Origin: Zetaproteobacteria bacterium CG_4_9_14_3_um_filter_49_83
GTDB taxonomy: Bacteria > Pseudomonadota > Zetaproteobacteria > Mariprofundales > Mariprofundaceae
NCBI GenBank assembly: GCA_002791545.1
Contig: PFXG01000055.1
Location: forward strand, 1 to 64,000
Length of the DNA stretch: 64,000 nt
Direction of reading: 5' to 3'
The notes below the pieces were generated by a model. It was not told the DNA's origin. It searched no databases and saw nothing but the letters and a program-made list of their open reading frames with translations. Below are positions 1-64,000 of this stretch, one piece after another. Positions within the stretch are counted from its first letter, which is position 1. The number at the start of each line of letters is the position of its first letter. The position numbers and the translations under genes were made by a program.

Positions 1-94
1 TTGCTCCAATCTCGGCAAACCCGCGAAAAATTTACCCGTGGATCTCTTGCTACGCATGGTTGCTTGAGTGAAGCAACTCAAAAACGGTGAAACT

Positions 95-914
95 TCAGTA
101 ATCAAAGAAACTGGATACGGCGCGTTCCAGTTTTTTAATCTCATCTTCTTGCAGGTAGTTTTTTCCAATCGTGGTATCAGATTTTAAGATGCGACCATCA
201 GGGGCATGTTTAAATGTTTGAATGCCCATCAAGGGCTTGTTGGCATCAGCATGATGGTAGACAATCTCTGCTGCTGTTTGTCCTGTGATGGCATAGTGAA
301 ACTTATCTTGAACATGGGGCATAAAATAGCTGGGTTGTCTCCGATTTTGGATCATAATCAATACTGCATTCAGCAAAAATATCGGTAATTTGCTGGTAAA
401 TGCGCCGTTCGCTGGCACGGATAGAGCGAATGCGCTCCAATAGTTCTCTAAAGTAATCCTTGCCAAAATAACGTCCGTTTTTCAGACGCTCATCATCCAT
501 GGTAAAACCTTTGATGATGTATTCTTTAATCAGCTTGGTTGCCCAGATACGAAACTGGGTTGCTTGGGTAGAGTTGACGCGATAACCCACGGATATGACC
601 GCATCAAGATTGTAGTATTCCACTTTGCGGGTCACATTGCGATTACCCTCTTTTTGAACTGTTTCCAAAATGGAAATAGTTGCCGGACGCTCCAGCTCTC
701 CATCTGAATAAATATTATCCAGATGTTTTGAAATCGCGGGCACACCCACAGCAAACAGCTCTGCCATACGCTTCTGTGTAAGCCATAACGTTTCATTGCT
801 AAGCAACACTTCAACTTTAACCTCACTGTTGGGAGCGGTGTAAAGCAGAAAGTCAGTCACTTCATCCTGCACGCTTAATAAAGGATATCTGCTTTTTGTG
901 CCATCCTTATTCAT
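95..914 (-). pseudogene. RhuM family protein, frameshifted and 3'-truncated
   Basis: The first 195 or so codons (914 down to about 320) read as a RhuM-family protein: a short N-terminal part, a helix-turn-helix-like stretch (LTQKRMAELFAV, with the SKHLDNI helix), and the family block VGYRVNSTQATQFRIWA. Near 313-320 the frame breaks: the first frame ends in APCSR-stop, while the family sequence resumes in another frame at VQDKFHYAITG and runs to SSFFDY-stop at 95. RhuM proteins usually continue well past this point, so the 3' end also looks lost. RhuM genes commonly sit inside type I restriction loci, and this one follows HsdM remnants with an ATGA overlap to a tiny reading frame. RhuM's biochemical role is not established. 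A sequencing error could explain the frameshift but not the decay of the whole locus. Confidence 0.75.
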
Positions 915-1012
915 GGCATCATTCCTTCAACCATTTTTCCCGCCTGGGAAACATGGTCGCAAGCCACCATGTCGTGCGCTTCCACGAAATGGTAAAGCAT
1001 TGGATTATTCAT
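911..1012 (-). CDS. 33-residue small reading frame between hsdM remnant and rhuM
   Basis: This short frame starts at an ATG overlapping the stop of the HsdM remnant and ends in a TGA overlapping the rhuM ATG, so it is translationally coupled on both sides. It begins MNNPMLYHFVEAHDMVACDH and ends KMVEGMMP. I do not recognise it. It could be a real small protein of the locus or the leftover of a deleted gene such as hsdS. Confidence 0.3.
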   Translation of the reverse strand: MNNPMLYHFVEAHDMVACDHVSQAGKMVEGMMP

Positions 1013-1688
1013 GTTCAAGCTCCTTCAGATATCCTTCCATTTCGACTTCTAGATTGGCTAACTGGTCTTTGAGCTGTTCGCGCTCTTTCAGTACAACTGC
1101 AAGATCGATCTCTTCCTCTTCCTCAAAGGTGTCTACATAGCGTGGAATATTGAGGTTATAATCGTTCTCCTTGAGAGCTTCCGGCGTTGCCAGGTAGGCG
1201 TATTTATCGACTGATTCGCGTGCCTGACAGGTCTCAATGATTTTGCTCAGATGCTCTTCGGTAAGGAAGTTCTGATTCTTACCATTCTTGTATTCGCGGC
1301 TGGCATCGATGAAGAGGACGTTCTCATCCTTCTTATTCTTTCTGAACACCAGAATTGCAGCCGGACTGCCTGTGCCATAAAAGAGCTTCTCAGGCAGGCC
1401 AATGACAGCATCAAGCAGGTTTCCCTCAATTAGTTTCTGGCGGATCTTTCCTTCAGCCGATCCACGGAAGAGCACGCCATGAGGCACGACTACGCCCATA
1501 CGGCCAGAGCCGGGCTTCATGCTTTCAATCATGTGCAGGACAAACGCATAATCTGCCTTCGCCCTCAAGCAGCTTCGGATTACGGAGGGTATCACCCCAT
1601 TCAATACGGTGATTGTCCTCTCCATGCAGAAACATGTTCATCTTTGCGAGCGCCAAGGTGGAGCCGATAGCCTCCTGCCCGAACAGTG
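1005..1688 (-). pseudogene. hsdM: Type I restriction methylase HsdM, internally deleted fragment
   Basis: Two frames encode parts of a type I DNA methyltransferase subunit. The upstream part (about 1688 to 1560) reads ALFGQEAIGSTLALAKMNMFLHG and ends near KLLEGEGRL. The next family segment is in another frame from about 1556 (KADYAFVLHMIES, GRMGVVVPHGVLFRG, IGLPEKLFYGTGSPAAIL, NIPRYVDTFEEEE) to the stop at 1005. In intact HsdM the stretch between these carries the catalytic NPPF-type motif IV. It is missing here, so methylation activity is very unlikely. The N-terminal half of HsdM is also absent, since the reading frame runs directly into nucleotidyltransferase sequence upstream. This is a decayed type I system. 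Confidence 0.8.
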
Positions 1689-1852
1689 CAAAGCGCTTCG
1701 ACGTTGCTGGCCCATCAAAGTTAATCAGGATATCCACATCACTCTGATCAGTTGCTGTGTTCCGGACGGTAGAGCCAGACTCTTGACCCCAAACTGCGCT
1801 GCCAGAAAGGCTTTATGCTCCGTTAGCAAAGCATGAGCTTGTGCATATTTCA
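1689..1852 (-). pseudogene. MNT-type nucleotidyltransferase fragment joined to hsdM
   Basis: From the ATG at 1852 the frame reads MKYAQAHALLTEHKAFLAAQ then FGVKSLAL, the start of a minimal nucleotidyltransferase (the MNT partner of HEPN proteins). It then shifts. In another frame the family motif continues as GSTVRNTATDQSDVDILINF, carrying the GSxxR and SDVD hallmarks, and runs to FDGPATSKR, where it passes without interruption into HsdM sequence (FALFGQEAIG). The gene has therefore lost its C-terminus by fusion to hsdM and has a frameshift in front of the GS motif. MNT proteins pair with HEPN toxins in antitoxin systems. No HEPN partner of that kind is visible here. Confidence 0.65.
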
Positions 1853-1975
1853 TATGGCCTCCTTTACTGACTCGTCAACGCCAAAGCCCGTCTGATATTT
1901 GTAAGCGATAAAGTAGCGCATCGTGGCTGAAACGCCAAATATAAACCCTGTCTAAGGTGAAGGGGTGCAACTGCA

Positions 1976-2236
1976 TTACGACGCAGTCATGAATCTGCCG
2001 AGCTTGTTGGTCTGGCGCAGCAATCCCAATCCGGTCAGGGCATGGCCACGGCGGGGAATGCGGAATTCGATCTCTTGCCAGTCGTGTGCAACTTCCGTGA
2101 TGAGGTAACAAATCCGATTAACGTTGTGCAGGCCAGTCAGAATCCACTGATCGCCACCGTCGCCATCCACGACTGTCCAGAGCTGAGAAGCAGGCAGCGA
2201 TTTCACCAGTTCCAGATCATCGCCAAAGGTTTCCAA
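1976..2236 (-). pseudogene. Fragment of an uncharacterised protein (VNR..YLIT type)
   Basis: The minus-strand frame reads METFGDDLELVKSLP, then LWTVVDGDGGDQW and LHNVNRICYLITE. This pattern is familiar from small uncharacterised proteins found beside restriction and toxin genes, but I cannot name the family. The only available start is a TTG with no ribosome-binding site, and the part after EFRIPRRG looks frame-shifted. The sequence from 1870 to 2300 otherwise holds no convincing intact gene, so I treat it as a remnant of the same decayed island. Confidence 0.35.
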
Positions 2237-2379
2237 TCCGATGCCACCCCGAATAGCGCGTTAATATTGTTACCCGCAAACCATTTTTGACAGGTATAAA
2301 TGATCAATAAACTATTGAAATTAAAGGCAATTTATGGTAGGTTAATTGTTCATTGAGAGCAGTTTGAAGGAGGTGCGCG

Positions 2380-2622
2380 ATGTTGAAAAAAGGAGACAGG
2401 ATTTCAATTCTTCCGGAATATCGGGACAAAGGTGATGAGCTATTTGTATGGGTTGTTGTGGGCGATGAAGAAAAAGGGCGCGTTGATATCAGCGTGCTCA
2501 ATTCCGGCTTACCGTTCCCCGGAATCCAAACAGTTCCCTCCTATATGGTGACTGCGAAAAGAACCGAATCCGGCAGAAAAGTTTCAATTCGGCATGGCCC
2601 GCTGAAGGCGATTGTTAAGTGA
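2380..2622 (+). CDS. Small hypothetical protein upstream of the Dcm operon (80 aa)
   Basis: An 80-residue protein with a strong ribosome-binding site (AAGGAGG, 6 bases before the ATG). It starts MLKKGDRISILPEYRDKGDE and is rich in short beta-forming stretches (FVWVVVGDEE, GRVDISVLN), which suggests a small SH3-like or barrel fold. No catalytic motif is visible and I do not recognise the family. It is followed closely by another small gene and then the methyltransferase, so it is probably the first gene of the restriction-modification operon. In that position a regulatory or accessory role is possible but unproven. Confidence 0.55.
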   Translation: MLKKGDRISILPEYRDKGDELFVWVVVGDEEKGRVDISVLNSGLPFPGIQTVPSYMVTAKRTESGRKVSIRHGPLKAIVK

Positions 2623-2651
2623 ACTTCCCTGAACCTACAGAAGGAGTGCGT

Positions 2652-2927
2652 ATGAATATCTCACGAATCCCCGAATTTTCCAACCAGTCTTTTGATGGTA
2701 TGAAGTTATGGTTTGCTACTATGTCTCAAAGCAGACTGCTGTTTCACCCGGATGACCCTGCGTCAGAGATTTATGATATCGCCACAGGAAATAAAACCTT
2801 TTCCTCTGCCGAATCCCGCCAGCTGGACAAAATCATTGGTACAATGTTTGAGCTGCATGGCCATCAGGTATACGAAGCTGCTTACCCTGAATTCATGAAA
2901 TGCATGGCAATCAACCCTGAAGTCTGA
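2652..2927 (+). CDS. Small hypothetical protein upstream of the Dcm operon (91 aa)
   Basis: I chose the ATG at 2652 because an AAGGAG lies 6 bases upstream. A GTG at 2619 would overlap the previous gene and has no such site. The protein (MNISRIPEFSNQSFDGMKLW) ends in a helical region (ESRQLDKIIGTMFELHGHQV). No family was recognised. It lies 29 bases after the 80-residue protein and 85 bases before the methyltransferase, on the same strand. The two may be companions of this restriction-modification locus. Function unknown. Confidence 0.5.
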   Translation: MNISRIPEFSNQSFDGMKLWFATMSQSRLLFHPDDPASEIYDIATGNKTFSSAESRQLDKIIGTMFELHGHQVYEAAYPEFMKCMAINPEV

Positions 2928-3012
2928 GGCACATCAGTGGCTCGAAAGCGGGCCTGAGTTGACAGGGTAAAAATACGACATATTGTCCCCAACCGTTCCC
3001 AGGGAGGGGTCA

Positions 3013-4275
3013 ATGCCAGAGTCAGATGCCACATACGATGTACTTTGTGAGGTCAGAAAATGTCTGACTCAAAAAGAAATAGCTGACAGCCTAGGTGTCG
3101 ATACAAGAACCGTAAAACGCTGGGAAGCAAAAGAATGCTCCCCTCCTCCTTACGCTACTACTGCACTGCAGCGGCTCCTTCCATTCAGAAAGGATGAGAA
3201 AAAAAGAAGAAAAACAGATTTTACTTTCATTGATCTGTTTGCGGGAATCGGCGGAATCAGGCTTGGTTTTGAAGCAGCCGGAGGCCGGTGCATCTACACC
3301 AATGAATGGAACAAATATGCAGCCCAGACCTATCTCAGAAACTTCGGAAACGATCACCCGGTTGAAGGCGATATTACTGAAGTAGACCCGGAAAGCATTC
3401 CTGACCATGATGTATTGCTGGCAGGCTTTCCATGCCAGCCTTTTTCAATCGCAGGAGTATCAAAGAAGAACTCTCTGGGAAAATCCCATGGATTTGCCTG
3501 TGAAGCACAGGGCACGCTGTTTTTTGACACGGCAAATATCATTCGCCACAAACAACCTTCAGCATTTCTTCTGGAAAACGTAAAGAATCTGATGAGTCAC
3601 GACAAAGGTAATACATTCAAGGTCATCAAAAAAACACTGGTGGAAGAACTTGGCTACACTATTTTCCCTCTTGTCATAGATGCAAAAGGCTTTGTCCCCC
3701 AGCATCGTGAGAGGATTTATATCGTGGGGTTCAAAGAAAAAGTCCCGTTTTCCTGGGACTCTTTCAAAAAACCAGATCCTGCATCAAAACGAATGAAATC
3801 CATTTTGCATCCTGAGAACGGTAGCGAAACTAGTGATTTCGATTTCATGAAAGGCTACATCACCGGAAAAGATGGCCTCGTAAATGACAAGTATACTTTA
3901 AGTGACAAGCTGTGGGCTTATTTGCAGGGCTATGCAGCCAAGCATAAGGCAAAAGGCAATGGATTTGGGTTTGGTCTGGTTCGCCCGGAAGACACCGCCA
4001 GAACCTTATCAGCCCGCTACTATAAAGACGGTTCAGAAATTCTGGTGAGCCGTGGCGAAGGCAATAACCCTCGCAGGCTAACACCAAGGGAATGTGCAAG
4101 ACTGATGGGATATCCTGATGATTACATTATCCCTGTTTCAGACACACAGGCGTATAAGCAGTTTGGAAATTCAGTTGCAGTGCCAGTCATTAAGGAAGTC
4201 GCCCGAATTATGAAACCCTTTATCCTTCAACTGATCAAAGAAAGAAAAGAGGAAAAATTAAAAACGGCAGCCTGA
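3013..4275 (+). CDS. dcm: DNA (cytosine-5-)-methyltransferase, Dcm/EcoRII type
   Basis: Transfers methyl groups from S-adenosylmethionine to cytosine C5 in a specific site. With an EcoRII-type nuclease next door the expected site is CCWGG. The N-terminus carries a helix-turn-helix (LTQKEIADSLGVDTRTVKRW), as in the Dcm/EcoRII group. The ordered C5 motifs are all present: DLFAGIGGIRLGFEAAGG (I), GFPCQPFSIAG with the catalytic Cys (IV), LLENVKNL (VI), QHRERIYIVGF (VIII), a variable target-recognition stretch around residues 250-350, and YKQFGNSVAVPV (X). I took the ATG at 3013, preceded by GGGAGGGG, over an upstream TTG. The stop overlaps the vsr start. The N-terminal HTH may autoregulate the operon. 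Confidence 0.95.
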   Translation: MPESDATYDVLCEVRKCLTQKEIADSLGVDTRTVKRWEAKECSPPPYATTALQRLLPFRKDEKKRRKTDFTFIDLFAGIGGIRLGFEAAGGRCIYTNEWNKYAAQTYLRNFGNDHPVEGDITEVDPESIPDHDVLLAGFPCQPFSIAGVSKKNSLGKSHGFACEAQGTLFFDTANIIRHKQPSAFLLENVKNLMSHDKGNTFKVIKKTLVEELGYTIFPLVIDAKGFVPQHRERIYIVGFKEKVPFSWDSFKKPDPASKRMKSILHPENGSETSDFDFMKGYITGKDGLVNDKYTLSDKLWAYLQGYAAKHKAKGNGFGFGLVRPEDTARTLSARYYKDGSEILVSRGEGNNPRRLTPRECARLMGYPDDYIIPVSDTQAYKQFGNSVAVPVIKEVARIMKPFILQLIKERKEEKLKTAA

Positions 4276-4733
4276 TGACTGATGTACACAGTAAAGCAAC
4301 ACGCAGCAAAAATATGGCTGCGGTTCGCAATAAAGATACCAAGTCGGAATTACTGGTTCGCAAAGCGCTGCACCGGCTGGGATTCAGATACCGTTTGCAT
4401 GATCGGAAGCTTCCAGGAAAACCAGACCTTGTGCTTCCTAAGTATAATGCCGTCATTTTCGTACACGGTTGTTTCTGGCATCAGCATGATTGCCACCTGT
4501 TCAAATGGCCTTCAACGCGTGAGGAGTTCTGGCGAGAAAAAATCGAAGGTAACAGGACCAGAGATATTGAATCCATAAAGCAACTACAATTAATGGGCTG
4601 GCGAGTGCTTACTATTTGGGAGTGCTCCCTGAAAGGAAAGTCACGCTTGCCAATTGATGATCTGTTATCAATAGTGAGTAACTGGATAGTAGAGGGATCA
4701 GACGAACAGGAGGTTCGTGGAGAGAACAAATGA
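4275..4733 (+). CDS. vsr: Very short patch repair endonuclease Vsr
   Basis: A 152-residue protein matching Vsr in full length. Vsr nicks 5' of the T in T:G mismatches that arise when 5-methylcytosine deaminates within the Dcm site, starting very short patch repair. Recognisable features are the N-terminal TRSKNMAAVRNKDTKSE block, the GFRYRLHDRKLPGKPDLV segment with the catalytic Asp, and the zinc/active-site block FVHGCFWHQHDC. The ATG overlaps the dcm stop (TGATGA), and its own stop overlaps the start of the nuclease gene, so dcm, vsr and the nuclease are translationally coupled. Confidence 0.95.
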   Translation: MTDVHSKATRSKNMAAVRNKDTKSELLVRKALHRLGFRYRLHDRKLPGKPDLVLPKYNAVIFVHGCFWHQHDCHLFKWPSTREEFWREKIEGNRTRDIESIKQLQLMGWRVLTIWECSLKGKSRLPIDDLLSIVSNWIVEGSDEQEVRGENK

Positions 4734-5929
4734 ATGATGCAGTCGATGAATGGCTCGATACAGTTTCAGGGAATGACCGAGTTTGGTTTGCTAAACGATT
4801 GTCCGCAAACGACTCCGGAGCAACAGCCAGCCATCAGGCTGGCATCTATATTCCCAAGCCCGTGTTGTGGACAATCTTCCCCTCTATGAAGATAGGCAGC
4901 AATCCGGATGCGTGGTTTTCAGCAGAGGTCATGCCTTATGGAGAGAGCCGGAGTCTGCGGGCAATTTGGTACAATGAAAAAAGCCGCAATGAAAGCAGGA
5001 TCACCCAATGGAACAGGCCTAACCGAATCCTTGAACCGGATCAGACGGGCGCATTAATCTTATTCGCTTTTCAAAAAAGGACATCAGAAGAAGATGCCGA
5101 ACATGTATCTGCCTGGATCTGTCAGTCGGAAACAGAAGAAGAGATAATCGAAAATCGGGTGGGCGCCGTTGAGCCTGGAGAAGGAACCCTCCATTACCCT
5201 GCCGGTTTTATTGATGACAAATCATCGCTTATCCAACCCATCATGCGTAAAGACTGCACACTTGCCGAAAGCGACATTCCTGATGCATGGGTTGCCAATT
5301 TCCCATCTGGCCAGGAGCTGATAGAGCATGCGTTATCGTTAATGCCAAAAACCGGGACCGGGCCGGATGCCAGACTTCTATCGCGGCGCGAATGCGAGAC
5401 AGCCCTGTTTTACTCTGTAGAGCGTTCTTTTGTCCTTCCGAAAATAATAAAAGGTTTTTCGAGTGTTGACGCATTCGTCGATTTAGCCAACTCGGTAACA
5501 AATCGCCGCAAAAGCCGTGCGGGAAGATCTTTTGAATTGCATTTGAAAGGCATTTTCCAGGAAGAGGCACTTTCATTTTCCCATGGAGAAGTTTCAGAGG
5601 GGAATAAAAAACCGGATTTTTTATTCCCCTCCATTGAGGCCTACCGTGATGCAGCCTGGCCTGAAAACAAGCTGCGCATGCTTGCAGCCAAAACCACATG
5701 TAAAGACCGCTGGAGACAAATTCTGAACGAGGCTAACCGCATTGCCCCCAAGCATCTTGTCACCCTGCAACAGGGGGTCTCGGAAAATCAGTTCCGTGAG
5801 ATGGGAGAAGCGGGGGTGGTTCTGGTTGTCCCGAAAAGATTACACTCCAGCTATCCCGAAGTAGTTCGCCCAAACCTGCAATCACTGGAGCAATTTATTC
5901 AAGAAACAAAAAGCATCAGCGAAGCATGA
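4730..5929 (+). CDS. Type II restriction endonuclease, EcoRII family
   Basis: A 399-residue protein with the two-part EcoRII architecture: an N-terminal effector (B3-like DNA-binding) region of about 170 residues and a C-terminal PD-(D/E)XK nuclease. The catalytic region shows KKPDFLFPS (Asp near 296) and MLAAKTTCKDRWRQIL (Lys near 321), the spacing seen in EcoRII. The length is close to EcoRII itself (about 400 residues). EcoRII is a type IIE enzyme that needs two CCWGG copies. Here it completes a dcm-vsr-nuclease operon and overlaps the vsr stop by 4 bases. The cognate methylase upstream protects host DNA. Site specificity is inferred from the family, not read from the sequence. Confidence 0.9.
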   Translation: MNDAVDEWLDTVSGNDRVWFAKRLSANDSGATASHQAGIYIPKPVLWTIFPSMKIGSNPDAWFSAEVMPYGESRSLRAIWYNEKSRNESRITQWNRPNRILEPDQTGALILFAFQKRTSEEDAEHVSAWICQSETEEEIIENRVGAVEPGEGTLHYPAGFIDDKSSLIQPIMRKDCTLAESDIPDAWVANFPSGQELIEHALSLMPKTGTGPDARLLSRRECETALFYSVERSFVLPKIIKGFSSVDAFVDLANSVTNRRKSRAGRSFELHLKGIFQEEALSFSHGEVSEGNKKPDFLFPSIEAYRDAAWPENKLRMLAAKTTCKDRWRQILNEANRIAPKHLVTLQQGVSENQFREMGEAGVVLVVPKRLHSSYPEVVRPNLQSLEQFIQETKSISEA

Positions 5930-5980
5930 ATTCGGGGCATGTAGAAGCTGCGTGCCTGCGGTGACTAGGTATCCACAACT

Positions 5981-7042
5981 TTATGCTAATTCTTCTGCAA
6001 TTTTTTTAACATCAAAGTCAGGTTGTCCCTGCCTAGCGTAATAAGCGGAGAACCGTGCCAACAAATCTTTAATAAATGGAGATGCCACTTGCGCAGACGG
6101 GGCGTCAAACTCGGAATCAATCTTTTCTTTGGGAAAGGCATTTACCCATCGAAAATTCACCACCCCGCCTTGAAAGAAAGATGTTTCAGGTAGCCAGTGA
6201 TAATAGTCTGTTTCATTATTCTTTAGAACCTTCTCTATCCGAGATTTCTTCTTCGATAGATTTGTAATTCCTACAAGAGCAGACTCTTTTACCACATCAA
6301 ATTTCTCTATTCCGCAAATCAAGATTCGGTCAGTTTTACATTTACCATCTGCTCTTAGAACCAAGTCACATGGAGGCGATAAAACAATAGAAAATCCATT
6401 TCCATCTTTATATTTCAGAATGCTTCCTGTTCGTAGCTCCGTTGCCATAGGTGGTGAGACGTACATTTCCTGAGGAAACGCATGACTCTCTCCTTCGAGC
6501 AATTCTTGAATATGGCTTACAACATGGCGCAAAAGCCCATTCTCAGTTTCAGCGACTTTCGCATGGTCCACCCAAGAGTTTATGTGTGGGATAATATTAT
6601 CCCAAAATATTTTCCCCATTGCTTCTTCTATTTTTCCGCGACCGCCCATAATTTTTGTGAGGCCAGTGGAATAAATACCTAATAAATACTCTAAAGCGGC
6701 ATCCATCCCTTGATCTCTCGTAAAAACTTGAACACATGCATTCAGATCAGAATCTACTTCCTGCGGTGTTCCTGTAAGTACTGCCAATGGAATTCTATAA
6801 GAGGAGTGAACTTTTCGAATCACATCATTACCCTTCTCTTCATCCGAATTGTCTAATTTTAAATCAACTATTGCCGCATCGAATGAGCCATTGAGTTTAC
6901 TTAACGCCTCCTCAAGGGAGGAGGCGTACTCACAATCCATCGGCATGTTTTTTTCGCGCATTATCCGAGCAATTGTTGGCTTATAATTATTTTCGACCTC
7001 GTTTAAGTCATCTTCAACGATCAGTAATTTGAAATTGCTCAT
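5981..7042 (-). CDS. Response receiver protein with unknown C-terminal effector domain, paired with dual-GHKL kinase
   Basis: A 353-residue protein. The first 125 residues form a receiver domain: LLIVEDD with acidic residues 10-12, the likely phosphoacceptor Asp60 in AAIVDLKL, and LAVLTGTP. The usual final Lys-Pro is replaced (FTRDQG). The remaining 220 residues have no DNA-binding helix-turn-helix. They contain a SPPCDLVL block followed by conserved-looking beta-rich sequence (KTDRILICGIEKFDVV) and a C-terminal helical end (FIKDLLARFSAYYARQG). I do not recognise this domain; I recall similar receivers described for predicted conflict systems. The start overlaps the kinase stop (ATGA), so the two are co-expressed. 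The gene is convergent with the EcoRII-type nuclease 51 bases away and appears AT-richer than the core genes. Confidence 0.75.
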   Translation of the reverse strand: MSNFKLLIVEDDLNEVENNYKPTIARIMREKNMPMDCEYASSLEEALSKLNGSFDAAIVDLKLDNSDEEKGNDVIRKVHSSYRIPLAVLTGTPQEVDSDLNACVQVFTRDQGMDAALEYLLGIYSTGLTKIMGGRGKIEEAMGKIFWDNIIPHINSWVDHAKVAETENGLLRHVVSHIQELLEGESHAFPQEMYVSPPMATELRTGSILKYKDGNGFSIVLSPPCDLVLRADGKCKTDRILICGIEKFDVVKESALVGITNLSKKKSRIEKVLKNNETDYYHWLPETSFFQGGVVNFRWVNAFPKEKIDSEFDAPSAQVASPFIKDLLARFSAYYARQGQPDFDVKKIAEELA

Positions 7043-9204
7043 TCCTCATCCCCTTCTTCAGGCTGCATCCTGAAATATGCTCCAGTTTCCGATGAAAATG
7101 CCTTCAGCATCAAACCATTTCTTGCTGCAGCTTCCCCCGCAATAGCGAGGCCTAACCCCGTCCCTTCCGGCTTGGTTGAGAACTCAGGATCGAAAATAAC
7201 GCCATTGTTTATAAGAGACTCTTCAATTCCTGGACCACTATCCCGATAGTCCATATGAATCAATTTCCCATCCTCTGATTCGATCTGAATATCAATCCAT
7301 TTTTCCTGAATATCCTTGTGATCCATCCAGAATAAACTGTTATCTATCAGATTTGTAAGGATGATATAAATATCCTGATTCCAACCGAACATAGTCACCA
7401 ACTCATTATCAGCAGCAATATTTACAGTTACCTTTGATTCTTTAATTTCGTGATCGAAAACTGATACGCTCCCCCGGATCTCATGCAGCAGGTCAAAATC
7501 TTTTCTGTTTGCTCTACGACCTGAAGCCAATGGATCAATACGTTTAAAGAGTGAAACGAATATCTGAGAGTTGTCAGACATCCCGCGCATGATTGTTTTC
7601 ATTTCATCCAATGCTTCCCTATCATTTTTCTCAGCAAGAACACCTGCCCAATATCCAAAATTCTTGATTTGATTCGTAAAGAACCCGAGGGGTTTACGGC
7701 CTTCGTGAAGAACCACCTTAACAATTTTTCCTAAAGTGGCTTGCCCTTGGTATATGGCCACTGTCTGTTTGATATCTTCAGAAAGTTTATTGGACTCTTT
7801 TTCCTTCTCATCCAATAACGCCAGAACTTGATTCGATGTATTTTTATCTACTCCGCCCTTGTTAAGGGTCTTTCGTACACTCTCCTTGATCTCCTCGAAG
7901 GAGAACAAGCGCTCAAACTCTCGTTCCACCTTCAGGGTTTTGCGGCTAAGCCCGGCTTTCTTTCTATATTCGAATCGTTTGGTTTCTAGACTGGAAATTA
8001 TCTCTCCAGTAATTGCCCTTAATCTTTTGTAAGCACCATTATCTTTAAGGCCATCACGGGCACTCTTTTCTTCTAATCCGGAAAGCTCTTCAGATTGTAT
8101 CTGTACATATCCTATGACCTGATTAGAGCCAATTCGCATTGAAGGATTCTGAACTCTCTGTTCATTTAACTTAAGCCAATCAAAGTCAGCATCTCCCAAT
8201 GGCCTGATTCTGAATCCATTTCTGTAGACACCGATGCCATTAGATCTGTCCAACAACCTTCTTGCTTCCAGCTTTCCGACATAATTTCCGTAAGGATCAG
8301 TCAATCCGCGTTTAATAATGGCATCAATTGCATCGGGTTCGCGATCATAAACACGTATATCAAGTTTAAGGATTCCACACCCTGTGGATTGATCTAAATC
8401 AAACTCCATTGACTCATCCAATGTGTTTTTTGCTTTCTGATTGGAAAATGTAAGCTTTCCTGTGCCATCAGAATTAATTGAGCCACTAATCCTGTAATCA
8501 TATAAATCAAAAATTGGGAAAGGTTCGATTTCCTTATCTTGATTATATTCTTTATCGTCACCTTCCCAGAAATTATCGCACTTAAGGTGGATCACAAATG
8601 ACTGTGTATTCTCAGAATGGTACTCAACCGGGGAGATAAGTTTCTTCAGTTCATATTCAAGAGTATCCAGCTCCCCATCCTGCCAAAGCTCAATAACTTC
8701 GGAAGGAGCCGTCATTGTAAGCTTGGTTCCATTTGATGCTGCAGTAGGTCTGGTTTCAACCAATATCTCCACATCATCCAAATACTCTGCTTTCTCAAAT
8801 AAGTCCCATTGAACAACAACAGTGGTTTCATTGCCTTCAGCTACCGTTTCCATCGAAAGGTCTGCTCCTAACAATGCTGCAGCATACCGTCCGATGCCTT
8901 TACGGCCCTGCATTGTCCTGCCTCCGGGACTAGCCTTTCGCTTCAATTTGTCATCTGTGGAAGGAACGAGCCATTTATTAATAACAGTATCCCTTGTCAT
9001 GCCATGACCAGAGTCTTCAACAGTAATGATCAAACGATCTCTTTTCTCGGGAACAGAAAATGAAATTGTCACATCAGGAGAGTCCGCATCGTATGCGTTT
9101 TTCACCAGTTCGATAACCGCAGCATAATGGTCCTGAATCAGGTCACGTCCTATGGTAAGAAGGTGTCGGCCTGCTGGTCTTATCCGGTGTGAATCATCTT
9201 CCAT
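7039..9204 (-). CDS. Histidine kinase-like protein with two GHKL ATPase domains (Hsp90/MORC-like plus kinase)
   Basis: A 721-residue soluble protein without membrane segments. The N-terminal 200 or so residues are an Hsp90/MutL/MORC-like ATPase: ELVKNAYDAD (Asn36), VEDSGHGM (62-69) and GRKGIGRYAA (about 97-106). A middle region of unknown fold follows, then a coiled region. The C-terminus is a true kinase core: H-box VLHEGRKPLG with His about 500, N-box ILTNLIDNSL, G1 YRDSGPGIEE and G2 GTGLGLAIAG. So it carries two nucleotide-binding domains and an intact phosphoacceptor His. The ATG at 9204 has GGGAG upstream; a GTG at 9213 is the alternative. It is coupled to the receiver gene. Its position between a restriction operon and an Abi gene suggests phage defence, which is inference. 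Confidence 0.8.
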   Translation of the reverse strand: MEDDSHRIRPAGRHLLTIGRDLIQDHYAAVIELVKNAYDADSPDVTISFSVPEKRDRLIITVEDSGHGMTRDTVINKWLVPSTDDKLKRKASPGGRTMQGRKGIGRYAAALLGADLSMETVAEGNETTVVVQWDLFEKAEYLDDVEILVETRPTAASNGTKLTMTAPSEVIELWQDGELDTLEYELKKLISPVEYHSENTQSFVIHLKCDNFWEGDDKEYNQDKEIEPFPIFDLYDYRISGSINSDGTGKLTFSNQKAKNTLDESMEFDLDQSTGCGILKLDIRVYDREPDAIDAIIKRGLTDPYGNYVGKLEARRLLDRSNGIGVYRNGFRIRPLGDADFDWLKLNEQRVQNPSMRIGSNQVIGYVQIQSEELSGLEEKSARDGLKDNGAYKRLRAITGEIISSLETKRFEYRKKAGLSRKTLKVEREFERLFSFEEIKESVRKTLNKGGVDKNTSNQVLALLDEKEKESNKLSEDIKQTVAIYQGQATLGKIVKVVLHEGRKPLGFFTNQIKNFGYWAGVLAEKNDREALDEMKTIMRGMSDNSQIFVSLFKRIDPLASGRRANRKDFDLLHEIRGSVSVFDHEIKESKVTVNIAADNELVTMFGWNQDIYIILTNLIDNSLFWMDHKDIQEKWIDIQIESEDGKLIHMDYRDSGPGIEESLINNGVIFDPEFSTKPEGTGLGLAIAGEAAARNGLMLKAFSSETGAYFRMQPEEGDEE

Positions 9205-9423
9205 CAAATACACTCCCTACACAATTGGGGGTAAACCTTGTTTCGCGCATTTTTACCCCTCCATAATCAAAAAGCTCTCCAAAGAGTGCTGCAATCAAAC
9301 ATAATTGGCAAATGCCTCGATCTCATTCCGGGCAGGCATGATTAAATGATTTTTTACGAATACAAATGGCTGCACGACTTACTGTAATGGGGTCAAACTT
9401 AACATTTGCACATTCTTCCTTGG

Positions 9424-9451
9424 TTAAAGGGGACGCTTCCCTTTTTTTAGG
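9424..9451 (+). repeat. Direct repeat copy 1 with hairpin (AAAGGG..CCCTTT)
   Basis: The sequence TTAAAGGGGACGCTTCCC followed by seven T and AGG occurs here and again at 9581-9606. It can fold as AAAGGG/CCCTTT with a short loop and ends in a T-run on the plus strand. It lies just downstream of the partial second copy of the Abi 3' end, as the other copy lies downstream of the intact gene. It may be a terminator, or a short mobile-type repeat carried with the duplication. Confidence 0.6.
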
Positions 9452-9461
9452 CTATTGATGC

Positions 9462-9578
9462 TCACGTTTGACCTCCAGCAGCAGGAACATCCCAGAAAGG
9501 ATCGTCCTGCCAGTCGGGCAGAAAACCCATCCGTGCTTGTGGCACATCGGTATGCTTTGCCATTAGGGCAATAAGCCG
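9462..9578 (-). pseudogene. Remnant 3' end of a second Abi_2 gene
   Basis: Read on the minus strand, this stretch encodes 38 residues (RLIALMAKHTDVPQARMGF ... DDPFWDVPAAGGQT) followed by TGA. They match the last 38 residues of the intact Abi_2 protein next to it at 28 positions by my count. There is no start codon or upstream coding sequence: the copy begins abruptly at the repeat at 9581. It is therefore the surviving tail of a paralogous, diverged abi gene, not an assembly artefact of an identical repeat. Confidence 0.75.
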
Positions 9579-9580
9579 CG

Positions 9581-9606
9581 TTAAAGGGGACGCTTCCCTT
9601 TTTAGG
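9581..9606 (+). repeat. Direct repeat copy 2 with hairpin (AAAGGG..CCCTTT)
   Basis: Second copy of the 9424-9451 element (TTAAAGGGGACGCTTCCC, T-run, AGG), shorter by two T. It marks the junction between the truncated Abi tail and the 3' end of the intact abi gene. Recombination between such repeats could have deleted the body of a second abi gene. Confidence 0.6.
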
Positions 9607-9616
9607 TTGTTAGCGC

Positions 9617-10561
9617 TCATGTTTGCCCTCCCGCAACGGGAACTTCCCAGAACGGATCATGCTGCCAGTCGGAAGGAAATCCCATCTGCGCTTGTGGTAC
9701 ATCGGCATGTCTGGTCATCAGCGCAAGCAGTCGCGCTTTCCAGTTTGAGTACGGATTAATCTTCAGCATCAGACACTGAACCATGCATAGACAGGTATAC
9801 AGTTTCTGGCGATTCCCTACATTATGGGCCGCCCATGCGATACGAGAAATGTGCGGGAGTTCGGGGTGGTAGATCAGTTTGCGATTCCACAGGCGACCAT
9901 GATGTGCACAGGTGTTTCGCAAAAGACATACCGGCTTGAACCATGAACGGAACAAGGCCACCGGGATGCCGAATTTCCCGGCGATACGGTAACGCGCATC
10001 TTTCACCAGTTGATTGCCCGCATCCATGTTCAGAAAAATGCGCTCCAGCTCTCCGACCGTCATTACCTCTACCATCTTCCAGCTTGGAGGCAGCGCCAGA
10101 TAGTTTTCGCGGTGATGCTTCATAAACTCTTCCTGAGAGTGGCGACAAATTTTCTTGATACGCGCTATTTCATCCACATGCGAAAACCTGTCACTCTCCC
10201 TGAACAGGCTGGCATCGGCATACCAGCCGGGGCCGGCGGCGATTGAAAACGCATAGGCAATGGCAGCGCGAATGGCGACTTCGATACGCTCGATTGCATC
10301 AAGCACCAGTAAGCGAAGTTCGCGGTCAAAGGTATACAGGTTGAGCATGTCGTCAAAACTGACGCCGGGGCGATAGCGATGGTCGGCAGAGTCATCCACC
10401 TGCAAGGCTCTGGCATAAATACTCAGGCGATAGTAGCTGATATAGCTCAGATAATGCCTTGCACGATCACGGTCCGGTACAGCCATGCCTCGCCGGACGA
10501 ACAGATCAATCTGCTCATCAATGCCAAGGGCCGGTTTGCTGTATGACTGTAATTCAGGCAT
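9617..10561 (-). CDS. Abortive infection protein, Abi_2 family (AbiD/AbiF-like)
   Basis: A 314-residue protein of the Abi_2 family, HEPN-like proteins linked to abortive phage infection and thought to cleave RNA. Family hallmarks are the N-terminal SKPALGIDEQIDLFVRRGM, YLSYISYYRLSIYARAL, the YTFDRELRLLVLDAIERIEVA block, and the C-terminal LLRNTCAHHGRLWNR, which contains the HEPN RX4H motif (Arg about 215, His about 220). I chose the ATG at 10561. The TTG at 10576 lies inside the loop-distal arm of a terminator hairpin. No ribosome-binding site precedes the ATG, because the terminator T-run abuts it, so translation may depend on read-through or on the upstream RNA. A diverged copy of its last 38 codons lies just downstream. 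Confidence 0.85.
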   Translation of the reverse strand: MPELQSYSKPALGIDEQIDLFVRRGMAVPDRDRARHYLSYISYYRLSIYARALQVDDSADHRYRPGVSFDDMLNLYTFDRELRLLVLDAIERIEVAIRAAIAYAFSIAAGPGWYADASLFRESDRFSHVDEIARIKKICRHSQEEFMKHHRENYLALPPSWKMVEVMTVGELERIFLNMDAGNQLVKDARYRIAGKFGIPVALFRSWFKPVCLLRNTCAHHGRLWNRKLIYHPELPHISRIAWAAHNVGNRQKLYTCLCMVQCLMLKINPYSNWKARLLALMTRHADVPQAQMGFPSDWQHDPFWEVPVAGGQT

Positions 10562-10613
10562 AAAAAAACCCGCCAAAAATGCGCTTCAGTGAGAGGCGAG
10601 GCGGGTGTTGATA
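10562..10613 (-). ncRNA. Putative Abi-associated small RNA ending in a terminator at the abi start codon
   Basis: On the minus strand a short transcript would start near 10613 (GGGGTATCAACACC...) and end in the hairpin ACCCGCC (10600-10606) / GGCGGGT (10568-10574), followed by seven T that run directly into the abi ATG. A well-spaced promoter lies just upstream. The stem loop of about 25 bases contains CTCACTGAAGCGC. The layout (promoter, about 50-base RNA, terminator, toxin-like gene) resembles RNA-antitoxin systems, and I recall small RNAs being reported with AbiF-type genes. The RNA itself is inferred, not observed. Confidence 0.6.
10568..10606 (-). terminator. Rho-independent terminator overlapping the abi 5' end
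   Basis: A 7-bp GC-rich stem (ACCCGCC/GGCGGGT) with a 25-base loop and a T-run at 10562-10568 on the minus strand. It sits before the abi coding region, not after a gene, so it would separate a leader RNA from the abi mRNA. Confidence 0.65.
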
Positions 10614-10619
10614 CCCCGC

Positions 10620-10648
10620 AGTATAGATTCGGATTGGTGTCATGGCAA
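10620..10648 (-). promoter_or_regulatory. Sigma-70 type promoter for the abi small RNA
   Basis: Minus strand: -35 TTGCCA (10643-10648), exactly 17 bases, then -10 TATACT (10620-10625). Transcription would start about 7 bases on, near 10613, at the GGGGTATC preceding the terminator hairpin. Confidence 0.6.
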
Positions 10649-10860
10649 TCAAGGGCCAAAAAGGAGACACCTCCCTGTTTTCCTGAAAGAACATCATAAT
10701 TCCACTGCCGCAGCTTGATTCTACATGAATCCATAAACTCCCCCGTTCAGCAGCGGACTATACGACCTTCTGATGCGATTACATCATCCATGTGAATGAA
10801 AGAGTAAAATTAATTTATTACTGGAGGGAAAAGTTGGTTTCCGGTTTGAGTGAATTAGAT

Positions 10861-11772
10861 TTAATTCGGCCTGAACGGAATCCACTTCGGTAATGGTTTT
10901 CCCCCCAGTTCAAAGACGGCCAGACCGGCGATAATCAGTACGGCTCCGGCAATAATATTGAAGGTGATGACTTCCTGATTCAGATAATGCCCGAGCAGCA
11001 GTGAGGTGACCGGCGTCATCAGTGAAATCAGTGCAACGCGGGTGGCTTCGACGTGTTTCAGGACGTGAAAATACAGGGAGAAGCCGAACACCGAGCCGAA
11101 CAGGGCGAGGTAGACGATGGCAAGGCTGTTATGTGCCGGAGCCGCGCTGACGGCTTCAAATGTGGCGTGAAAATCGGGCAGCGTCAGCAGCCATGTCAGA
11201 ATAAACAGCGGCGTGGCAACACAAAGGCTGCCGGCTGTCATGCTGATGCCCGAGACTTCGGCCCGCACACGTTTCACCCAAACGGCAGAAGCCGAATGCA
11301 TCATGCTCGATAGCAGTACGGCGCAGACGCCCAGTGTGGCGGATAATCCCCAATGCAGGCTGCTGGCGAAAATCATGATGAGTCCGGCAAAGCCGATAGT
11401 CATGCCGCTGATGCGGTGGCGCGTCAGTATTTCACCCTCCAGCCAGAACGAAGCCATGATGGCGGAGAAAATCGGTGTTAGTCCGAATAGCAGCGATACC
11501 CAGCCGGAGGGAATCAGCAGTGCTGCCCAGTAGACGGCCAGCATGCCGCCATAAATGCCAAGTCCGCCATAAAGATAAGCCAGACAGGCTTTGCGATGCC
11601 AGACCATTTTGTTTCGCATCAGGGCGGAAAAAATAAAAATCAGCACTACGCCGAGCAGCATGCGGCTGCCCACACCGAAGACGAATCCGGCAACCTGAGC
11701 ACTCCAGGCAATGGCGAGCGGCGTGGTACTCCAGATTAGAACTACACCGAAATAGGCGAGTGGTATGGGCAT
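10861..11772 (-). CDS. EamA/DMT-superfamily transporter
   Basis: A 303-residue membrane protein of the drug/metabolite transporter superfamily with about ten hydrophobic segments arranged as two EamA repeats (first from FGVVLIWSTTPLAIAW; second from LGVCAVLLSSMMHSASAVWVKR). Typical end features are YLALFGSVFGFSLYFHVLK and LMTPVTSLLLGHYL. Members export amino acids or other small metabolites; the substrate cannot be told here. I start at the ATG at 11772, with AAGGAT upstream, not at earlier in-frame codons that would run into the preceding gene. It is the last gene of a minus-strand series beginning with the YihY gene. Confidence 0.85.
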   Translation of the reverse strand: MPIPLAYFGVVLIWSTTPLAIAWSAQVAGFVFGVGSRMLLGVVLIFIFSALMRNKMVWHRKACLAYLYGGLGIYGGMLAVYWAALLIPSGWVSLLFGLTPIFSAIMASFWLEGEILTRHRISGMTIGFAGLIMIFASSLHWGLSATLGVCAVLLSSMMHSASAVWVKRVRAEVSGISMTAGSLCVATPLFILTWLLTLPDFHATFEAVSAAPAHNSLAIVYLALFGSVFGFSLYFHVLKHVEATRVALISLMTPVTSLLLGHYLNQEVITFNIIAGAVLIIAGLAVFELGGKPLPKWIPFRPN

Positions 11773-11816
11773 GAAGAATGATCCTTGGAAAAATTGAGTG
11801 GGGGGAAGAAAAAAAA

Positions 11817-12257
11817 CTAGCGCAGAAGCAGGCGATGCGTCACGGCGATACACTGGTCCATAACACAGATAAGACCATGATCGGTGGCGATGCGGTAAGC
11901 TTCCTCGCTGATAATTCCCTGTTGCAGCCATAAGGCTTTGGCTCCGATAGCAACAGCGGCTTCGGCGATGGCCGGGGCGAATTCGGCACGCCGGAAGACA
12001 TTCACAATATCGACCGGCACGGGAATGTCGTGCAAATCCGGATACACCGGTTGGTCCAGAATCGTCCTGGCTATCGGATGAACCGGCATCACGTGATAAC
12101 CATGCTCGATGAGAATGGCGGCGATTTTATAGCTGGAACGAACCGGCCTGGGCGAGCAGCCGACAACCGCGATGTTTCTGGCATCACGTAATAAGGAGCT
12201 GATAACGTCATCTGACGGGTGTTGCCAGCTGCTCTGTTTCTGTGGTGTGGACGGCAT
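11817..12257 (-). CDS. CoA-binding protein, YccU-like
   Basis: A 146-residue protein made of a single CoA_binding_2 Rossmann domain. The nucleotide-binding loop reads NIAVVGCSPRPVRSS, followed by GYHVMPVHP and DIVNVFRRAEFAP. The block KALWLQQGIISEEA and the closing VMDQCIAVTHRLL are typical of the YccU group. These proteins bind CoA; their cellular role is poorly defined. The ATG at 12257 is preferred over a TTG at 12272, although neither has a clear ribosome-binding site. It lies just after ybjQ and before the DMT transporter. Confidence 0.85.
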   Translation of the reverse strand: MPSTPQKQSSWQHPSDDVISSLLRDARNIAVVGCSPRPVRSSYKIAAILIEHGYHVMPVHPIARTILDQPVYPDLHDIPVPVDIVNVFRRAEFAPAIAEAAVAIGAKALWLQQGIISEEAYRIATDHGLICVMDQCIAVTHRLLLR

Positions 12258-12272
12258 GGGTGGGTAGCGCAA

Positions 12273-12593
12273 TTACGCCAGCACAACCGCCGTGCCGCTG
12301 ACGCTGACCATCATCATGGAGCCGTCTTTACCGACGACTTCGTAATCGATGTCGATACCGACGATGGCATTGGCACCCAGCTCGGCAGCACGTGCCTGCA
12401 TGTCGGCAAAAGCGATTTCACGCGCTTTGCCCAGTTCTTTTTCGTAGGCACCGGAACGGCCGCCGACGATATCGCGGATACTGGCGAACATGTCGCGGAA
12501 GATGTTGGCGCCAAGAATGGCTTCACCGACAACAATACCCTTGTAGGCGCTGATGCTTCTGCCTTCGATGCCGGGGGTTGTAGTTAAAATCAT
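12273..12593 (-). CDS. ybjQ: YbjQ family protein (UPF0145)
   Basis: A 106-residue YbjQ-family protein, starting [20 protein letters not shown] and containing [14 protein letters not shown] and the C-terminal SVSGTAVVL typical of the family. YbjQ proteins form pentameric rings and have been called heavy-metal binding, but the function is not settled. The start has AAGGAG 7 bases upstream. It lies 22 bases after the M24 peptidase gene. Confidence 0.9.
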
Positions 12594-12615
12594 CGTGTTC
12601 TCCTTGCTGTGTAAA

Positions 12616-13758
12616 TTATTCGATTTCCAGCTGGCGCTGGTAATTGGTCAGGTTTTCATGGCCATTGTTTTTGACGACGACCATGTCTTCGAGTCTGACA
12701 CCGCCAAGGCCGGGATAGTATAAACCGGGCTCAACGGTGACCACCTGATTTTCCTGTAATTCATCATCACGTACCGAAATGCGCGGCGCTTCGTGAATCT
12801 CCAGTCCGACGCCATGGCCGGTACCGTGGAAAAAACCGGTTTGCTTGCCACGGACGATACCGGTGGTAAAGCCGCATTGCTCGAAGTGCGCCTGAATTTT
12901 CGTGTGGATGGCCTGCCCATGCACACCGGCGGCGATCATCGCCAGCCCGATATCCTGTCCTTCACGCACTGTTTGATAGAGCTTTTTGACATGATCCGGC
13001 GCTTTGCCTTTAACGAAGGTGCGGGTCATATCACCCCAATAACCCGAATCCAGCAGGCGCGGAAAAATGTCGATGATGATCGGTTGGCGGGCGCGAATGA
13101 AGCCCGCACCGATATTGTGCGGATCGGCCGCTTCTTTGCCGCAGGCAACAATGGTGTGGGCAGGCATCGCCCCTTTGGAAATCAGGAATGTTTCGATGAC
13201 GGCACGTACATCTTTGGCTTTGAGGCGCTGCTGCGTTTGCGGCTGGCGTAAAATGCCGTCGTCGCCAATGCTGCATTCAGCCAGAAATGCTCTGGCCTGC
13301 TGCATGGATTGACGCGTCAGACGCTCGGCGCGGGCCAGCTGCTTGAGTTCATCGGGGCGTTTGCAGATGCGCTGCGGAAACATGGAACCATCCGTCGCCG
13401 AGACGCTAAAGCCGATTGCTTCAAGCGTGCGGGCATACATCAGCGGAAAATGCCCCGGCACTTCGATGTGCGCAATGCCGCGCGCTTTGATAAATGCCGC
13501 CGCCACCCCCACCAGCGATGACGGAAAACCGAGGTCGCTGGCCTGCTTGCGCCAGTCGCTATCAAGATGTACCTGCTCAAAGCGGGACTGTTTTCTGGCG
13601 CGATCCACCTCCAGCGGAGAAAACAAACCGTGCCAGCAGATGTTTCCCTGCTCTTCAAGTCCGATGGCAATAAAAGCATCCGGTACGAACATGCCGGAGA
13701 CATACAGCATATCGGCATCATGTTCGGAGGCGGCGATCAGTAGTTTGGCAATGCTCAT
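12616..13758 (-). CDS. M24-family metallopeptidase (Xaa-Pro aminopeptidase-like)
   Basis: A 380-residue M24 peptidase with an N-terminal creatinase-like domain (about 1-150) and a C-terminal pita-bread domain. Metal ligands are recognisable in [23 protein letters not shown] (two Asp), [15 protein letters not shown] (His), and [12 protein letters not shown] with GGVRLEDM (two Glu). These enzymes remove N-terminal residues next to proline, usually with Mn or Co. Its ATG overlaps the stop of the YihY gene (ATGA), so the two are coupled. Confidence 0.9.
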
Positions 13759-15101
13759 GGTTGATCCTGTTTGACTGGCCGGAAGGTATCGCTTTTATGG
13801 CTGAAGCTGCTTAAGGCAACCTGACTTAAAACTCCGGTGTTATTCTGCTCTATCGTCTGATAAAGCGGCAGCAACGCCTGCGCGATCGGCGAATCCGACC
13901 ATTCCGGAGGAATCGCCAGAGCTTTGCCGATCAGAATGTCATGAATCTCGGCCATCGAACACAGATGCGGATCGATGGCGAGGGCCCAGCTGTCCTGATC
14001 ATTCAAATCTTCCTGATCAATCACACGTTGCAGTAAATGTTTGTCACCCAGATGGTCGAGCCATTCCTGAATGATATTGGCGGAAAGTCCGGTTTCTTCG
14101 AGGAAGCTGTTGAACTTCAGCGTTTTACCCTGTTGCAGTGCTTCGGCCGCACGAATCAGCGCCAGATAAGAGAAGAACAACTGAATGTCGGGGCGCTTCA
14201 GCCACAGTTGCTGGCGGCGTGACTTTTCCGGATTCTGTAAGCAAAAGGTTACTTCGGCACCGAATAACAGAACAATCCAGATCAGGTACAACCAGATCAG
14301 AAACACCGGCAGGGTGCCCAGGGCACCGTAGATTTTTTCGTAATTGGCCAATTCCGTAATATAAAAGGCGAAGCCGATTTTGGTGCATTCAAACAGCGCC
14401 GCAGAAACCATGCCGCCGACAATGGCATGACGAAGCGGTACGCGTGTGTTGGGCAGCGCGACATACAACGACGTCATGGCAATCGTCGAAATCATCCACG
14501 GTACAAGGAAGGGAATATCCCGAATAGCGGAAGCACCGACAGCGACATCACGAATGATGGGCAGGGCGGTAAAATAGGAGGTGATGGAGATCGACGCGCC
14601 GATCAGAATCGGCGAGAGGGTGAGCATCGACCAGAAGACGATGAATTTGGACAGCAGCGGACGGGTGCGGCTGATGCGCCAGATATCGTTAAAAGCCTCT
14701 TCCATGGTGTTCAGCAGTGCCACGGCCGTGAACAGCAGGCCGATGATACCGAAAGCGGATAAGGCTCCGGCCTTGTCGGCAATATTGCCCAGATAATCTT
14801 CAACAACATGCTGGCTGGTCGGCAGCAGATATTCGAGCAGCGCCGAGCGGACATGGTTGGAGACAACATCGAAGGCCTGAAAGCTGGTGAAAATCGAGAA
14901 GCCAAGCACCACCAGCGGCACAATCGCCAGCAGCGATGCATAGCCCAGTGCCGAAGCACGCTGAATGCAACGATCCGCAACAAAGCGATTCGTTACGCGC
15001 CAGGAAAAACGCAGTATGGCGGCGGTGTAGCGTTTTAATGCAGGCATGCTGGCGACATCGGCAACATCCATATTCATCATTTGGAGCAGCTGTTTTTTCA
15101 C
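13755..15101 (-). CDS. YihY/BrkB family inner-membrane protein
   Basis: A 448-residue protein with the YihY (UPF0761, formerly annotated as ribonuclease BN) membrane domain of about six helices in residues 30-280. Characteristic blocks are RASALGYASLLAIVPL, VALLNTMEEAFNDIW and YGALGTLPVFLIWLYLIW. An added C-terminal soluble region of about 150 residues looks like a winged-helix segment (FLEETGLSANIIQEWLDHLG), seen in several members. The earlier nuclease assignment for this family is discredited; the function is unknown. The start is a GTG at 15101 with AGAGGA upstream. Confidence 0.85.
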   Translation of the reverse strand: MKKQLLQMMNMDVADVASMPALKRYTAAILRFSWRVTNRFVADRCIQRASALGYASLLAIVPLVVLGFSIFTSFQAFDVVSNHVRSALLEYLLPTSQHVVEDYLGNIADKAGALSAFGIIGLLFTAVALLNTMEEAFNDIWRISRTRPLLSKFIVFWSMLTLSPILIGASISITSYFTALPIIRDVAVGASAIRDIPFLVPWMISTIAMTSLYVALPNTRVPLRHAIVGGMVSAALFECTKIGFAFYITELANYEKIYGALGTLPVFLIWLYLIWIVLLFGAEVTFCLQNPEKSRRQQLWLKRPDIQLFFSYLALIRAAEALQQGKTLKFNSFLEETGLSANIIQEWLDHLGDKHLLQRVIDQEDLNDQDSWALAIDPHLCSMAEIHDILIGKALAIPPEWSDSPIAQALLPLYQTIEQNNTGVLSQVALSSFSHKSDTFRPVKQDQP

Positions 15102-15258
15102 TCAGGCATCCTCTTTGCGCAGGGCGTGCATTTTATTCTGGCTATGGTTCCGGTCCGGCTTTAATTCCGACAGTTACCAGCAGCGTAATGGCTGATCAGG
15201 CATGGAGCAAGCATTGCCCGGTTTTTTTCTCTGTGTAGCAACTTTTTTGTATTGCAGG

Positions 15259-15287
15259 CTTGAAAAGCAGGATTTGAGTTCCCATAA
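15259..15287 (+). promoter_or_regulatory. Sigma-32 heat-shock promoter for grpE
   Basis: CTTGAAA at 15259-15265, 14 bases, then TCCCATAA at 15280-15287. This matches the heat-shock sigma factor consensus (CTTGAAA / CCCCATTA) closely and lies about 60 bases before the grpE start. Confidence 0.75.
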
Positions 15288-15348
15288 AAGGGGTCAACAT
15301 TGATATTAATTTCATAAACCTCGTCGGGTTGAGAGGCTGGAGGAAGCG

Positions 15349-15957
15349 TTGACGGGTAAAAAGCACAACAAACAAGAGCCTGATGCAGAACAGAAGGCAT
15401 CTCCGGAGCAGGGTCAAAACGTTTCTGAAGATGCTGCTGAAGTGACAGCCAGGGCTGAAGATAACGTTGCAGAAGATTCGGTGGCAGCCGAAGTGTCGAA
15501 CCTGACAGAACAGCTGTCAGCCATGCAGGAAGAAAATGCCAGATTGAAAGATGGCATGCTGCGTACCCATGCGGAGATGGAAAATTTACGCAAACGTACC
15601 CAGCGCGAAGTGGCCGATGCTCACAAGTTCGGCATTGAGAAATTTGCCACGGCATTACTCGATGTGGTGGATAATCTTGAGCGTGCGCTGGCAGCTGAAG
15701 CAGGTAATGAAGATGCCGTACGTCAGGGTATTGAACTGACGCTGAACAGCTGGCACGACTTGATGACACGCTTTGAAGTGAAACGTATCGATGCGATGGG
15801 GGAAATGTTTGATCCGCATCAGCACGAAGCGCTTTCACAAATGCCGTCCGATGAGCCGGAAGGTATGGTGATTGCACAGCATGTCGCCGGATATTCATTG
15901 CACGGGCGTCTGATTCGTCCGGCCAGAGTTCTGGTTTCCAGCGGGCCGGCCAAATAG
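15349..15957 (+). CDS. grpE: Nucleotide exchange factor GrpE
   Basis: A 202-residue GrpE, the exchange factor that releases ADP from DnaK. It has an acidic, low-complexity N-terminus of about 55 residues, a long coiled-coil helix (LTEQLSAMQEENARLKDGML), the family core MENLRKRTQREVADAHKFG, and the beta domain ending VLVSSGPAK, with GEMFDPHQHEALSQ typical of the family. The start is TTG at 15349, supported by GGAGG five bases upstream. It is followed by dnaK after 115 bases that hold a second heat-shock promoter. Confidence 0.95.
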   Translation: MTGKKHNKQEPDAEQKASPEQGQNVSEDAAEVTARAEDNVAEDSVAAEVSNLTEQLSAMQEENARLKDGMLRTHAEMENLRKRTQREVADAHKFGIEKFATALLDVVDNLERALAAEAGNEDAVRQGIELTLNSWHDLMTRFEVKRIDAMGEMFDPHQHEALSQMPSDEPEGMVIAQHVAGYSLHGRLIRPARVLVSSGPAK

Positions 15958-15988
15958 CGCCCGACATAAGCTGTATCGGAAAGCATGC

Positions 15989-16015
15989 CTTGAAAAAATG
16001 CAATGCGACCCCCAT
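15989..16015 (+). promoter_or_regulatory. Sigma-32 heat-shock promoter for dnaK
   Basis: CTTGAAA at 15989-15995, 14 bases, CCCCAT at 16010-16015, an almost exact heat-shock consensus in the grpE-dnaK gap. It uses the same 14-base spacing as the promoter before grpE. Confidence 0.8.
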
Positions 16016-16072
16016 AGAAGGTTTTACAACACATATTGAATGACCCGCCACCGGGTTTAGGAGAAGAAAAAA

Positions 16073-17980
16073 ATGGCAAAAGTAATCGGTATTGACCTCG
16101 GCACCACCAACTCGTGTGTGGCCGTCATGGAAGGCAATAAAGCAAAGGTAATTCCCAACTCAGAGGGTGATAACACCACCCCGTCGATTGTTGCGTTTGC
16201 CAATGATGAACGACTGGTCGGCGCATCGGCCAAGCGTCAGATGGTGACCAATCCGGATAAAACGTTTTACGCGGTGAAGCGTTTGATCGGCCGCAAATTT
16301 GATTCAGCAGAAACAAAGCATCACCATGAACTGGTGTCCTACCCGATCGTCAAAGCCGATAATGGCGATGCATGGGTTGAGGCCGATGGCAAGAAAATGA
16401 GTCCGCAGGAAATCTCTGCGATCACCTTGCAGAAAATGAAGAAAACAGCCGAAGATTATCTGGGCGAAACCGTCAGAGATGCGGTGATTACCGTACCGGC
16501 CTATTTCAACGACTCTCAGCGTCAGGCCACCAAAGACGCCGGTGCGATTGCCGGTCTGAACGTACTGCGCATCGTCAACGAGCCAACTGCTGCGGCACTG
16601 GCTTACGGTCTGGATAAAACTGAAGAGAACCACCTGATTGCCGTTTACGATCTGGGCGGTGGAACGTTTGATATTTCCATCCTTGAAATCGGCGATGGCG
16701 TATTCGAAGTGAAGGCCACCAATGGCGATACCTTCCTTGGCGGTGAAGACTTTGATCAGGTGCTGATCAAGTATCTGGCTGAAGAGTTCAAGAAAGAGCA
16801 CGGCGTTGATCTGATGACCGATAAGCTGGCTTTGCAACGTCTGAAAGAAGCCTCGGAAAAAGCCAAGATCGAACTGTCCTCCAGCACTCAGACTGAAGTG
16901 AATCTGCCGTTTATTACGGCTGATGCATCCGGTCCGAAACATTTGCTGATCAAGGTTTCCCGGGCGAAATTCGAATCGCTGGTGGGCGATCTGGTTGAAA
17001 AATCGCTGGCACCGTGCAAGCAGGCTTTGAAAGATGCTGGCGTTACCGCTTCCGAAATCCATGAGGTTGTGCTGGTTGGTGGTCAGACCCGTATGCCGCT
17101 GGTACAGGAAAAAGTGAAGGCGTTCTTCGGCCGTGAACCACACAAGGGTGTAAACCCGGATGAAGTGGTAGCCATTGGTGCGGCCATTCAGGGTGCGGTA
17201 CTGACCGGTGATGTTACCGATGTGTTATTGCTGGACGTTACGCCGCTGTCACTGGGTATCGAAGTGGAAGGTGGTTTGTTCAACAAGATCATCGAGAAGA
17301 ACACCACTATCCCGACCAAGAAGAGCCAGACCTATACAACGGCAGCGGATAATCAGACTGCGGTAACCATCAAAGTGGCACAGGGTGAGCGTGAAATTTT
17401 CTCTGCCAACAAACAGATGGGCCTGTTCAATCTGGAAGGCATTGCACCGGCACCACGCGGCATGCCACAGGTTGAAGTGACTTTCGATATCGATGCCAAT
17501 GGTATCATTCATGTGCATGCTAAAGACAAAGGCACCGGCAAGGAAACTTCGATCCGTATCGAGTCCGGCTCCGGTTTGTCCGAGGAAGAAATCGAGCGCA
17601 TGAAGAAAGATGCCGAAGCACATGCCGAGGAAGACAAGAAGCAGAAAGAAACGATTGAAACTAAAAATCGTGCCGATGCACTGGTTTACTCAACCGAGAA
17701 ATCATTGAAAGAGCATGGCGATAAGGTGGATGAAGCCACCCGTAAGAGCATCGAAGAAGCTTTGGAAGAGATGAAGAAAGCTATTGAAAGCGGCGATGTC
17801 GAAGCTATCGGTAAGGCTGAGCAGAATCTGGCGGAAAAATCGCAGAAGCTGGGTGAAGCGATTTATCAGCAGATGCAGCAGGAGCCGCAAGGTGCTGATG
17901 CATCCTCGAATGCTTCCGGATCGGCACAGGATGCAGATGTGGTTGATGCCGAAGTTGTTGACGAAAACAATAAAAAGTAA
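16073..17980 (+). CDS. dnaK: Chaperone DnaK (Hsp70)
   Basis: A 635-residue Hsp70 with all landmarks: N-terminal [60 protein letters not shown], the linker [17 protein letters not shown], the substrate-binding domain and a C-terminal lid. It ends in an acidic [14 protein letters not shown] tail like the Escherichia coli protein. It binds unfolded segments in an ATP cycle driven by DnaJ and GrpE, both encoded next to it. The ribosome-binding site is GGAGAAG. A hairpin terminator follows at 18026. Confidence 0.98.
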
Positions 17981-18025
17981 GTCGCAGGGCACTCGTTTAC
18001 GCGGTGCCTGCCAGTAAGCATATGC

Positions 18026-18059
18026 AAAAGGAGCCGGGTTTTAAGGACCCGCTCCTTTT
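18026..18059 (+). terminator. Terminator hairpin between dnaK and dnaJ
   Basis: AAAAGGAGC and GCTCCTTTT form the stem, with an inner GGGT/ACCC pairing. A T-rich end follows. It would limit read-through from dnaK into dnaJ. Confidence 0.75.
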
Positions 18060-18125
18060 CATATTTCAAATACACTATGTTGAAACCGGGGGCCTGAGCA
18101 CGGTTTCCAGGGACAGGGAGCAGTT

Positions 18126-19277
18126 GTGACCAAACGCGATTTTTATGAAGTATTGGGTGTCACCAAAGATACCGATGAAAATGGTATCAAGCGTGCTTAT
18201 CGTAAGATGGCGATGAAATTTCATCCGGATCGTAATCCCGACAATAAACAGGCAGCGGAGAATTTCCGTGAAGTCACCGAGGCTTACGAAGTACTATCCG
18301 ATAAAGATAAACGCGCCCGCTATGATCAATACGGCCATGCCGGTGTTGATGACATGATGGGCGGTTTCGGTTCCGGCGGCTTCCAGGGTTCGCATGCCTA
18401 TCGTGATTTTGGCGATCTGTTCGGTGATGCCTTCGGTCAGATGTTTGGCGGTGGTTTTGGTGGTGGCGGCGGTGGTGGTATGCAGCGCGGTTCGGATTTG
18501 CGCTACGATCTGGCGATGAGTCTTGAAGAAGCGGCTGCAGGCAAAGAAGTCGAGCTGATTATTCCCCGCCATGTGTCGTGTACCACGTGTAGTGGCTCCG
18601 GTGCCAAACCCGGCACCAGTCCGGTGCCTTGCCGCACCTGTGGTGGGCACGGGCAGGTGCAGATGCAGCAGGGCTTCTTTGCTGTTCGCCGGACATGTCC
18701 GGATTGCCATGGTACAGGTAAGAAAATCGATTCTCCATGTGTCGATTGCAGTGGTACAGGTCGCAAGCGTGAGAAGAAGAATCTGAAAATCAAGATTCCT
18801 GCCGGTGTCTACGATGGGGCGCAGGTGCGCGTCAGCGGCGAAGGCGAGGCGGGAGAATTCGGTGGCCCTTCAGGCAATTTATTTGTAGTGGTGAATTTGA
18901 AGCCGCATTCGATTTTTGAGCGCGAAGGCGCCGATTTGCATTGCGATATGCCGATCACCTTCCCGCAGGCGACGTTGGGTGCCGAAATCGATGCGCCCAC
19001 CCTGAAAGGCAAAATCAAGATCAAAATTCCAGCAGGCACGCCCGGCGGTAAGGTGTTCCGTCTGCGTGGCCATGGTGTGCCGGATGTGCGCACCGGCCAA
19101 ACCGGTGATTTGTTTGTGCGCGTACAAATTGCCGTGCCCAAGAGTTTGTCGGAAAGACAGCAGAAATTACTGCGCGAATTTGCCGGGGAAACCGGCGATG
19201 AAGTGTATCCGGAGCGACACTCGTTTCTGGATAAGGTGAAGCGTTTCTGGGATGATATTGCAAGCGAGGTGAAATGA
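18126..19277 (+). CDS. dnaJ: Chaperone DnaJ (Hsp40)
   Basis: A 383-residue type I DnaJ. The J domain has the HPD triad in MKFHPDRNPD, followed by a Gly/Phe-rich region (about 80-125). Four zinc-binding repeats follow (CTTCSGSG, CRTCGGHG, CPDCHGTG, CVDCSGTG), then the C-terminal substrate-binding domains. It delivers clients to DnaK and stimulates its ATPase. The start is GTG at 18126 after GGGAG. The stop overlaps the dapB start. Confidence 0.97.
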   Translation: MTKRDFYEVLGVTKDTDENGIKRAYRKMAMKFHPDRNPDNKQAAENFREVTEAYEVLSDKDKRARYDQYGHAGVDDMMGGFGSGGFQGSHAYRDFGDLFGDAFGQMFGGGFGGGGGGGMQRGSDLRYDLAMSLEEAAAGKEVELIIPRHVSCTTCSGSGAKPGTSPVPCRTCGGHGQVQMQQGFFAVRRTCPDCHGTGKKIDSPCVDCSGTGRKREKKNLKIKIPAGVYDGAQVRVSGEGEAGEFGGPSGNLFVVVNLKPHSIFEREGADLHCDMPITFPQATLGAEIDAPTLKGKIKIKIPAGTPGGKVFRLRGHGVPDVRTGQTGDLFVRVQIAVPKSLSERQQKLLREFAGETGDEVYPERHSFLDKVKRFWDDIASEVK

Positions 19278-20077
19278 TGCGAGTAATTATCAGTGGTGCA
19301 TCCGGACGTATGGGTCGGATGCTGGTCAAAGCAACAGATGCGCTGGAAGGCGCGGAACTGGTAGGTGCCTGTGATCGGGTCGGTGCCTCATTGATTGGTG
19401 CCGATGCAGGTAATCTGGCAGGTATCGGTGCATTGGGCGTGTCGCTGACCGATGATCTGAACGACTTGCCGGAAGCGGATGTGTTGATTGATTTTACCTC
19501 GCCGGAAGGCTGTCTTGAGCATGCGGCATTTGTCGCCGGGCGCGGTATGGCGATGGTGATCGGAACAACCGGTTTCGATCCGGAACAGATGGCAACGCTG
19601 AAGCGTACGCTGGCTGATTCTCCGGTGGTGATGGCGGCGAATTATTCTGTCGGCGTGAATCTGGCACTGAATCTGATTCAGCAGGCAGCACAAGTGCTGG
19701 CAGCCGATTACGATGCCGAAATCTTTGAAGCGCATCATAAGCATAAAGTCGATGCCCCCAGCGGTACCGCACTGGCAATGGGCCGCGCACTGGCGGCTGG
19801 ACGGAATGTGGATCTGATGGATGCAGCGGTGTTCAGCCGCGAAGGCATCACCGGCGCTCGTGAAGAAGGCAAGATCGGATTCTCTGTAGTGCGCGGCGGC
19901 AATATCGTCGGCGAGCACAAGGCGATGTTCATCTCCGATGAAGAGCGCATCGAAATCAACCATGTCGCTTCGGATCGTCTGGTCTTCGCCAAAGGCGCAC
20001 TGCGTGCAGCCGACTGGTTAAGTCAGCAAAAGCAAGGCTGGTACGATATGCAGGACGTGCTGGGGTTGAATGTCTGA
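19274..20077 (+). CDS. dapB: 4-hydroxy-tetrahydrodipicolinate reductase DapB
   Basis: A 267-residue DapB, which reduces the product of DapA with NAD(P)H on the way to diaminopimelate and lysine. Motifs are ISGASGRMGRML (cofactor loop), IGTTGF, and the active-site blocks EAHHKHKVDAPSGTAL and NYSVGVN. The ATG overlaps the dnaJ stop (ATGA), so it is translated with the chaperone gene. A terminator follows at 20108. Confidence 0.97.
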   Translation: MMRVIISGASGRMGRMLVKATDALEGAELVGACDRVGASLIGADAGNLAGIGALGVSLTDDLNDLPEADVLIDFTSPEGCLEHAAFVAGRGMAMVIGTTGFDPEQMATLKRTLADSPVVMAANYSVGVNLALNLIQQAAQVLAADYDAEIFEAHHKHKVDAPSGTALAMGRALAAGRNVDLMDAAVFSREGITGAREEGKIGFSVVRGGNIVGEHKAMFISDEERIEINHVASDRLVFAKGALRAADWLSQQKQGWYDMQDVLGLNV

Positions 20078-20107
20078 CTGACGCATGAAATCACGACTGA
20101 TTTTCTC

Positions 20108-20140
20108 AAACGGCTGCCTTTCAGGGCGGCCGTTTTTGTT
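20108..20140 (+). terminator. Rho-independent terminator after dapB
   Basis: AACGGCTGCC pairs with GGCGGCCGTT around a short loop (TTTCAG), followed by TTTTTGTT. This is a strong stem and T-tract. Confidence 0.85.
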
Positions 20141-20243
20141 CGATAAGGCGAATGAGCGGTGCACCATTCGGCAGAGCTTCAGAAGTCGCGGTTAACAATG
20201 AGACTGATTTCGAACTTAATTAAGTCCACGCATGGAGGTTGTT

Positions 20244-20504
20244 ATGAAGATGTCCACCCAGGTCAGGTCGATCAGTTATTTGAAAGCTCATGCTGCTGAT
20301 GTGGTACGTGACCTGAACGAGGTGCGCGAGCCGAAGATCATCACGCAGAATGGTGAAGCTAAACTGGTGGTGCAGGACATCTACAGTTACGAAAAAACAA
20401 TGGAAACTATGGCGCTGGGAAACAGTCAGATTGAGGAAGGGCATGTTACCTCTGCGGCCAATGTCATACGTTCTATCCGGGAGACAAAACAAGGGGGGCT
20501 CTGA
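20244..20504 (+). CDS. Antitoxin, Phd/YefM family
   Basis: An 86-residue antitoxin: STQVRSISYLKAHAADVVRDLNE and EPKIITQNGEAKLVVQDIYSYE are the Phd/YefM N-terminal fold that binds the operator, and the C-terminus is an unstructured-looking toxin-binding tail. I use the ATG at 20244 (GGAGG five bases before) rather than 20232. The stop overlaps the toxin start. Such antitoxins repress their own promoter, alone and with the toxin. Confidence 0.9.
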   Translation: MKMSTQVRSISYLKAHAADVVRDLNEVREPKIITQNGEAKLVVQDIYSYEKTMETMALGNSQIEEGHVTSAANVIRSIRETKQGGL

Positions 20505-20821
20505 TGAGTGCTTTTGAGGTGTTCCTGACTGAAGATGGCTCGCGTGACCTGCTCGAATTATACGACTATATCGCCAAAAATGACTCGCCAGTAAAAGCCG
20601 ACCATTTGCTTGAGAACATCGAACCGGCTTTTACGAGTCTTGGCGAGTTCCCCGAGCGCGGCACCTACCCTCCTGAGCTGCTGGATATCGGCATCCGTGA
20701 ATATCGGAAACGCTTCTTTAAGCCTTACCGAATCATCTACCGGGTCATCGGCCAGCACGTTTATGTTTTGCTGATTGCTGAGGTGATTGCGACGAGAATT
20801 TATCATCATCCCTTTATTTAA
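20504..20821 (+). CDS. Toxin, RelE/ParE family
   Basis: A 105-residue RelE/ParE-superfamily toxin: EDGSRDLLELYDYIAKND, then the conserved LGEFPERGTYPPELLDIG and REYRKRFFKPYRIIYRVIG blocks, ending in LLIAEVIATRIYHHPF. The YRIIYRV strand and the C-terminal strand look like ParE/plasmid-stabilisation type toxins rather than classic RelE ribonucleases. The target (gyrase or mRNA) cannot be decided from this. It overlaps the antitoxin stop (TGATG). Confidence 0.9.
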   Translation: MSAFEVFLTEDGSRDLLELYDYIAKNDSPVKADHLLENIEPAFTSLGEFPERGTYPPELLDIGIREYRKRFFKPYRIIYRVIGQHVYVLLIAEVIATRIYHHPFI

Positions 20822-20879
20822 TTCATATGGGATAAAAGATGAAAAACTATTGAGATTGATTAAAAATAATTTATGCGGT

Positions 20880-21114
20880 GTAAGCTGCCGTTTCAGAGAT
20901 TCACTATGATTTTCTGTTTAGTCTGTTGTCTTTCCATCCTGAAGCGGAAGAGAAAATTGGTTGTGGAATATCCTCGTTTAAAGTTCGTTCTGTGCCGGGG
21001 TATGAGCATATTATGGCCTTCTGGGCGATAAGTAATGATGGTTCGGAAATAGAGATTTGCTACCCAACTTGCCCTTTTCGCTGCTTTGATCTACAAAGTG
21101 AGAAGGACTATTAA
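20880..21114 (+). pseudogene. DUF3223/DCL-like protein, 5'-truncated remnant
   Basis: The frame YDFLFSLLSFHPEAEEKIGCG and SNDGSEIEICY matches the C-terminal half of the small DUF3223 (DCL-like) proteins (consensus HPEAEEKIGCG ... TDGS..DFSY). Just upstream FRDS in the same frame resembles the preceding family motif, but about a dozen residues are missing and no start with a ribosome-binding site is present. The stretch 20822-21152 otherwise holds nothing convincing. Confidence 0.5.
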
Positions 21115-21152
21115 CGAAAAGTTTGTTCTGCGAATCGGTGAAGGGAGTCGAT

Positions 21153-22490
21153 ATGGTTTCAACTGCGGTAGTGAAAGGCTCGGAAAAAAATCACGTCAGA
21201 GAAATTGTCGTTGTCGGCGGCGTCAGAACGCCGATGGGCAAGGCGGGAGGCGCTTTTGAATACCTGAGCGCAGTGGATCTTGGTGTGTTGGCTGTGCGGG
21301 AAATTCTGGCGCGGCTGCCTGTTTCAAAAGATGCCGTAGACGCAGTGATTATCGGCAATGTCATTCAACCGGCGGAAGCCACTAATATTGCGCGGGTGAT
21401 TGCCTTGATGGCCGGTGTATCCCGTGCTGTGCCGGCGCATACCGTGCATCGGAATTGCGCTTCGGGTATGCAGGCGGTGACTGATGCGGCAGAGAAAATT
21501 ATGGTCGGACGCGCCGAGGTGGTGCTGGCCGGGGGCGTTGAATCGATGACGCATGCGCCGTTGTTGTTTCATGATGAATTCCGCCGGGCGATGAGTCAGT
21601 TGCCACGTGCCAGAACGGTGATGAAAAAACTGTCGGTGTTTGTCGATATAGCCAAAGCACCATGGAAGCCACGTGTGTCATTAATCGAAGGATTGACCGA
21701 TCCGACCATTGGTATGGGCATGGGTGATACGGCGGAAAATCTGGCACGTGATTTTTCCATTACCCGCAAGGAACAGGATGCGTTTGCACTGAGCAGCCAT
21801 CAGCGGGCCGCCAAAGCCTGGGAAGACGGCTGGTATGATGCTGAAGTGATGCACATGTTTGTGCCGCCACACTATGCCGATGTATTTGTCGATGAAGGTA
21901 TTCGCGCCAGTCAGAGCATGGAAGCGCTGGCTAAATTGCGGCCTGCCTTTGATCGGAAGCTGGGCACGGTAACGGCGGGTAACAGTTCGCAGCTTACCGA
22001 CGGTGCATGCATGCTGCTGTTGACGCATCGTGAAAAAGCCGAGGCGGAAGGCTGGCCGATTCTCGGGTATCTGCATGATTGGGCCTATTCAGGATGTGAT
22101 CCGTCGCGGATGGGGCTCGGGCCGGTATTTTCCATGCACAAAGTGATGCGGCAGGCGGGCCTGAATATGGCCGATGTGCAGCGCGTGGAAATTAACGAAG
22201 CGTTTGCTGTGCAGGTGCTGGCATGTCAAAAGGCACTGAGTTCTGCTTCGTTTGCCAAAAAGCATCTGGGCCTTGAGCAGCCGCTCGGCGCAGTTGCTGA
22301 AGAGCGACTGAATGTGCACGGCGGCGCAGTGGCGATGGGACATCCGGTAGGCATGAGCGGAACGCGCCTGATTTATACGTTATTGCGACAGCTTCAACAT
22401 GAGCAGGCAGGGCTGGGGCTGGCAACGTTGTGTATTGGCGGCGGACAGGGCGGTGCGGTGCTGCTGGGGAGTGAATCATGGAAGTCGTAA
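21153..22490 (+). CDS. fadI: Acetyl-CoA C-acyltransferase (thiolase), FadI-like
   Basis: A 445-residue thiolase that cleaves 3-ketoacyl-CoA with CoA in the last step of beta-oxidation. Visible are VVGGVRTPMGKAGG, the nucleophile block HRNCASGMQAV, the motif VEINEAFAVQV, NVHGGAVAMGHPVGMSG with the catalytic His, and the final CIGGGQGGAVLL with the second Cys. The length and the insert fit the anaerobic FadI class. I start at the ATG at 21153, preceded by GAAGGGAG; an ATG-less extension to 21123 is unlikely. It overlaps the fadJ start by 13 bases. Confidence 0.92.
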   Translation: MVSTAVVKGSEKNHVREIVVVGGVRTPMGKAGGAFEYLSAVDLGVLAVREILARLPVSKDAVDAVIIGNVIQPAEATNIARVIALMAGVSRAVPAHTVHRNCASGMQAVTDAAEKIMVGRAEVVLAGGVESMTHAPLLFHDEFRRAMSQLPRARTVMKKLSVFVDIAKAPWKPRVSLIEGLTDPTIGMGMGDTAENLARDFSITRKEQDAFALSSHQRAAKAWEDGWYDAEVMHMFVPPHYADVFVDEGIRASQSMEALAKLRPAFDRKLGTVTAGNSSQLTDGACMLLLTHREKAEAEGWPILGYLHDWAYSGCDPSRMGLGPVFSMHKVMRQAGLNMADVQRVEINEAFAVQVLACQKALSSASFAKKHLGLEQPLGAVAEERLNVHGGAVAMGHPVGMSGTRLIYTLLRQLQHEQAGLGLATLCIGGGQGGAVLLGSESWKS

Positions 22491-24589
22491 CGCTAAACAG
22501 AGAACAGCAAGACAAAGATGTGGCGACGCTGATTTTTTCACGTTCGGATAAATCGGTGAATGTGCTCGACGAAATATGCATCGAACAATTCGAGGCCTGT
22601 CTGGAGCAGCTGGAAAAAGATACGCCGGATGTGCTGCTGCTGCGCAGTGGCATTGAGGGTTGCTTTATTGCCGGCGCAGATCTGGATTTGATTGCAGCGG
22701 TGAGTGATGTGCGTGAGGCGATTGCGCTGGCCAGACGCGGACAGGCGGTATGCCATCGCCTTGAAAACCTGACTTGCGTCAGCATCGCAGTGGTAGAGGG
22801 CGCATGCATGGGCGGTGGTCTGGAAGTGGCGCTGGCCTGCGATCATATTCTGGCGGTGCAGCATGCGAAAACGCGGTTGGCCCTGCCTGAAATAAAAATC
22901 GGCATTCATCCAGGCTTTGGCGGATGTGTACGTTTGCCAAAGCGCATCGGTTGGCTTAAAGCGGTCGATATGATTCTCTCCGGACGCGCTGTGGACGCCA
23001 AACAAGCCGGGCGCAGCAAGCTGGCATCACTGGTTTGTTTTCCCGAGCAGGTCGAGCCGGCCGTTGCTTCGCTGGCACAAAAAGGCAAAAAGAAACCCGT
23101 AAAGGTGCAGCCGCTCTGGATGGTGTTGCCGCCGCTGCGCTGGATATTTTTCCAGCAGGTGGAAAAAAAAGTGAGTCAAAAGATACCACATGTCGATCTG
23201 CTGGAGGCCTACCCTTCAATTCCCGCCACGATTCATTTGCTGAACACTACTTTCGGCAAACCCGATAGCGTTGCCTATGCGCTTGAGGCCGAATCACTCG
23301 GCCGCATGGCAGTGACGCCAACGTGTAAAAACCTGATCCGTGTGTTCCATCTCGGTGGAGCTTTGAAAAAACAGGAGGCTGTGAAACGAGGACGTAATTG
23401 GGTGAGCGGAGTCGGCAAAACATCCGTGTTCGGTGCTGGTGTCATGGGTAGCGGCATTGCCTGGGTGGCAGCCAGAAACTCTGATGTCGATTTACATGAT
23501 GTGGCAGCGCAGGCGGTGACGAAGGGTTTGTCGTCACTGGCATCACTGCGTCTGCGCGATGTGCGCCGCTTTAACCGAATCCGGCCGGTGCTGGATCGTT
23601 CGGGCCTGGCCGCATCTGATGTGGTTATTGAGGCCGTACTTGAAGATATCAAGATCAAGAAAGCCTTGTGGAAAGACGTCGAAACCGTTGTGCGTGATGA
23701 TGCGCTGCTGCTGACCAATACCTCGTCATTATCCGTGTCGGCGATGCAGCAACGTCGCCAGCACCCTGAACGCATTGCCGGTATGCACTTTTTTAATCCG
23801 GCACCAAAAATGCCACTGGTCGAAGTGATTGCCGGCAAGCGTACGGCTCCTGAAGTGGTGGATCAGGTTTGCGCACTGGCGGCGGCATGGGGGAAGTTTC
23901 CGGTCATCACCTCCGATTCTCCCGGCTTTTTTGTCAATCGTTGTCTGATGCCGTACATGGTGGCAGCGCTTCGCTGGCTGGAAGAAGGCCAGAAACCCGA
24001 ACATATTGATGGTACACTGAAGGTATTCGGCATGCCGATGGGGGCGCTGGAGCTGGCGGATCGGGTCGGTCTGGATATCTGTATGCATGTCGGCAACCAT
24101 CTGGGTGAAGCACTGAATCCTGAGCGCTATGCGATGCCGGAATGGCTTTCCCGTATGGTTGCTGATGGATGTCTGGGAGAGAAAAGTGGTGCCGGTTTCT
24201 TTATGTATCAGGGCAAAAAGCAACAGGGGCTTAACCCAAAGCTGGCCAGCTATGTGCCCGTGGTGAGCGTCGCCGAACATCAGTTGTCGCAAGAGGGTCT
24301 GGATTCCGATATCGGTGTAAGCATCGAACCGGTGACAACCCGGGTGCTGGTGCATGGTTGCTTGATTCCGATGCTGATTGAGGCTTTGCAATGTTTGCAG
24401 GAGGGCGTCATTGAAGATGCGCAGCATATGGATGCTGCGTTTGTTTACGGTATTGGGTTCCCGCCATTTCGCGGTGGCTTGCTCCGTTATTTTGCCACGC
24501 AGGCACGGGATCGGTTGATTTTCGATATCGAAGCAATGGGATATGCGGTGCCGGAAAATATGGAGGTGTTGGATGCGTTTACACGGTGA
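22478..24589 (+). CDS. fadJ: Fatty acid oxidation multifunctional enzyme (enoyl-CoA hydratase / 3-hydroxyacyl-CoA dehydrogenase)
   Basis: A 703-residue two-domain enzyme of beta-oxidation. The N-terminal crotonase domain (about 1-200) has GCFIAGADLDLI and VEGACMGGGLEVALACDH (oxyanion hole), plus ALPEIKIGIHPGFGG. The dehydrogenase part from about 310 has an NAD loop FGAGVMGSGIAWVAA, TNTSSLSVS, HFFNPAPKMPLVEVI with the catalytic His, and SPGFFVNR. With FadI it turns 2-enoyl-CoA into acetyl-CoA. It is translationally coupled to fadI and to the downstream ligase. FadB and FadJ are hard to separate; the FadI partner favours FadJ. Confidence 0.92.
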   Translation: MEVVTLNREQQDKDVATLIFSRSDKSVNVLDEICIEQFEACLEQLEKDTPDVLLLRSGIEGCFIAGADLDLIAAVSDVREAIALARRGQAVCHRLENLTCVSIAVVEGACMGGGLEVALACDHILAVQHAKTRLALPEIKIGIHPGFGGCVRLPKRIGWLKAVDMILSGRAVDAKQAGRSKLASLVCFPEQVEPAVASLAQKGKKKPVKVQPLWMVLPPLRWIFFQQVEKKVSQKIPHVDLLEAYPSIPATIHLLNTTFGKPDSVAYALEAESLGRMAVTPTCKNLIRVFHLGGALKKQEAVKRGRNWVSGVGKTSVFGAGVMGSGIAWVAARNSDVDLHDVAAQAVTKGLSSLASLRLRDVRRFNRIRPVLDRSGLAASDVVIEAVLEDIKIKKALWKDVETVVRDDALLLTNTSSLSVSAMQQRRQHPERIAGMHFFNPAPKMPLVEVIAGKRTAPEVVDQVCALAAAWGKFPVITSDSPGFFVNRCLMPYMVAALRWLEEGQKPEHIDGTLKVFGMPMGALELADRVGLDICMHVGNHLGEALNPERYAMPEWLSRMVADGCLGEKSGAGFFMYQGKKQQGLNPKLASYVPVVSVAEHQLSQEGLDSDIGVSIEPVTTRVLVHGCLIPMLIEALQCLQEGVIEDAQHMDAAFVYGIGFPPFRGGLLRYFATQARDRLIFDIEAMGYAVPENMEVLDAFTR

Positions 24590-26363
24590 TATAGATGATG
24601 CCAGTTTAGGCATCGAACTGATCGGGCAGTCAGAATGTTTGTCAGATATTCTGCTGGCCTCACCACCCGAATGGCTCGATAAACCGATGCTTCGCTACCG
24701 GATGAGCGATGGGAGCTGGAAAACACTTTCACGTATCCGGGTGCAGCAGTCAGTGCTGCGAGTGGCAGCGTGGCTGGAATCCAAAGGTATCAAGCCGGGT
24801 GATCGGGTGGGTATTCTGGGGCATAACTGCCCGGAGTGGTTTATTGCCGATTTTGCAATTTTGCGACTGGGAGCCATCACCGTTCCGGCCTATTTTACCG
24901 ATGCCTCCGAAGCGGTGAGTTATGTGTTTCAGGATGCGGATGTTTCAGTGATCTTTGTCGAGGAAGGGCAACAATTGCATAAAATCGAGGGGCTGGAAAT
25001 TCCGCATATTCCCTTTCATGGCAAGAAGGAAAGTGTTCAGGCTATTGCCAGGGATGAAAGCTGGGACAATCGATTGTGCTCGCCATGCCCGGACCGGCAA
25101 GCGCTGGCGACATTGATTTATACTTCGGGTACAACAGCCCACCCCAAAGGTGTGATGCTGACGCATGATAATATTTTATCGGATGTGCAGGCCGGTCTGG
25201 GTGGGGTGCCTGTCTATGCAAGTGATTTGTTTTTGTCATTTTTACCGCTTTCGCACGCCTTTGAGCGGACAGTGGGGCATTTTTTGCCTACCTCCTGCGG
25301 GGCGGAAATCGCTTATGCTGAAGATGTCACGACATTGCTGCGGGACATGCCGGAGGTGCATCCGACGGTGATGATTTCCGTACCACGTTTGTATGAGAAA
25401 ATTTATGCGGGTGTCAAAGCCAGGATGGCTGAATCCCCGATCAAACAATGGCTGTTTGATCATGCGCAGGCTTTAGGGCAGGTACGCTTTGAAAAGCGAC
25501 AGGCAGGATCTGATCTGAGTGGTTTCTCGGCATTTGCCTGGCGCGTGCTGGATAAACTGGTGAATGCCAAATTGCGTGAAAAAATGGGTGGGCGTATCCG
25601 GGCCTTTGTCTCCGGTGGGGCGGCGTTGCATCCGGATATCGCGCGTTTTTTGCTGGCGGCTGATATCACGGTATTGCCCGGCTATGGCTTGTCTGAAACA
25701 TCGCCGGTGCTGACTGTTAATCTCGAACGAAAAATCAAACCGGATACGGTTGGCCCGGCATTACCCGGAGTTGAGCTTAAAGTAGCGGACGACGGAGAGT
25801 TGCTGGTGCGTGGCCCGATGTTGATGCAGGGCTACTGGAATCGCCCCGATGCCACCAATGAAGTGATGGATGATGATGGCTGGTTGTATACGGGCGACAT
25901 CGTGAATATCGATGACGACGGTTATGTCAAAATCATTGACCGTAAAAAGGAAATTCTCGTTCTTTCCAATGGTGAAAATGTGCCACCGGCTGTGGTCGAG
26001 CAGCATTTGACGCAAGCGCCTTTTATCGCGCAGGCGATGATTGTGGGTGATGGCCGGGATTATGTCGTGGCATTGGTGGTGCCGGATGTGGAGGGCTTAC
26101 GCTTGTCGTGGAAGCAGGAGCAACAGTCAGAATTGCCAGATGACTGGCGTCGGAATGAGCAAATAAAAACCTGGATATTATTGCGCATGCACAAGGAGGA
26201 GCACGATCTGGCCAGCTTTATGCAGGTGCAGCGGTTTGCTTTTGTTGATGGCGAATGGACGCAGGATAATGGCTTTCTGACGCCGACGCTGAAATTGAAA
26301 CGCCGGGTTATTGCAGAGGCCCATCAGGGTATTATTGAAGCGATGTATCACGATCCGGTCTGA
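24573..26363 (+). CDS. AMP-forming long-chain acyl-CoA synthetase
   Basis: A 596-residue adenylate-forming ligase that activates fatty acids to acyl-CoA using ATP. It shows the P-loop-like LIYTSGTTAHPKGVMLTH, GYGLSETSPVLTVN, the core YTGDIVNIDDDGYVKIIDRKKE, and AWRVLDKLVNAKLREKMGGRIR, as in the FAA1-type long-chain ligases. The ATG at 24573 follows GGAGGTG and overlaps the end of fadJ, giving a three-gene fatty acid oxidation operon (fadI, fadJ, ligase). Confidence 0.9.
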   Translation: MRLHGDIDDASLGIELIGQSECLSDILLASPPEWLDKPMLRYRMSDGSWKTLSRIRVQQSVLRVAAWLESKGIKPGDRVGILGHNCPEWFIADFAILRLGAITVPAYFTDASEAVSYVFQDADVSVIFVEEGQQLHKIEGLEIPHIPFHGKKESVQAIARDESWDNRLCSPCPDRQALATLIYTSGTTAHPKGVMLTHDNILSDVQAGLGGVPVYASDLFLSFLPLSHAFERTVGHFLPTSCGAEIAYAEDVTTLLRDMPEVHPTVMISVPRLYEKIYAGVKARMAESPIKQWLFDHAQALGQVRFEKRQAGSDLSGFSAFAWRVLDKLVNAKLREKMGGRIRAFVSGGAALHPDIARFLLAADITVLPGYGLSETSPVLTVNLERKIKPDTVGPALPGVELKVADDGELLVRGPMLMQGYWNRPDATNEVMDDDGWLYTGDIVNIDDDGYVKIIDRKKEILVLSNGENVPPAVVEQHLTQAPFIAQAMIVGDGRDYVVALVVPDVEGLRLSWKQEQQSELPDDWRRNEQIKTWILLRMHKEEHDLASFMQVQRFAFVDGEWTQDNGFLTPTLKLKRRVIAEAHQGIIEAMYHDPV

Positions 26364-26388
26364 TTTGGCAGGCGGGAAGGTGAGTTGC

Positions 26389-27006
26389 TCAGTCAGCGTC
26401 CGGCGGGTTCGGTGTTCCGGTCTTTAGTCGGTGGCGTCGCTTGAAGAGTAAATAGATGTATAGCGCAATGATCAGCGCGATCAGTACAACAACTACTAAG
26501 CCAATCACGCCGACTTCATGCAGCAGAGAAAGCGCTGCCAGCCCGAGAAAATGTCCGGCGGCGTAAATAATGATAGCCCAGGTGATGCAATTGATGATCT
26601 GCAGAACAAAGAATCGCCAGAATCTAATCGGCGAGCAGCCGAACAGGATGGCAGCTGCGATGCGGGTGCCGTACAAATATTGAAAGATAAAAATCGACCA
26701 GTGCGCATATTGATCAAGAATGACGTGGGCTTTGGGCGCATGTCTGCGAAAGCTGGGGATAGCCTGAATAATTGATTCTCCATACCAGCGGCCAAGAGCG
26801 AAAAAAAACAAATGGCCGACAAAAGCACCTGATGCAGCAACAGCAATAACGATCCACGGCTTCATCAAGCCGGCAGCGGCAAGAGCAGCAGCCAGAATAA
26901 AGACGCTCTCCCCTTCAATGAACGTCCAGATGAATACTGCCCAGTAGCCGTATTGTTCGATAAATTGTTGCGCCCATTCCATTGCCAACAGGCTAGCTTT
27001 GATCAT
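26389..27006 (-). CDS. DedA family membrane protein
   Basis: A 205-residue DedA/SNARE-associated protein with about five membrane segments. Family marks are the FIWTFIEGESVFILAAALAAAG block with the acidic residue, GHLFFFALGRWYG, and a C-terminal FQYLYGTRIAAAILFGCSP carrying the conserved Gly-Thr-Arg. DedA proteins are thought to flip undecaprenyl phosphate or phospholipids across the inner membrane. The start is uncertain: ATG at 27006 or 26982, neither with a good ribosome-binding site. It is convergent with the acyl-CoA ligase operon. Confidence 0.85.
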   Translation of the reverse strand: MIKASLLAMEWAQQFIEQYGYWAVFIWTFIEGESVFILAAALAAAGLMKPWIVIAVAASGAFVGHLFFFALGRWYGESIIQAIPSFRRHAPKAHVILDQYAHWSIFIFQYLYGTRIAAAILFGCSPIRFWRFFVLQIINCITWAIIIYAAGHFLGLAALSLLHEVGVIGLVVVVLIALIIALYIYLLFKRRHRLKTGTPNPPDAD

Positions 27007-27172
27007 GCGTGGCGGAAAGGGGTTGTGCAAATCTGTGCAAATCCAGCGAGAGTGATATAGTTCACCATGGTGCTATGAAAGCTTTTTTTATACAATGATT
27101 GGATTTTATCTTCACCTGCGGCAAAGTTAACGGCTTGGCAGCGATGTTGTTAGGATTTACTGGAGGAACGGT

Positions 27173-29326
27173 ATGTTATCGCCGGATTATTATGCTTACC
27201 GCTGGAGTTGGTATCGCCCAATATTAAATCGAGGCGATAGTCCTGTTATTCGATGTAAAGTTGATACACGCAGGTTGCCGATTAAGATCGTTGCTGAAGA
27301 TGCTTTCGAGTATATTCCTTACGGTATGGAATCCAAGTTGCTTACGGTGTTTCCGACTGCTGTACGCAAACTCTATGATTTATCAGTGCGTTACATGATA
27401 AATAACGAAAAAGTTTCGGCACATCAGTTGCCTAAGCTCAATGCGGTTTCGCGCAGCATGATGGAAGAGCTGCAATCCCATTATCCGCATTTTCCAAAAA
27501 CTTTATTGCATCACTGGTGTGCCGACCCATTCGGGGCTCTGGCCTTGCTTGAAGCCTGGAAAGATATGTGGCGACAATCGTGGAAACAGGATCAGATCGA
27601 TAGTGCACCATGGGTCGCATCGGTGAATATCCTGATTCTGAAGTTAATGCGTCAGGCCATTGCCAAACTACCCTCTGAACATGGCGCGCACAGTGACCAC
27701 GTGATGGGCTGTATTGTTGGTGGTCTGTATGATTGGGCGCTGCGTAATTTCCTCAAACAACATGTTGAGGGCGCTGTGGAGTTAACCCGCATTGCCACGT
27801 ATGAAGCCATGGTGATTCCGGTTACACCGATGACGTTTTTATACCGTCAGCCAGAGGATTCTTTACTGGGAGATGATCGTTATATCGTTATGGCTTATGG
27901 GCTGGAGCCGGAAATTATCCCTCGGATGCGCGAATTGCGTAAGAAAGTAGGGCCGGATCATGAATCAGGCATCACCGCATTGCTGGCCAGTGATCGGATG
28001 GGAGAACATTTCCTCCGTCGCAGCTGGGTCAGACTTGCCTTGTGGGAAATGGCAGAGCAAACGGGGCAGGGTGTCTGGATGCAGTGGGTTCTGGATGCCA
28101 GGAAACTCGATCAGTTGCTGGCGCGTCCGGAACAGTTGCCGGACAGTGTATTTGAATATTTGAAGGGCACCAAACATCCGGTTGCAATCTGGTTGCTTAA
28201 ATGCAGAGAAAAACAAGGTAATGTCGACGATAAGCCATGGGCAAAAGATGATCGGGTCTTTTCTGCATTTCGGGTATTCGAAGAAGATGTACGCGTCGAA
28301 TGTGAGCGTCGTAAGGTAGAAAAACGGTGGATGGATTACACAACTTCATTTGCTAAACCGCTGAGAGGGGTTGAGGCTGATCGGGCGCTTGAAAAAGCAT
28401 GGGATGAAGGAACCATTGTCTATTTCAGGCTGGATGCCGAATTATCTTTGCATGCTGGTGTCTCCCTTTCCTCCAAGCAGTCTTGCTTGCGCATTGTCTG
28501 GAATGACTATCTTGTATGTATGTCCGCCCAGCACCCTGATTTCAGTCAATTCATGGTCAAAGTGTTTCTGCCGCGAATTTCCAAGCGAGCTAAAGGCGTG
28601 GAGCATCTTTTTCTCGATGGTTTTTCTGTATCCGGTTGTGTGATGCGAGGTGCTTCTCAGGCTCTGGTCGCTTTTGCGCTGGATCTGCGCGCGATGCTGA
28701 AAGAGTGGTATGACGAACTGGCAAAGAATGAGGAACGCAATTCTAAACTACCTCCTATGCCCGGTATATCCATGTGCATGACGCTGGTGGGTGACTGGCA
28801 GGTGATTCGCTATAAAGATGATATGCTCGGTTCGTTGCAATTGGGTGTGAGCTCAGCGGTGGTGCAAGCCGAGGCGGGTGTGGTGCATGATGCGGGCACC
28901 TCCAATCTGATCGACTGGTATGATAAAAAAGCCGGTGTGTTGCCGATGGGGCAGGTGCGGGTGGGCAAGCTTGCTGTTTCCAAGACCGAGCAATATGTGG
29001 TGTTCTCCAATCAGGGCTTTGCTTTGACATCCTCTGCTATGCGGGATTATGTGGGTTATATGAAAAACCGGGCCAGAGTGCGGGAATTTGAGCTGAATCA
29101 TAAGCTGGCCGGATCGATCATGACAACTTTCCGGGTGCCATCAAAATCCTTTCCGTTGGTGGCCATCATGCCCAATGGTGAGGAAGGTGTGTTGCATGTC
29201 ATTGTGCAGGCTGGTCGGGTTGAGCTTTCAGGTGTGGAAACGGAGCTTTATGAATTTCTTGAGGTAGACTCAAAAGCCTATCAGATGATTTTGCAGGATG
29301 TTCTGGCGGGTTGGACTAAACATTAA
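27173..29326 (+). CDS. Large unrecognised protein (717 aa), possibly with a degenerate cyclase-like domain
   Basis: A 717-residue soluble protein with no signal peptide or membrane segment, preceded by GGAGG. I do not recognise it. The first 400 residues are mostly helical (KLYDLSVRYMINNEKV, VNILILKLMRQAIAKL). The region from about 430 to 640 has a beta-alpha pattern that distantly recalls class III nucleotide cyclases (EHLFLDGFSVSG, ALDLRAMLKEWYDELAKN, PPMPGISMCMTLVGDW), but the metal-binding Asp residues are not evident. It could therefore be a catalytically dead relative; this is weak inference. It sits 13 bases before tilS on the same strand and may be co-transcribed with it. Confidence 0.6.
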   Translation: MLSPDYYAYRWSWYRPILNRGDSPVIRCKVDTRRLPIKIVAEDAFEYIPYGMESKLLTVFPTAVRKLYDLSVRYMINNEKVSAHQLPKLNAVSRSMMEELQSHYPHFPKTLLHHWCADPFGALALLEAWKDMWRQSWKQDQIDSAPWVASVNILILKLMRQAIAKLPSEHGAHSDHVMGCIVGGLYDWALRNFLKQHVEGAVELTRIATYEAMVIPVTPMTFLYRQPEDSLLGDDRYIVMAYGLEPEIIPRMRELRKKVGPDHESGITALLASDRMGEHFLRRSWVRLALWEMAEQTGQGVWMQWVLDARKLDQLLARPEQLPDSVFEYLKGTKHPVAIWLLKCREKQGNVDDKPWAKDDRVFSAFRVFEEDVRVECERRKVEKRWMDYTTSFAKPLRGVEADRALEKAWDEGTIVYFRLDAELSLHAGVSLSSKQSCLRIVWNDYLVCMSAQHPDFSQFMVKVFLPRISKRAKGVEHLFLDGFSVSGCVMRGASQALVAFALDLRAMLKEWYDELAKNEERNSKLPPMPGISMCMTLVGDWQVIRYKDDMLGSLQLGVSSAVVQAEAGVVHDAGTSNLIDWYDKKAGVLPMGQVRVGKLAVSKTEQYVVFSNQGFALTSSAMRDYVGYMKNRARVREFELNHKLAGSIMTTFRVPSKSFPLVAIMPNGEEGVLHVIVQAGRVELSGVETELYEFLEVDSKAYQMILQDVLAGWTKH

Positions 29327-29339
29327 ATCCGGGGTGACG

Positions 29340-30269
29340 ATGCCGGAAAGTTTGTTGCAAGCCCTGAAATTATCACTACCGCATAAGCTTGCCGTGGCAT
29401 GGTCTGGCGGCGCGGATTCAACTGCTTTGCTGATGATGTTGCATCTCGCCGGGTTCGAAGTTGAAGCGTGGCATGTTGATCATGCGTGGCATGCAGCATC
29501 GTCAGAAGTGGCTGAGCAATTGAAATTACAGGCTGCCGCCTGGCACATTCCGTTCGAATGCCGACGGCTGGCAGCGCCGGGGACGGCAAATCGCGAGGCC
29601 ATAGCCAGAGCCGGTCGCTATCAGGCGCTACAGGATATCGCTCGGGATCGCGGTTTGTTTGATCTCGCTCTGGCCCATCATCAGGGTGATCAGGCTGAGA
29701 CGGTTTGCATGCGCCTGCTGCAAGGGGCTGGCGTTTCCGGCTGTCGCGGCATAGCCCGCCAACGTCAGCATGATGGTTTGATGTTGTATCGGCCTTTGCT
29801 GCAAATGCCTAAATCCGAACTTGTTGATTTCCTAAAGTCATCGAATATCGGCTGGGTTGAAGATGCAAGTAACCGGGATCAGCGCTTGAAGCGGAATCGT
29901 GTTCGCTTGTCATTGTTTCCTGCGATGTTGAACGGCGGCTTTGATCCGGTGATGTTATTTTGCCGCTGGGGTGAGCAGGCCTTAAAACTCAGTGAAGAGA
30001 TAACCTTACATCTTGAAGCGTTGAATTTTGAGTCTCAGAGCGGCCATTGTTCGGTTTGCTGGGAAACATGGCGTAAGCAGCCGCAAGCCGTGCGTGCGGC
30101 AGCGTTGCAGCTTATGGCTTCGTCAGCCATGGGAGAAGGGGTGGTGCTGGGGCGAAGGCACATCGAACTGGTGGAGGTCTGGATACATAAAAGTGCTCGA
30201 GGTAGTGTGGATTTGTCTCGCTGTACCTTATCAAGGGAGGGCAGAGGCTTGCATCTTCGATCTGTCTAG
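29340..30269 (+). CDS. tilS: tRNA(Ile)-lysidine synthase TilS
   Basis: A 309-residue TilS, which attaches lysine to cytidine 34 of the AUA-reading tRNA-Ile. The N-terminal PP-loop AVAWSGGADSTALL binds ATP, and LALAHHQGDQAET and YRPLLQMPKSEL with the WVEDASNRDQRLKRNRVR block are diagnostic. The length suits the short form that lacks a large C-terminal domain. I start at the ATG at 29340 (GGGGTG upstream) rather than a codon inside the preceding gene. ftsH follows, as in many bacteria. Confidence 0.93.
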   Translation: MPESLLQALKLSLPHKLAVAWSGGADSTALLMMLHLAGFEVEAWHVDHAWHAASSEVAEQLKLQAAAWHIPFECRRLAAPGTANREAIARAGRYQALQDIARDRGLFDLALAHHQGDQAETVCMRLLQGAGVSGCRGIARQRQHDGLMLYRPLLQMPKSELVDFLKSSNIGWVEDASNRDQRLKRNRVRLSLFPAMLNGGFDPVMLFCRWGEQALKLSEEITLHLEALNFESQSGHCSVCWETWRKQPQAVRAAALQLMASSAMGEGVVLGRRHIELVEVWIHKSARGSVDLSRCTLSREGRGLHLRSV

Positions 30270-30380
30270 GCAGCGTATGCATGGTTATTTGTAGCAGCGC
30301 TTCATGATATTTTCATCTTTTGCGCGAACCATCGTTGGTTGAAATCGGGTGTGTTTTTATGGATAGAATGGAGATTTTGA

Positions 30381-32312
30381 ATGGGTAAGAATGTTTTATT
30401 GTGGGTTGTGATCGGCCTGACCATGATGAGTGTGTTTAATATGTTCAACAGTGCCCCCATGGGCAGAGCTGAAGGTATGACATATTCGTCTTTTATGGAC
30501 AAAGTCAACCAGGGCATGATTGATAAGGCTACGATTTCAGAGCATGAAATTCGCGGGCAGTTTACAGATATGGCAGGGGACTTGAAGACCTTCGCGGTTG
30601 AAATTCCCAACGATCCGAATCTGGTGCAGCGTTTGCTGGACAATAAAGTCGAGGTGGATGTGAAACCACCGGCAGAAGTACCTTTTTTACTGAACGTACT
30701 GATATCATGGTTCCCCATGCTGCTACTGATTGCTGTCTGGGTGTTCTTTATGCGCCAGATGCAGGGTGGTGGTAAAGGTGGCGCAATGGGTTTTGGTAAG
30801 AGTCGTGCCAAAATGCTGACCGAAAACACCAACAGGGTGACTTTCGAAGATGTTGCCGGTTGTGATGAAGCTAAACAGGAAGTAACCGAAATAATCGAGT
30901 TCTTGAGAGATCCCTCTAGGTTCACCCGTCTGGGCGGCCGTATCCCCAAGGGCGTGCTGCTGGTGGGCCCTCCGGGTACAGGTAAAACACTGCTGGGTCG
31001 GGCCATTGCCGGAGAGGCGGAAGTGCCGTTCTTCTCGATTTCCGGATCTGACTTTGTGGAAATGTTTGTTGGCGTCGGTGCATCGCGTGTGCGCGATATG
31101 TTTGAGCAGGCTAAAAAACATGCGCCTTGTATTGTGTTTGTGGATGAAATTGATGCCATGGGGCGTCATCGTGGTGCCGGCATTGGTGGCGGAAATGATG
31201 AACGTGAGCAGACACTGAACCAGATGCTGGTCGAAATGGATGGCTTTGAAGCCAATGAAGGCGTCATTCTGGTGGCGGCAACCAACAGGCCTGATGTGCT
31301 TGATCCGGCATTGTTGCGTCCGGGCCGCTTTGACCGACAGGTGGTGGTGGGGCGTCCGGATTTAAATGGTCGTGTGCAGATTTTAAAAGTTCATATGAAA
31401 AAGGTTCCTCTGGCTTCGGATGTGAAGGTGAAAGTCATCGCACGTGGCACACCGGGTTTTTCCGGTGCTGATCTGGCGAACCTTGTGAATGAGGCAGCCT
31501 TGAATGCGGCTCGCTTTGATCGCGACAAAGTGGCTGCGGCTGACTTTGATGAGGCCAAGGATAAAGTCATGATGGGTACGGAGCGTCGTTCTATGGCCAT
31601 GACAGAAGATGAGAAGAAATTAACGGCGTATCACGAAGGTGGCCATGCGCTGGTTTCGATTCACTGTGCCGTGTCCGATCCTATCCATAAAATGACCATT
31701 ATTCCGCGCGGTCAGGCTTTGGGTATGGTGATGCGTTTACCCGAGCGCGATGAATATTCTCAATCCAGAGAAAAAATGCATGGAAATATCGCGATTGCAA
31801 TGGGTGGACGTGTTGCCGAAGAGATGATCTTTGGCTATGACAAAGTTACATCCGGCGCATCCAGCGACATTCAGATGGCGACAAACCTGGCCAAGAGCAT
31901 GGTCACTAAATGGGGCATGTCTGATAAGTTGGGGCCGCTGCTTTACTCCGATAATGAGCAAGAGGTCTTTTTGGGTCATTCGGTTGCCCAGCAAACCAAC
32001 GTTTCAGATGAGACAGCACGCCTGATTGATTCCGAGGTTCGCAGCTTTGTCGAAGGGGGGTATGCGCGAGCAAAACGTATCCTCGAAGAAAATATCGATC
32101 AGTTACACCTGCTGGCAGAGGCTTTACTGGAATACGAGACGCTGACCGGCGATGAAATTACGCAGGTGCTGCAGGGTAAAATATTGCAGCGTGCGGATGT
32201 CATCAATCAGTCGGCCAAAGCATCCGAGCAGGAAGACGCGTCGGATGATGCAACTCTGGATGAGGTGGAAGCGTCCAAAAGTGCAGAGAAAGGTGCCAGT
32301 CAGGAAAGTTGA
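30381..32312 (+). CDS. ftsH: ATP-dependent zinc metalloprotease FtsH
   Basis: A 643-residue membrane-anchored AAA+ protease that degrades membrane proteins and short-lived regulators. Two N-terminal membrane segments ([29 protein letters not shown]) flank a periplasmic domain. The AAA module has [16 protein letters not shown] (Walker A), [11 protein letters not shown] (Walker B) and RPGRFDRQ (arginine finger). The zinc site is YHEGGHALV (HExxH). The C-terminal tail is acidic. It heads the run folP, cdaA, ybbR, glmM on the same strand with small gaps. Confidence 0.97.
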
Positions 32313-32315
32313 TCT

Positions 32316-33170
32316 ATGGCTAGGTGGTTATGTAAGGCCGGGCAACCGGCGTGGATTATGGGGGTGCTGAATTGCACCCCTGATTCATTTTCGGATGGGG
32401 GTGTTTTCTTCCAGGGGGATGAAAATGCCTCTGCATTTCATGTGGATGCGGCGATTGCTCATGCTGTGCATTTGCGGCAGCAAGGGGCTGATCTGATCGA
32501 TGTCGGCGGGGAATCGACGCGCCCCGGCGCCATGCCTGTATCTGTCGGCGAGGAGTTGCGGCGCGTAGTGCCGGTGATTCAGGGGCTGGTTGGAGCAGGC
32601 TGTCAGGTTTCAGTGGATACGATGAAAGCTGAAGTCATGCATCGTTCGGTGCTGGCCGGAGCCAGCATGATCAATGATGTGAGTGCATTATCACACGATC
32701 CTGCAAGCTTAGAGGTGGCGGCTGGTTTTGATGTGGATATTTGCCTGATGCATATGCAAGGTTCACCGGCCACCATGCAGAAAAACCCTCAGTACACAGA
32801 TGTGGTGGATGATGTGTGCCACTTTTTTTCAGAACGCCTTGAAGCATGTGCCGGAGCAGGTGTTGATGAACAGCGATTGTTGCTTGATCCGGGAATTGGT
32901 TTTGGCAAGCGGTTTGAAGATAATCTTGCACTCATTGCCGGTTTGCCGCGTCTGAAGCAGGAGTTCGGACTGCCGGTTTTGATGGGGGTTTCGCGAAAAT
33001 CTTTTCTCGGTGCGATTACTCATGCCGTCGTCGACGATAGAGAAATAGAAACAGCTGCTGCTGTCAGTGCTTGTGTGATGCTGGGGGCGGATATGCTCAG
33101 GGTACATGATGTGGCCCGTCAGCTAAAAGCTGTTAGGGTTGCCTCAGTCTTGCGGGATTCGAGGTGTTAG
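32316..33170 (+). CDS. folP: Dihydropteroate synthase FolP
   Basis: A 284-residue dihydropteroate synthase, which joins p-aminobenzoate to the pterin precursor in folate synthesis and is the sulfonamide target. It carries IMGVLNCTPDSFSDGG, LIDVGGESTRPGA, VSVDTMKAEVM, MINDVSAL, the LLDPGIGFGKRFEDN block, and MGVSRKSFLG. It starts 3 bases after the ftsH stop, the classic ftsH-folP arrangement. Confidence 0.96.
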   Translation: MARWLCKAGQPAWIMGVLNCTPDSFSDGGVFFQGDENASAFHVDAAIAHAVHLRQQGADLIDVGGESTRPGAMPVSVGEELRRVVPVIQGLVGAGCQVSVDTMKAEVMHRSVLAGASMINDVSALSHDPASLEVAAGFDVDICLMHMQGSPATMQKNPQYTDVVDDVCHFFSERLEACAGAGVDEQRLLLDPGIGFGKRFEDNLALIAGLPRLKQEFGLPVLMGVSRKSFLGAITHAVVDDREIETAAAVSACVMLGADMLRVHDVARQLKAVRVASVLRDSRC

Positions 33171-33223
33171 ATTAAACTAACCACCAACTATTTGTGAAAA
33201 AATACACTTAAGGTCGAACATCC

Positions 33224-34000
33224 ATGAATTTTCAAATTTCATTGATTGATGTGGTTGATGTCAGCCTGGTTGCAGTGGTGATCTATTTTGCCCTGCGTTT
33301 GATTCGGGGAACACGTGCCGAACAGATGCTGATTGGCCTGACAGTTCTCTTTGTTATTTATGAATTATCAAAGTGGTTCGGCTTACTGACAGTAGAATGG
33401 GTGTTCTCGCAGTTCTTCTCGGCATTTATCATCATTTTTGTCGTGCTGTTTCAGCATGAAATTCGCCGTGGTCTCATGCGTGTGGCGGTTAATCCTCTGG
33501 GTTCTTCCGGTGTTCCCATGGATCAATTGATTGAGCAACTGGTTGAGTCGTCACTGGCGATGGTGCATCAGGGATGGGGAGCGTTGATTGTCATTGAGCG
33601 TGAAACCGGCTTGAAACATTTAATGGACTCCGGCGTGGAGATGAACGCTCCGCTGCGTGCCGATGTGGTTCAGGCATTGTTTTGTCCAAAAGCGCCGATG
33701 CATGATGGTGCTATAGTGGTTCGCGCCGATGCTTCGGGCGGTCGGATTGTGGCTGCCAGAGTGCTGTTGCCGTTAGCGCAGGCGACGGCTTTGCAGGGTG
33801 AATTCGGCACGAGGCATCGCGCAGCGGTCGGGCTAAGTGAAGAAAGTGATGCTGTCATCGTGGTTGTCTCTGAGGAGCGGCGAGATCTTCGTCTGGTCAG
33901 GGAAGGGCGCTTGAGCAAAGCGTACGATGCACAGGGATTGAGAAGAGCCTTGAATGAAGCCCTGGAAGGTAATGTGCGAATTGAGGTGGCCCAGTCATGA
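33224..34000 (+). CDS. cdaA: Diadenylate cyclase CdaA (c-di-AMP synthase)
   Basis: A 258-residue membrane-bound diadenylate cyclase: about three N-terminal membrane helices, then a DAC (DisA_N) domain. Catalytic motifs are intact: PMHDGAIVVRAD (Asp-Gly-Ala at 161-163) and TRHRAAVGLSEESDAV (Arg-His-Arg at 197-199). It makes c-di-AMP from two ATP. Its neighbours ybbR (CdaR) and glmM are the same partners as in Firmicutes, where they modulate CdaA. The ybbR start overlaps its stop. c-di-AMP is not typical of gamma- and betaproteobacteria, which helps place the organism. Confidence 0.95.
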   Translation: MNFQISLIDVVDVSLVAVVIYFALRLIRGTRAEQMLIGLTVLFVIYELSKWFGLLTVEWVFSQFFSAFIIIFVVLFQHEIRRGLMRVAVNPLGSSGVPMDQLIEQLVESSLAMVHQGWGALIVIERETGLKHLMDSGVEMNAPLRADVVQALFCPKAPMHDGAIVVRADASGGRIVAARVLLPLAQATALQGEFGTRHRAAVGLSEESDAVIVVVSEERRDLRLVREGRLSKAYDAQGLRRALNEALEGNVRIEVAQS

Positions 34001-34671
34001 AAATGATATTGCGCTCAACAGGTCTGTATATATGGGCCATCGTGATTGCGCTGGTTTTGTGGGTGCAGGTGCATGGCCAGGGTGAAGGTTCGCTGAGTAT
34101 GGATGTGGCGATGCAGGTTCAGGGTTTACCGGAAAATATGGTGATTGTGAATGATTTGCCGGATCAGGTGAAGATTACAGTGCATGGCTTACAGGGAAGG
34201 CTTAAGGCGATTGATCCTAAAGATGTGTTTATCTCTGTGGATGTCAGCGATTTACATCAGCCCGGTGTGGTGGAGAGGGGGTTGAGTTTGCATCAGGTTC
34301 GGCTTCCTACCAGCATCGTGGTGGATAAAATTCAACCTGATCGCATTGAATTACAAGTCGATCACATTGTTGTGCGTGAAGTGCCGGTGGAGCCTTTGTT
34401 TGATCTTCCACAGGGTTGGCATGTTGAGCAGGTTCAAATTGAGCCGGCCAGAGTGAGTCTGATCGGGCCGGAAGTCTGGATGGAGACTCTGGCCCGTATC
34501 CAGACAGTGCCGTTGCGCTTGGAACTAGTGGTCGGGGCCTTTGAGAGTAAGACCAATGTGGTCAGTCCTGCCGGTAAGGCGGTTCGGTTGGCGAAAGAAA
34601 ATGCAACTTTCAAGGTGCAGGGTTTCCTGCGACGGGATGTCCCACCTAAAAGTGAACTGATAAAGGAATAA
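33997..34671 (+). CDS. ybbR: YbbR-domain protein (CdaR-like)
   Basis: A 224-residue protein with one N-terminal membrane anchor (TGLYIWAIVIALVLWVQV) and YbbR-type beta domains on the outer side (QVQGLPENMVIVNDLPDQVKI; second unit from DRIELQVD to PEVWMETLARIQTVPL). In other bacteria this protein binds and adjusts CdaA. The start overlaps the cdaA stop (ATGA), and glmM follows 3 bases later. Confidence 0.88.
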   Translation: MKMILRSTGLYIWAIVIALVLWVQVHGQGEGSLSMDVAMQVQGLPENMVIVNDLPDQVKITVHGLQGRLKAIDPKDVFISVDVSDLHQPGVVERGLSLHQVRLPTSIVVDKIQPDRIELQVDHIVVREVPVEPLFDLPQGWHVEQVQIEPARVSLIGPEVWMETLARIQTVPLRLELVVGAFESKTNVVSPAGKAVRLAKENATFKVQGFLRRDVPPKSELIKE

Positions 34672-34674
34672 ACA

Positions 34675-36027
34675 ATGAGGAAGTATTTTGGAACAGACGG
34701 GGTTCGTGGAACAGTGAACCAGCTGCCGATGACGGCCGAATTTGCACTGCGTTTGGGGCAGGCTGCCGGTTATGTGCTGACGCGTCATCTGTCGCATAAG
34801 CCGCATATTCTGATTGGTAAGGATACGCGACTTTCAGGTTATATGATTGAGTCTGCTTTATGTGCGGGTTTGACGGCTCAGGGTATGAATGTGATGCTGG
34901 TCGGTCCCGTACCTACTCCGGCTGTGGCATACCTGACTGGAAGTCTGCGGGCTGATGCCGGGGTAATGCTTTCAGCATCGCATAATCCGGCAGGCGATAA
35001 CGGCATTAAATTTTTTGGCGCAGATGGCTTTAAGCTACCTGATGAAGTTGAACTGGAGATAGAGCAATGTCTCGATGATTTACCACCGCTTCCTCCGGCA
35101 CTTGAGATTGGTAAAGCTGTTCGTGTCGATGATGCGAAGGGTCGTTATATTGAATTTCTCAAGGCCAGCTTACCCAGAGATACGCGTTTTGATGGACTGA
35201 AAGTGGTCATCGATTCAGCTAATGGTGCGGCTTACGCTGTGGCACCGCAGCTGTTGTCCGAATTGGGCTGTGAGGTGTTTTCTATTTCTGATCGCCCTGA
35301 CGGTTTTAATATTAACCGTCAATGTGGCTCGACATACCCTGAATCGATGTGCAGTAAGGTAAAAGAGGTGGGTGCCGATGTTGGTTTTGCTCTGGATGGC
35401 GATGCGGACAGGCTGATTGCCTGTGATCAGGCTGGTAATCTGATCGATGGCGATAAGGTGATTGCGATTTTAGCCGCACATGCACATCGACATGGGCAAT
35501 TGCACGGGGGCGCGGTGGTGACGACGCTGATGAGCAATATGGGGCTGGAGCGATATCTGGAGTCGCTGGGGCTAGTCATGCACCGGGCCAATGTTGGTGA
35601 CCGGTATGTGTTAAAGATGATGCAGGAGACCGGCTGTAATATCGGCGGCGAACAATCCGGCCACATGATTTTGCTCGACTTTAATACAACAGGTGACGGG
35701 TTGATGACAGCACTGGCGCTGATGTGCGCCATGCAGGAAACGCAACAACCAATAGCTGCTCTGGCTTCAGAAATGCAAGTATTTCCTCAGAATTTGTGGA
35801 ATATTGTATTGTCTGAACGATGGGATGTGATGTCTGATTCTACTGTATTGCGGATGATTTCGGCAGCTGAACAGAGGTTGAGTGATTCGGGTCGCATCAA
35901 TGTCCGCATGTCTGGCACAGAGCCGAAATTACGGATTATGGTCGAAGCGGCTGAGGCATCGCTCATGCAGGATGTTGGTCAAACACTGTTTGATGAGATG
36001 AAAACTTATTTGGATTCCAGGTCTTAA
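34675..36027 (+). CDS. glmM: Phosphoglucosamine mutase GlmM
   Basis: A 450-residue GlmM converting glucosamine-6-phosphate to glucosamine-1-phosphate for peptidoglycan and lipopolysaccharide. Motifs are KYFGTDGVRGTVN, the phosphoserine loop VMLSASHNPAGDNGIKFF, the Mg site LDGDADRLIACD, GGEQSGHMI, and the phosphate-binding RMSGTEPKLRIMVE. It closes the cda cluster. The convergent ATPase gene ends only 6 bases beyond its stop. Confidence 0.97.
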   Translation: MRKYFGTDGVRGTVNQLPMTAEFALRLGQAAGYVLTRHLSHKPHILIGKDTRLSGYMIESALCAGLTAQGMNVMLVGPVPTPAVAYLTGSLRADAGVMLSASHNPAGDNGIKFFGADGFKLPDEVELEIEQCLDDLPPLPPALEIGKAVRVDDAKGRYIEFLKASLPRDTRFDGLKVVIDSANGAAYAVAPQLLSELGCEVFSISDRPDGFNINRQCGSTYPESMCSKVKEVGADVGFALDGDADRLIACDQAGNLIDGDKVIAILAAHAHRHGQLHGGAVVTTLMSNMGLERYLESLGLVMHRANVGDRYVLKMMQETGCNIGGEQSGHMILLDFNTTGDGLMTALALMCAMQETQQPIAALASEMQVFPQNLWNIVLSERWDVMSDSTVLRMISAAEQRLSDSGRINVRMSGTEPKLRIMVEAAEASLMQDVGQTLFDEMKTYLDSRS

Positions 36028-36033
36028 CCCGCC

Positions 36034-38298
36034 TTAAACGAGCATAAAAAGCAGGTCATCTCTGGAGATGATCCCTTGTTCAGCCAGAGATAGCGCGTGC
36101 TGCGCTTTGGGGATCATGCCTTCGCTTTCGGCAATTTTTTGCAGGTCGGAACCAACCTTTCCGATGTGGACGCCATGTCTGACCGATTCGGTCATTTCGA
36201 GAAATTCGTAAACGACGACGCGCCCGGAAAATCCGGTTTCATCACATTTGTCGCAGCCGCCTTTTCTGAATAAGGAGTCCGGCCGTTTTAGCGCCATCCC
36301 TTCCAATACCTCATAGATTTCGTCGTGATCGTCATCTAAGGGTTGGCGGCAGAATTGGCACAGGCGCTTTACCAGATTTTGACTGATCACACCGCGCAGG
36401 GCCGGAGCCAGCAGATAATTCGGGATACCTAAATCTCCCAGGCGGATAATGGTATCAACGGCGCTGTTGGTGTGCAGCGTAGAGAGCATCAGATGGCCTG
36501 TCAGCGCTGCTTCAACACCAATCGATGCTGTTTCTTTGTCACGCATTTCCCCCACCATGATGACATCAGGGTCATGCCGTAATACATTGCGCAGGATGCG
36601 AGCAAAGGTAAGCCCGGACTTTGTGTTAACCTGAATCTGATTGGTGCCCGGAATTTCCGACTCAACCGGATCTTCGATGGTGAGGATGTGCAAAGGCAGC
36701 TCAATGATGTTTTGTAACAGAGCAAATAATGTTGTCGATTTTCCGGAGCCTGTCGGGCCGGTTGCCAGAATCAGGCCAAAAGGTTTACGCATGATTTTTG
36801 ACAGGGCAATGCTGTCTGCTTCACGCAAGCCCAGAGACTCGATGCTGGCGGCCATCTCTTTATTCAGCACCCGCATCACAATGGATTCGCCATAGGCGCC
36901 GGGAATGCAGGATACACGGAATTCGACCACGCCTTCTTCATGACGCACCATCATGCGACCATCCTGTGTGATCTTATGGTCGGCAATATTCATGCCGGAC
37001 AAGAGTTTGACGCGGGAGATCATGCGCCGCTGTACCCACTTTTCGAGAACCATCACCTCAAGCAGGTCGCCGTTGATACGGTAGAGAATTCGAAGCTCTT
37101 TGCCCTGAGGCATAATATGAATATCGGATGCACCTTTATGCAGAGCATTAATCAGAATTTTATTCAGTAAGCGGACGATGGGTTGAGCTTCGGCAGCTTT
37201 GATTTCAACCGCTTCATTTTCCGTGCCAGAATCCGCCCCTTCGGATACTTGCTGAATCCACAGCCAGTCCTCGCCCTCTGTGGCGCTTTCATCAAGTAAC
37301 TGGCCCATGATTTTTTCGATTTGAGCAGGCGTAGCCAGCACTTCAGTGATTCGTTTTTTTGTTTGGAAGCGAAGGACATCAAAGGCATCAAAATTAAGCG
37401 GATCTGCACTGGCGATGGTCAGGGTTTCTTCGTCGGAAGCAATCGGCAGAACCTTATAGCGTAATAACAGGTTCATATCAAACAGTTCGATCAGCTTGTG
37501 ATTGATGACGTAATCATTCAGATCGACATAGGGCAGATTAAATTTTTTAGCCAGTGAGGAAATTAATTCCTGCTCGGTAACCAGCCCCATTTTGATCAGT
37601 ACCTGACCAAGTTTCAGGGACCTGTTTTTGGCTTGTTCACTCAGGGCCTTTTGCAGGTCATCCTCATTGATCAGGCCCGCCTCAATTAATATCTGACCTA
37701 TATGTTTGCGCTTCTTCCCAAGTTTGGATACAGCATTCTCAACATCAGCAGGCACAATTTGTTTCTGATCAACAATCAACTGCCCCAGCCGTTGCTGATG
37801 CAGTGTTTTTTGTTTGATCAGGGCCTCGTTGATGTCCTGATGAGAGAGTACATTGTCATCGATAAGAATCTGACCGATCAGCTTGGGGTGCTCAATATTA
37901 CGGACGCCATGATTGTAGAAGAAATAATGATTAAAGAGAGATTCTTTGTTTTCTTCAAAGGCAAAAAAACCATGTTCATGTGGTTTTTTCGGAACGATGC
38001 GTGCGAGAAACTGTTTACCATCAACCGCGTTAACGATCTTTTTTTCCAGATTAGCCATCTTTGGCAAGTGAATGTCATCGTCTTTCTGCCGATAAAAGCG
38101 AATATAGCTGATCCTCGGAGCATAGAAATAGATGATGCCTTCTGGTTCACATTTGAGTGCCAGCCGTTGTAATTTCGGTTCGAAGTGAATCAGAACCCCT
38201 TTTTTTTCCTCACCGGAGGCTAGAATAAGTGAGGCTTCAAGTTCGAAGGTGCGTAGTTCCGGCTTATCAGACAAATTCCCCTCCCCCAATAAAACCAT
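36034..38298 (-). CDS. GspE/PilB-family type II secretion or pilus assembly ATPase
   Basis: A 754-residue secretion ATPase. The first 150 residues look PilZ-like (LEASLILASGEEKKGVLIHF). Four GQ(I/L)L-type repeats of about 38 residues follow (IGQILIDDNVLS, LGQLIVDQKQIV, IGQILIEAGLIN, LGQVLIKMGLVT), corresponding to a multiplied GspE N-terminal domain. The motor core has GPTGSGKSTTLFALL (Walker A), TIEDPVE, the Asp box VGEMRDKETA, LSTLHTNSAVDT (His box), and a zinc site CQFCRQP...CDKCDETG. No other pilus or secretion gene lies nearby, so it is an orphan ATPase. The start is uncertain; I took the ATG at 38298. Confidence 0.85.
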   Translation of the reverse strand: MVLLGEGNLSDKPELRTFELEASLILASGEEKKGVLIHFEPKLQRLALKCEPEGIIYFYAPRISYIRFYRQKDDDIHLPKMANLEKKIVNAVDGKQFLARIVPKKPHEHGFFAFEENKESLFNHYFFYNHGVRNIEHPKLIGQILIDDNVLSHQDINEALIKQKTLHQQRLGQLIVDQKQIVPADVENAVSKLGKKRKHIGQILIEAGLINEDDLQKALSEQAKNRSLKLGQVLIKMGLVTEQELISSLAKKFNLPYVDLNDYVINHKLIELFDMNLLLRYKVLPIASDEETLTIASADPLNFDAFDVLRFQTKKRITEVLATPAQIEKIMGQLLDESATEGEDWLWIQQVSEGADSGTENEAVEIKAAEAQPIVRLLNKILINALHKGASDIHIMPQGKELRILYRINGDLLEVMVLEKWVQRRMISRVKLLSGMNIADHKITQDGRMMVRHEEGVVEFRVSCIPGAYGESIVMRVLNKEMAASIESLGLREADSIALSKIMRKPFGLILATGPTGSGKSTTLFALLQNIIELPLHILTIEDPVESEIPGTNQIQVNTKSGLTFARILRNVLRHDPDVIMVGEMRDKETASIGVEAALTGHLMLSTLHTNSAVDTIIRLGDLGIPNYLLAPALRGVISQNLVKRLCQFCRQPLDDDHDEIYEVLEGMALKRPDSLFRKGGCDKCDETGFSGRVVVYEFLEMTESVRHGVHIGKVGSDLQKIAESEGMIPKAQHALSLAEQGIISRDDLLFMLV

Positions 38299-38423
38299 CA
38301 AAGCATCACATGTAAGGCACGAACGATCAACCACAATTGTACATTCGGGATAGAATGACGAGATGAAAAAGCACACCGGAGAGTGTGTTCGTGGAAACAA
38401 AGATTGATTTATGGATTATTGTT

Positions 38424-38436
38424 CGAATATTATTCG
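38424..38436. promoter_or_regulatory. Inverted repeat, candidate TetR operator
   Basis: CGAATA-T-TATTCG, a perfect 13-base inverted repeat 21 bases before the TetR-family start codon and between two divergent genes. TetR repressors usually bind such palindromes at their own promoter. Short and AT-rich, so chance is possible. Confidence 0.35.
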
Positions 38437-38457
38437 TTTTTTTTGACGGGGGATAAT

Positions 38458-39207
38458 ATGAGTCGAAGAGAAAAACGTGAGCAGCGGGAAACAGAAATTA
38501 TAGAGAAGGCCATCAGCCTGCTCTCCGCGCGCGGTTTTCTGGATGTGCGAATGTCGGATATTGCTGGTGAAGCAGGTTATTCGATGGGCACGATATATTC
38601 CCATTTTGAAAGTAAAGAAGATTTGATTGTTGCCTGTGCCCATCTACTGAGTCTCGATCAACAGGCATTGTTTAATGCTATTGCGTTACAACCGATTACG
38701 GCGATTGAAAAAATCATCACGCTGGCCCAATGCAGCTGGCTGATCGCCACGCAGCACCCGGATCTGATTGAGATCGATAATCTGTCGCTGATGCCATCGG
38801 TATGGCGGCGAGCCACTCGACAGCGGGCCCAGAGTCTGAATCAATTACACGTTGAGCTGGCCGCCACGTTCCTGAATATGGTCATGGCGGCAATTGAGCA
38901 TGATATCCAGGGGCATGATCATCTGGATGCAGCGCAGAAAGAGTTGTTGGCTACGTATTTGACACATGGCATGTGGGGGCTTTGCGTCGGACTTTCGAGC
39001 ACCGCTCAGTCCGGATATGCCAATAACCATTGTAACGCAGGGCATGATGAAACCAATGCGCATTTTACCACGAATTACAGTAATTTTCTCAGGGGTTATG
39101 GCTGGCAGGAAGAGCAGCCACAAGCGGTGTTTGAGCGCTGTATGGAAATTGCACGCGATAGCATGAGTCATACACAATGGTATAGTCAGAAGAAGGTGAA
39201 AGCATGA
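38458..39207 (+). CDS. TetR family transcriptional regulator
   Basis: A 249-residue TetR-type regulator. The N-terminal helix-turn-helix is clear: RETEIIEKAISLLSARGFLDVRMSDIAGEAGYSMGTIYSHF (read from residue 9), followed by ESKEDLIVACAHLL. The C-terminal domain would bind the inducing ligand. The ATG at 38458 follows GGGGGAT; an earlier in-frame start is not supported. It overlaps the outer-membrane component of the RND efflux operon by 4 bases, so it most likely controls that operon and itself. Confidence 0.92.
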   Translation: MSRREKREQRETEIIEKAISLLSARGFLDVRMSDIAGEAGYSMGTIYSHFESKEDLIVACAHLLSLDQQALFNAIALQPITAIEKIITLAQCSWLIATQHPDLIEIDNLSLMPSVWRRATRQRAQSLNQLHVELAATFLNMVMAAIEHDIQGHDHLDAAQKELLATYLTHGMWGLCVGLSSTAQSGYANNHCNAGHDETNAHFTTNYSNFLRGYGWQEEQPQAVFERCMEIARDSMSHTQWYSQKKVKA

Positions 39208-40685
39208 GAGGAAAATATTCAGCAAGCCGGTTTCACGCTTTAACGCTGCTTGCGGCCATAAGTTTATACGGCTGTGCGGTTGGGCCGGATTATCGCAAGC
39301 CGGTGTTACCGGAAGTTGCCAGTTACAGTTCTGAACTATCGGCATCCGGGCAAGCAGATTCGGCAGCGCCGAAGCTGGTGACAAGTCAGGCTGTGGGAGA
39401 ACAGTGGTGGCAGATGTTTGCTTCGGATGCTCTGTCGCAACTGGTGGAGAAGGGCTTACAGAACAGTCCTACGCTGGTCGCGGCGAAGGCCAGACTGACC
39501 TCAGCTCAGGAGACGCTTGGTGCTGATAATTCTTCGATCTTATTTCCAAAAATAGATGTTTCAACGAACAGTTCACGGCAGAAAATTTCTGGTGCCTCGT
39601 TCGGTAATGCCGGTAATCCGCGCATGTTCAGCGTGCACAATGCTGAAATTCAGGTCTCATATAATCTGGATGCTTTTGGTGGGGGACAGCGATATTTAGA
39701 GACGGGTGAGTCGCGAGTGGCATTCGAGATTTACCAGTTTGAAGCAGCCCGACAAACCCTGATTGCCAATATCGTGACTACATCAATTGCCGGGGCTTCA
39801 CTGCGTGAGCAGGTGATTGCTACAGAATCGATGATTGCTGATGAGACTGATTTACTGAATCTAAGTGAACAGCAATATCAAATCGGTGTGATCGCCAAAG
39901 CGGATTTGCTGGCACAACGCGCATCGCTGGCACAAACACGAACTTTATTGACTCCCCTGCAAAAAGCATTGTCGCAAATGCGGCATCAACTGGCCATGCT
40001 GATTGGTGATATGCCCGGAAATGCAAGTCTGCCGGAGATCGATATGGGCACGCTGATATTGCCACGAGAATTACCACTGACATTGCCTTCAGTTTTGACA
40101 CAGCGCAGGCCGGATGTCCGGGCAGCAGAAGCGATGTTGCATCAGGCTAATGCACAAATCGGTATCGCAGAAAGTAACCTTTATCCGAAACTGCAGCTCT
40201 CCGCCAGTTACGGCAGTGAGACGTCAAGAATCACTGACCTTTTCAATGCCGGTTCGGTGATCTGGGGGCTGGCAGCCGGACTGACACAGCCGGTCTTTCG
40301 GGCTGGTGAATTGCAGGCACGAAAGCGTGCAGCTATTGCCGACTTTGATAAAGCGGCGGCCAACTACCGGCAAAGTGTACTCTCGGCTTTTGTTGATGTG
40401 GCTGATGCCATGCTCGCCATCAATATGGATGGCCGACAGCTGACTTTGCAAAAAGAAGCCGAAGCGCTGGCCAGTGAAACACTCGATATTATCCGCCAGC
40501 AGCATCGGCAGGGCTCAGTCAGTTATCTGATGCTGCTGGACGCACAGCGACGTTATCAGCAGGCGCGCATCAATTTAATTCAGGCACGAGCTGCCCTGCT
40601 GAATGATAGCGCCGCGCTGATTTTTGCGCTGGGTGGTGACTGGCAGAATGAGATTTCAGACACGAATTTAATGGAGAAGAAGTAA
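39204..40685 (+). CDS. RND efflux outer-membrane lipoprotein (OprM/NodT family)
   Basis: A 493-residue outer membrane factor forming the TolC-like exit duct of a tripartite efflux pump. The signal peptide ends in a lipobox (ISLYGC), followed by AVGPDYRKPVLPE, the standard NodT N-terminus. Two OEP repeats are visible (LVEKGLQNSPTLVAAKARL; VLTQRRPDVRAAEAMLHQANAQIGIAESNLYPKLQL region). It is translationally coupled to the regulator upstream and to the membrane fusion gene downstream (TAATG). Confidence 0.92.
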   Translation: MRGKYSASRFHALTLLAAISLYGCAVGPDYRKPVLPEVASYSSELSASGQADSAAPKLVTSQAVGEQWWQMFASDALSQLVEKGLQNSPTLVAAKARLTSAQETLGADNSSILFPKIDVSTNSSRQKISGASFGNAGNPRMFSVHNAEIQVSYNLDAFGGGQRYLETGESRVAFEIYQFEAARQTLIANIVTTSIAGASLREQVIATESMIADETDLLNLSEQQYQIGVIAKADLLAQRASLAQTRTLLTPLQKALSQMRHQLAMLIGDMPGNASLPEIDMGTLILPRELPLTLPSVLTQRRPDVRAAEAMLHQANAQIGIAESNLYPKLQLSASYGSETSRITDLFNAGSVIWGLAAGLTQPVFRAGELQARKRAAIADFDKAAANYRQSVLSAFVDVADAMLAINMDGRQLTLQKEAEALASETLDIIRQQHRQGSVSYLMLLDAQRRYQQARINLIQARAALLNDSAALIFALGGDWQNEISDTNLMEKK

Positions 40686-41824
40686 TGAAAAAACCTATGT
40701 TCAAACGCATGCTGATCATGTTGATGATTGTCGGAGCCATTTTCGGTGCGATTCGCGGTTTTCAGATGTTTGTCGCCGGCGAGATGAAAAAATATCTGGC
40801 CGCTAATGGACAGCCACCGGCAACCGTCACAGCTGTTGAGGTAAAACGGGAGCTTTGGCAACAGCAGTTGACAGCGGTAGGCAACCTGAGGGCAGTACAG
40901 GGCGTGGATATCAGCTCTGAAATTTCCGGCATGGTAAAGAAGGTTTATTTTCAATCGGGCGACAGCGTCAAAAAAGGCGATCTGCTGGTGGAGCTGAACA
41001 GCGATGAGGAACTGGCACAGCTGCAGTCATTGCAAGCCAGTCGCAAGCTGGCTGAAATAACCCTAGGGCGGGATCGGCAGCAGTTGAAGGTGCATGCAAT
41101 CAGTCAGGCACAGCTGGACGCATCACAAGCTGCATTGACCAATGCCCAGGCGCAGGCGTTGCGGCAACAGGCGGTCATCGACAAGAAAAGCATTCGTGCG
41201 CCATTTGACGGGCGTCTGGGTGTGAGCCGTATCAATGAAGGGCAATTTATTAATCCGGCTGAAGCGATTGTGTCATTGCAGAACAGTCAGAGCTTGTACG
41301 TCGATTTCAATCTGCCGCAGAAGCATGTCGCTGAGCTCAAGGTGGGTCAGAGCATTAGCGTCTACAGTACACAGGAAAAAGATATCAGGATTGATGGTTT
41401 TATCAGTGCCATCAACGCTAAGGTAGACAGCAACACACGCAATGTGCTGGTTGAAGGAAAAATCGACAATCAGGGTGGAACATTGCTACCGGGCATGTTT
41501 GTTAACGTCAGCATTCATATCGGTGAGCCAAAGAGCTGGTTGACCTTGCCGCAGACTGCGATCAGCTATAATGCTTATGGCTCAACACTGTTTATTGCTA
41601 CAAAAGAAAAGGATTCAGCGACTGATGCCAAGTCTGTGGCACAGCAGGTGTTCGTCAAAACCGGCGACAAGCGTGGTGATCAGGTGGCGGTACTCGAAGG
41701 GCTGAGTGAAGGCGATATGGTGGTCACCAGCGGTCAGCTGAAGCTGAAGAACGGTACGCCCCTGATTATCAATAATAGCGTGCTTCCGGCCAACGAAGCA
41801 GCGCCGAAGCCACAGGAACATTGA
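40685..41824 (+). CDS. RND efflux membrane fusion protein (periplasmic adaptor)
   Basis: A 379-residue adaptor with one N-terminal membrane helix (MLIMLMIVGAIFGAIRGF), a first lipoyl half QLTAVGNLRAVQGVDISSE, a coiled-coil hairpin (about 105-165), a second lipoyl half IRAPFDGRLGVSRINEGQFI, and beta-barrel and membrane-proximal domains ending VTSGQLKLKNGTPLI. It joins the inner-membrane pump to the outer-membrane duct. It lies within the four-gene regulator and pump operon. Confidence 0.92.
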   Translation: MKKPMFKRMLIMLMIVGAIFGAIRGFQMFVAGEMKKYLAANGQPPATVTAVEVKRELWQQQLTAVGNLRAVQGVDISSEISGMVKKVYFQSGDSVKKGDLLVELNSDEELAQLQSLQASRKLAEITLGRDRQQLKVHAISQAQLDASQAALTNAQAQALRQQAVIDKKSIRAPFDGRLGVSRINEGQFINPAEAIVSLQNSQSLYVDFNLPQKHVAELKVGQSISVYSTQEKDIRIDGFISAINAKVDSNTRNVLVEGKIDNQGGTLLPGMFVNVSIHIGEPKSWLTLPQTAISYNAYGSTLFIATKEKDSATDAKSVAQQVFVKTGDKRGDQVAVLEGLSEGDMVVTSGQLKLKNGTPLIINNSVLPANEAAPKPQEH

Positions 41825-44800
41825 TGCGCTACACAGACATTTTCATTCGCCGGCCCGTGCTGGCGACAACGATCAGTTTATTGCTGCTGGTGCTTGGATT
41901 GCAGGCTATGATGAATATGCCGATACGCCAGTATCCGGAAACGCAGAATGCCGTGGTGACGGTGAGTACTGCATATTATGGCGCAGATGCAGACACAATA
42001 TCGGGGTTTATCACGCAACCTCTGGAAACAGCCATTGCGCAGGCCGACGGTATTGATTATCTCTCGTCGGTGAGTGTCAGCAGTGCTTCAACCATTACCG
42101 CCACGTTGCGCCTGAATCACGATTCCAACCGTGCCCTCACCGACATCAGCGCCAAGGTAAATGCGGTGTTAAATCAATTGCCACCGGAGGCACAGCAACC
42201 GGTGATCAAGGTGCAGGTCGGTGAAACCATTGCTTCGATGTATATGGGTTTTTTCAGTGATGTGTTGCCCGGCAACAACGTCACGGATTATCTGCTGCGC
42301 GTGGTCAAGCCACAACTCGACGGCATCGAGGGTGTGCAACGCGCTGACATTATCGGTGCACGCCAGTTTGCCCTGCGTGCGTGGCTTGACCCGGCGCGCA
42401 TGGCCGCCTATGGCCTTTCTGCCAGCGATGTACATGCTGCACTGGCAGCCAACAATTATCTGGCGGCACTGGGTAGCAGCAAAGGGCAGATGGTCAGTGT
42501 GGAGCTAAATGCCGCGACCAGTCTGCATTCGGTGGAAGAGTTTAAACAGTTGGCGATTCGCGAAAGTAACGGGGCGATTGTTCGCCTTGAAGATGTCGCC
42601 AATGTTGTGCTGGGTGCAGAAGATTATAATCTGACGACGGCCTTTGATGGTGAGAAATCGGTGTTTATCGGTGTCAAAGTGGCACCGGATGCCAATGTGC
42701 TGGAAGTGATTGATCGGGTGCGCAAGGCATTCCCAAATATTGTTGATCAGATGCCTAATGGTCTGTCGGGTAAGATTGTCTATGACGGTACCAAATTTAT
42801 TCAGAGTTCGATTGATGAAGTTATCAAAACGCTGGTTGAAGCACTGCTGATTGTGTCGCTGGTTGTATTTATTTTCCTTGGCAACTGGCGGGCGGTGATT
42901 GTGCCGCTGGTGGCGATTCCGCTATCACTGATCGGGGCATTTTTTATGATGCAGTCGCTGGATTACAGCATCAATTTGCTGACCTTGCTGTCGCTGGTGC
43001 TGGCTATCGGACTGGTTGTCGATGATGCGATTATTGTGGTTGAGAATGTTGACCGGCACATGCATCACGAGGGTAAAAGTCCGTTTGAGGCAGCAGTGAT
43101 GGCGGCGCGAGAACTTGGAGGGCCGATTATCGCCATGACCGTGGTGCTGATTGCGGCGTATGTGCCGATTGGCTTTCAGGGCGGGTTGACCGGCGCGTTG
43201 TTTAGTGAGTTCGCTTTCACACTGGCCGGGGCGGTGACCATTTCGGGTATCGTCGCATTAACCTTGTCACCGATGATGACGTCCAGACTGTTTAAGCCCA
43301 AGCAGCAGGAAAGCAAGCTGGTGGCGTTTATTGACCGGCAGTTTTCACGTTTGCATCAGGCCTATCAGCGCCGGTTGACCGGTACTCTGAGCACCTGGCC
43401 GGTGATGGTGGTGATGGGTTGTTTGTTGCTGGTTGGGGTGGTGTATCTGTTTGCCACATCCAAATCGGAGCTGGCACCGCAGGAAGATCAGGGCATCGTA
43501 TTGGCGCATGTGGCCGGAGCACCGAATGCGACCGCCCAGCAGATGGGCGTGTATGCCGATCAGGCGTTTGAGCTGGCGCGTGATTTGCCGGAATACGATC
43601 AGATGTTCCAGCTTACAGGTATGCCGACCATCAATCAGGGTATCGGCGGGGTGCTGTTCAAGCCGTGGGATGAGCGCACGCGCAGTGCTGCTGAGCTGCA
43701 ACATGTTTTGCAGCAGAAGTGGAACACTATTGCCGGTGCACATGTGGCGGCTTTTCAGTTTCCGGCCTTGCCGGGTTCTGGCGGACTACCGTTGCAGTTC
43801 ATTATTAAAACCACGGAATCGTTTGAAAATCTCAATGCGATTGTCGGCAAAGTACTGGCCAAAGCACAGGCCAGCGGCATGTTTTTTTATATCGACTCCG
43901 ATCTGAAAATCGATAAGCCGCAAAGTACACTGGTGGTTGATCGTGATATGGCGACCAGCCTTGGGTTGAGTCAGATGGATGTTGGTGCGGCACTGGGTGC
44001 GGCCCTCGGTGGCGGTTATGTGAATTACTTTTCCATGGGCGGGCGCTCATATCGGGTGATGCCGCAAGTGGGACAGGAATATCGTTTGAACCCTGAGCAG
44101 GTGCTTGACTACTACATTCGCACAGCCAAAGGCGACATGATTCAGGCATCCACCTTTGCCTCGATCACTTATGAAGTGGTACCGGAATCGATTAATCGCT
44201 TTCAGCAGCTTAATTCGGCGACCATCATGGGCGTCTATGCACCGGGCGTGTCGCAGCAGCAGGTGCTTGATTTCATGGTCAACACGCTGAAGGACGAAGC
44301 GCCAAGTGGCTACAGTGCCGATTATGCCGGACCATCCCGTCAATATATGCAGGAATCCGGCGGCTTTGTTTTTACCATGCTGTTTGCCATCGTGATTGTG
44401 TTTCTGGCCTTGTCCATTCAGTTCAACAGTTTCCGTGATCCGCTGGTGATTCTGGTTTCCGTACCGCTGGCACTGCTCGGGGCACTGTTGTTCATTAATG
44501 TCGGCCTGGCTTCGATCAATATCTACACGCAGGTGGGACTGGTGACGTTGATGGGGCTGATCAGTAAACACGGCATTCTGATGGTGCAGTTTGCCAATGA
44601 GTTGCAATTGGCAGGCCGCTCAAAACTGGATGCGATTATCGAGGCTTCAGCCGTGCGTCTGCGGCCAATTCTAATGACCACAGCAGCGATGGTGCTGGGT
44701 GTGATTCCGTTGGTCATGGCCAGCGGTGCCGGTGCGGCGGGTCGCTATTCGATGGGGCTGGTGATTTGCACCGGTTTGTCTATCGGCACCCTGTTTACCC

Positions 44801-44901
44801 TGTTCGTTGTACCTGCTGTTTACATGTTGCTGGCCAAGGATCGTACCGCCGAAGTGGTACGCAGCGAGCAGGAATTAAAATTGGCCGAGGAGTTGGTTTG
44901 A
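41824..44901 (+). CDS. RND efflux inner-membrane transporter (HAE1 type)
   Basis: A 1025-residue proton-driven RND transporter, normal length for the hydrophobic/amphiphilic efflux class. N-terminal YTDIFIRRPVLATTISLLLL begins the twelve-helix body with two large periplasmic loops. Proton relay residues are in LVLAIGLVVDDAIIVVENVDRH (helix 4, two Asp). The second half shows VGLVTLMGLISKHGILMVQFANE and the final RLRPILMTTAAMVLGVIPLV. The start overlaps the stop of the adaptor. Substrates are unknown; adjoining TetR suggests drug or organic toxin extrusion. Confidence 0.93.
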   Translation: MRYTDIFIRRPVLATTISLLLLVLGLQAMMNMPIRQYPETQNAVVTVSTAYYGADADTISGFITQPLETAIAQADGIDYLSSVSVSSASTITATLRLNHDSNRALTDISAKVNAVLNQLPPEAQQPVIKVQVGETIASMYMGFFSDVLPGNNVTDYLLRVVKPQLDGIEGVQRADIIGARQFALRAWLDPARMAAYGLSASDVHAALAANNYLAALGSSKGQMVSVELNAATSLHSVEEFKQLAIRESNGAIVRLEDVANVVLGAEDYNLTTAFDGEKSVFIGVKVAPDANVLEVIDRVRKAFPNIVDQMPNGLSGKIVYDGTKFIQSSIDEVIKTLVEALLIVSLVVFIFLGNWRAVIVPLVAIPLSLIGAFFMMQSLDYSINLLTLLSLVLAIGLVVDDAIIVVENVDRHMHHEGKSPFEAAVMAARELGGPIIAMTVVLIAAYVPIGFQGGLTGALFSEFAFTLAGAVTISGIVALTLSPMMTSRLFKPKQQESKLVAFIDRQFSRLHQAYQRRLTGTLSTWPVMVVMGCLLLVGVVYLFATSKSELAPQEDQGIVLAHVAGAPNATAQQMGVYADQAFELARDLPEYDQMFQLTGMPTINQGIGGVLFKPWDERTRSAAELQHVLQQKWNTIAGAHVAAFQFPALPGSGGLPLQFIIKTTESFENLNAIVGKVLAKAQASGMFFYIDSDLKIDKPQSTLVVDRDMATSLGLSQMDVGAALGAALGGGYVNYFSMGGRSYRVMPQVGQEYRLNPEQVLDYYIRTAKGDMIQASTFASITYEVVPESINRFQQLNSATIMGVYAPGVSQQQVLDFMVNTLKDEAPSGYSADYAGPSRQYMQESGGFVFTMLFAIVIVFLALSIQFNSFRDPLVILVSVPLALLGALLFINVGLASINIYTQVGLVTLMGLISKHGILMVQFANELQLAGRSKLDAIIEASAVRLRPILMTTAAMVLGVIPLVMASGAGAAGRYSMGLVICTGLSIGTLFTLFVVPAVYMLLAKDRTAEVVRSEQELKLAEELV

Positions 44902-45023
44902 TGGGTTGCCGAAGTGTCGGAATATCGCTTTGAGGCGGTAACATTTCACCTTCAGTGCTTGATGAGGAACATAGATTTCCGCGCTCGTTAAAGGGGTTGC
45001 CCGGGTTAAATAAGGAGATCGAA

Positions 45024-45218
45024 ATGTTTCGCAAATTGATCATTAAACTGATGCTGTTGGCTTTCGTGTTCGGAGTGAGCATAACTCCGGCGATGGCACT
45101 GGCAATGATATCAAGGCACCTCAAAACGAGGTGCCTTTTTTTTGCCCTCGGGTTAAGGCCGTCACAATTTCTACATGTTATGTACCTTAGCAATACGATT
45201 CATATACTTCCGGAATAA
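45024..45218 (+). CDS. Small secreted-type peptide or truncated gene interrupted by a terminator
   Basis: A frame of 64 codons with a good ribosome-binding site (AAGGAG, 6 bases before ATG) and a clear signal peptide (MFRKLIIKLMLLAFVFGVSI, then TPAMA). Thirteen codons after the AMA cleavage site the sequence becomes a strong terminator (45113-45143), so the later codons (HLKTRCLFFALG) are the hairpin read as protein. A very short secreted peptide or the leftover 5' end of a deleted gene are both possible. Confidence 0.4.
   Translation: MFRKLIIKLMLLAFVFGVSITPAMALAMISRHLKTRCLFFALGLRPSQFLHVMYLSNTIHILPE
45113..45143 (+). terminator. Strong rho-independent terminator
   Basis: AAGGCACCTC and GAGGTGCCTT form a 10-bp perfect stem with loop AAAAC and eight T. 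It probably ends the efflux operon transcript, together with the short reading frame before it. Confidence 0.9.
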
Positions 45219-45329
45219 TTCGGGGTCAGGGAGACGTTGCAGCTATCTGATGCCTGTGAAAGTTGCAATGTACTGCGCTTATTGCTCTTTTAATTGAAAT
45301 CAAAGTGAATGGCAGACGGGAGTTGGAAA

Positions 45330-45752
45330 TTGAAATATCTATACATGACAGCCGTACTTTTGCTGGCAACAGGCTGTGCCTCTCTGAGCGATATGACGAA
45401 GCTCAATAAAAAAGTAAATGAAGATTCTACCAGGGTCGAACAGATGGTGAGCGCATTTACAGCGACAGAAGCAGAGCGCCAGAAAGTTATTGCGGATATG
45501 ACCAGGCTGGAACTTAAAGGTATCGACAGCGGAAAAGCTCATGACAAGCTGGAAGCGAAATTGAAAAAGGTTGAGGATGATCAGCTATCATACGGGCGCA
45601 AGCTGGTTGAACTTGATAAGCAGGGTAAGGTCAATAATAAGAGGTATGAGAAAATTCAACCGCTGGTTGAACATCTGATACAGGACAAAATCAATCAGGC
45701 GAAAGTGATTGACGATTATAATAGTCAATGGGACAAGATCGAGGCGAAATAA
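45330..45752 (+). CDS. Coiled-coil lipoprotein of unknown function
   Basis: A 140-residue protein with a lipoprotein signal: MKYLYMTAVLLLATGC with the lipobox Cys, from a TTG at 45330 that has GGGAG 7 bases upstream. An ATG at 45309 would give seven extra residues before the signal. The mature part (SLSDMTKLNKKVNEDSTRV, LEAKLKKVEDDQLSYGRKLV) is a continuous charged coiled coil. I do not recognise a family. The next gene starts one base after its stop, so the two probably work together in the envelope. Confidence 0.65.
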   Translation: MKYLYMTAVLLLATGCASLSDMTKLNKKVNEDSTRVEQMVSAFTATEAERQKVIADMTRLELKGIDSGKAHDKLEAKLKKVEDDQLSYGRKLVELDKQGKVNNKRYEKIQPLVEHLIQDKINQAKVIDDYNSQWDKIEAK

Positions 45753-45753
45753 T

Positions 45754-46044
45754 ATGGATAAGCTCAGTGCAGGATTGATCATCGTTAACATAGCCATTGG
45801 CAGCTATCTGTTTGCCGTGAACAGCGGAATGAATGAACAAGAAGCCGCTATGGCACAAATCAGAACTGATGTTGCCAACTTATCCAAACAGCTAAGCGAG
45901 CTGGAAAAAAAAGAGGATGACAGACATTTGGGTACAGGCAGGAACCTTGAAACAATCGTGCAGGAGCATGAACAGAAACTTCAGTTAATTCATGGTACGC
46001 TGAATAAGCTATACCCCAAACTCAACGGCATCAGACTGAATTAA
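45754..46044 (+). CDS. Small membrane-anchored coiled-coil protein
   Basis: A 96-residue protein with a single N-terminal membrane segment (AGLIIVNIAIGSYLFAVN) and a helical, charged remainder (QIRTDVANLSKQLSELEKKE, IVQEHEQKLQLIHGTLNKL) likely forming a coiled coil. It begins directly after the lipoprotein gene. Paired coiled-coil proteins, one outer-membrane lipoprotein and one inner-membrane anchored, could span the periplasm; this is inference. Confidence 0.6.
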   Translation: MDKLSAGLIIVNIAIGSYLFAVNSGMNEQEAAMAQIRTDVANLSKQLSELEKKEDDRHLGTGRNLETIVQEHEQKLQLIHGTLNKLYPKLNGIRLN

Positions 46045-46128
46045 TTGTTCGCGAATTCTTGCTGATATAAAAGGGCTGGCTCAATATTAGGGAATGAATT
46101 TTGGGAGATGCCGGGTTGACCGTAAGGT

Positions 46129-46437
46129 TTAACTAATCATTTCTCTGGATTTGTTGGCATCACACCTGGCAGATAACCACCAGTAGGAAAAGCCACCGAT
46201 AACCGACGCCAAGAGCGGCGTTATAATGGGCTCAGCCATAGTGCCAAGCGGCAGTATTTCGAATAACTTTATGGTGCCGATGATACTCAGAACTTCCAGT
46301 GACCATGAGACAAGTAATAAATGCCAATACGCAGGCTTGCCGTCCGATCTTCTCTTGCCTGCAAGTGTTGCTGGAAGCATGAATACACAGCCCCAGGCCA
46401 CATTTATCACCAGTAAGAACATGCCCAGTTCCACCAT
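46129..46437 (-). CDS. Small integral membrane protein, unknown function
   Basis: A 102-residue hydrophobic protein with about three membrane segments (MFLLVINVAWGCVFML, WHLLLVSWSLEVLSIIGTI, PLLASVIGGFSYWWL) and a charged tail ARCDANKSREMIS. I do not recognise it. The ATG at 46437 has only a weak ribosome-binding site; a TTG at 46452 is in frame. It stands alone between the coiled-coil pair and a hybrid kinase. The 280 bases beyond it (46440-46720) hold nothing I can identify. Confidence 0.5.
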   Translation of the reverse strand: MVELGMFLLVINVAWGCVFMLPATLAGKRRSDGKPAYWHLLLVSWSLEVLSIIGTIKLFEILPLGTMAEPIITPLLASVIGGFSYWWLSARCDANKSREMIS

Positions 46438-46721
46438 AGTGCTTAGCACCAAAATTTATCTGCCCTTGATGGGGGCAGGCAGCTCAAATCGATTTTCAAT
46501 CGACACGGAAATGAGGGGTCTTGTTTCGCGGATCATCAGTTAGTTCGAATGTAATTCATAGGGGTGGTTGTTCCACGAAATAATTGCCAATTCTGTTAAA
46601 TTCAAGCACTTTATGCAGAGAAATTATATTAAGGGAGAGGGGTAAAGTGCGCGAAACAAGATCCCTATTGCATTACTTCCGAGGCACTCAAAAATCTTCG
46701 CCAATCGGAACTTCATTGATT

Positions 46722-48488
46722 TCATTGCTCTGTTAGCAGAAGTTTTTTGAGCGTCTGAATGATGTTTTGGCGAGAAAGCGGTTTGAGAAGGAACTCCGCC
46801 CCTTCGTTTTGTGCTAAGCGAGAGTTTGCATTGGCTTCATTGTATCGGGAAATAAGAATGACTTTAATCTGTGGCTGTTGCTGACGAATGAGATGTAAGA
46901 CTTCTATGCCTGTCAGTTTAAACAATGAAATATTAAGTATGACTAAAGAGATGTATTGCGGCATTTGAAACAGATCAACAGCTTTCTGACCATCAGTTAC
47001 GCTTATAACATCCAGCCCCAGGTCTTGCAGTAAAGCAGATATTTCACGCAAGCTGGCAGGGTCATCATCAGCAAGCAGTACACGAGCTACGCCGGAGAAA
47101 TCAGGAACGGGCTCAACAGACGGTTGGAGCTGCTGGCAAGGAAATAAAATGCTCATGGTAATGCTATCACCGGGGTGATTTTCAACGCCAATCATGCCGC
47201 CAAGACTACGTGCAATACCAAGGCAGGCACTGAGCCCCAATCCTCTACCGGTAAAGCGTGTTGAATAAAAAGGCTCAAAAATATGTTCTACTATGGCTGG
47301 GTCAATGCCTCCACCATTATCGGTAACCGAGATACATTGATATTCTTCACTGTGCTTTGTGCCATGAACAGCCTGGTAGCCCACGCACTGGCTTGCCTGA
47401 TGCTCATTGAGTTGCTTTATTCCGGTTTCAATCCGGATATAACCATCTGCTTTGTCACCAATGGCCTCACTGGCATTGATAATAAGATTCATAATCATTT
47501 GTTGCAGTTGGCTGGCATCGGCCTGGATCAGGGGAAGGTCATCGGTAAGTTTTAATAACAACTGTGATCTGGCCGGTTTGGAAGAATGAATCAAAGACTC
47601 TATGCCGCGAATGATTTTAGAAAGGTCGCACTTCTGTACAACAAATTGCCCCTTGCCTGCATAGGCCAGCATCTGTTTGCACAGCTCGGCTGCGTGAAAG
47701 GATGAGTGTTCGATTTGCGACAAGCGCTCAAAAGCCAGAGAGTTTTTTTCTATATGTATTTTTGCCAGTGAGGCATTACCCATGATGGCAGCGAGAATAT
47801 TGTTGAAATCATGCGCAACGCCACCTGCCAATACCCCTAACGATTCCAGTCTCTGGGCATGTTCCAGGTGCAGGCGCATGGTTCGACGTTCCTCTGCCAG
47901 TCGCTTGCGTTCGCTAATATCACGAAGGATTCCAACAAACAGGTGGCTTTTGCCGGTTTTTATAACGGCAACCTGTAATTCAATGGAGATGGCCTGGCCA
48001 TTTTTCACGCGCCCTTCAACTTCGCGCAGATGACCAATGATCCGTTGTTCGCCTGTTTTTAAATACCTTGTCAGATAACCATCGTGTTCTTCCTTATAGG
48101 GAGAAGGCATCAGGCAGGAGATATTTTGACCGATTAATTCATCAGAATTGTAAGCAAACATGGTCAGGGTTGCATGATTTGCCTCTCGAATAATACCTTT
48201 ATCATCGATGGTAATCATACCATCGGGAATATTGGAGGTGATTGAGCGAAGGCGGCTTTCACTTTCCTCAAAGGCAGCATTCTGATCGATCAGCGGACGA
48301 ATTAACAAAAAGAAAATGGCAGGAACAAGCAGGGCAATCAGACTAAAAGCATCAATAAAATCGGTGTACCATACGGAAAGATCCAGCGTTCTTAACATGA
48401 ACATCACCAGGAGCTCTGCAACAAAAACAATACATACGATAATGAGAAATAATCGCAACGGAGATTTCAGGTAGTGGTGACGTTTCAT
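46722..48488 (-). CDS. PAS-domain hybrid histidine kinase with a receiver lacking the phosphoacceptor Asp
   Basis: A 588-residue sensor kinase. Two membrane helices (FLIIVCIVFVAELLVMFML; FSLIALLVPAIFFLLI) precede a PAS domain (SNIPDGMITIDDKGIIREAN) and a PAC segment. The kinase core follows: H-box GGVAHDFNNILAAI, N-box MIMNLIINASEAIG, G1 VTDNGGGIDP, G2 GRGLGLSACLGI. A C-terminal receiver starts VLLADDDPASLRE, but its acceptor position reads LVILNISLFKLTG: Asn (codon 46932-46934) replaces Asp, so it should not be phosphorylated there. KP is retained. No output regulator is adjacent. The start is uncertain (ATG 48488 or 48506). Confidence 0.85.
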   Translation of the reverse strand: MKRHHYLKSPLRLFLIIVCIVFVAELLVMFMLRTLDLSVWYTDFIDAFSLIALLVPAIFFLLIRPLIDQNAAFEESESRLRSITSNIPDGMITIDDKGIIREANHATLTMFAYNSDELIGQNISCLMPSPYKEEHDGYLTRYLKTGEQRIIGHLREVEGRVKNGQAISIELQVAVIKTGKSHLFVGILRDISERKRLAEERRTMRLHLEHAQRLESLGVLAGGVAHDFNNILAAIMGNASLAKIHIEKNSLAFERLSQIEHSSFHAAELCKQMLAYAGKGQFVVQKCDLSKIIRGIESLIHSSKPARSQLLLKLTDDLPLIQADASQLQQMIMNLIINASEAIGDKADGYIRIETGIKQLNEHQASQCVGYQAVHGTKHSEEYQCISVTDNGGGIDPAIVEHIFEPFYSTRFTGRGLGLSACLGIARSLGGMIGVENHPGDSITMSILFPCQQLQPSVEPVPDFSGVARVLLADDDPASLREISALLQDLGLDVISVTDGQKAVDLFQMPQYISLVILNISLFKLTGIEVLHLIRQQQPQIKVILISRYNEANANSRLAQNEGAEFLLKPLSRQNIIQTLKKLLLTEQ

Positions 48489-48654
48489 GGTGCGATCATT
48501 AACCATGCAAACAGATAAGACAAGGAGACGATGTAGGCGAAGCAACAGTGCCGTAACGCTATAGCTTGAAGGGGAGCTACGTTCTTTTAATCTGGGTTAT
48601 GGGCTAAAACTGGCTAAAACCGGATTTCGTTCACCATTACAGCGTTTTGTTTGA

Positions 48655-51600
48655 TCATTCCCCGCTATCCGGCGGTATGCTTTTTTCATGAGCTAAAAAT
48701 TTGCGCACCTCACGTGTCATGTATGTGAAGTTGATTTCATGTGTGCCATCTTCATGGCATTTGATAACCTTGGCATAAACGTAGGCACCATCCGGCACCT
48801 GATTTGAACTCAGTGAAATCTTCAGATTGGAGCGCAGCTCTAGTGCTATCGGCGAAACAAGGACCCCGAATTTTTCTGACAGAGAAACAATTTCTCCCGC
48901 GTGCATCTCACCGGAAGATGTTTTGCCCTCAACCTTCTCGAAACTCAAAGGCAGCGGCGCATGCAGGCACTGGTATACGATTTTCGTTTCAGGCAGGTAC
49001 AGCTTGTAGTCGCCACCGATACCGGTGATTTCATGCATGACGACCGGCTCTTTGATGCCCTTGAAGTTGGTGGAAAATTCTGCCGCCACTTTCACATCCG
49101 AGGTGGCGGCATCCAGTGTGGATTGCGTGGCAAGCACCTGGCCGCCAACTGTGAATGATTCAACTCTGGCGGCCATGTTCACATTACTACCCACGACGGC
49201 GTATTTGGAGCGCATAGCCGAGCCGACGTTACCGGCGATCACGTGACCGGTGTTGATGCCGATACCCATGTCCAGTTCCGGATAGCCGCGCGCCTTGATG
49301 CGTGCATTGACCCCATCCATGGCCAGTTGCATTTCCATGGCGCAGGCAATGGCGTGATCGACATCGTCCGGACGCACGGTGGGTGCACCGAATACGATGA
49401 GAATGCCGTCGCCCATAAATTCGTTGATGGAACCGGAATACTTGAAAACAATACGTGTCATTTCTTCCAGATAGATATTCAGCATGTCGACAACGGCTTC
49501 CGGCGACAGTGATTCGGAAATAGCGGAAAAGCCGCGCAAATCAGAGAATACGATCGTCACTGGCAGACTCTGACCGCCCATGTTCAGACCATCGGGAGTC
49601 TCCAGAATGTTTTCCACAACTTCATCGGACATGTAACGCCCGAAAGTCTTTCTGATGAACGTGTTTTTGACTTCCAGCTCACCCAGCGCATCGCTGAGAT
49701 CAGCCGTGCGCTCTTTGACCTTCAGCTCCAGGGTTCTGTTCAGTTCTTCAAGGTTTGCCCGTTGCTGATTGAGCTGATTTATGGCGGAGAGGAAACCTGA
49801 AATCGCCATGAAGGTGTATGCATCCTCTTTATCCAGCGGCGGGTTGAATGGTTTGACTTCTTTCAGGCGTCCGGAAACCAGCAGTCCGATAGTCTTGCCT
49901 TCCTGACGAATCGGCACGGCAACGAAGAACGGGATCGGTATGAAGTTCCTTGCACGAATCACCGCTTCATCTTTACTGGTCCGACGGTTGGCCAGCAGGA
50001 AGCCTCCCTCTATCCAGTTCTCTTCGTGGGGCATCTCGACATCCTCGATGTCGTAGGCCTCCATTTCGGTAAAACCGCTCCAGAAGGCCGGGCGGAAAAT
50101 GCCATCGTGATCAAACAGCACCATCGACTTGTCCATTTTCAGCGTTTCGTTAATGGTTTTGATGGTCATGGGACAAAGCTCATCAATGGTCTGTTGGCTT
50201 TGCAGTCGGGATTGCAACTCGGAAAGAATAGCGAAGCCCTGTTTCTTGATGCGCAACTCGTTGTTGACCATCGACAGGGTGGAATCCTTTTTCACATTCT
50301 GTCCGGCCAGTTCATCGGCCAGCGAACCGTAGTATTCGCTGGAGCGTTTCAGAGTTTCGACTTCCGACCTTGCTTCACGGATGCATTCACGGATTTCGGA
50401 AATGTCCATATCTTGCAGCAGATCAATTTCAACCTCATGGACAGATTGCTGAGCGTTGCCATCTGCGTTCAAGGCCGGGTTGCCAGCAAGTTGATGTACA
50501 TCGGCGTGAGCGCTTAAGCTGCTGAGCTGTTCGAGCTGTTGGCGTTGCCTGTTCAGCTGGTTGGTGGCGGAAAGGAAGGCGGCGGTGGTGATCAGGGTGC
50601 TGGCGTCTTCTTCATCCAGAGGCGGGTAAAACGGCATGACCTCCTTCATGCGCCCGCAAAGCATCAGGCCGATGATGCTGCCCGCTTCACGGATGGTTAC
50701 GCAAACAAAGTAGGGCAGGCGGGTCATATTACGAATTTGCTGTACTTCAAGCAGATTGCGGGAACTACGGTTGCCAAGCAGGAAGCCGCGCTGCATCCAG
50801 TCGGCCTCTTTTGACAGATGGATGTGTTCAAGACTGAATACATCGGCCTCGGCATATCCACTCCAGTAGGCGGGGCAGAAGGCACCGCCCTTTTCCAGTA
50901 AAACCATGGTCTTATCCATGTTCAGGGCCGTGTTGATCTGTTGAATCGTGGTCCGACACAGCTGTTCGAAGGACAGAGCCTGTTCGAAGCAATCGTGCAG
51001 TTTAGCGAGGAGGGCAAAGCCCTGTTCCTTGGTGCGCAGCCGGTGGTTCAGGGCAGACAGATGGGAGTCCATCTTGAGGTTTTTACAGGCCAGTTCGTCA
51101 GAAAGTCCGGCATAATAATCGCTTTCGCTCTGCAGTGCCTGAATGCGCTCTTCAGAATCATGGATGCACGCATCCAGTTCGTCGGCGCTGAGTTCGCTAT
51201 CTGCGGTGGCTGCGGCAGAGATGGAAGGTGTGGAGCCATTTGTATGCGGTGCTGCTGCCGGGTCGCCCTCGCTGACAATGGCCAGCACGCCTGTCCAGTC
51301 CAGCGCCATCGGCTCACCGGCCACTGCGCCGATTTCCACGCCAGCGTATAAGCCAAGCAATGGAATATCACCCAGCGCCCGCTGTACGCCCACCGCATCT
51401 TCGTTATCAAAGCCTGAATAGGTGGCCGCGCGACCGGCGCAATCAATATATATGGCGAACACAGGTTTGCGGCCCTGGATGCTATTGAGCAGCTCCTCGA
51501 CCTTGCCTTCGATGTAAGTGTAGTTCACTTCGCGGCGCATCAACTGGATATCCGAGCCGGGAACGAGATCAGGTTCGAACATCACCAGCCCTTTGCGATC

Positions 51601-52485
51601 CGGGTCTACGCCCATACAAAGCCTGTTGGCATAGTCGCTTTCTTTAAAAGCACCGAATTTTTCTCCCCGGTTGACCCCGAGGGTGATGAAAAAGCTGTAA
51701 TCGCGCCAGGTTTTGCCGGAATCAGGGCCGAGTAATTCACTGATCTTATCGAGAGCCGGAATGCCATCGATTTCAAGCACGACGTTTCCATCCGATTTTG
51801 TGACCTGATGATATTTGCTTGCCGGGCGGCAACCGTGCATGACGGCCGAGTCGATACGCAGGGAGCCGGACAGAGCGAGCACGATAGCTGCCTGCTGGTG
51901 AAGGCGGCCACCGCACCACTGGAATGTTTCCCGGCACTGCATATCGCCAACCAGGCCTGCACCGACCAGATTCGGTGGCCAGTTATGTATACCCTGCTTG
52001 ATGCCTTCCAGGACATAGGTGGCCATGTTCATTTTGAAGCGCCCGGAAAGACGGTTTACCGCATCATACAACAGCAGCAGTGATGGTTCCTCGGTATCGA
52101 AGGTGTGGTTGCTGATGCTTTCAGCGAGTTTTTCACCGACGCTGACTTCATTGTTAGCCAGCCCGCCTTCGGAGAAAATATCGAATACCGCTTTGGCGGA
52201 AGGTGAGAGCAACAGGATGCCGACCTGAAATCCATCGTAGGCAAGCTTGTCGTTGGTAATCACACCTACGCCATAGCCACCAATCAGTTCGCAGTCGCGT
52301 CCGATGACACTCTGAACACCTTCTTGCAGGTGCATCGGGTCGTGTCGGGAGGTGGAAAACAGGATGGCCAGCTTCCAGCCGCTGTGGTTTCCTACAGCCG
52401 ATGAAGCCTGCTTGGCCGCTTCAAAGCCGGCTTGAAAGGAGTCTTCGAGTTCGCTGAAGCCAACGGTTGCAATACTAGCGCTCAT
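48655..52485 (-). CDS. FIST - GAF - GAF - class III nucleotide cyclase - PilZ-like multidomain sensor
   Basis: A 1276-residue soluble protein. Residues up to about 400 are a FIST sensor (ELIGGYGVGVITNDK, HGCRPASKYHQVTKSDGNVV, ALGDIPLLGLYAGVEIG). Two similar units of about 210 residues follow, each a linker helix plus GAF-like domain (KEQGFALLAKLHDCFEQ...YWSGYAEAD; KKQGFAILSELQSRLQS...FWSGFTEME), then a coiled coil and a class III cyclase with metal Asp in VFSDLRGFS and EFMGDGILIVFGAP. The substrate-selecting Lys is Glu1022 and the second position is Ala1096 (KYAVVGSNVNMAARVE). The last 90 residues look PilZ-like. So the product, cAMP or cGMP, is undecided. ATG at 52485 with AGGTG upstream. 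Confidence 0.85.
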   Translation of the reverse strand: MSASIATVGFSELEDSFQAGFEAAKQASSAVGNHSGWKLAILFSTSRHDPMHLQEGVQSVIGRDCELIGGYGVGVITNDKLAYDGFQVGILLLSPSAKAVFDIFSEGGLANNEVSVGEKLAESISNHTFDTEEPSLLLLYDAVNRLSGRFKMNMATYVLEGIKQGIHNWPPNLVGAGLVGDMQCRETFQWCGGRLHQQAAIVLALSGSLRIDSAVMHGCRPASKYHQVTKSDGNVVLEIDGIPALDKISELLGPDSGKTWRDYSFFITLGVNRGEKFGAFKESDYANRLCMGVDPDRKGLVMFEPDLVPGSDIQLMRREVNYTYIEGKVEELLNSIQGRKPVFAIYIDCAGRAATYSGFDNEDAVGVQRALGDIPLLGLYAGVEIGAVAGEPMALDWTGVLAIVSEGDPAAAPHTNGSTPSISAAATADSELSADELDACIHDSEERIQALQSESDYYAGLSDELACKNLKMDSHLSALNHRLRTKEQGFALLAKLHDCFEQALSFEQLCRTTIQQINTALNMDKTMVLLEKGGAFCPAYWSGYAEADVFSLEHIHLSKEADWMQRGFLLGNRSSRNLLEVQQIRNMTRLPYFVCVTIREAGSIIGLMLCGRMKEVMPFYPPLDEEDASTLITTAAFLSATNQLNRQRQQLEQLSSLSAHADVHQLAGNPALNADGNAQQSVHEVEIDLLQDMDISEIRECIREARSEVETLKRSSEYYGSLADELAGQNVKKDSTLSMVNNELRIKKQGFAILSELQSRLQSQQTIDELCPMTIKTINETLKMDKSMVLFDHDGIFRPAFWSGFTEMEAYDIEDVEMPHEENWIEGGFLLANRRTSKDEAVIRARNFIPIPFFVAVPIRQEGKTIGLLVSGRLKEVKPFNPPLDKEDAYTFMAISGFLSAINQLNQQRANLEELNRTLELKVKERTADLSDALGELEVKNTFIRKTFGRYMSDEVVENILETPDGLNMGGQSLPVTIVFSDLRGFSAISESLSPEAVVDMLNIYLEEMTRIVFKYSGSINEFMGDGILIVFGAPTVRPDDVDHAIACAMEMQLAMDGVNARIKARGYPELDMGIGINTGHVIAGNVGSAMRSKYAVVGSNVNMAARVESFTVGGQVLATQSTLDAATSDVKVAAEFSTNFKGIKEPVVMHEITGIGGDYKLYLPETKIVYQCLHAPLPLSFEKVEGKTSSGEMHAGEIVSLSEKFGVLVSPIALELRSNLKISLSSNQVPDGAYVYAKVIKCHEDGTHEINFTYMTREVRKFLAHEKSIPPDSGE

Positions 52486-52794
52486 GTTGCGAGGCACCTG
52501 TTCGATACTCGAGTGGTGATAATGCCAGTATTGATAAGGTCAGTGGCGATAATGGTCGAGGTTTGTGTAAGTTGTCCGATATTTTCAAGATTAACCCTGT
52601 TGATAAATTCAGACATAAATCCTTCCCTGTATATTACTTTTCTGCCCTGCTGCCTGATTACGAGTCCTATCGCTATTCCCGAAGGATTACAATAGAGGAA
52701 ACGGTTTTGAAAGGGGCGCTAAGGTGCAAGCTTCTGCTTGCTTTGAGTCATCTGACAAAGCAACTTCACTCACATGCTTCAACCCTAAATAAAT

Positions 52795-54027
52795 TTAATC
52801 AGCCAGGTAGGATAACATGTGCTCACTCAGCTCACGTGCATCATCACCAGCCCCATCCAAAAGAGCCGATTTCCTGCGGCGTAAAAACTGCATTCCCATC
52901 AGATATAGTCCTGGTGAGTCAACGATCCCCCCATCATGACGAATCTGTCCTTTATGATTAAAAACAGGGACATGAAGCCATGAATAATCAGGCCGGAAAC
53001 CAGTCGCCCAAAGCACTGTGTTAATTTCGCCTGTTTGAAAATCAATGCTTAGTGGCGGTGAGCTGTCCACTTCGGTGGGGGGGAATCGATGTGAAGGTTC
53101 AACATCGTCTTCCAGATGATTTTCAGCAATCCATGCGTCGATGGCCTTTAACAACCTGTTCATTTTAAGATCAGCCAGGTCACATTTGTTATGCAGTGAT
53201 CCGGCAAACTGGCCGATGCCATTGTTAATCCCGACAAACGGGCCGATGTGTTTCACGCCCATTTTACGCAGTGAATTCAAATCTATGGTTTCGCGATCAG
53301 GCGTGCCTATCAATTGAAAGGAAGGTACCCCCCTGGCCCTGACAATATCATCAACCTTGTTGTAACGTTCATCATGAAGGCCGACAGCATCCAGCCACCA
53401 TTGAATATCACGGCCTCTGTAAACGCGCGGGGCGCGGGTGTGCTCCCCAATGGATAATGTGACAGGGCGACCAGAGAGATGAATTTCCTGAGCCAGTTGA
53501 ATGCCAGTTGCAGCAGCGCCGACCACTAACACGCCGCCCTTTTTCAATTGTTCGGGGTTGCGGTATGTTGCCGGAGTCAAAGTGCGAACAGTTGATGGCA
53601 GGTCATCTGCAAACTTTGGTATATTAGGCAAGTTGCATGCACCACTTGCCAGAACGACAGACCGGCATTGCCAGTCGCCTTTATCTGTAGAAACCAAATA
53701 GCCATGCTCACTCTTTTTAACAGAATTGACGTTGGTATGCGTTTGTACAGGTGCTGCAATCAAGCTTGCGTAACGTTCAATAAAGGCAATCGTTTCAGGC
53801 AAACTCCGGTATCCGTCAGGGTCGTCACCCTGATAGCCATATCCTGGCAGTCGGCTTTGCCAATTGGGTGTTAAGAGCGTTAATGAATCCCATCGTTCAG
53901 TTCGCCAAGTATGCGCAACCTTACCGCGTTCAAGAACAATATGTTCAATTGAACAATCGGTAAGGCATTTGCTCATAGCTAAACCAGCATGTCCGGCACC
54001 TATGACAATGGTGGTTGTTGTTTGCAT
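52795..54027 (-). CDS. Flavin-dependent oxidoreductase (CzcO-like monooxygenase family)
   Basis: A 410-residue FAD/NAD(P)H-binding protein. The N-terminal FAD site is TIVIGAGHAGLAMSKCL, the NADPH site VLVVGAAATGIQLAQEI, and the C-terminal ATGFRPDYSWLH motif is typical of the CzcO/flavin monooxygenase group. It probably transfers oxygen to, or reduces, a small organic or sulfur substrate that cannot be named. It lies 9 bases downstream of an OsmC gene on the same strand, which suggests a thiol or oxidative context. Confidence 0.85.
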   Translation of the reverse strand: MQTTTTIVIGAGHAGLAMSKCLTDCSIEHIVLERGKVAHTWRTERWDSLTLLTPNWQSRLPGYGYQGDDPDGYRSLPETIAFIERYASLIAAPVQTHTNVNSVKKSEHGYLVSTDKGDWQCRSVVLASGACNLPNIPKFADDLPSTVRTLTPATYRNPEQLKKGGVLVVGAAATGIQLAQEIHLSGRPVTLSIGEHTRAPRVYRGRDIQWWLDAVGLHDERYNKVDDIVRARGVPSFQLIGTPDRETIDLNSLRKMGVKHIGPFVGINNGIGQFAGSLHNKCDLADLKMNRLLKAIDAWIAENHLEDDVEPSHRFPPTEVDSSPPLSIDFQTGEINTVLWATGFRPDYSWLHVPVFNHKGQIRHDGGIVDSPGLYLMGMQFLRRRKSALLDGAGDDARELSEHMLSYLAD

Positions 54028-54036
54028 GTTTTAGGC

Positions 54037-54597
54037 TTACTCCACGATGACAGTCACGTTGGTCGGACTTGTTAGCATATCATAAACAGCAGAACGTTTC
54101 TGGGACTGTGCGACTAAAGCTCTAATGTCATCTTCGCTGGCATCAGCATCAATTTTGTAGGTGACTTTAATGCCGTTAAAGCCGTTACGAACTTTGCTGT
54201 CAATGCCTAAAATACCTTGCAGATTCATGTTGCCTTCTACCGTTGCAATCACTGAACGCAGTTGAATTTTGCGATACTGGGCAATGGTTGCAATGCCACC
54301 TGTTAAGCAGCTAACCAGCCCAACCAGTACAAATTCAACCGGTGTGGCACCATGGTCTTCAGAAGCGAATACTTCCGGGTGATCTGCATCAAAACAAAAT
54401 GTGGTTTTATGTTGATGTTCATCACCCAGGCCGGAAAAACCATGAACAGTCGAAAGACTGTGTGTTCCGCCTTTCCATTCGCATGTTGCCCGCCATTGAA
54501 ATTGAGCGGCATCAGGTGCATCAGTAAGAGCTGCCCGAGCACCAATGAGTGCATCTACGTTTACGCCATTATCAATTGTGTTTTCTAATTCAGTCAT
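54037..54597 (-). CDS. OsmC family protein
   Basis: A 186-residue OsmC-superfamily protein with the family core: HKTTFCFDADHPEVF, the helix GATPVEFVLVGLVSCLTGGIATIA with the active Cys, and IKVTYKIDADASEDDIRALV. OsmC proteins reduce organic hydroperoxides through two cysteines. Here the usual second Cys site reads QKRSAVYD, so the protein belongs to the subgroup lacking it, and its activity may differ. The ATG has AAGGTGG upstream. It forms a pair with the flavin oxidoreductase. Confidence 0.88.
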   Translation of the reverse strand: MTELENTIDNGVNVDALIGARAALTDAPDAAQFQWRATCEWKGGTHSLSTVHGFSGLGDEHQHKTTFCFDADHPEVFASEDHGATPVEFVLVGLVSCLTGGIATIAQYRKIQLRSVIATVEGNMNLQGILGIDSKVRNGFNGIKVTYKIDADASEDDIRALVAQSQKRSAVYDMLTSPTNVTVIVE

Positions 54598-54817
54598 GTT
54601 ATACCACCTTATTGTATTGTGTTTTTTTTAATTTATCTGTTTGTTTTGATTTAACGCGATGAGTTGCTAAAAAAATTGCCGAGTTAATCCGGTAGCACAA
54701 GAGGCATCAGGAATTTCGTGAGAAACTCCCGGCCATTGCTTCCATGGCCAGAGCGCAAGTCACTTGTAAACTCTGGTATCAATCCCCGGATTAGAGATTG
54801 ATGGTTTCCTATGCGAC

Positions 54818-56281
54818 TCATGAGTCAGTAAGACGATTGCGAATATGCAGTGGTATAGCATCGCGACCCTGTTTCTCATGGTTGTAAATGTGATCGAACT
54901 CGTGTGACGGATTAAGCATTTTCGCCACAATATTTCTTGCACTTTCCCAGCACTCCTCTTGCAGCCCTGTGCCACATGTATATCCACCAACCAGCCATGT
55001 ATAGTTTTTACCCTGTTGTTCCGGGATGAATTCGTCCTGGCACTTTTGTGCATTCATGTCGAGAATGGTGTGATAGAAGTTGAACATCGTGCAACCCCTT
55101 CCAACACTCTTGGGTCCAAGCAGGTAAGCCGAATCCGGAATCGGATTCGCGGGGTTTAATGTGCAAAAATACAGCGGATTATTTGCATTATTGTATGAAT
55201 CATTTTTCAAGTCATTTTGATGGCGGTTGACAACATAACTCATCCGGTAGGGTTGCCCCTGATTGGGCTCTTCATACATGTTAACGTTATAGGTTCTCCA
55301 GGCACTTACGTTGGCCGGTAATTCAGCCGGAGATGCATGCACGACGACTTCATCATCGGAATACCTGATGGCTTCGGTGATGCTATGGATATAATCGGGA
55401 ACCTGAGACGAATCCTGATATACGGAAGGTAGCTGCCAGGCCTGAACAGCCAGCACGACCTGATCAAACAGCTCCCAATTCATGCTATGATCAGAAGTGA
55501 CTCGTACACCATTATCAGCGTAATAAATTTGTGCCGTTGTGTTAACGTATATTGTTACGCCCAGTCCAAGCAAGTATTGTTTTAGTGCCTGAATCCAGCT
55601 TTGTGAACCATTAACCCAATACATTCGATCTGCGTGCTGGCCTGTGCCATATCCTTCTTGTAAATTAAAGTAGTGGATCACCATTCTTGCAGGCATATCG
55701 GCTGGTGCGATACCGCTTGCAAAATACATGGCATTAATATGAGGGTATAGATTGTAATTAATAAAATCCGGGTTAATAACCACACTATCATCGGCCAGGA
55801 ACTCACCCATGGTTGCGTTATAAAACTTCCCCCTGGGGGTTAAAAATTCGTCAATATTGTTGCTCACATAAGAGGCGAATTGTCTGGCTCCTTCAGCAAC
55901 GGAATCAGGGATTGTATTTCCATAATTTTTATCCATCGTATAACCAGCATCAGGAATTGTGCTGCCGTTTCCAGTGCCGGAATAGCTGATGGTATCTTCC
56001 AGCGGAGCATAGGGAACGCCCAGCTCATCCAACATCGCAACAATTTTAGTATAACTATTCTTGTTGAAGTCATTCACACCTAGATCGACCCATCGATTTA
56101 AAGGATCCGGATTTCCCGTAATCGCCTGGCCAACGCCTTTTACCGGAACCGTACGGCAGTTTCCGCCCACGTGATGAACTGATTCGTATACAGTGACATT
56201 GACCCCAGCCTTGTTTAAAAAGTAAGCCGTTCCAAGCCCGCTGACGCCACCACCAATTATCGCAACATTTTTAATTGTCAT
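54818..56281 (-). CDS. FAD-dependent amine-oxidase-like protein (NAD/FAD-binding)
   Basis: A 487-residue flavoprotein. The N-terminal dinucleotide loop NVAIIGGGVSGLGTAYFL is followed by the flavin motif VYESVHHVGGNCRTV, with a WVDLGVNDFN segment and a C-terminal KNYTWLVGGYTCGTGLQEECWESARNI FAD-closing block. This layout matches predicted NAD/FAD-binding proteins related to amine oxidases and desaturases. The exact substrate is unknown. The ATG follows GGGAGGGA. The 437-base gap to the divergent kinase gene holds a striking palindrome. Downstream, 54598-54817 has no gene that I can see. Confidence 0.8.
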   Translation of the reverse strand: MTIKNVAIIGGGVSGLGTAYFLNKAGVNVTVYESVHHVGGNCRTVPVKGVGQAITGNPDPLNRWVDLGVNDFNKNSYTKIVAMLDELGVPYAPLEDTISYSGTGNGSTIPDAGYTMDKNYGNTIPDSVAEGARQFASYVSNNIDEFLTPRGKFYNATMGEFLADDSVVINPDFINYNLYPHINAMYFASGIAPADMPARMVIHYFNLQEGYGTGQHADRMYWVNGSQSWIQALKQYLLGLGVTIYVNTTAQIYYADNGVRVTSDHSMNWELFDQVVLAVQAWQLPSVYQDSSQVPDYIHSITEAIRYSDDEVVVHASPAELPANVSAWRTYNVNMYEEPNQGQPYRMSYVVNRHQNDLKNDSYNNANNPLYFCTLNPANPIPDSAYLLGPKSVGRGCTMFNFYHTILDMNAQKCQDEFIPEQQGKNYTWLVGGYTCGTGLQEECWESARNIVAKMLNPSHEFDHIYNHEKQGRDAIPLHIRNRLTDS

Positions 56282-56590
56282 TTTTGTCCCTCCCTATTTT
56301 TTTTATTCGGGTGTACAGATATGTTCAAGCTTATAAAGCATACCGATAAGCTCAGACGCGATTGATTTACCTCTCGGCCCTTGATGACGGTCAACCTCAC
56401 CCCGGCAGGCAGGCTGGTTTTCTCGAAATGCTGCGTCATCCCCAATATGGGTGAGAGAATGATTTTCTCTGGAAAAAATAATTGTACATGGTTTAAATGT
56501 TCTATGACTTAACCCGGATTATTCTTATTGATAACGCATGCTTCGATAACAATCTTTATCAAAGCCATACTTTATGAAGGGCATCATCTG

Positions 56591-56618
56591 CGTATATACC
56601 ACTTTAGTGGTATATACG
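56591..56618. promoter_or_regulatory. 28-bp perfect palindrome, candidate operator
   Basis: CGTATATACCACT-TT-AGTGGTATATACG: 13-base arms that match perfectly around a 2-base centre. It lies in the divergent region between the flavoprotein gene and the MASE1 kinase gene, about 105 bases before the kinase start. A related inverted repeat follows 30.5 bases further, centre to centre. The length and perfection suggest a protein-binding site; no regulator is identified. Confidence 0.6.
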
Positions 56619-56627
56619 TGCCAGGAC

Positions 56628-56642
56628 CTACCACTTTGGTAG
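56628..56642. promoter_or_regulatory. Second, shorter inverted repeat related to the 28-bp palindrome
   Basis: CTACCA-CTT-TGGTAG shares the TACCACTTT core of the preceding palindrome. The centres are 30.5 bases apart, about three helical turns, so both sites would face the same side of the DNA, as for cooperative dimers. Confidence 0.45.
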
Positions 56643-56721
56643 TAATTGATAAATAAGATCGCTTCGCAAGCATGACAAAGCGGCTACTATCAGCAGCTGT
56701 GTTTGATAGGGGGAGATCTTG

Positions 56722-59154
56722 ATGGATAAATCAATATCTAATTCAACTCATCTCAAAAGCTGGAAATTTGCGGGCCAGTTGCTGTTGCTGACGGCCATTT
56801 ATTTTGTGTGTGGACGACTCGGTTTGTCTATTCCCAGTCAGGATACTCATATCACTCTGTTCTGGCTGCCATCCGGCATTGCGGTGGTCGCTATGCTTGT
56901 TTATGGGGTGCGATTATGGCCCGGCGTGACACTGGGTGCTTTGTTCATTGTTCTATCATTGGGTAACGCCTTTACATTTGCTGCCGCTATCGCGGCTGGC
57001 AATACAATGGCGCCATTGGCTACGGTTTGGATATTGAAAAAATGGTGCTTCGATAAAAATTTCAGCCGTCAAATCGATCTGTTTATATTCATCGCCGCCG
57101 CATCTATCGGCATGCTTGTATCTTCCCTGTGCGGCACTGTCACACTTTACTTATCCGGAATATTGACAACAGACGCTATGTTTATGGCCTGGCTGTTTTG
57201 GTGGATGGGAGATCTTCTGGGCGTCATTCTGGCTGGTCCGATCCTGCTGAGTCTCACCCATCAAAGCAGGCGTGTGCTGTTTCAAAAACCGCTTGAGACA
57301 CTGCTTTGCGTATTTTTGTTGGGTGCCGCAGGATGGCTGGTCTTTTGCACTGATTCATCCGATTATTCGATAGCTCTTGCCTTTCTTCCGCTGCCATTGG
57401 TGTTGTGGGTAGCTATGCGCCTTGGCTTCAGCGCGATTGCGTTTGCAACGATCGAGTTATCGCTGTTTGCCGCCATTGGCACAGGTATGGGGGAAGGAGC
57501 TTTAGGTCGGTTGCCGGTTGAAACTTCTTTTGTGACAGCCTGGTTATACATCGTATGCATTGTGTTAACCGGCCTGATGACTACCACCATGCTGGGCGAG
57601 CGAATGGCGGTGGAGGAGAAGCTGCGAAAAAGTGAAGCGTCGCTCAGAAGCTCGAATATTATCGCCAACCTTGGCTCTTTTGAACTCGATCTCACCACGG
57701 AGCAGTGGCAAGCCACATCGTTGCTCGAATCGATATTCGGCCTTGATCGATTCTCAGATCACTCGCTGGCACAGTGGGCTGCTTTGATTCATCCTGAAGA
57801 TCGTCAGGCTATCATTGACTACCTCTATCATGAGGTCATCGGAGGGCGCACCCCTTTTGACCGGGAGTACAGAATTATCCGTTACAACGATCAGGTAGAG
57901 CGCTGGGTGCATGGGTTGGGTATGTTGGAATGCAATGCTCAGGGAAAGCCGGTAAAAATTCATGGTACCATTCAGGATATCACCGAACGAAAAAAGGCTG
58001 ATCAACTGTTAACCGATACGATAGCACAGCTGGGTGAGAAGGAGCTGGCTAAGACCCGTTTTCTGGCCGCAGCCGGGCATGATTTGAGGCAACCGCTGGC
58101 GGCAGCAGGCCTGTTTATTGATACGTTGAAATTTACTCAACCATCTGCCGATCAAATGAAGGTCATTAAAAACCTTGATCAGGTGATGTTGACCTTTCAC
58201 GAGCAACTTGATGCGTTGTTAAATATCTCGAAACTGGATGCTGGCACGGTCAGGGTCGAAAATGCATTGATTGATGTGGTCGATATTTTCAAAAGGATAG
58301 AACACAGTTTCACCTCAGTCGCCCTGAAAAAAAGCTTGGGATTGAAGCTCTATTTCCCCATGCAGCATGCATTGATTATCCACACCGATATGAGCCTGAT
58401 CTGCTCGGTGCTGATGAATCTTGTCTCTAATGCGATTAAATATACTGCACAGGGCAGTGTGTTGCTCAGTGCCCGACGGCGAGGCGATCAGATCCTGTTT
58501 CAGGTCTGGGATACCGGCATCGGCATCAGGCCCGATCACCTGGAAAAAATTTACACCGAGTTTTATCAAATCGACAACCCACAGCGCGACAGAAGCCGAG
58601 GTCTGGGGCTTGGTCTCCCCATTGCCAAGCGGGCACTGGAGTTGTTGGGAGGAAAGCTGGAGTGCCGTTCACGGCTTGGTCATGGTTCCGTTTTTGGCTT
58701 TTGTCTCCCTTTGAACCATATTCAATATACCTTAACAAAACAGAGCGCTTTGGATGATACGGGGGCGCATATCAATCAGCTGGAATTTGTGCGCGGCAAA
58801 CGATTCGTGGTGCTTGAAGATGATGTGATGGTGATGAAAGCGATATGCGGCGCACTGGAAGCGATGGGGGCGGAGGTAGCCTGTTATCTTCAGGCGGAAC
58901 ATGCACTGTGTGAGGCGCAAATCGGACAGGCGGATTATTATATTGTCGATTATATGCTGGGCGGAGAACTCAATGGTATTGAGTTCCTCGATCAATTATA
59001 CCAACGACTCGCCAGGCCCGTTCAGGCAGTGATCACGACGGGCAATACATCACCGGAATTTGTACGCAGTATACCATCATGCCGCTGGTCCGTGCTGCAC
59101 AAGCCCGTCTCCATCTCCGGGTTAATCGCCCGGCTCGCCGTACCAAACCAATAA
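56722..59154 (+). CDS. MASE1-PAS hybrid histidine kinase with receiver
   Basis: An 810-residue membrane sensor. The first 290 residues are a MASE1-type membrane domain with about eight segments (QLLLLTAIYFVCGRLGLSIP, FWWMGDLLGVILAGPILL). A PAS/PAC domain (ANLGSFELDLTTEQWQATS; IIRYNDQVERWVHGLG; GTIQDITERKKA) leads to the kinase: H-box AAAGHDLRQPLAAAG, N-box LMNLVSNAIKYTA, G1 DTGIGIRPDH, G2 RGLGLGLPIAKRAL. The C-terminal receiver keeps its acceptor (YYIVDYMLGGELNG). The ATG follows GGGGGAG. Two LuxR-type regulators follow on the same strand, and this kinase is the likely donor. Confidence 0.9.
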   Translation: MDKSISNSTHLKSWKFAGQLLLLTAIYFVCGRLGLSIPSQDTHITLFWLPSGIAVVAMLVYGVRLWPGVTLGALFIVLSLGNAFTFAAAIAAGNTMAPLATVWILKKWCFDKNFSRQIDLFIFIAAASIGMLVSSLCGTVTLYLSGILTTDAMFMAWLFWWMGDLLGVILAGPILLSLTHQSRRVLFQKPLETLLCVFLLGAAGWLVFCTDSSDYSIALAFLPLPLVLWVAMRLGFSAIAFATIELSLFAAIGTGMGEGALGRLPVETSFVTAWLYIVCIVLTGLMTTTMLGERMAVEEKLRKSEASLRSSNIIANLGSFELDLTTEQWQATSLLESIFGLDRFSDHSLAQWAALIHPEDRQAIIDYLYHEVIGGRTPFDREYRIIRYNDQVERWVHGLGMLECNAQGKPVKIHGTIQDITERKKADQLLTDTIAQLGEKELAKTRFLAAAGHDLRQPLAAAGLFIDTLKFTQPSADQMKVIKNLDQVMLTFHEQLDALLNISKLDAGTVRVENALIDVVDIFKRIEHSFTSVALKKSLGLKLYFPMQHALIIHTDMSLICSVLMNLVSNAIKYTAQGSVLLSARRRGDQILFQVWDTGIGIRPDHLEKIYTEFYQIDNPQRDRSRGLGLGLPIAKRALELLGGKLECRSRLGHGSVFGFCLPLNHIQYTLTKQSALDDTGAHINQLEFVRGKRFVVLEDDVMVMKAICGALEAMGAEVACYLQAEHALCEAQIGQADYYIVDYMLGGELNGIEFLDQLYQRLARPVQAVITTGNTSPEFVRSIPSCRWSVLHKPVSISGLIARLAVPNQ

Positions 59155-59168
59155 TTCAGCTTATCGAT

Positions 59169-59197
59169 GCAACCATCCGTGGGGTTGGCTTTTTTTA
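59169..59197 (+). terminator. Possible terminator after the MASE1 kinase gene
   Basis: CAACC and GGTTG make a short stem around ATCCGTGG, followed by GCTTTTTTTA. A weak stem but a good T-run. Confidence 0.45.
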
Positions 59198-59316
59198 TGG
59201 TGTGAGATTGATTGTTTTGATGCAGTGGTTGTCACTGCTTGCATGTTGAATATTTCACACTTAATCTGTTCAGCCCTATGTTGTCGCCAACAGGTAAGTT
59301 ATTTCGAGAGCGTTTT

Positions 59317-59937
59317 ATGAACTTTTTTATTGTTGATGATCATCCGCTTGTTCGATCAAGTATCGTGGCACTGTTGTCGGAATACTTTAAGCGCGCCAGT
59401 TTTCTTCAGTGCGGATCGGCAGAAGAGGCTTTGCGTTACTTGCGGCAACGCAAGCCCGATATCGTTCTGTTGGATCTCTCCCTGCCGGGGATGGGAGGTT
59501 TTGACGCCATTAAAGCGATACGTGATCATCAGGCAGATACAGCAATTCTGATCCTTAGTGCATCCGACAATCTGCATGAGATGCAACGCTGTCTGGATGC
59601 AGGTGCCAATGGTTTTGTGAATAAGACCGAAGATGGCGCCACCATGGTGGCGGCTATTCAGATGATTTTGCGGGGAGGGTGTTATATCCCGTCAGCCCTG
59701 CAAACACTGGGCCCTGTTATTTCTCAAGAGCTCAGGCAGGTGAATAGCATCACGGCCAGGCAGAAGGAGGTGCTGCAATTGATGTATGAAGGCAAACGTA
59801 ATAAAGAAATTGCCAATATCCTCCAGGTCAGTGAGGCTACGATTAAGGTGCATTGCCGCGACCTGTTTCAGCAACTGGGCGTAAACAGTCGACATTCAGC
59901 GGTGCAAGAGGCACTGCGACTTGGCCTGGTACATTAA
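59317..59937 (+). CDS. LuxR-family response regulator (first of a tandem pair)
   Basis: A 206-residue NarL/LuxR-type regulator. The receiver reads MNFFIVDDHPLVRSS with the acceptor Asp53 in IVLLDLSLPGMGG and FVNKTED with the conserved Lys. The C-terminal HTH is SITARQKEVLQLMYEGKRN, then KEIANILQVSEATIKVHCRD. It would bind DNA as a phosphorylated dimer. The ATG at 59317 fits the normal start; nothing supports the longer frame. It aligns end to end without gaps with the next gene, clearly a tandem duplicate. Confidence 0.93.
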   Translation: MNFFIVDDHPLVRSSIVALLSEYFKRASFLQCGSAEEALRYLRQRKPDIVLLDLSLPGMGGFDAIKAIRDHQADTAILILSASDNLHEMQRCLDAGANGFVNKTEDGATMVAAIQMILRGGCYIPSALQTLGPVISQELRQVNSITARQKEVLQLMYEGKRNKEIANILQVSEATIKVHCRDLFQQLGVNSRHSAVQEALRLGLVH

Positions 59938-59971
59938 GCAGGCAGGGTGTGATTTGAGAGGGGAGACACGT

Positions 59972-60592
59972 GTGAACTTTCTTGTTATTGATGACCATCC
60001 ACTGATTCGTTCCAGTATCAACACGCTGTTAACCGATCACTTTCTGCGTGCCGCCTGCTTCGAAAGCGCCAGCGCTGAAGATGGCATGCGTTATTTAAGC
60101 ACTCATCAGATAGGTGTTGTACTGCTTGATCTCACGCTACCCGGCATGGGTGGTTTTGAGGCACTGCGCTGCATTCGTCAATATCACCCGGATACGTTTG
60201 TTTTAATTCTCAGTGCTTCAAATGACCTGTATGAGATGCAACGCTGCATCGATGCCGGAGCGGCTGGCTTTGTAAACAAGGGCGAAACGGGCCCCGTCAT
60301 CATATCAGCCATCAACACCATTCTGAAAGGTGAAAAGTACATTCCGCTTATTTTACAAGGTCAGGGTACGGAAATAGCCAAAAAACTTAAACTGGCAGAG
60401 AAAATCACGCAGCGGCAGCGGGATGTGTTGCGGTTATTGCAACATGGGAAAAGTAACAGTGACATTGCCAGCTCATTGGGTCTCACTGAAAGCACTGTTA
60501 AGGTGTATTGTCGTGATCTGTATAAGCTGATGGGCGTCAACAACCGCCATCAGGCAATGCAAGAGGCGTTGCGTATAGGTTTGCTGGATTAA
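59972..60592 (+). CDS. LuxR-family response regulator (second of a tandem pair)
   Basis: A 206-residue paralogue of the preceding regulator with the same layout: NFLVIDDHPLIRSS, VVLLDLTLPGMGGFEA with Asp53, FVNKGETG, and the HTH KITQRQRDVLRLLQHGKSN with STVKVYCRDLYK. By eye about half of all positions are identical. The GTG at 59972 with GGGGAG upstream is the start. The stop shares the bases TTAA at 60589-60592 with the stop of the convergent kinase gene. Confidence 0.93.
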   Translation: MNFLVIDDHPLIRSSINTLLTDHFLRAACFESASAEDGMRYLSTHQIGVVLLDLTLPGMGGFEALRCIRQYHPDTFVLILSASNDLYEMQRCIDAGAAGFVNKGETGPVIISAINTILKGEKYIPLILQGQGTEIAKKLKLAEKITQRQRDVLRLLQHGKSNSDIASSLGLTESTVKVYCRDLYKLMGVNNRHQAMQEALRIGLLD

Positions 60593-62310
60593 CCGGGTTG
60601 AAAAACATCTTGTATTGCATGCAGCAATGTATTTATTGATGCCGGTTTGTGTAACATCGGCCATGGCGTTGTTTGCAAGGCTTGCAGGCGCTCGGGTGAT
60701 GTGTCACCGGTGAGCAGAATGGCCGGAATATGACGCTTACTCATCACACATAATGATTCGACCACTGCCACGCCGTTGTCATTCTCCGGCAATCGGTAAT
60801 CCGTGATGATGATATCCGGTATGGCGGATTCTACTATGGCGCAGGCCTCACGACGGTTTGCCGCCGCCTGCACCCTGATGCCATAACCTTGCAATGAAGC
60901 TTGCAACCCCTGACGAATGGATTGTTCATCATCAATTACCAGCACAAACAGCCCCTGTAACATTGTCAGATCAAGATCAGTTACAACTTCATCGATGAGG
61001 CCGATGGCACGGGTCAGTGCAGGAACCTCAATGGCAAAGACAGAGCCCCTGTTCGGGCGGGAGTAGAGCGTCAGCGGGTAATCGAGTAAGCGGCACAGAC
61101 GCTGAACAATGGATAGTCCCAGCCCCAGGCCTTTGGTGCGATCCCGTTCCGGGTTACCCAGTTGACGAAACTCCTCAAAAATCTCCTGTTGATACACCAC
61201 GGGCACGCCAATACCGCTATCACGCACCTCAATACGCCAGTATTGACCACGTTTGCGGGCAGCCAGCATGATGGCACCACGTCGGGTATAGCGAAGCGCA
61301 TTGTTGAGCAGGTTGCGTAAAATGCTCTCAAGCAGCCCCGGATCACTGTGGATTGCAGTCTCTTTGGGTGGCCAATGCATATGGAATTGAAGCCCCTTAC
61401 CCTCAGCCAATAGCGAGAAATCACCGGACAGGCTGGAAAAGAGCCCGTGCAATGAAACCGCATGCAGTTCCGGCGTAACCGTTCCGGCATCCAGTCGCGA
61501 AATATCCAGCAGACCATCCAGCATCAATTGCATGGCATGTTGCGATGCAAGAATCTGCTCGCCCAACTCACTCAATTCAGCTTCCTGAGTACGGGCATGA
61601 ATGGCTTCGGCAAATAGCCGCTGTGCTTGCAGCGGTTGCCGCAAATCATGGCTGGCTGCCGCCAGAAAGCTGGTTTTGGCCCTGTTGGCCTTTTCCGCGC
61701 GCTCCTTCTCCTCTCGCAATGACTGAGCCAGTCGTTCATTTTGAAAACGGGCAACATAGACCTCATACATCATATGATGAATTTTGTGGGCCATCCAGGT
61801 CAGGAAAAACAAAAAGAGCATCGTCGCCGCAGCGACAATATACATCCCCTGCACATAGACAATGCTACCGTACAACATCAGAGACGGGACAAAAAAGAGA
61901 TGAAAAAGCGGCGGGATAATGGATAGGAAATAGGCTGACGCACTCAACACCCCCAGGATCAGCACACTGAATGTCACCATATGATGTGTGCTGCTAACAT
62001 CCATAAACAGCAGGGGACCAACACCCCATAGCAAACCAAAAACAAGCGTGCGCGGAATGAGCACCCGCACCCACGCTGGTGCGGTGAATCGATGTTTATT
62101 CTTTTTAAACAGCCAAACAAGCCGCAACACATCCGCCACAATAGCCAAATTCAAGCCACACCAGATCAACAGCGCCGAACGCAGTTCTGCGACATCCCGG
62201 GTCATATAGGCAATGACAAATACAAACAGCAAATAGCCGGATAGCAGCACAGGCTGTTGCCCCGTGTAGATGTCCAGCAGTGCGTAACGAACCCGGTTTT
62301 CAATATCCAC
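60589..62310 (-). CDS. Membrane hybrid histidine kinase with receiver (NahK/ErcS'-like core)
   Basis: A sensor kinase of about 573 residues. Around six membrane segments (VLLSGYLLFVFVIAYM, LVFGLLWGVGPLLFM, HMVTFSVLILGVLSASAYFLS region) lead to a coiled coil and the kinase core: H-box AAASHDLRQPLQAQ, N-box ILRNLLNNALRYT, G1 DSGIGVPVVY, G2 KGLGLGLSIVQRLC. The C-terminal receiver has VLVIDDEQ and IIITDYRLPEN with acceptor Asp, ending MLHKPASINTLL like the MASE1 kinase. It converges on the second regulator. The start is uncertain: GTG at 62310 (chosen, just before the membrane region), ATG 62394 or TTG 62427. Confidence 0.85.
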   Translation of the reverse strand: MDIENRVRYALLDIYTGQQPVLLSGYLLFVFVIAYMTRDVAELRSALLIWCGLNLAIVADVLRLVWLFKKNKHRFTAPAWVRVLIPRTLVFGLLWGVGPLLFMDVSSTHHMVTFSVLILGVLSASAYFLSIIPPLFHLFFVPSLMLYGSIVYVQGMYIVAAATMLFLFFLTWMAHKIHHMMYEVYVARFQNERLAQSLREEKERAEKANRAKTSFLAAASHDLRQPLQAQRLFAEAIHARTQEAELSELGEQILASQHAMQLMLDGLLDISRLDAGTVTPELHAVSLHGLFSSLSGDFSLLAEGKGLQFHMHWPPKETAIHSDPGLLESILRNLLNNALRYTRRGAIMLAARKRGQYWRIEVRDSGIGVPVVYQQEIFEEFRQLGNPERDRTKGLGLGLSIVQRLCRLLDYPLTLYSRPNRGSVFAIEVPALTRAIGLIDEVVTDLDLTMLQGLFVLVIDDEQSIRQGLQASLQGYGIRVQAAANRREACAIVESAIPDIIITDYRLPENDNGVAVVESLCVMSKRHIPAILLTGDTSPERLQALQTTPWPMLHKPASINTLLHAIQDVFQPG

Positions 62311-62495
62311 AGTAGATGCTTCTATTTTTGGGCAGGCTCCCGGATTGATGCAGGATGCCCTTGCTCCAGCCGCCTCCGACGCCGGGCATATCATCAAATA
62401 AAAAGTCCGAGAAATCGCCGCTGGCAATCAGTCCATGGTCCCTTGGCATTGCCCCCATTTCCCCTCCATCTGAAATTTTTCAGCCCATTGTCAAT

Positions 62496-63323
62496 CTATG
62501 ACCTGTCCGAAATTAACTTTTCATAAAAGAAATTGGTAGCTGCGACGAAGCCGTCAATGCTGCCGCAATCAAAACGGTGACCGCTGAAGCGGTAGGCAAT
62601 CACATTGCCTTGCGCGGCCTGTGTTTGCAGGGCGTCGGTGATTTGTACTTCGCCGTTGGCGCCCGGTGGTGTGTTACGCAGGATGTCGAAAATATCGGGC
62701 GTCAGAATATAACGGCCGATGATGGCCAGGTTGGATGGCGCATTCTCAGGCTCGGGCTTTTCTACCATGGTGTTCACCAGAGTGTGCCGATCATCAATCG
62801 CGTTGCCGCTGACAATGCCGTATTTGTTTACATCCTCGTGTGGCACTTCTTCCACTGCAACAATGCTGCACTGGTATTTTTCATAAACTTTCAGCATCTG
62901 CGACATGATACCCGGCTCTCCGACGCAGAGGTCATCGGCCAGAATCACGCCGAAGGGTTCATGGCCGATAATGGTGGCGCCCGTAAGAATCGCATCACCC
63001 AGTCCGCGCATATGCACTTGCCGGGTGTAGGAGTAGGTGCAGTCATTAATCAGCCCGCGAATACTCTCAAGGCGTTCTTCACGTCGGGTGCCTCTGAGCT
63101 GGTCTTCCAGTTCGTAGACGATGTCGAAGTGATCCTCAATAGCGCGCTTGTTGCGGCCGGTGACCATGGCGATATCCATCATGCCGGCAGCGGCAGCTTC
63201 TTCGACGCCATACTGAATGAGCGGCTTGGTGAGGATGGGTAACATTTCTTTGGGTTGCGCCTTGGTGGCCGGTAAAAATCGGGTGCCATATCCGGCAACG
63301 GGGAAAAGACATTTTCTGATCAT
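62496..63323 (-). CDS. galU: UTP-glucose-1-phosphate uridylyltransferase GalU
   Basis: A 275-residue GalU, which makes UDP-glucose from UTP and glucose-1-phosphate. Motifs are the nucleotide loop LFPVAGYGTRFLPATKAQPKEMLPI (residues 6 on), KPLIQYGVEEA, FGVILADDLCVGEPG, KYGIVSG and VEKPEPENAPSN. It starts 17 bases after the amylosucrase-like gene on the same strand. Glucose-1-phosphate or fructose products of sugar turnover would link the two. Confidence 0.94.
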   Translation of the reverse strand: MIRKCLFPVAGYGTRFLPATKAQPKEMLPILTKPLIQYGVEEAAAAGMMDIAMVTGRNKRAIEDHFDIVYELEDQLRGTRREERLESIRGLINDCTYSYTRQVHMRGLGDAILTGATIIGHEPFGVILADDLCVGEPGIMSQMLKVYEKYQCSIVAVEEVPHEDVNKYGIVSGNAIDDRHTLVNTMVEKPEPENAPSNLAIIGRYILTPDIFDILRNTPPGANGEVQITDALQTQAAQGNVIAYRFSGHRFDCGSIDGFVAATNFFYEKLISDRS

Positions 63324-63340
63324 ATTGTACTCCTTTAAAT

Positions 63341-64000
63341 CTATTCTGCTTCGCTCAGCCAGTAGAAACCGTGCGCGGGGATGGCCAGCTGGTCGTTGAA
63401 AATCGACGGACTTTCACCGCTGCACAGGTCTTTGATATGGCCAAACTTGAAGAAGCCCATCTTGCGCAAAAGCTCTAGGTCGAGGTGTTGTGCATCAGCA
63501 TCAAAATTGCCGATAACAAGCACCCGCGAGGAGCGGTTACGGTGATTAACGTGGGCATAGGCCAGCAGATGCGGATTATCCATATCGAGCAGTTCACGGC
63601 TGTTAAAGTCGGCAAAGGCGGGAATCTCCTTGCGCACGGCAATCAGCTTTTTCAATGCTGTAAAGATGCGGTATTCGACGCTGCCGGGCTGATTTCTCAG
63701 CTCCGCCTTATGCCAGTCAATGGCCGGGCGGTGAATCCAGCGACTATCCTGATGTTTGCTGTCATCCTCCTGATAGCTGTAGAAGTTGAGCGTGCCGATT
63801 TCATCGCCGTAGTAGAGCAGCGGGATACCGCCAAATGAAAGGATCATACTGTTGAGCAGCAGGATGATCTGGATGGCGGTATCAATGGCAAGCTCATCAC
63901 CTGATTCCAGCGCACTTTCCAGTCCGACCAGTGAGGCCAGTGTGCCGGATATGCGAGCATCACCGGTCTTGGCATTCTCGCCGAACGGTCGTCCGCGCGC
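63341..64000 (-). CDS. Amylosucrase-like GH13 enzyme, 3' part (cut by the window edge)
   Basis: The frame is open to the end of the window (220 codons present), so the catalytic N-terminal part lies outside. Visible are RPFGENAKTGDARISGTLASLVGLE, MILSFGGIPLLYYGDEIG, the block DSRWIHRPAIDWHKAE, and a C-terminal beta domain LLAYAHVNHRNRSSRVLVIGNF. These match amylosucrases, which transfer glucosyl units from sucrose to an alpha-glucan, but trehalose synthase and sucrose hydrolase relatives share this pattern. It forms an operon with galU. Confidence 0.8.
   Translation of the reverse strand, partial: ARGRPFGENAKTGDARISGTLASLVGLESALESGDELAIDTAIQIILLLNSMILSFGGIPLLYYGDEIGTLNFYSYQEDDSKHQDSRWIHRPAIDWHKAELRNQPGSVEYRIFTALKKLIAVRKEIPAFADFNSRELLDMDNPHLLAYAHVNHRNRSSRVLVIGNFDADAQHLDLELLRKMGFFKFGHIKDLCSGESPSIFNDQLAIPAHGFYWLSEAE

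Follow-up and report, generated by a model that had tools for sequence, protein, structure and literature searches.

A kinase–receiver pair beside EcoRII genes in a zetaproteobacterium belongs to a methyltransferase-linked sister branch of the HEF_HK/Response_reg_2 systems

What is the role of a two-component pair that lies between restriction-modification (R-M) genes and an abortive-infection gene? The window, which is the whole 64,000-nucleotide stretch analysed here (Zetaproteobacteria bacterium CG_4_9_14_3_um_filter_49_83, contig PFXG01000055.1), encodes a histidine kinase and a receiver protein that a sequence-only reading had proposed to form a phosphorelay-controlled anti-phage module. 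The location given in that reading, between an EcoRII-type operon and an Abi gene, was confirmed by domain searches. On the plus strand lie genes for an EcoRII/Dcm-type C5 cytosine methyltransferase with an N-terminal HTH (2983–4275; PF00145, E 5.5e-89), a Vsr mismatch endonuclease (4275–4733; PF03852, E 1.4e-34), and an EcoRII restriction endonuclease (4730–5929; PF09019 and PF09217), the last of which is convergent with the receiver gene. On the minus strand, an AbiD/Abi_2 gene (9617–10576; PF07751, E 4.8e-50; AbiD by PADLOC) lies upstream of the kinase gene; we treat it as a neighbour, and its position does not imply that it is a member of the module. The region is AT-richer than the core, as had been claimed, with a GC content of 0.41 at 6–9 kb vs 0.50–0.55 beyond 10 kb. 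In a promoter and terminator scan, promoter-like sites were no commoner than in shuffled sequences. The site CCWGG occurs 84 times in the window, which is fewer than the 113.5 occurrences given by the dinucleotide expectation.

The kinase gene occupies positions 7039–9204 of the minus strand and encodes 721 amino acids from the ATG at 9204. An alternative GTG at 9213 would give 724 amino acids, and the ATG agrees better with the starts of the homologues. Kinase residues are numbered here in the 724-residue form, in which His503 and Asn39 correspond to His500 and Asn36 of the earlier numbering. The protein is soluble and has the order HATPase_c_3, dimerisation/phosphotransfer helices (DHp), and HATPase_c, in agreement with the earlier description of an Hsp90/MORC-like ATPase at the front and a histidine kinase core at the back. 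The N-terminal GHKL ATPase domain (residues 31–142, positions 8788–9123; PF13589, E 1.4e-19) contains Glu35, Asn39, Asp67-x-Gly69, and Gly103-x2-Gly106-x-Gly108, all invariant among 36 kinase homologues. It is followed by a transducer region (approximately residues 143–415, positions 7969–8787) and by the DHp helices (approximately residues 440–560, positions 7534–7896). The helices carry the candidate phospho-acceptor His503 (positions 7707–7705, in the motif LHEGRKPL), which is invariant in the same homologues and is followed by Glu504 as in a DHp His-Glu pair. In the C-terminal kinase ATPase domain (residues 614–716, positions 7066–7374; PF02518, E 9e-19), Asn621, Asn625, Gly684, Gly686, and Gly688 are invariant in the 36 homologues. 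As judged from the alignment, the catalytic residues of both ATPase domains are intact.

An AlphaFold model of the kinase, predicted with an alignment of its relatives as input (pLDDT 82.9), was compared with PDB structures using Foldseek, which also covered the middle region that had been singled out for a structure search. The first ~450 residues matched SMCHD1 (6mw7; E 1.2e-12 over 457 columns), and the front half also matched Hsp90 (8ffv) and MORC3 (5ix2; E 5.8e-10 for MORC3). The last ~240 residues, including the DHp helices, matched HK853-type histidine kinases (E 8.2e-14). The GHKL domain and the transducer region thus correspond to an SMCHD1/Hsp90/MORC3-like ATPase module with the GHKL plus S5-type transducer that characterises MORC and paraMORC proteins. 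The predicted fold suggests an ATPase of the DNA- or protein-remodelling type, as had been supposed for the first ATPase.

The receiver gene (5981–7042, minus strand; 353 amino acids) is coupled to the kinase gene by the ATGA overlap that had been described, the kinase stop and the receiver start sharing positions 7039–7042. Its REC domain (residues 1–125, positions 6668–7042) has a CheY-like fold in the AlphaFold model (alignment of relatives as input; pLDDT 92.5), and Foldseek and a PDB profile search with the receiver returned REC domains only. The phospho-acceptor Asp60 (positions 6865–6863) is present in 69/69 receiver homologues, as are Thr/Ser90 and Lys/Arg109, and Asp11 is present in 68 of the 69. 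No Pfam family matched the receiver of the window; in its relatives, PF00072 recognised the REC domain in 34 of 51. Neither an HTH nor another known DNA-binding domain was found with Pfam in the window's protein or in the 51 relatives, which bears out the earlier statement on the HTH. The conserved His503 and Asp60, together with an output domain that is not an HTH, give the pair the anatomy of a phosphorelay as predicted.

The C-terminal part of the receiver contains an unnamed putative effector domain (residues 186–345, positions 6008–6487) with the pattern T-P-x-C-D ... R-x-G-x-P. Cys225 (positions 6370–6368) is invariant in all 69 receivers, Pro223 and Gly339 are each present in 68 of 69, and Asp226, Arg337, and Pro341 are also strongly conserved. 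The domain belongs to no Pfam family in the 51 members searched, contains no recognised nuclease motif, and had no convincing Foldseek match. A search of PHROGs with the C-terminal domain alone matched several members to a single family, the unnamed phrog_4575. The PADLOC model PDC-M60 matched only the N-terminal part of the receiver, weakly in the window (E 0.0027) and in 18 of 47 relatives (best 1e-5), and did not match the kinase.

Pairs of this general design have been described. Soluble kinases with the order HATPase_c_3, HEF_HK, and HATPase_c adjoin Response_reg_2 proteins in 91.6% of cases, have neighbourhoods of R-M genes in which C5 methyltransferases, Vsr, and EcoRII-C abound, and were proposed to descend from paraMORCs (Bellieny-Rabelo 2021, PMC8011034; paraMORCs, PMC2292703). 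The window pair resembles these systems in kinase domain order, solubility, the adjacent receiver, and the C5, Vsr, and EcoRII-C neighbours. Membership in the two Pfam families was nevertheless ruled out. PF19191 (HEF_HK) matched neither the window kinase (E<1) nor 36 relatives (E<0.05), PF19192 (Response_reg_2) matched neither the window receiver nor 51 relatives, and neither model matched anywhere in the genome; as a positive control for the genome search, 7/7 genomes with PF19192 also matched PF19191. Homology was nonetheless supported on both sides of the pair. The kinase HMM used here found six HEF_HK-type kinases (E 2e-43 to 7e-59), and the receiver C-terminal domain aligned with that of PF19192 proteins in hhalign (probability 95.9, E 5.5e-9), with a Cys-Asp motif common to both groups. 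This homologous C-terminal domain was seen here in PF19192 proteins and lies outside the published definition (PMC8011034). These results indicate that, by sequence comparison, the window pair is a Pfam-invisible sister branch that shares its effector domain with the HEF_HK/Response_reg_2 systems. The branches differ in size, since the window-type kinase has ~720 residues vs ~1000 and the window receiver 353 vs 570–817, and in the REC domain, which PF00072 recognises in two-thirds of the relatives on the window branch, unlike Response_reg_2. The earlier description of the C-terminal domain as novel therefore holds for Pfam and not for its ancestry, and the profile and structure searches that had been suggested for it yielded this homology, although the PDB and Foldseek parts gave only REC. 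Similarly, the combination had been called little characterised; it was already described under the names above, and the literature searched contained no experiments on a pair of this kind.

To define the distribution of the pair, we scanned 84,980 species genomes with a kinase profile and obtained at least 569 relatives; archaea as well as many bacterial phyla are represented among the best 79 loci. The receiver used as a single query against genome contigs found nothing. In all 31 closest loci, the receiver gene directly follows the kinase gene. A C5 gene is present in the fetched stretch of 27 of these loci, within three genes in 26, and mostly directly upstream of the kinase with an overlap of 0–16 bases; a Vsr gene often follows the receiver. 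Where the flank of a genome locus was long enough, a C5 or N6 methyltransferase lies no more than three genes away in 57 of 64 cases. The homologues thus adjoin a DNA methyltransferase and not housekeeping operons by default. A survey of the neighbours for recurring defence genes had been suggested: the methyltransferase, which the sequence-only reading had missed, does recur, whereas no recurrence of the Abi gene was seen in the neighbourhoods covered. Long-flank loci without a nearby methyltransferase (L092, L093, L094, L117, and L135, and also L008) indicate that the linkage is not absolute or that the enzyme is encoded elsewhere. The genomes of 41 relatives have approximately one C5 gene each, from which we estimate that ~0.01 would be expected per 20 kb by chance; defence islands are richer in C5 genes than the genome average, so the strict operon arrangement is a better argument than this rate. 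In phage records, we found partial, distant matches to the kinase only and no receiver matches, and prophage-like IMG/VR contigs carry relatives.

At two loci, L204 and L205, the cassette is minimal: C5 methyltransferase, kinase, and receiver are flanked directly by chromosomal genes with no apparent relation to them, and neither Vsr nor a restriction enzyme is present. No restriction enzyme family recurred when 79 proteins from the neighbourhood of the cassette at ~18 loci were compared, and the commonest Pfam families were represented by three proteins each. This leaves the kinase and receiver as the sole constant candidates for the half of the system that does not methylate. The methyltransferase beside the pair may be L061-like, EcoRII-like, another C5 type, or an N6 type, and this interchangeability favours a dependence on modification as such. 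The receivers follow the methyltransferase type. Of 80 receivers with a C5 enzyme as the nearest methyltransferase, 70 carry the P-x-C-D motif; of 10 with an N6 enzyme, which are 209–228 residues long, none does (Fisher p 3e-8, uncorrected for relatedness, with a chance motif rate of 18% in unrelated proteins of similar length). This association argues that receiver and methyltransferase work together. Three features are new in the present analysis: the compact C5-methyltransferase-kinase-receiver(-Vsr) cassette, found in many phyla without a recurring restriction enzyme; the invariant P-x-C-D motif of the receiver C-terminal domain, which goes with C5 partners; and the probable partner swap of the window pair, described below. 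The domain order, the intact catalytic residues, the conserved His and Asp, the operon coupling, the methyltransferase linkage, and the interchangeable type of methyltransferase are borne out by sequence comparison and predicted models.

The C5 enzyme of the window is not of the type typical of the kinase's clade. It is 47–54% identical to the EcoRII-linked C5s of L015, L084, L088, and L089, but shares only 26% identity with the C5s found upstream of the closest kinase relatives. The window kinase groups in a clade of 15 rows (SH-aLRT 99), and all 11 other members with an identified C5 carry this second type. A clade-typical C5 was not found elsewhere in the genome (assembly 99.4% complete). 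The pair has either changed its methyltransferase partner or lost it and adjoins EcoRII by chance. EcoRII-type C5s occur beside such pairs at L015, L084, L088, L089, and L070, and the tree shows at least five changes of label. The Duganella locus L088 has the same convergent order of kinase-receiver and EcoRII-Vsr-C5 as the window, and L015, L084, and L089 have co-directional versions. These matching arrangements favour a partner change, and we consider a swap, in which a kinase from a C5-cassette clade came to stand with an EcoRII-type methyltransferase, to be probable.

Across bacteria and archaea, a DNA methyltransferase is the near-constant companion of the pair, which is therefore probably a phosphate-switched component of a defence that tells self from non-self DNA. 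The specific proposal that we favour, at about even confidence, is that kinase and receiver are the sensor and effector of a methyltransferase-dependent surveillance module related to restriction-modification but gated by a phosphorelay. In this view, self DNA would be marked by the methyltransferase, and the MORC/SMCHD1-like half of the kinase would act as an ATP-driven clamp on DNA that is incoming, wrongly methylated, or damaged. Closure of the clamp would bring the second GHKL domain onto His503 for autophosphorylation, and the phosphate would pass to Asp60 of the receiver. Phosphorylation of Asp60 may then free or dimerise the P-x-C-D domain, which would act on nucleic acid or shut the cell down. 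In the window, where the clade-typical C5 has been lost, the neighbouring EcoRII-type C5-Vsr-EcoRII operon may supply the self mark. The ligand, the phosphotransfer, the effector action, the anti-phage role, and the use of the EcoRII-type enzyme are what we infer here. Such arming of the effector fits with the minimal cassettes, which have no dedicated restriction enzyme. Against the surveillance reading, the effector domain is without a recognised nuclease motif, the few loci named above have no methyltransferase close by, and the EcoRII operon of the window is complete and convergent, so that the pair may be its independent neighbour.

In another explanation, the pair is a passenger: having lost its own methyltransferase, it would be decaying in a defence island as an orphan whose EcoRII neighbour is unrelated to it. 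The missing clade-typical C5, the relative L008 that likewise has no C5 nearby, and the broken state of neighbouring R-M remnants are consistent with decay, but neither gene is truncated, all catalytic residues are in place, and EcoRII-type C5s recur beside such pairs; we regard this explanation as quite improbable. A regulatory role, about which the 2021 authors speculated (PMC8011034), deserves more weight, although we still consider it rather doubtful: the pair would sense the state of DNA or nucleotides and control the expression or activity of the linked R-M genes. Linkage of the pairs to R-M genes in that study (PMC8011034) and in the present survey speaks for it, as does the EcoRII operon facing the pair in the window, which needs control, and two-component systems are mostly regulatory. 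However, the receiver lacks an HTH and any other DNA-binding domain of a known kind, and L204 and L205, with methyltransferase, kinase, and receiver only, leave little to control.

The pair could also be an abortive-infection module in its own right, in which phage sensing would lead to phosphorylation of the receiver and so arm its C-terminus, a PemK/MazF-like RNase or translation toxin, and the methyltransferase only helps to set the trigger. Outside the REC matches, Foldseek returned two PemK-like viral models (E 0.012, probability 0.99; E 0.099, probability 0.91), and in our own reading of the AlphaFold model the order of strands and helices in the C-terminal domain resembles MazF. The Arg of the MazF R-P motif, however, has no evident counterpart in the same reading, and profile-profile comparison with PemK members gave probabilities of ~1–3%, not above one control family. 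That comparison (13 PemK sequences, six control profiles) gave no support for a PemK/MazF identity of the effector domain, and we judge the toxin explanation to be unlikely.

The surveillance reading can be set beside several known systems. Detocs is a two-component phage defence in which a histidine kinase acts with a receiver that carries a fused effector instead of an HTH; its sensor is of the TPR type, its effector is a nucleosidase, and it is not known to include a methyltransferase. The likeness to the window pair lies in the kinase and the receiver with a non-HTH output, and the Detocs models gave no match in a PADLOC run on the window. MORC and paraMORC GHKL ATPases occur in R-M operons (PMC2292703), and the window kinase is like paraMORC in its N-terminal GHKL and S5-type module and in an R-M neighbourhood with cytosine methyltransferases and Vsr. 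Unlike the window kinase, paraMORC1–5 as described there have neither a histidine kinase core nor a receiver partner. No helicase recurred beside the present cassette. The N-terminal GHKL of BbrUII/HgiDII restriction enzymes (NF050001) matched kinase residues 21–168 (E 1.1e-15), but at 57 bits against a cut-off of 550, and the rest of the enzyme is not common to the kinase. VcSduA/paraMORC3-type Shedu, for which phage defence has been demonstrated, likewise fuses a GHKL module to an output domain; that output is a fused PD-(D/E)xK nuclease (PMC12137116), whereas in the window a histidine kinase and a receiver made as its own protein take its place.

A bolder form of the proposal, which we hold only tentatively, is that C5 methyltransferase, MORC-type kinase, and P-x-C-D receiver make up a self-sufficient, His-Asp-coupled analogue of restriction-modification that is free of a restriction enzyme, with P-x-C-D as an undescribed effector for C5-marked DNA. 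In eukaryotes, MORC/SMCHD1-type ATPases are linked to methylated chromatin. The three-gene cassettes of L204 and L205 are small enough for direct tests, and Cys225, Asp60, His503, and Glu35 are clear sites for mutants. If true, the proposal would join cytosine methylation as a self mark, MORC/SMCHD1-type ATPases, and two-component phosphorelays in one system, in which the sensing of foreign DNA would be decoupled from the attack on it, with signal amplification and reversibility.

The part of the window that spans the kinase, receiver and AbiD genes (5981–10576) contains only one CCWGG site, and several are found in the adjoining EcoRII operon; the AT-richness of the stretch may by itself account for this scarcity. 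Near the start of the window, a partial type I methyltransferase HsdM on the minus strand (1005–1625) matched only profile positions 159–310 and is apparently the leftover of a decayed type I restriction-modification system. The RhuM-family gene (PF13310, PADLOC PDC-S05; 95–914, minus strand) is apparently divided between two overlapping frames, 303–914 and 95–466, which suggests a frameshift or an assembly error.

Elsewhere, a kinase-receiver pair was found on 41 conjugative Campylobacter plasmids of 50–75 kb (loci L010, L011 and 39 further records). In L010 and L011, dcm is convergent with the pair, and the kinase of some West Bank isolates is annotated as two pieces. The copies at loci L131 and L096 are apparently broken: in Streptococcus cristatus both the kinase and the receiver are split, and in Actinobacillus the kinase is cut to 280 aa. 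The C5 methyltransferase gene still adjoins both copies.

In a parallel variant (L014, L016, L020, L144, L151, L154, L162, L165, L167, L169 and L176), the dual-GHKL kinase is adjoined by an N6-adenine methyltransferase, mostly directly upstream. The receivers that were read at these loci are short (209–228 aa) and lack the P-x-C-D effector domain. L014 has an MBL-fold hydrolase downstream, and L016 has an HNH protein there.

An archaeal (Cenarchaeum) contig carries four successive dual-GHKL kinase genes within 12 kb (L130, 9734–21988). A protein family of approximately 927 aa, whose member in L012 is annotated as a Z1 domain protein, also occurs at the kinase loci L012, L092, L095, L110, L111, L122, L127, L132 and L134, many of which share further genes, similar to the MutL-Z1-AIPR type of restriction-modification operon.

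Follow-up and report, generated by a model that had tools for sequence, protein, structure and literature searches.

At 9617–10648 of the DNA analysed here (64,000 nucleotides, called the window below), a candidate small RNA gene ends exactly at the start codon of an Abi_2 gene on the minus strand. The question raised by this locus is whether the two form a toxin-antitoxin pair, as proposed in an earlier reading of the letters alone (the original prediction), or whether the element is only a leader of the gene, a chance arrangement or a guide RNA. Judged by similarity to known families and by analogy with characterised systems, the locus very probably carries a complete module of AbiF and abiF RNA, which would serve in phage defence as a type III-like toxin-antitoxin unit. 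It is a module of a known kind with a conserved zero-spacer variant and not a new system.

The AbiF Protein

The toxin gene (9617..10561, minus strand) encodes 314 amino acids plus a stop codon. The predicted start is the ATG at 10561, and an in-frame TTG upstream is a possible alternative. The translation matches the full Pfam model of Abi_2 (PF07751, positions 1–184) with 170.9 bits at a cut-off of 25.6, and PADLOC calls the ORF AbiD with 232.8 bits. The only meaningful match among solved structures is PDB entry 8vz6, an Abi family protein (E 2.6e-57, residues 7–306). The HEPN RNase motif R-phi-x-x-x-H is intact: the sequence RNTCAHH (residues 215–221; 9899..9919, minus strand) aligns with RNSCCHH of 8vz6, including the catalytic R and H. 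By its sequence, the window protein is related to the solved AbiF over its full length, and the similarity to 8vz6 settles the AbiF fold. In AbiFCd, the Clostridioides difficile homologue, the R and H of the corresponding motif are required for toxicity (PMC12373285); by analogy with such characterised homologues, the window AbiF would be a toxic RNase.

Fold and Family of the Small RNA

The predicted RNA (10562..10612, minus strand, as for all of its parts) has 51 nt and would serve through one fold as both antitoxin and intrinsic terminator, an assignment that draws on the Rfam family RF03085, the family model R1 described below, identity between loci, folding and covariation. The minimum and centroid structures are the same, with ACCCGCC/GGCGGGT around CGC/GCG, and the fold has a z-score of −3.6, which was equalled by 0 of 200 shuffles. 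The outer stem P1, seen in both the fold and the covariation, comprises 7 bp between ACCCGCC (10600..10606) and GGCGGGT (10568..10574); its 3′ arm occupies the usual position of a ribosome-binding site. The arms of the inner stem P2, CGC (10596..10598) and GCG (10582..10584), come from the Rfam alignment and the covariation analysis. The end of the P2 5′ arm and the P2 loop carry the family signature CCTCTCA (10590..10596), which is identical to the RF03085 consensus and conserved in our alignment of relatives. A run of seven T (10562..10568), present likewise in loci L028, L029, L032 and L036, shares one T with the seventh base pair of P1, and the 3′ end of the RNA, GGCGGGTTTTTTT, is flush with the ATG at 10561. 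The fold is as originally described, namely a segment of about 50 bases with a 7-bp GC hairpin and seven T touching the abi ATG. This hairpin escaped a simple terminator scan because its 25-nt loop (with the inner 3-bp helix) is over the limit of that scan. A competing hairpin, GCGGG/CCCGC, appears in a 71-nt fold begun upstream of the start and was rejected, its 5′ arm preceding the conserved +1 A and lying outside the RNA.

At the gathering threshold, Rfam gave no match in the whole window. In a permissive search of 601 bases with 4227 families, the abiF RNA family RF03085 ranks first with 23.6 bits (E 0.085), below its gathering score of 37, and the match (10605–10568) spans the full model, positions 1–37 of 37. 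When RF03085 was run alone on the 2.68-Mb genome, this site was the only match (E 0.091), and the one full-length AbiF gene of the genome begins 7 nt away. Because the sole match adjoins the sole full AbiF gene, coincidence is not credible. The RNA is filed as a divergent member of RF03085, with its position and conservation as independent evidence. It resembles the family in the full-length match, the CCCGCC stem, the CCUCUCA signature and the place before an Abi_2 gene, but differs in a 7-nt joining segment, CAUUUUU instead of the consensus CAAAUC, and in having no spacer to the ATG. The RNA of an alignable relative, L054, whose AbiF is 33% identical, reaches 50 bits with RF03085, above gathering. 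Low-scoring matches elsewhere (for example L007, L010, L012–L018, L020 and L026) were set aside as probable chance; no Abi-like translation follows them, and many lie inside other ORFs.

The Promoter

On the minus strand, the −35 element TTGCCA (10643..10648) and the −10 element TATACT (10620..10625) are separated by 17 nt, and the predicted +1 is the A at 10612. The promoter scan returned exactly TTGCCA-17-TATACT, with 10 of 12 consensus matches, but about 0.8 sites as good are expected by chance in the scanned stretch and the match alone therefore proves little. The stronger evidence comes from a comparison of five zetaproteobacterial loci: the window, L028 (genome G070), L029 (G048), L032 (G061) and L036 (G062). 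Of these, G070 and PEWE01000029 (L003) are apparently one assembly. In all five, TTG is equally placed, the spacer is 17 nt, the −10 element reads TATACT, TATGAT, TATAAT, TATAAT or TATAGT at identical spacing, and the +1 A keeps its position relative to the promoter. The DNA farther upstream (−170 to −91) has a pairwise identity of only 25–38%. We judge the promoter to be real because TTGnnn, the 17-nt spacer, TATnnT and the +1 A are fixed while the DNA upstream is unrelated; the promoter given in the original prediction is present at 10648–10620.

Conservation and Covariation

The five zetaproteobacterial loci have the layout RNA, seven T and ATG in common. Their RNAs are 98–100% identical in pairwise comparisons (0–1 of 51 bases differ), and nucleotides 31–270 of abiF are 59–77% identical. 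Between the three intact genes, 53, 72 and 64% of fourfold-degenerate sites differ, whereas the corresponding RNAs differ at 0, 1 and 1 of 51 bases; purifying selection is therefore stronger on the RNA than on the protein.

Across Pseudomonadota, an alignment of 11 sequences (A2) shows that P1 covaries. Two-sided changes occur at four of its seven pairs (nine such cells), and 98% of cells are paired, as compared with at most 51% when the stem is slid along the alignment. The covariation score is 0.284, against 0.090 for shuffles (none of 500 reached the observed score) and no more than 0.069 for slid stems. P2 forms in all sequences of A2 but is invariant and lacks covariation support. Model R1 was built from A2 and gives the window RNA, itself in the training set, 68.9 bits. 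It finds a single copy there, and no tandem antitoxin repeats were found in 9000–11000.

The original prediction had suggested a covariance search upstream of other Abi_2 genes. R1 and Rfam matches were found before most other AbiF genes, with R1 detecting the RNA at most others of Pseudomonadota; several of the R1 hits are training members and match by construction. A lack of conserved RNA structure before related genes had been named as grounds for rejecting the prediction; the search found such structure. In the AbiF tree, all 21 AbiF proteins with the RNA sit in branches whose sampled intact members carry it, and the seven proteins with no RNA match form one group; the RNA assignments of L058, L060 and L065 in this tree are by eye or weak. 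The scan of species contigs gave one close relative, further relatives came from whole-genome searches, and the scan of the viral collection found none. In G192 and G219, R1 also matched simple palindromic terminators at about 35 bits, and these matches were rejected.

The Junction with the Toxin Start

In all five loci of the window's branch, the T-run directly adjoins the ATG. At the other RNA-bearing loci, about 10–40 nt lie between the T-run and the start codon, often with a GGAG-like sequence, and a spacer is also present in a second zetaproteobacterial AbiF type (L030, L031 and L033). Only this zetaproteobacterial branch thus shows the variant with zero spacer and no separate ribosome-binding site; it is stable there, being present in all five loci. 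Because the RNA and the start are both fixed, selection on the junction itself cannot be read from the data.

The statement that the abi ATG has no Shine-Dalgarno sequence holds for a separate site but needs qualification. The only Shine-Dalgarno-like bases are GGCGGG in the P1 3′ arm, 7 nt before the ATG, and their anti-Shine-Dalgarno complementarity (−5.8 kcal/mol) is weak, being reached by 22% of random positions; a hidden site in the arm was rejected and is kept as an idea only. Folding of the RNA, or AbiF bound to the leader, might perhaps limit translation as well. We consider it conceivable but rather unlikely that the antitoxin RNA is the toxin's only translation-initiation region, that leader-bound AbiF represses its own translation and that orphan RNAs provide immunity in trans against incoming AbiF modules.

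RNA without Toxin

In the sample of 399 genomes, 23 R1 matches scored 42 bits or more, of which 22 are assessable after that in G337, where the contig end cuts the toxin gene, was set aside. In 10 of the 22, the toxin is broken or missing although the RNA is intact, a split that is approximate because fragments too diverged for tblastn would escape. The RNA is followed by only about 12 codons in G054 and by a 66-residue ORF in G031, whose last 55 residues are 78% identical to the end of the full AbiF of G016. An in-frame loss of residues ~14–257 leaves 68 residues in G046, AbiF ends at ~80–90 residues in G062, and in G061 the first ~135 residues precede unrelated sequence. The remaining cases are G120, G123, G097:C83, G138 and G281. 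In G126, a remnant of one unit precedes a whole unit. Within the RNA-bearing branches, there was no sampled intact toxin without the RNA.

Decay that begins with the toxin is expected of a toxin-antitoxin pair because a cell that lost the RNA before the toxin would pay a cost. The same pattern would arise if the RNA were selected for immunity on its own. The survival of the RNA beyond the toxin, together with the lack of RNA-less intact toxins in the RNA-bearing branches, is indirect genetic support for an antitoxin role in this group.

Two short ORFs, at L021:1544–1750 and L005:1543–1743, encode HEPN-less mini-AbiF proteins of 68 and 66 residues with an abiF RNA upstream. They have no Pfam match and are either decay products or functional small proteins. 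At L032:1501–2115 (G061), the sequence after ~135 abiF codons resembles the end of a YoeB/Txe toxin in a reading of the translation.

Proposed Mechanism and Alternatives

By analogy with characterised homologues, AbiFCd/RCd22 and PbAbiF, the module would work as follows. From one σ70-type promoter, a short RNA would be transcribed and adopt the abiF hairpin. The outer stem of this hairpin, together with the T-run, would stop most transcripts, giving an abundant 51-nt RNA, and occasional read-through would give the toxin mRNA. AbiF, a HEPN RNase, would bind the RNA as a HEPN dimer and be kept inactive. Phage or stress that lowers the free RNA would then release the RNase and arrest the cell. 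Transcription, the termination ratio, RNA-protein binding, toxicity and defence are all transferred from these homologues.

The proposal that an RNA gene precedes an Abi_2/HEPN toxin gene expressed by read-through, as in RNA-antitoxin systems, gains support from the RF03085 match, the homology to 8vz6 and the likeness to the AbiFCd layout. The conserved element might instead be a cis-acting leader only, an attenuator or terminator of abiF transcription with no separate RNA function. P1 and the T-run do form a terminator within the leader, and the C. difficile RNA also terminates in cis. However, termination depends on a strong stem and a T-run and not on a fixed loop, whereas the loop and linkers are conserved like the stem among the orthologues and the CCTCTCA signature recurs across the abiF RNA family. 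With the RNA staying intact where the toxin is gone, and the family acting in trans in C. difficile, we regard a leader-only role as improbable. That promoter, hairpin and T-run came together by chance, or terminate something upstream unrelated to the Abi gene, could be argued from the chance expectation for the promoter and from how common hairpins with T-runs are. In five genomes with unrelated upstream DNA, however, this 51-nt element and an identically spaced promoter always stand at the abiF start; together with the R1 and Rfam matches before most other AbiF genes and the covariation, this comparison already refutes such a reading, to which we give practically no weight.

The third alternative treats the abiF RNA as a guide with which AbiF finds target RNA, as Cas13 does with its crRNA. 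In its favour are the view of AbiF as an ancestor of Cas13 and an earlier suggestion of a guiding role, but the RNA is near-invariant between loci, with no variable spacer-like stretch, and the characterised homologues behave as inhibitors. The window gives no hint of guided targeting, since no part of the RNA varies, and this alternative is very improbable.

Relation to Known Systems

In C. difficile, the AbiF system has a promoter, an abiF-motif RNA, a terminator and a read-through toxin, and neutralisation by direct RNA binding was shown experimentally (PMC12373285). This pair, AbiFCd/RCd22 of prophage phi027, resembles the window in the promoter, structured RNA, terminator, read-through toxin and RN-C-H HEPN motif (PMC12373285). 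RCd22, however, is 98–132 nt long, carries two abiF motifs and terminates at a hairpin distinct from them, whereas the window RNA has one motif that doubles as terminator, and AbiFCd has its own ribosome-binding site with the ATG 168 nt from the transcription start, in contrast to the missing spacer in the window (PMC12373285). Binding and inhibition of the toxin by the RNA, shown for AbiFCd (PMC12373285), would by analogy apply to the window pair. Entry 8vz6 is the PbAbiF-AbiFr ribonucleoprotein (Zilberzwige-Tal et al. 2025, as cited in PMC12737573 and PMC12373285); the window AbiF matches it over residues 7–306 with the R and H aligned, but the sequence is clearly diverged.

ToxIN-type (type III) systems likewise have an RNA antitoxin upstream of an endoribonuclease gene with a terminator between, a trait present here as P1 and the T-run. 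They differ in the ToxN fold, the window having a HEPN fold and a single non-repeated RNA motif, and because there is no tandem repeat array, the locus is called only "type III-like."

Neighbourhood and Repeats

The abiF gene forms one edge of a defence cluster. This includes type I methylase-like and RhuM-like pieces (303–1625, from reading of translations), a Dcm-Vsr-EcoRII-type cluster (2983–5929; EcoRII by Pfam, names up to 4733 from reading of translations) and a GHKL ATPase gene with HATPase_c_3 and HATPase_c ends (7039–9213), which overlaps the gene after it (5981–7042), itself a weak match to a receiver domain. The last two are possibly an unnamed defence pair. In a reading of the translations, the genes from 10.9 kb on look like housekeeping genes.

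The abiF 3′ end occurs a second time in diverged form (9444..9580, minus strand), 77% identical to 9599–9735, which suggests a replaced or deleted tandem abiF. The ORF at 9462–9620 in this copy keeps a 39-residue AbiF tail only, in places closer to the tail of the remnant in G046, another genome. A 24-nt palindrome-like repeat, GTTAAAGGGGACGCTTCCCTTTTT (9580..9603, no strand assigned), has an exact second copy at 9423–9446, one after each abiF tail. Its core is REP-like, with 11 genome copies (up to two mismatches) as compared with 0 for the reversed control, and it recurs after the G046 remnant.

In other genomes, RNA-abiF units, whole or decayed, often lie upstream of type I hsdR (L055, L053, L057, L034, L130, L005, L126 and L123), a placement that resembles that of PrrC-type guards. 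The gene order in G016 and G031 is abiF, fic, hsdR.

Implications

The distribution section of the AbiFCd study names alpha-, beta- and gammaproteobacteria, and Zetaproteobacteria are not among them (PMC12373285). The link to Cas13 that the original prediction mentioned is real in the literature: the HEPN domains of Cas13an group with AbiD/F, noted as co-occurring with RF03085 (PMC12165695), and the AbiF-Cas13 connection is attributed to Zilberzwige-Tal et al. as cited in PMC12373285 and PMC12737573. AbiF-RNA modules are the proposed starting point of RNA-targeting CRISPR (Cas13). The locus described here would be a minimal version of such a module, in which a single motif serves as antitoxin fold, terminator and toxin leader, and should be useful for comparative work on AbiF.
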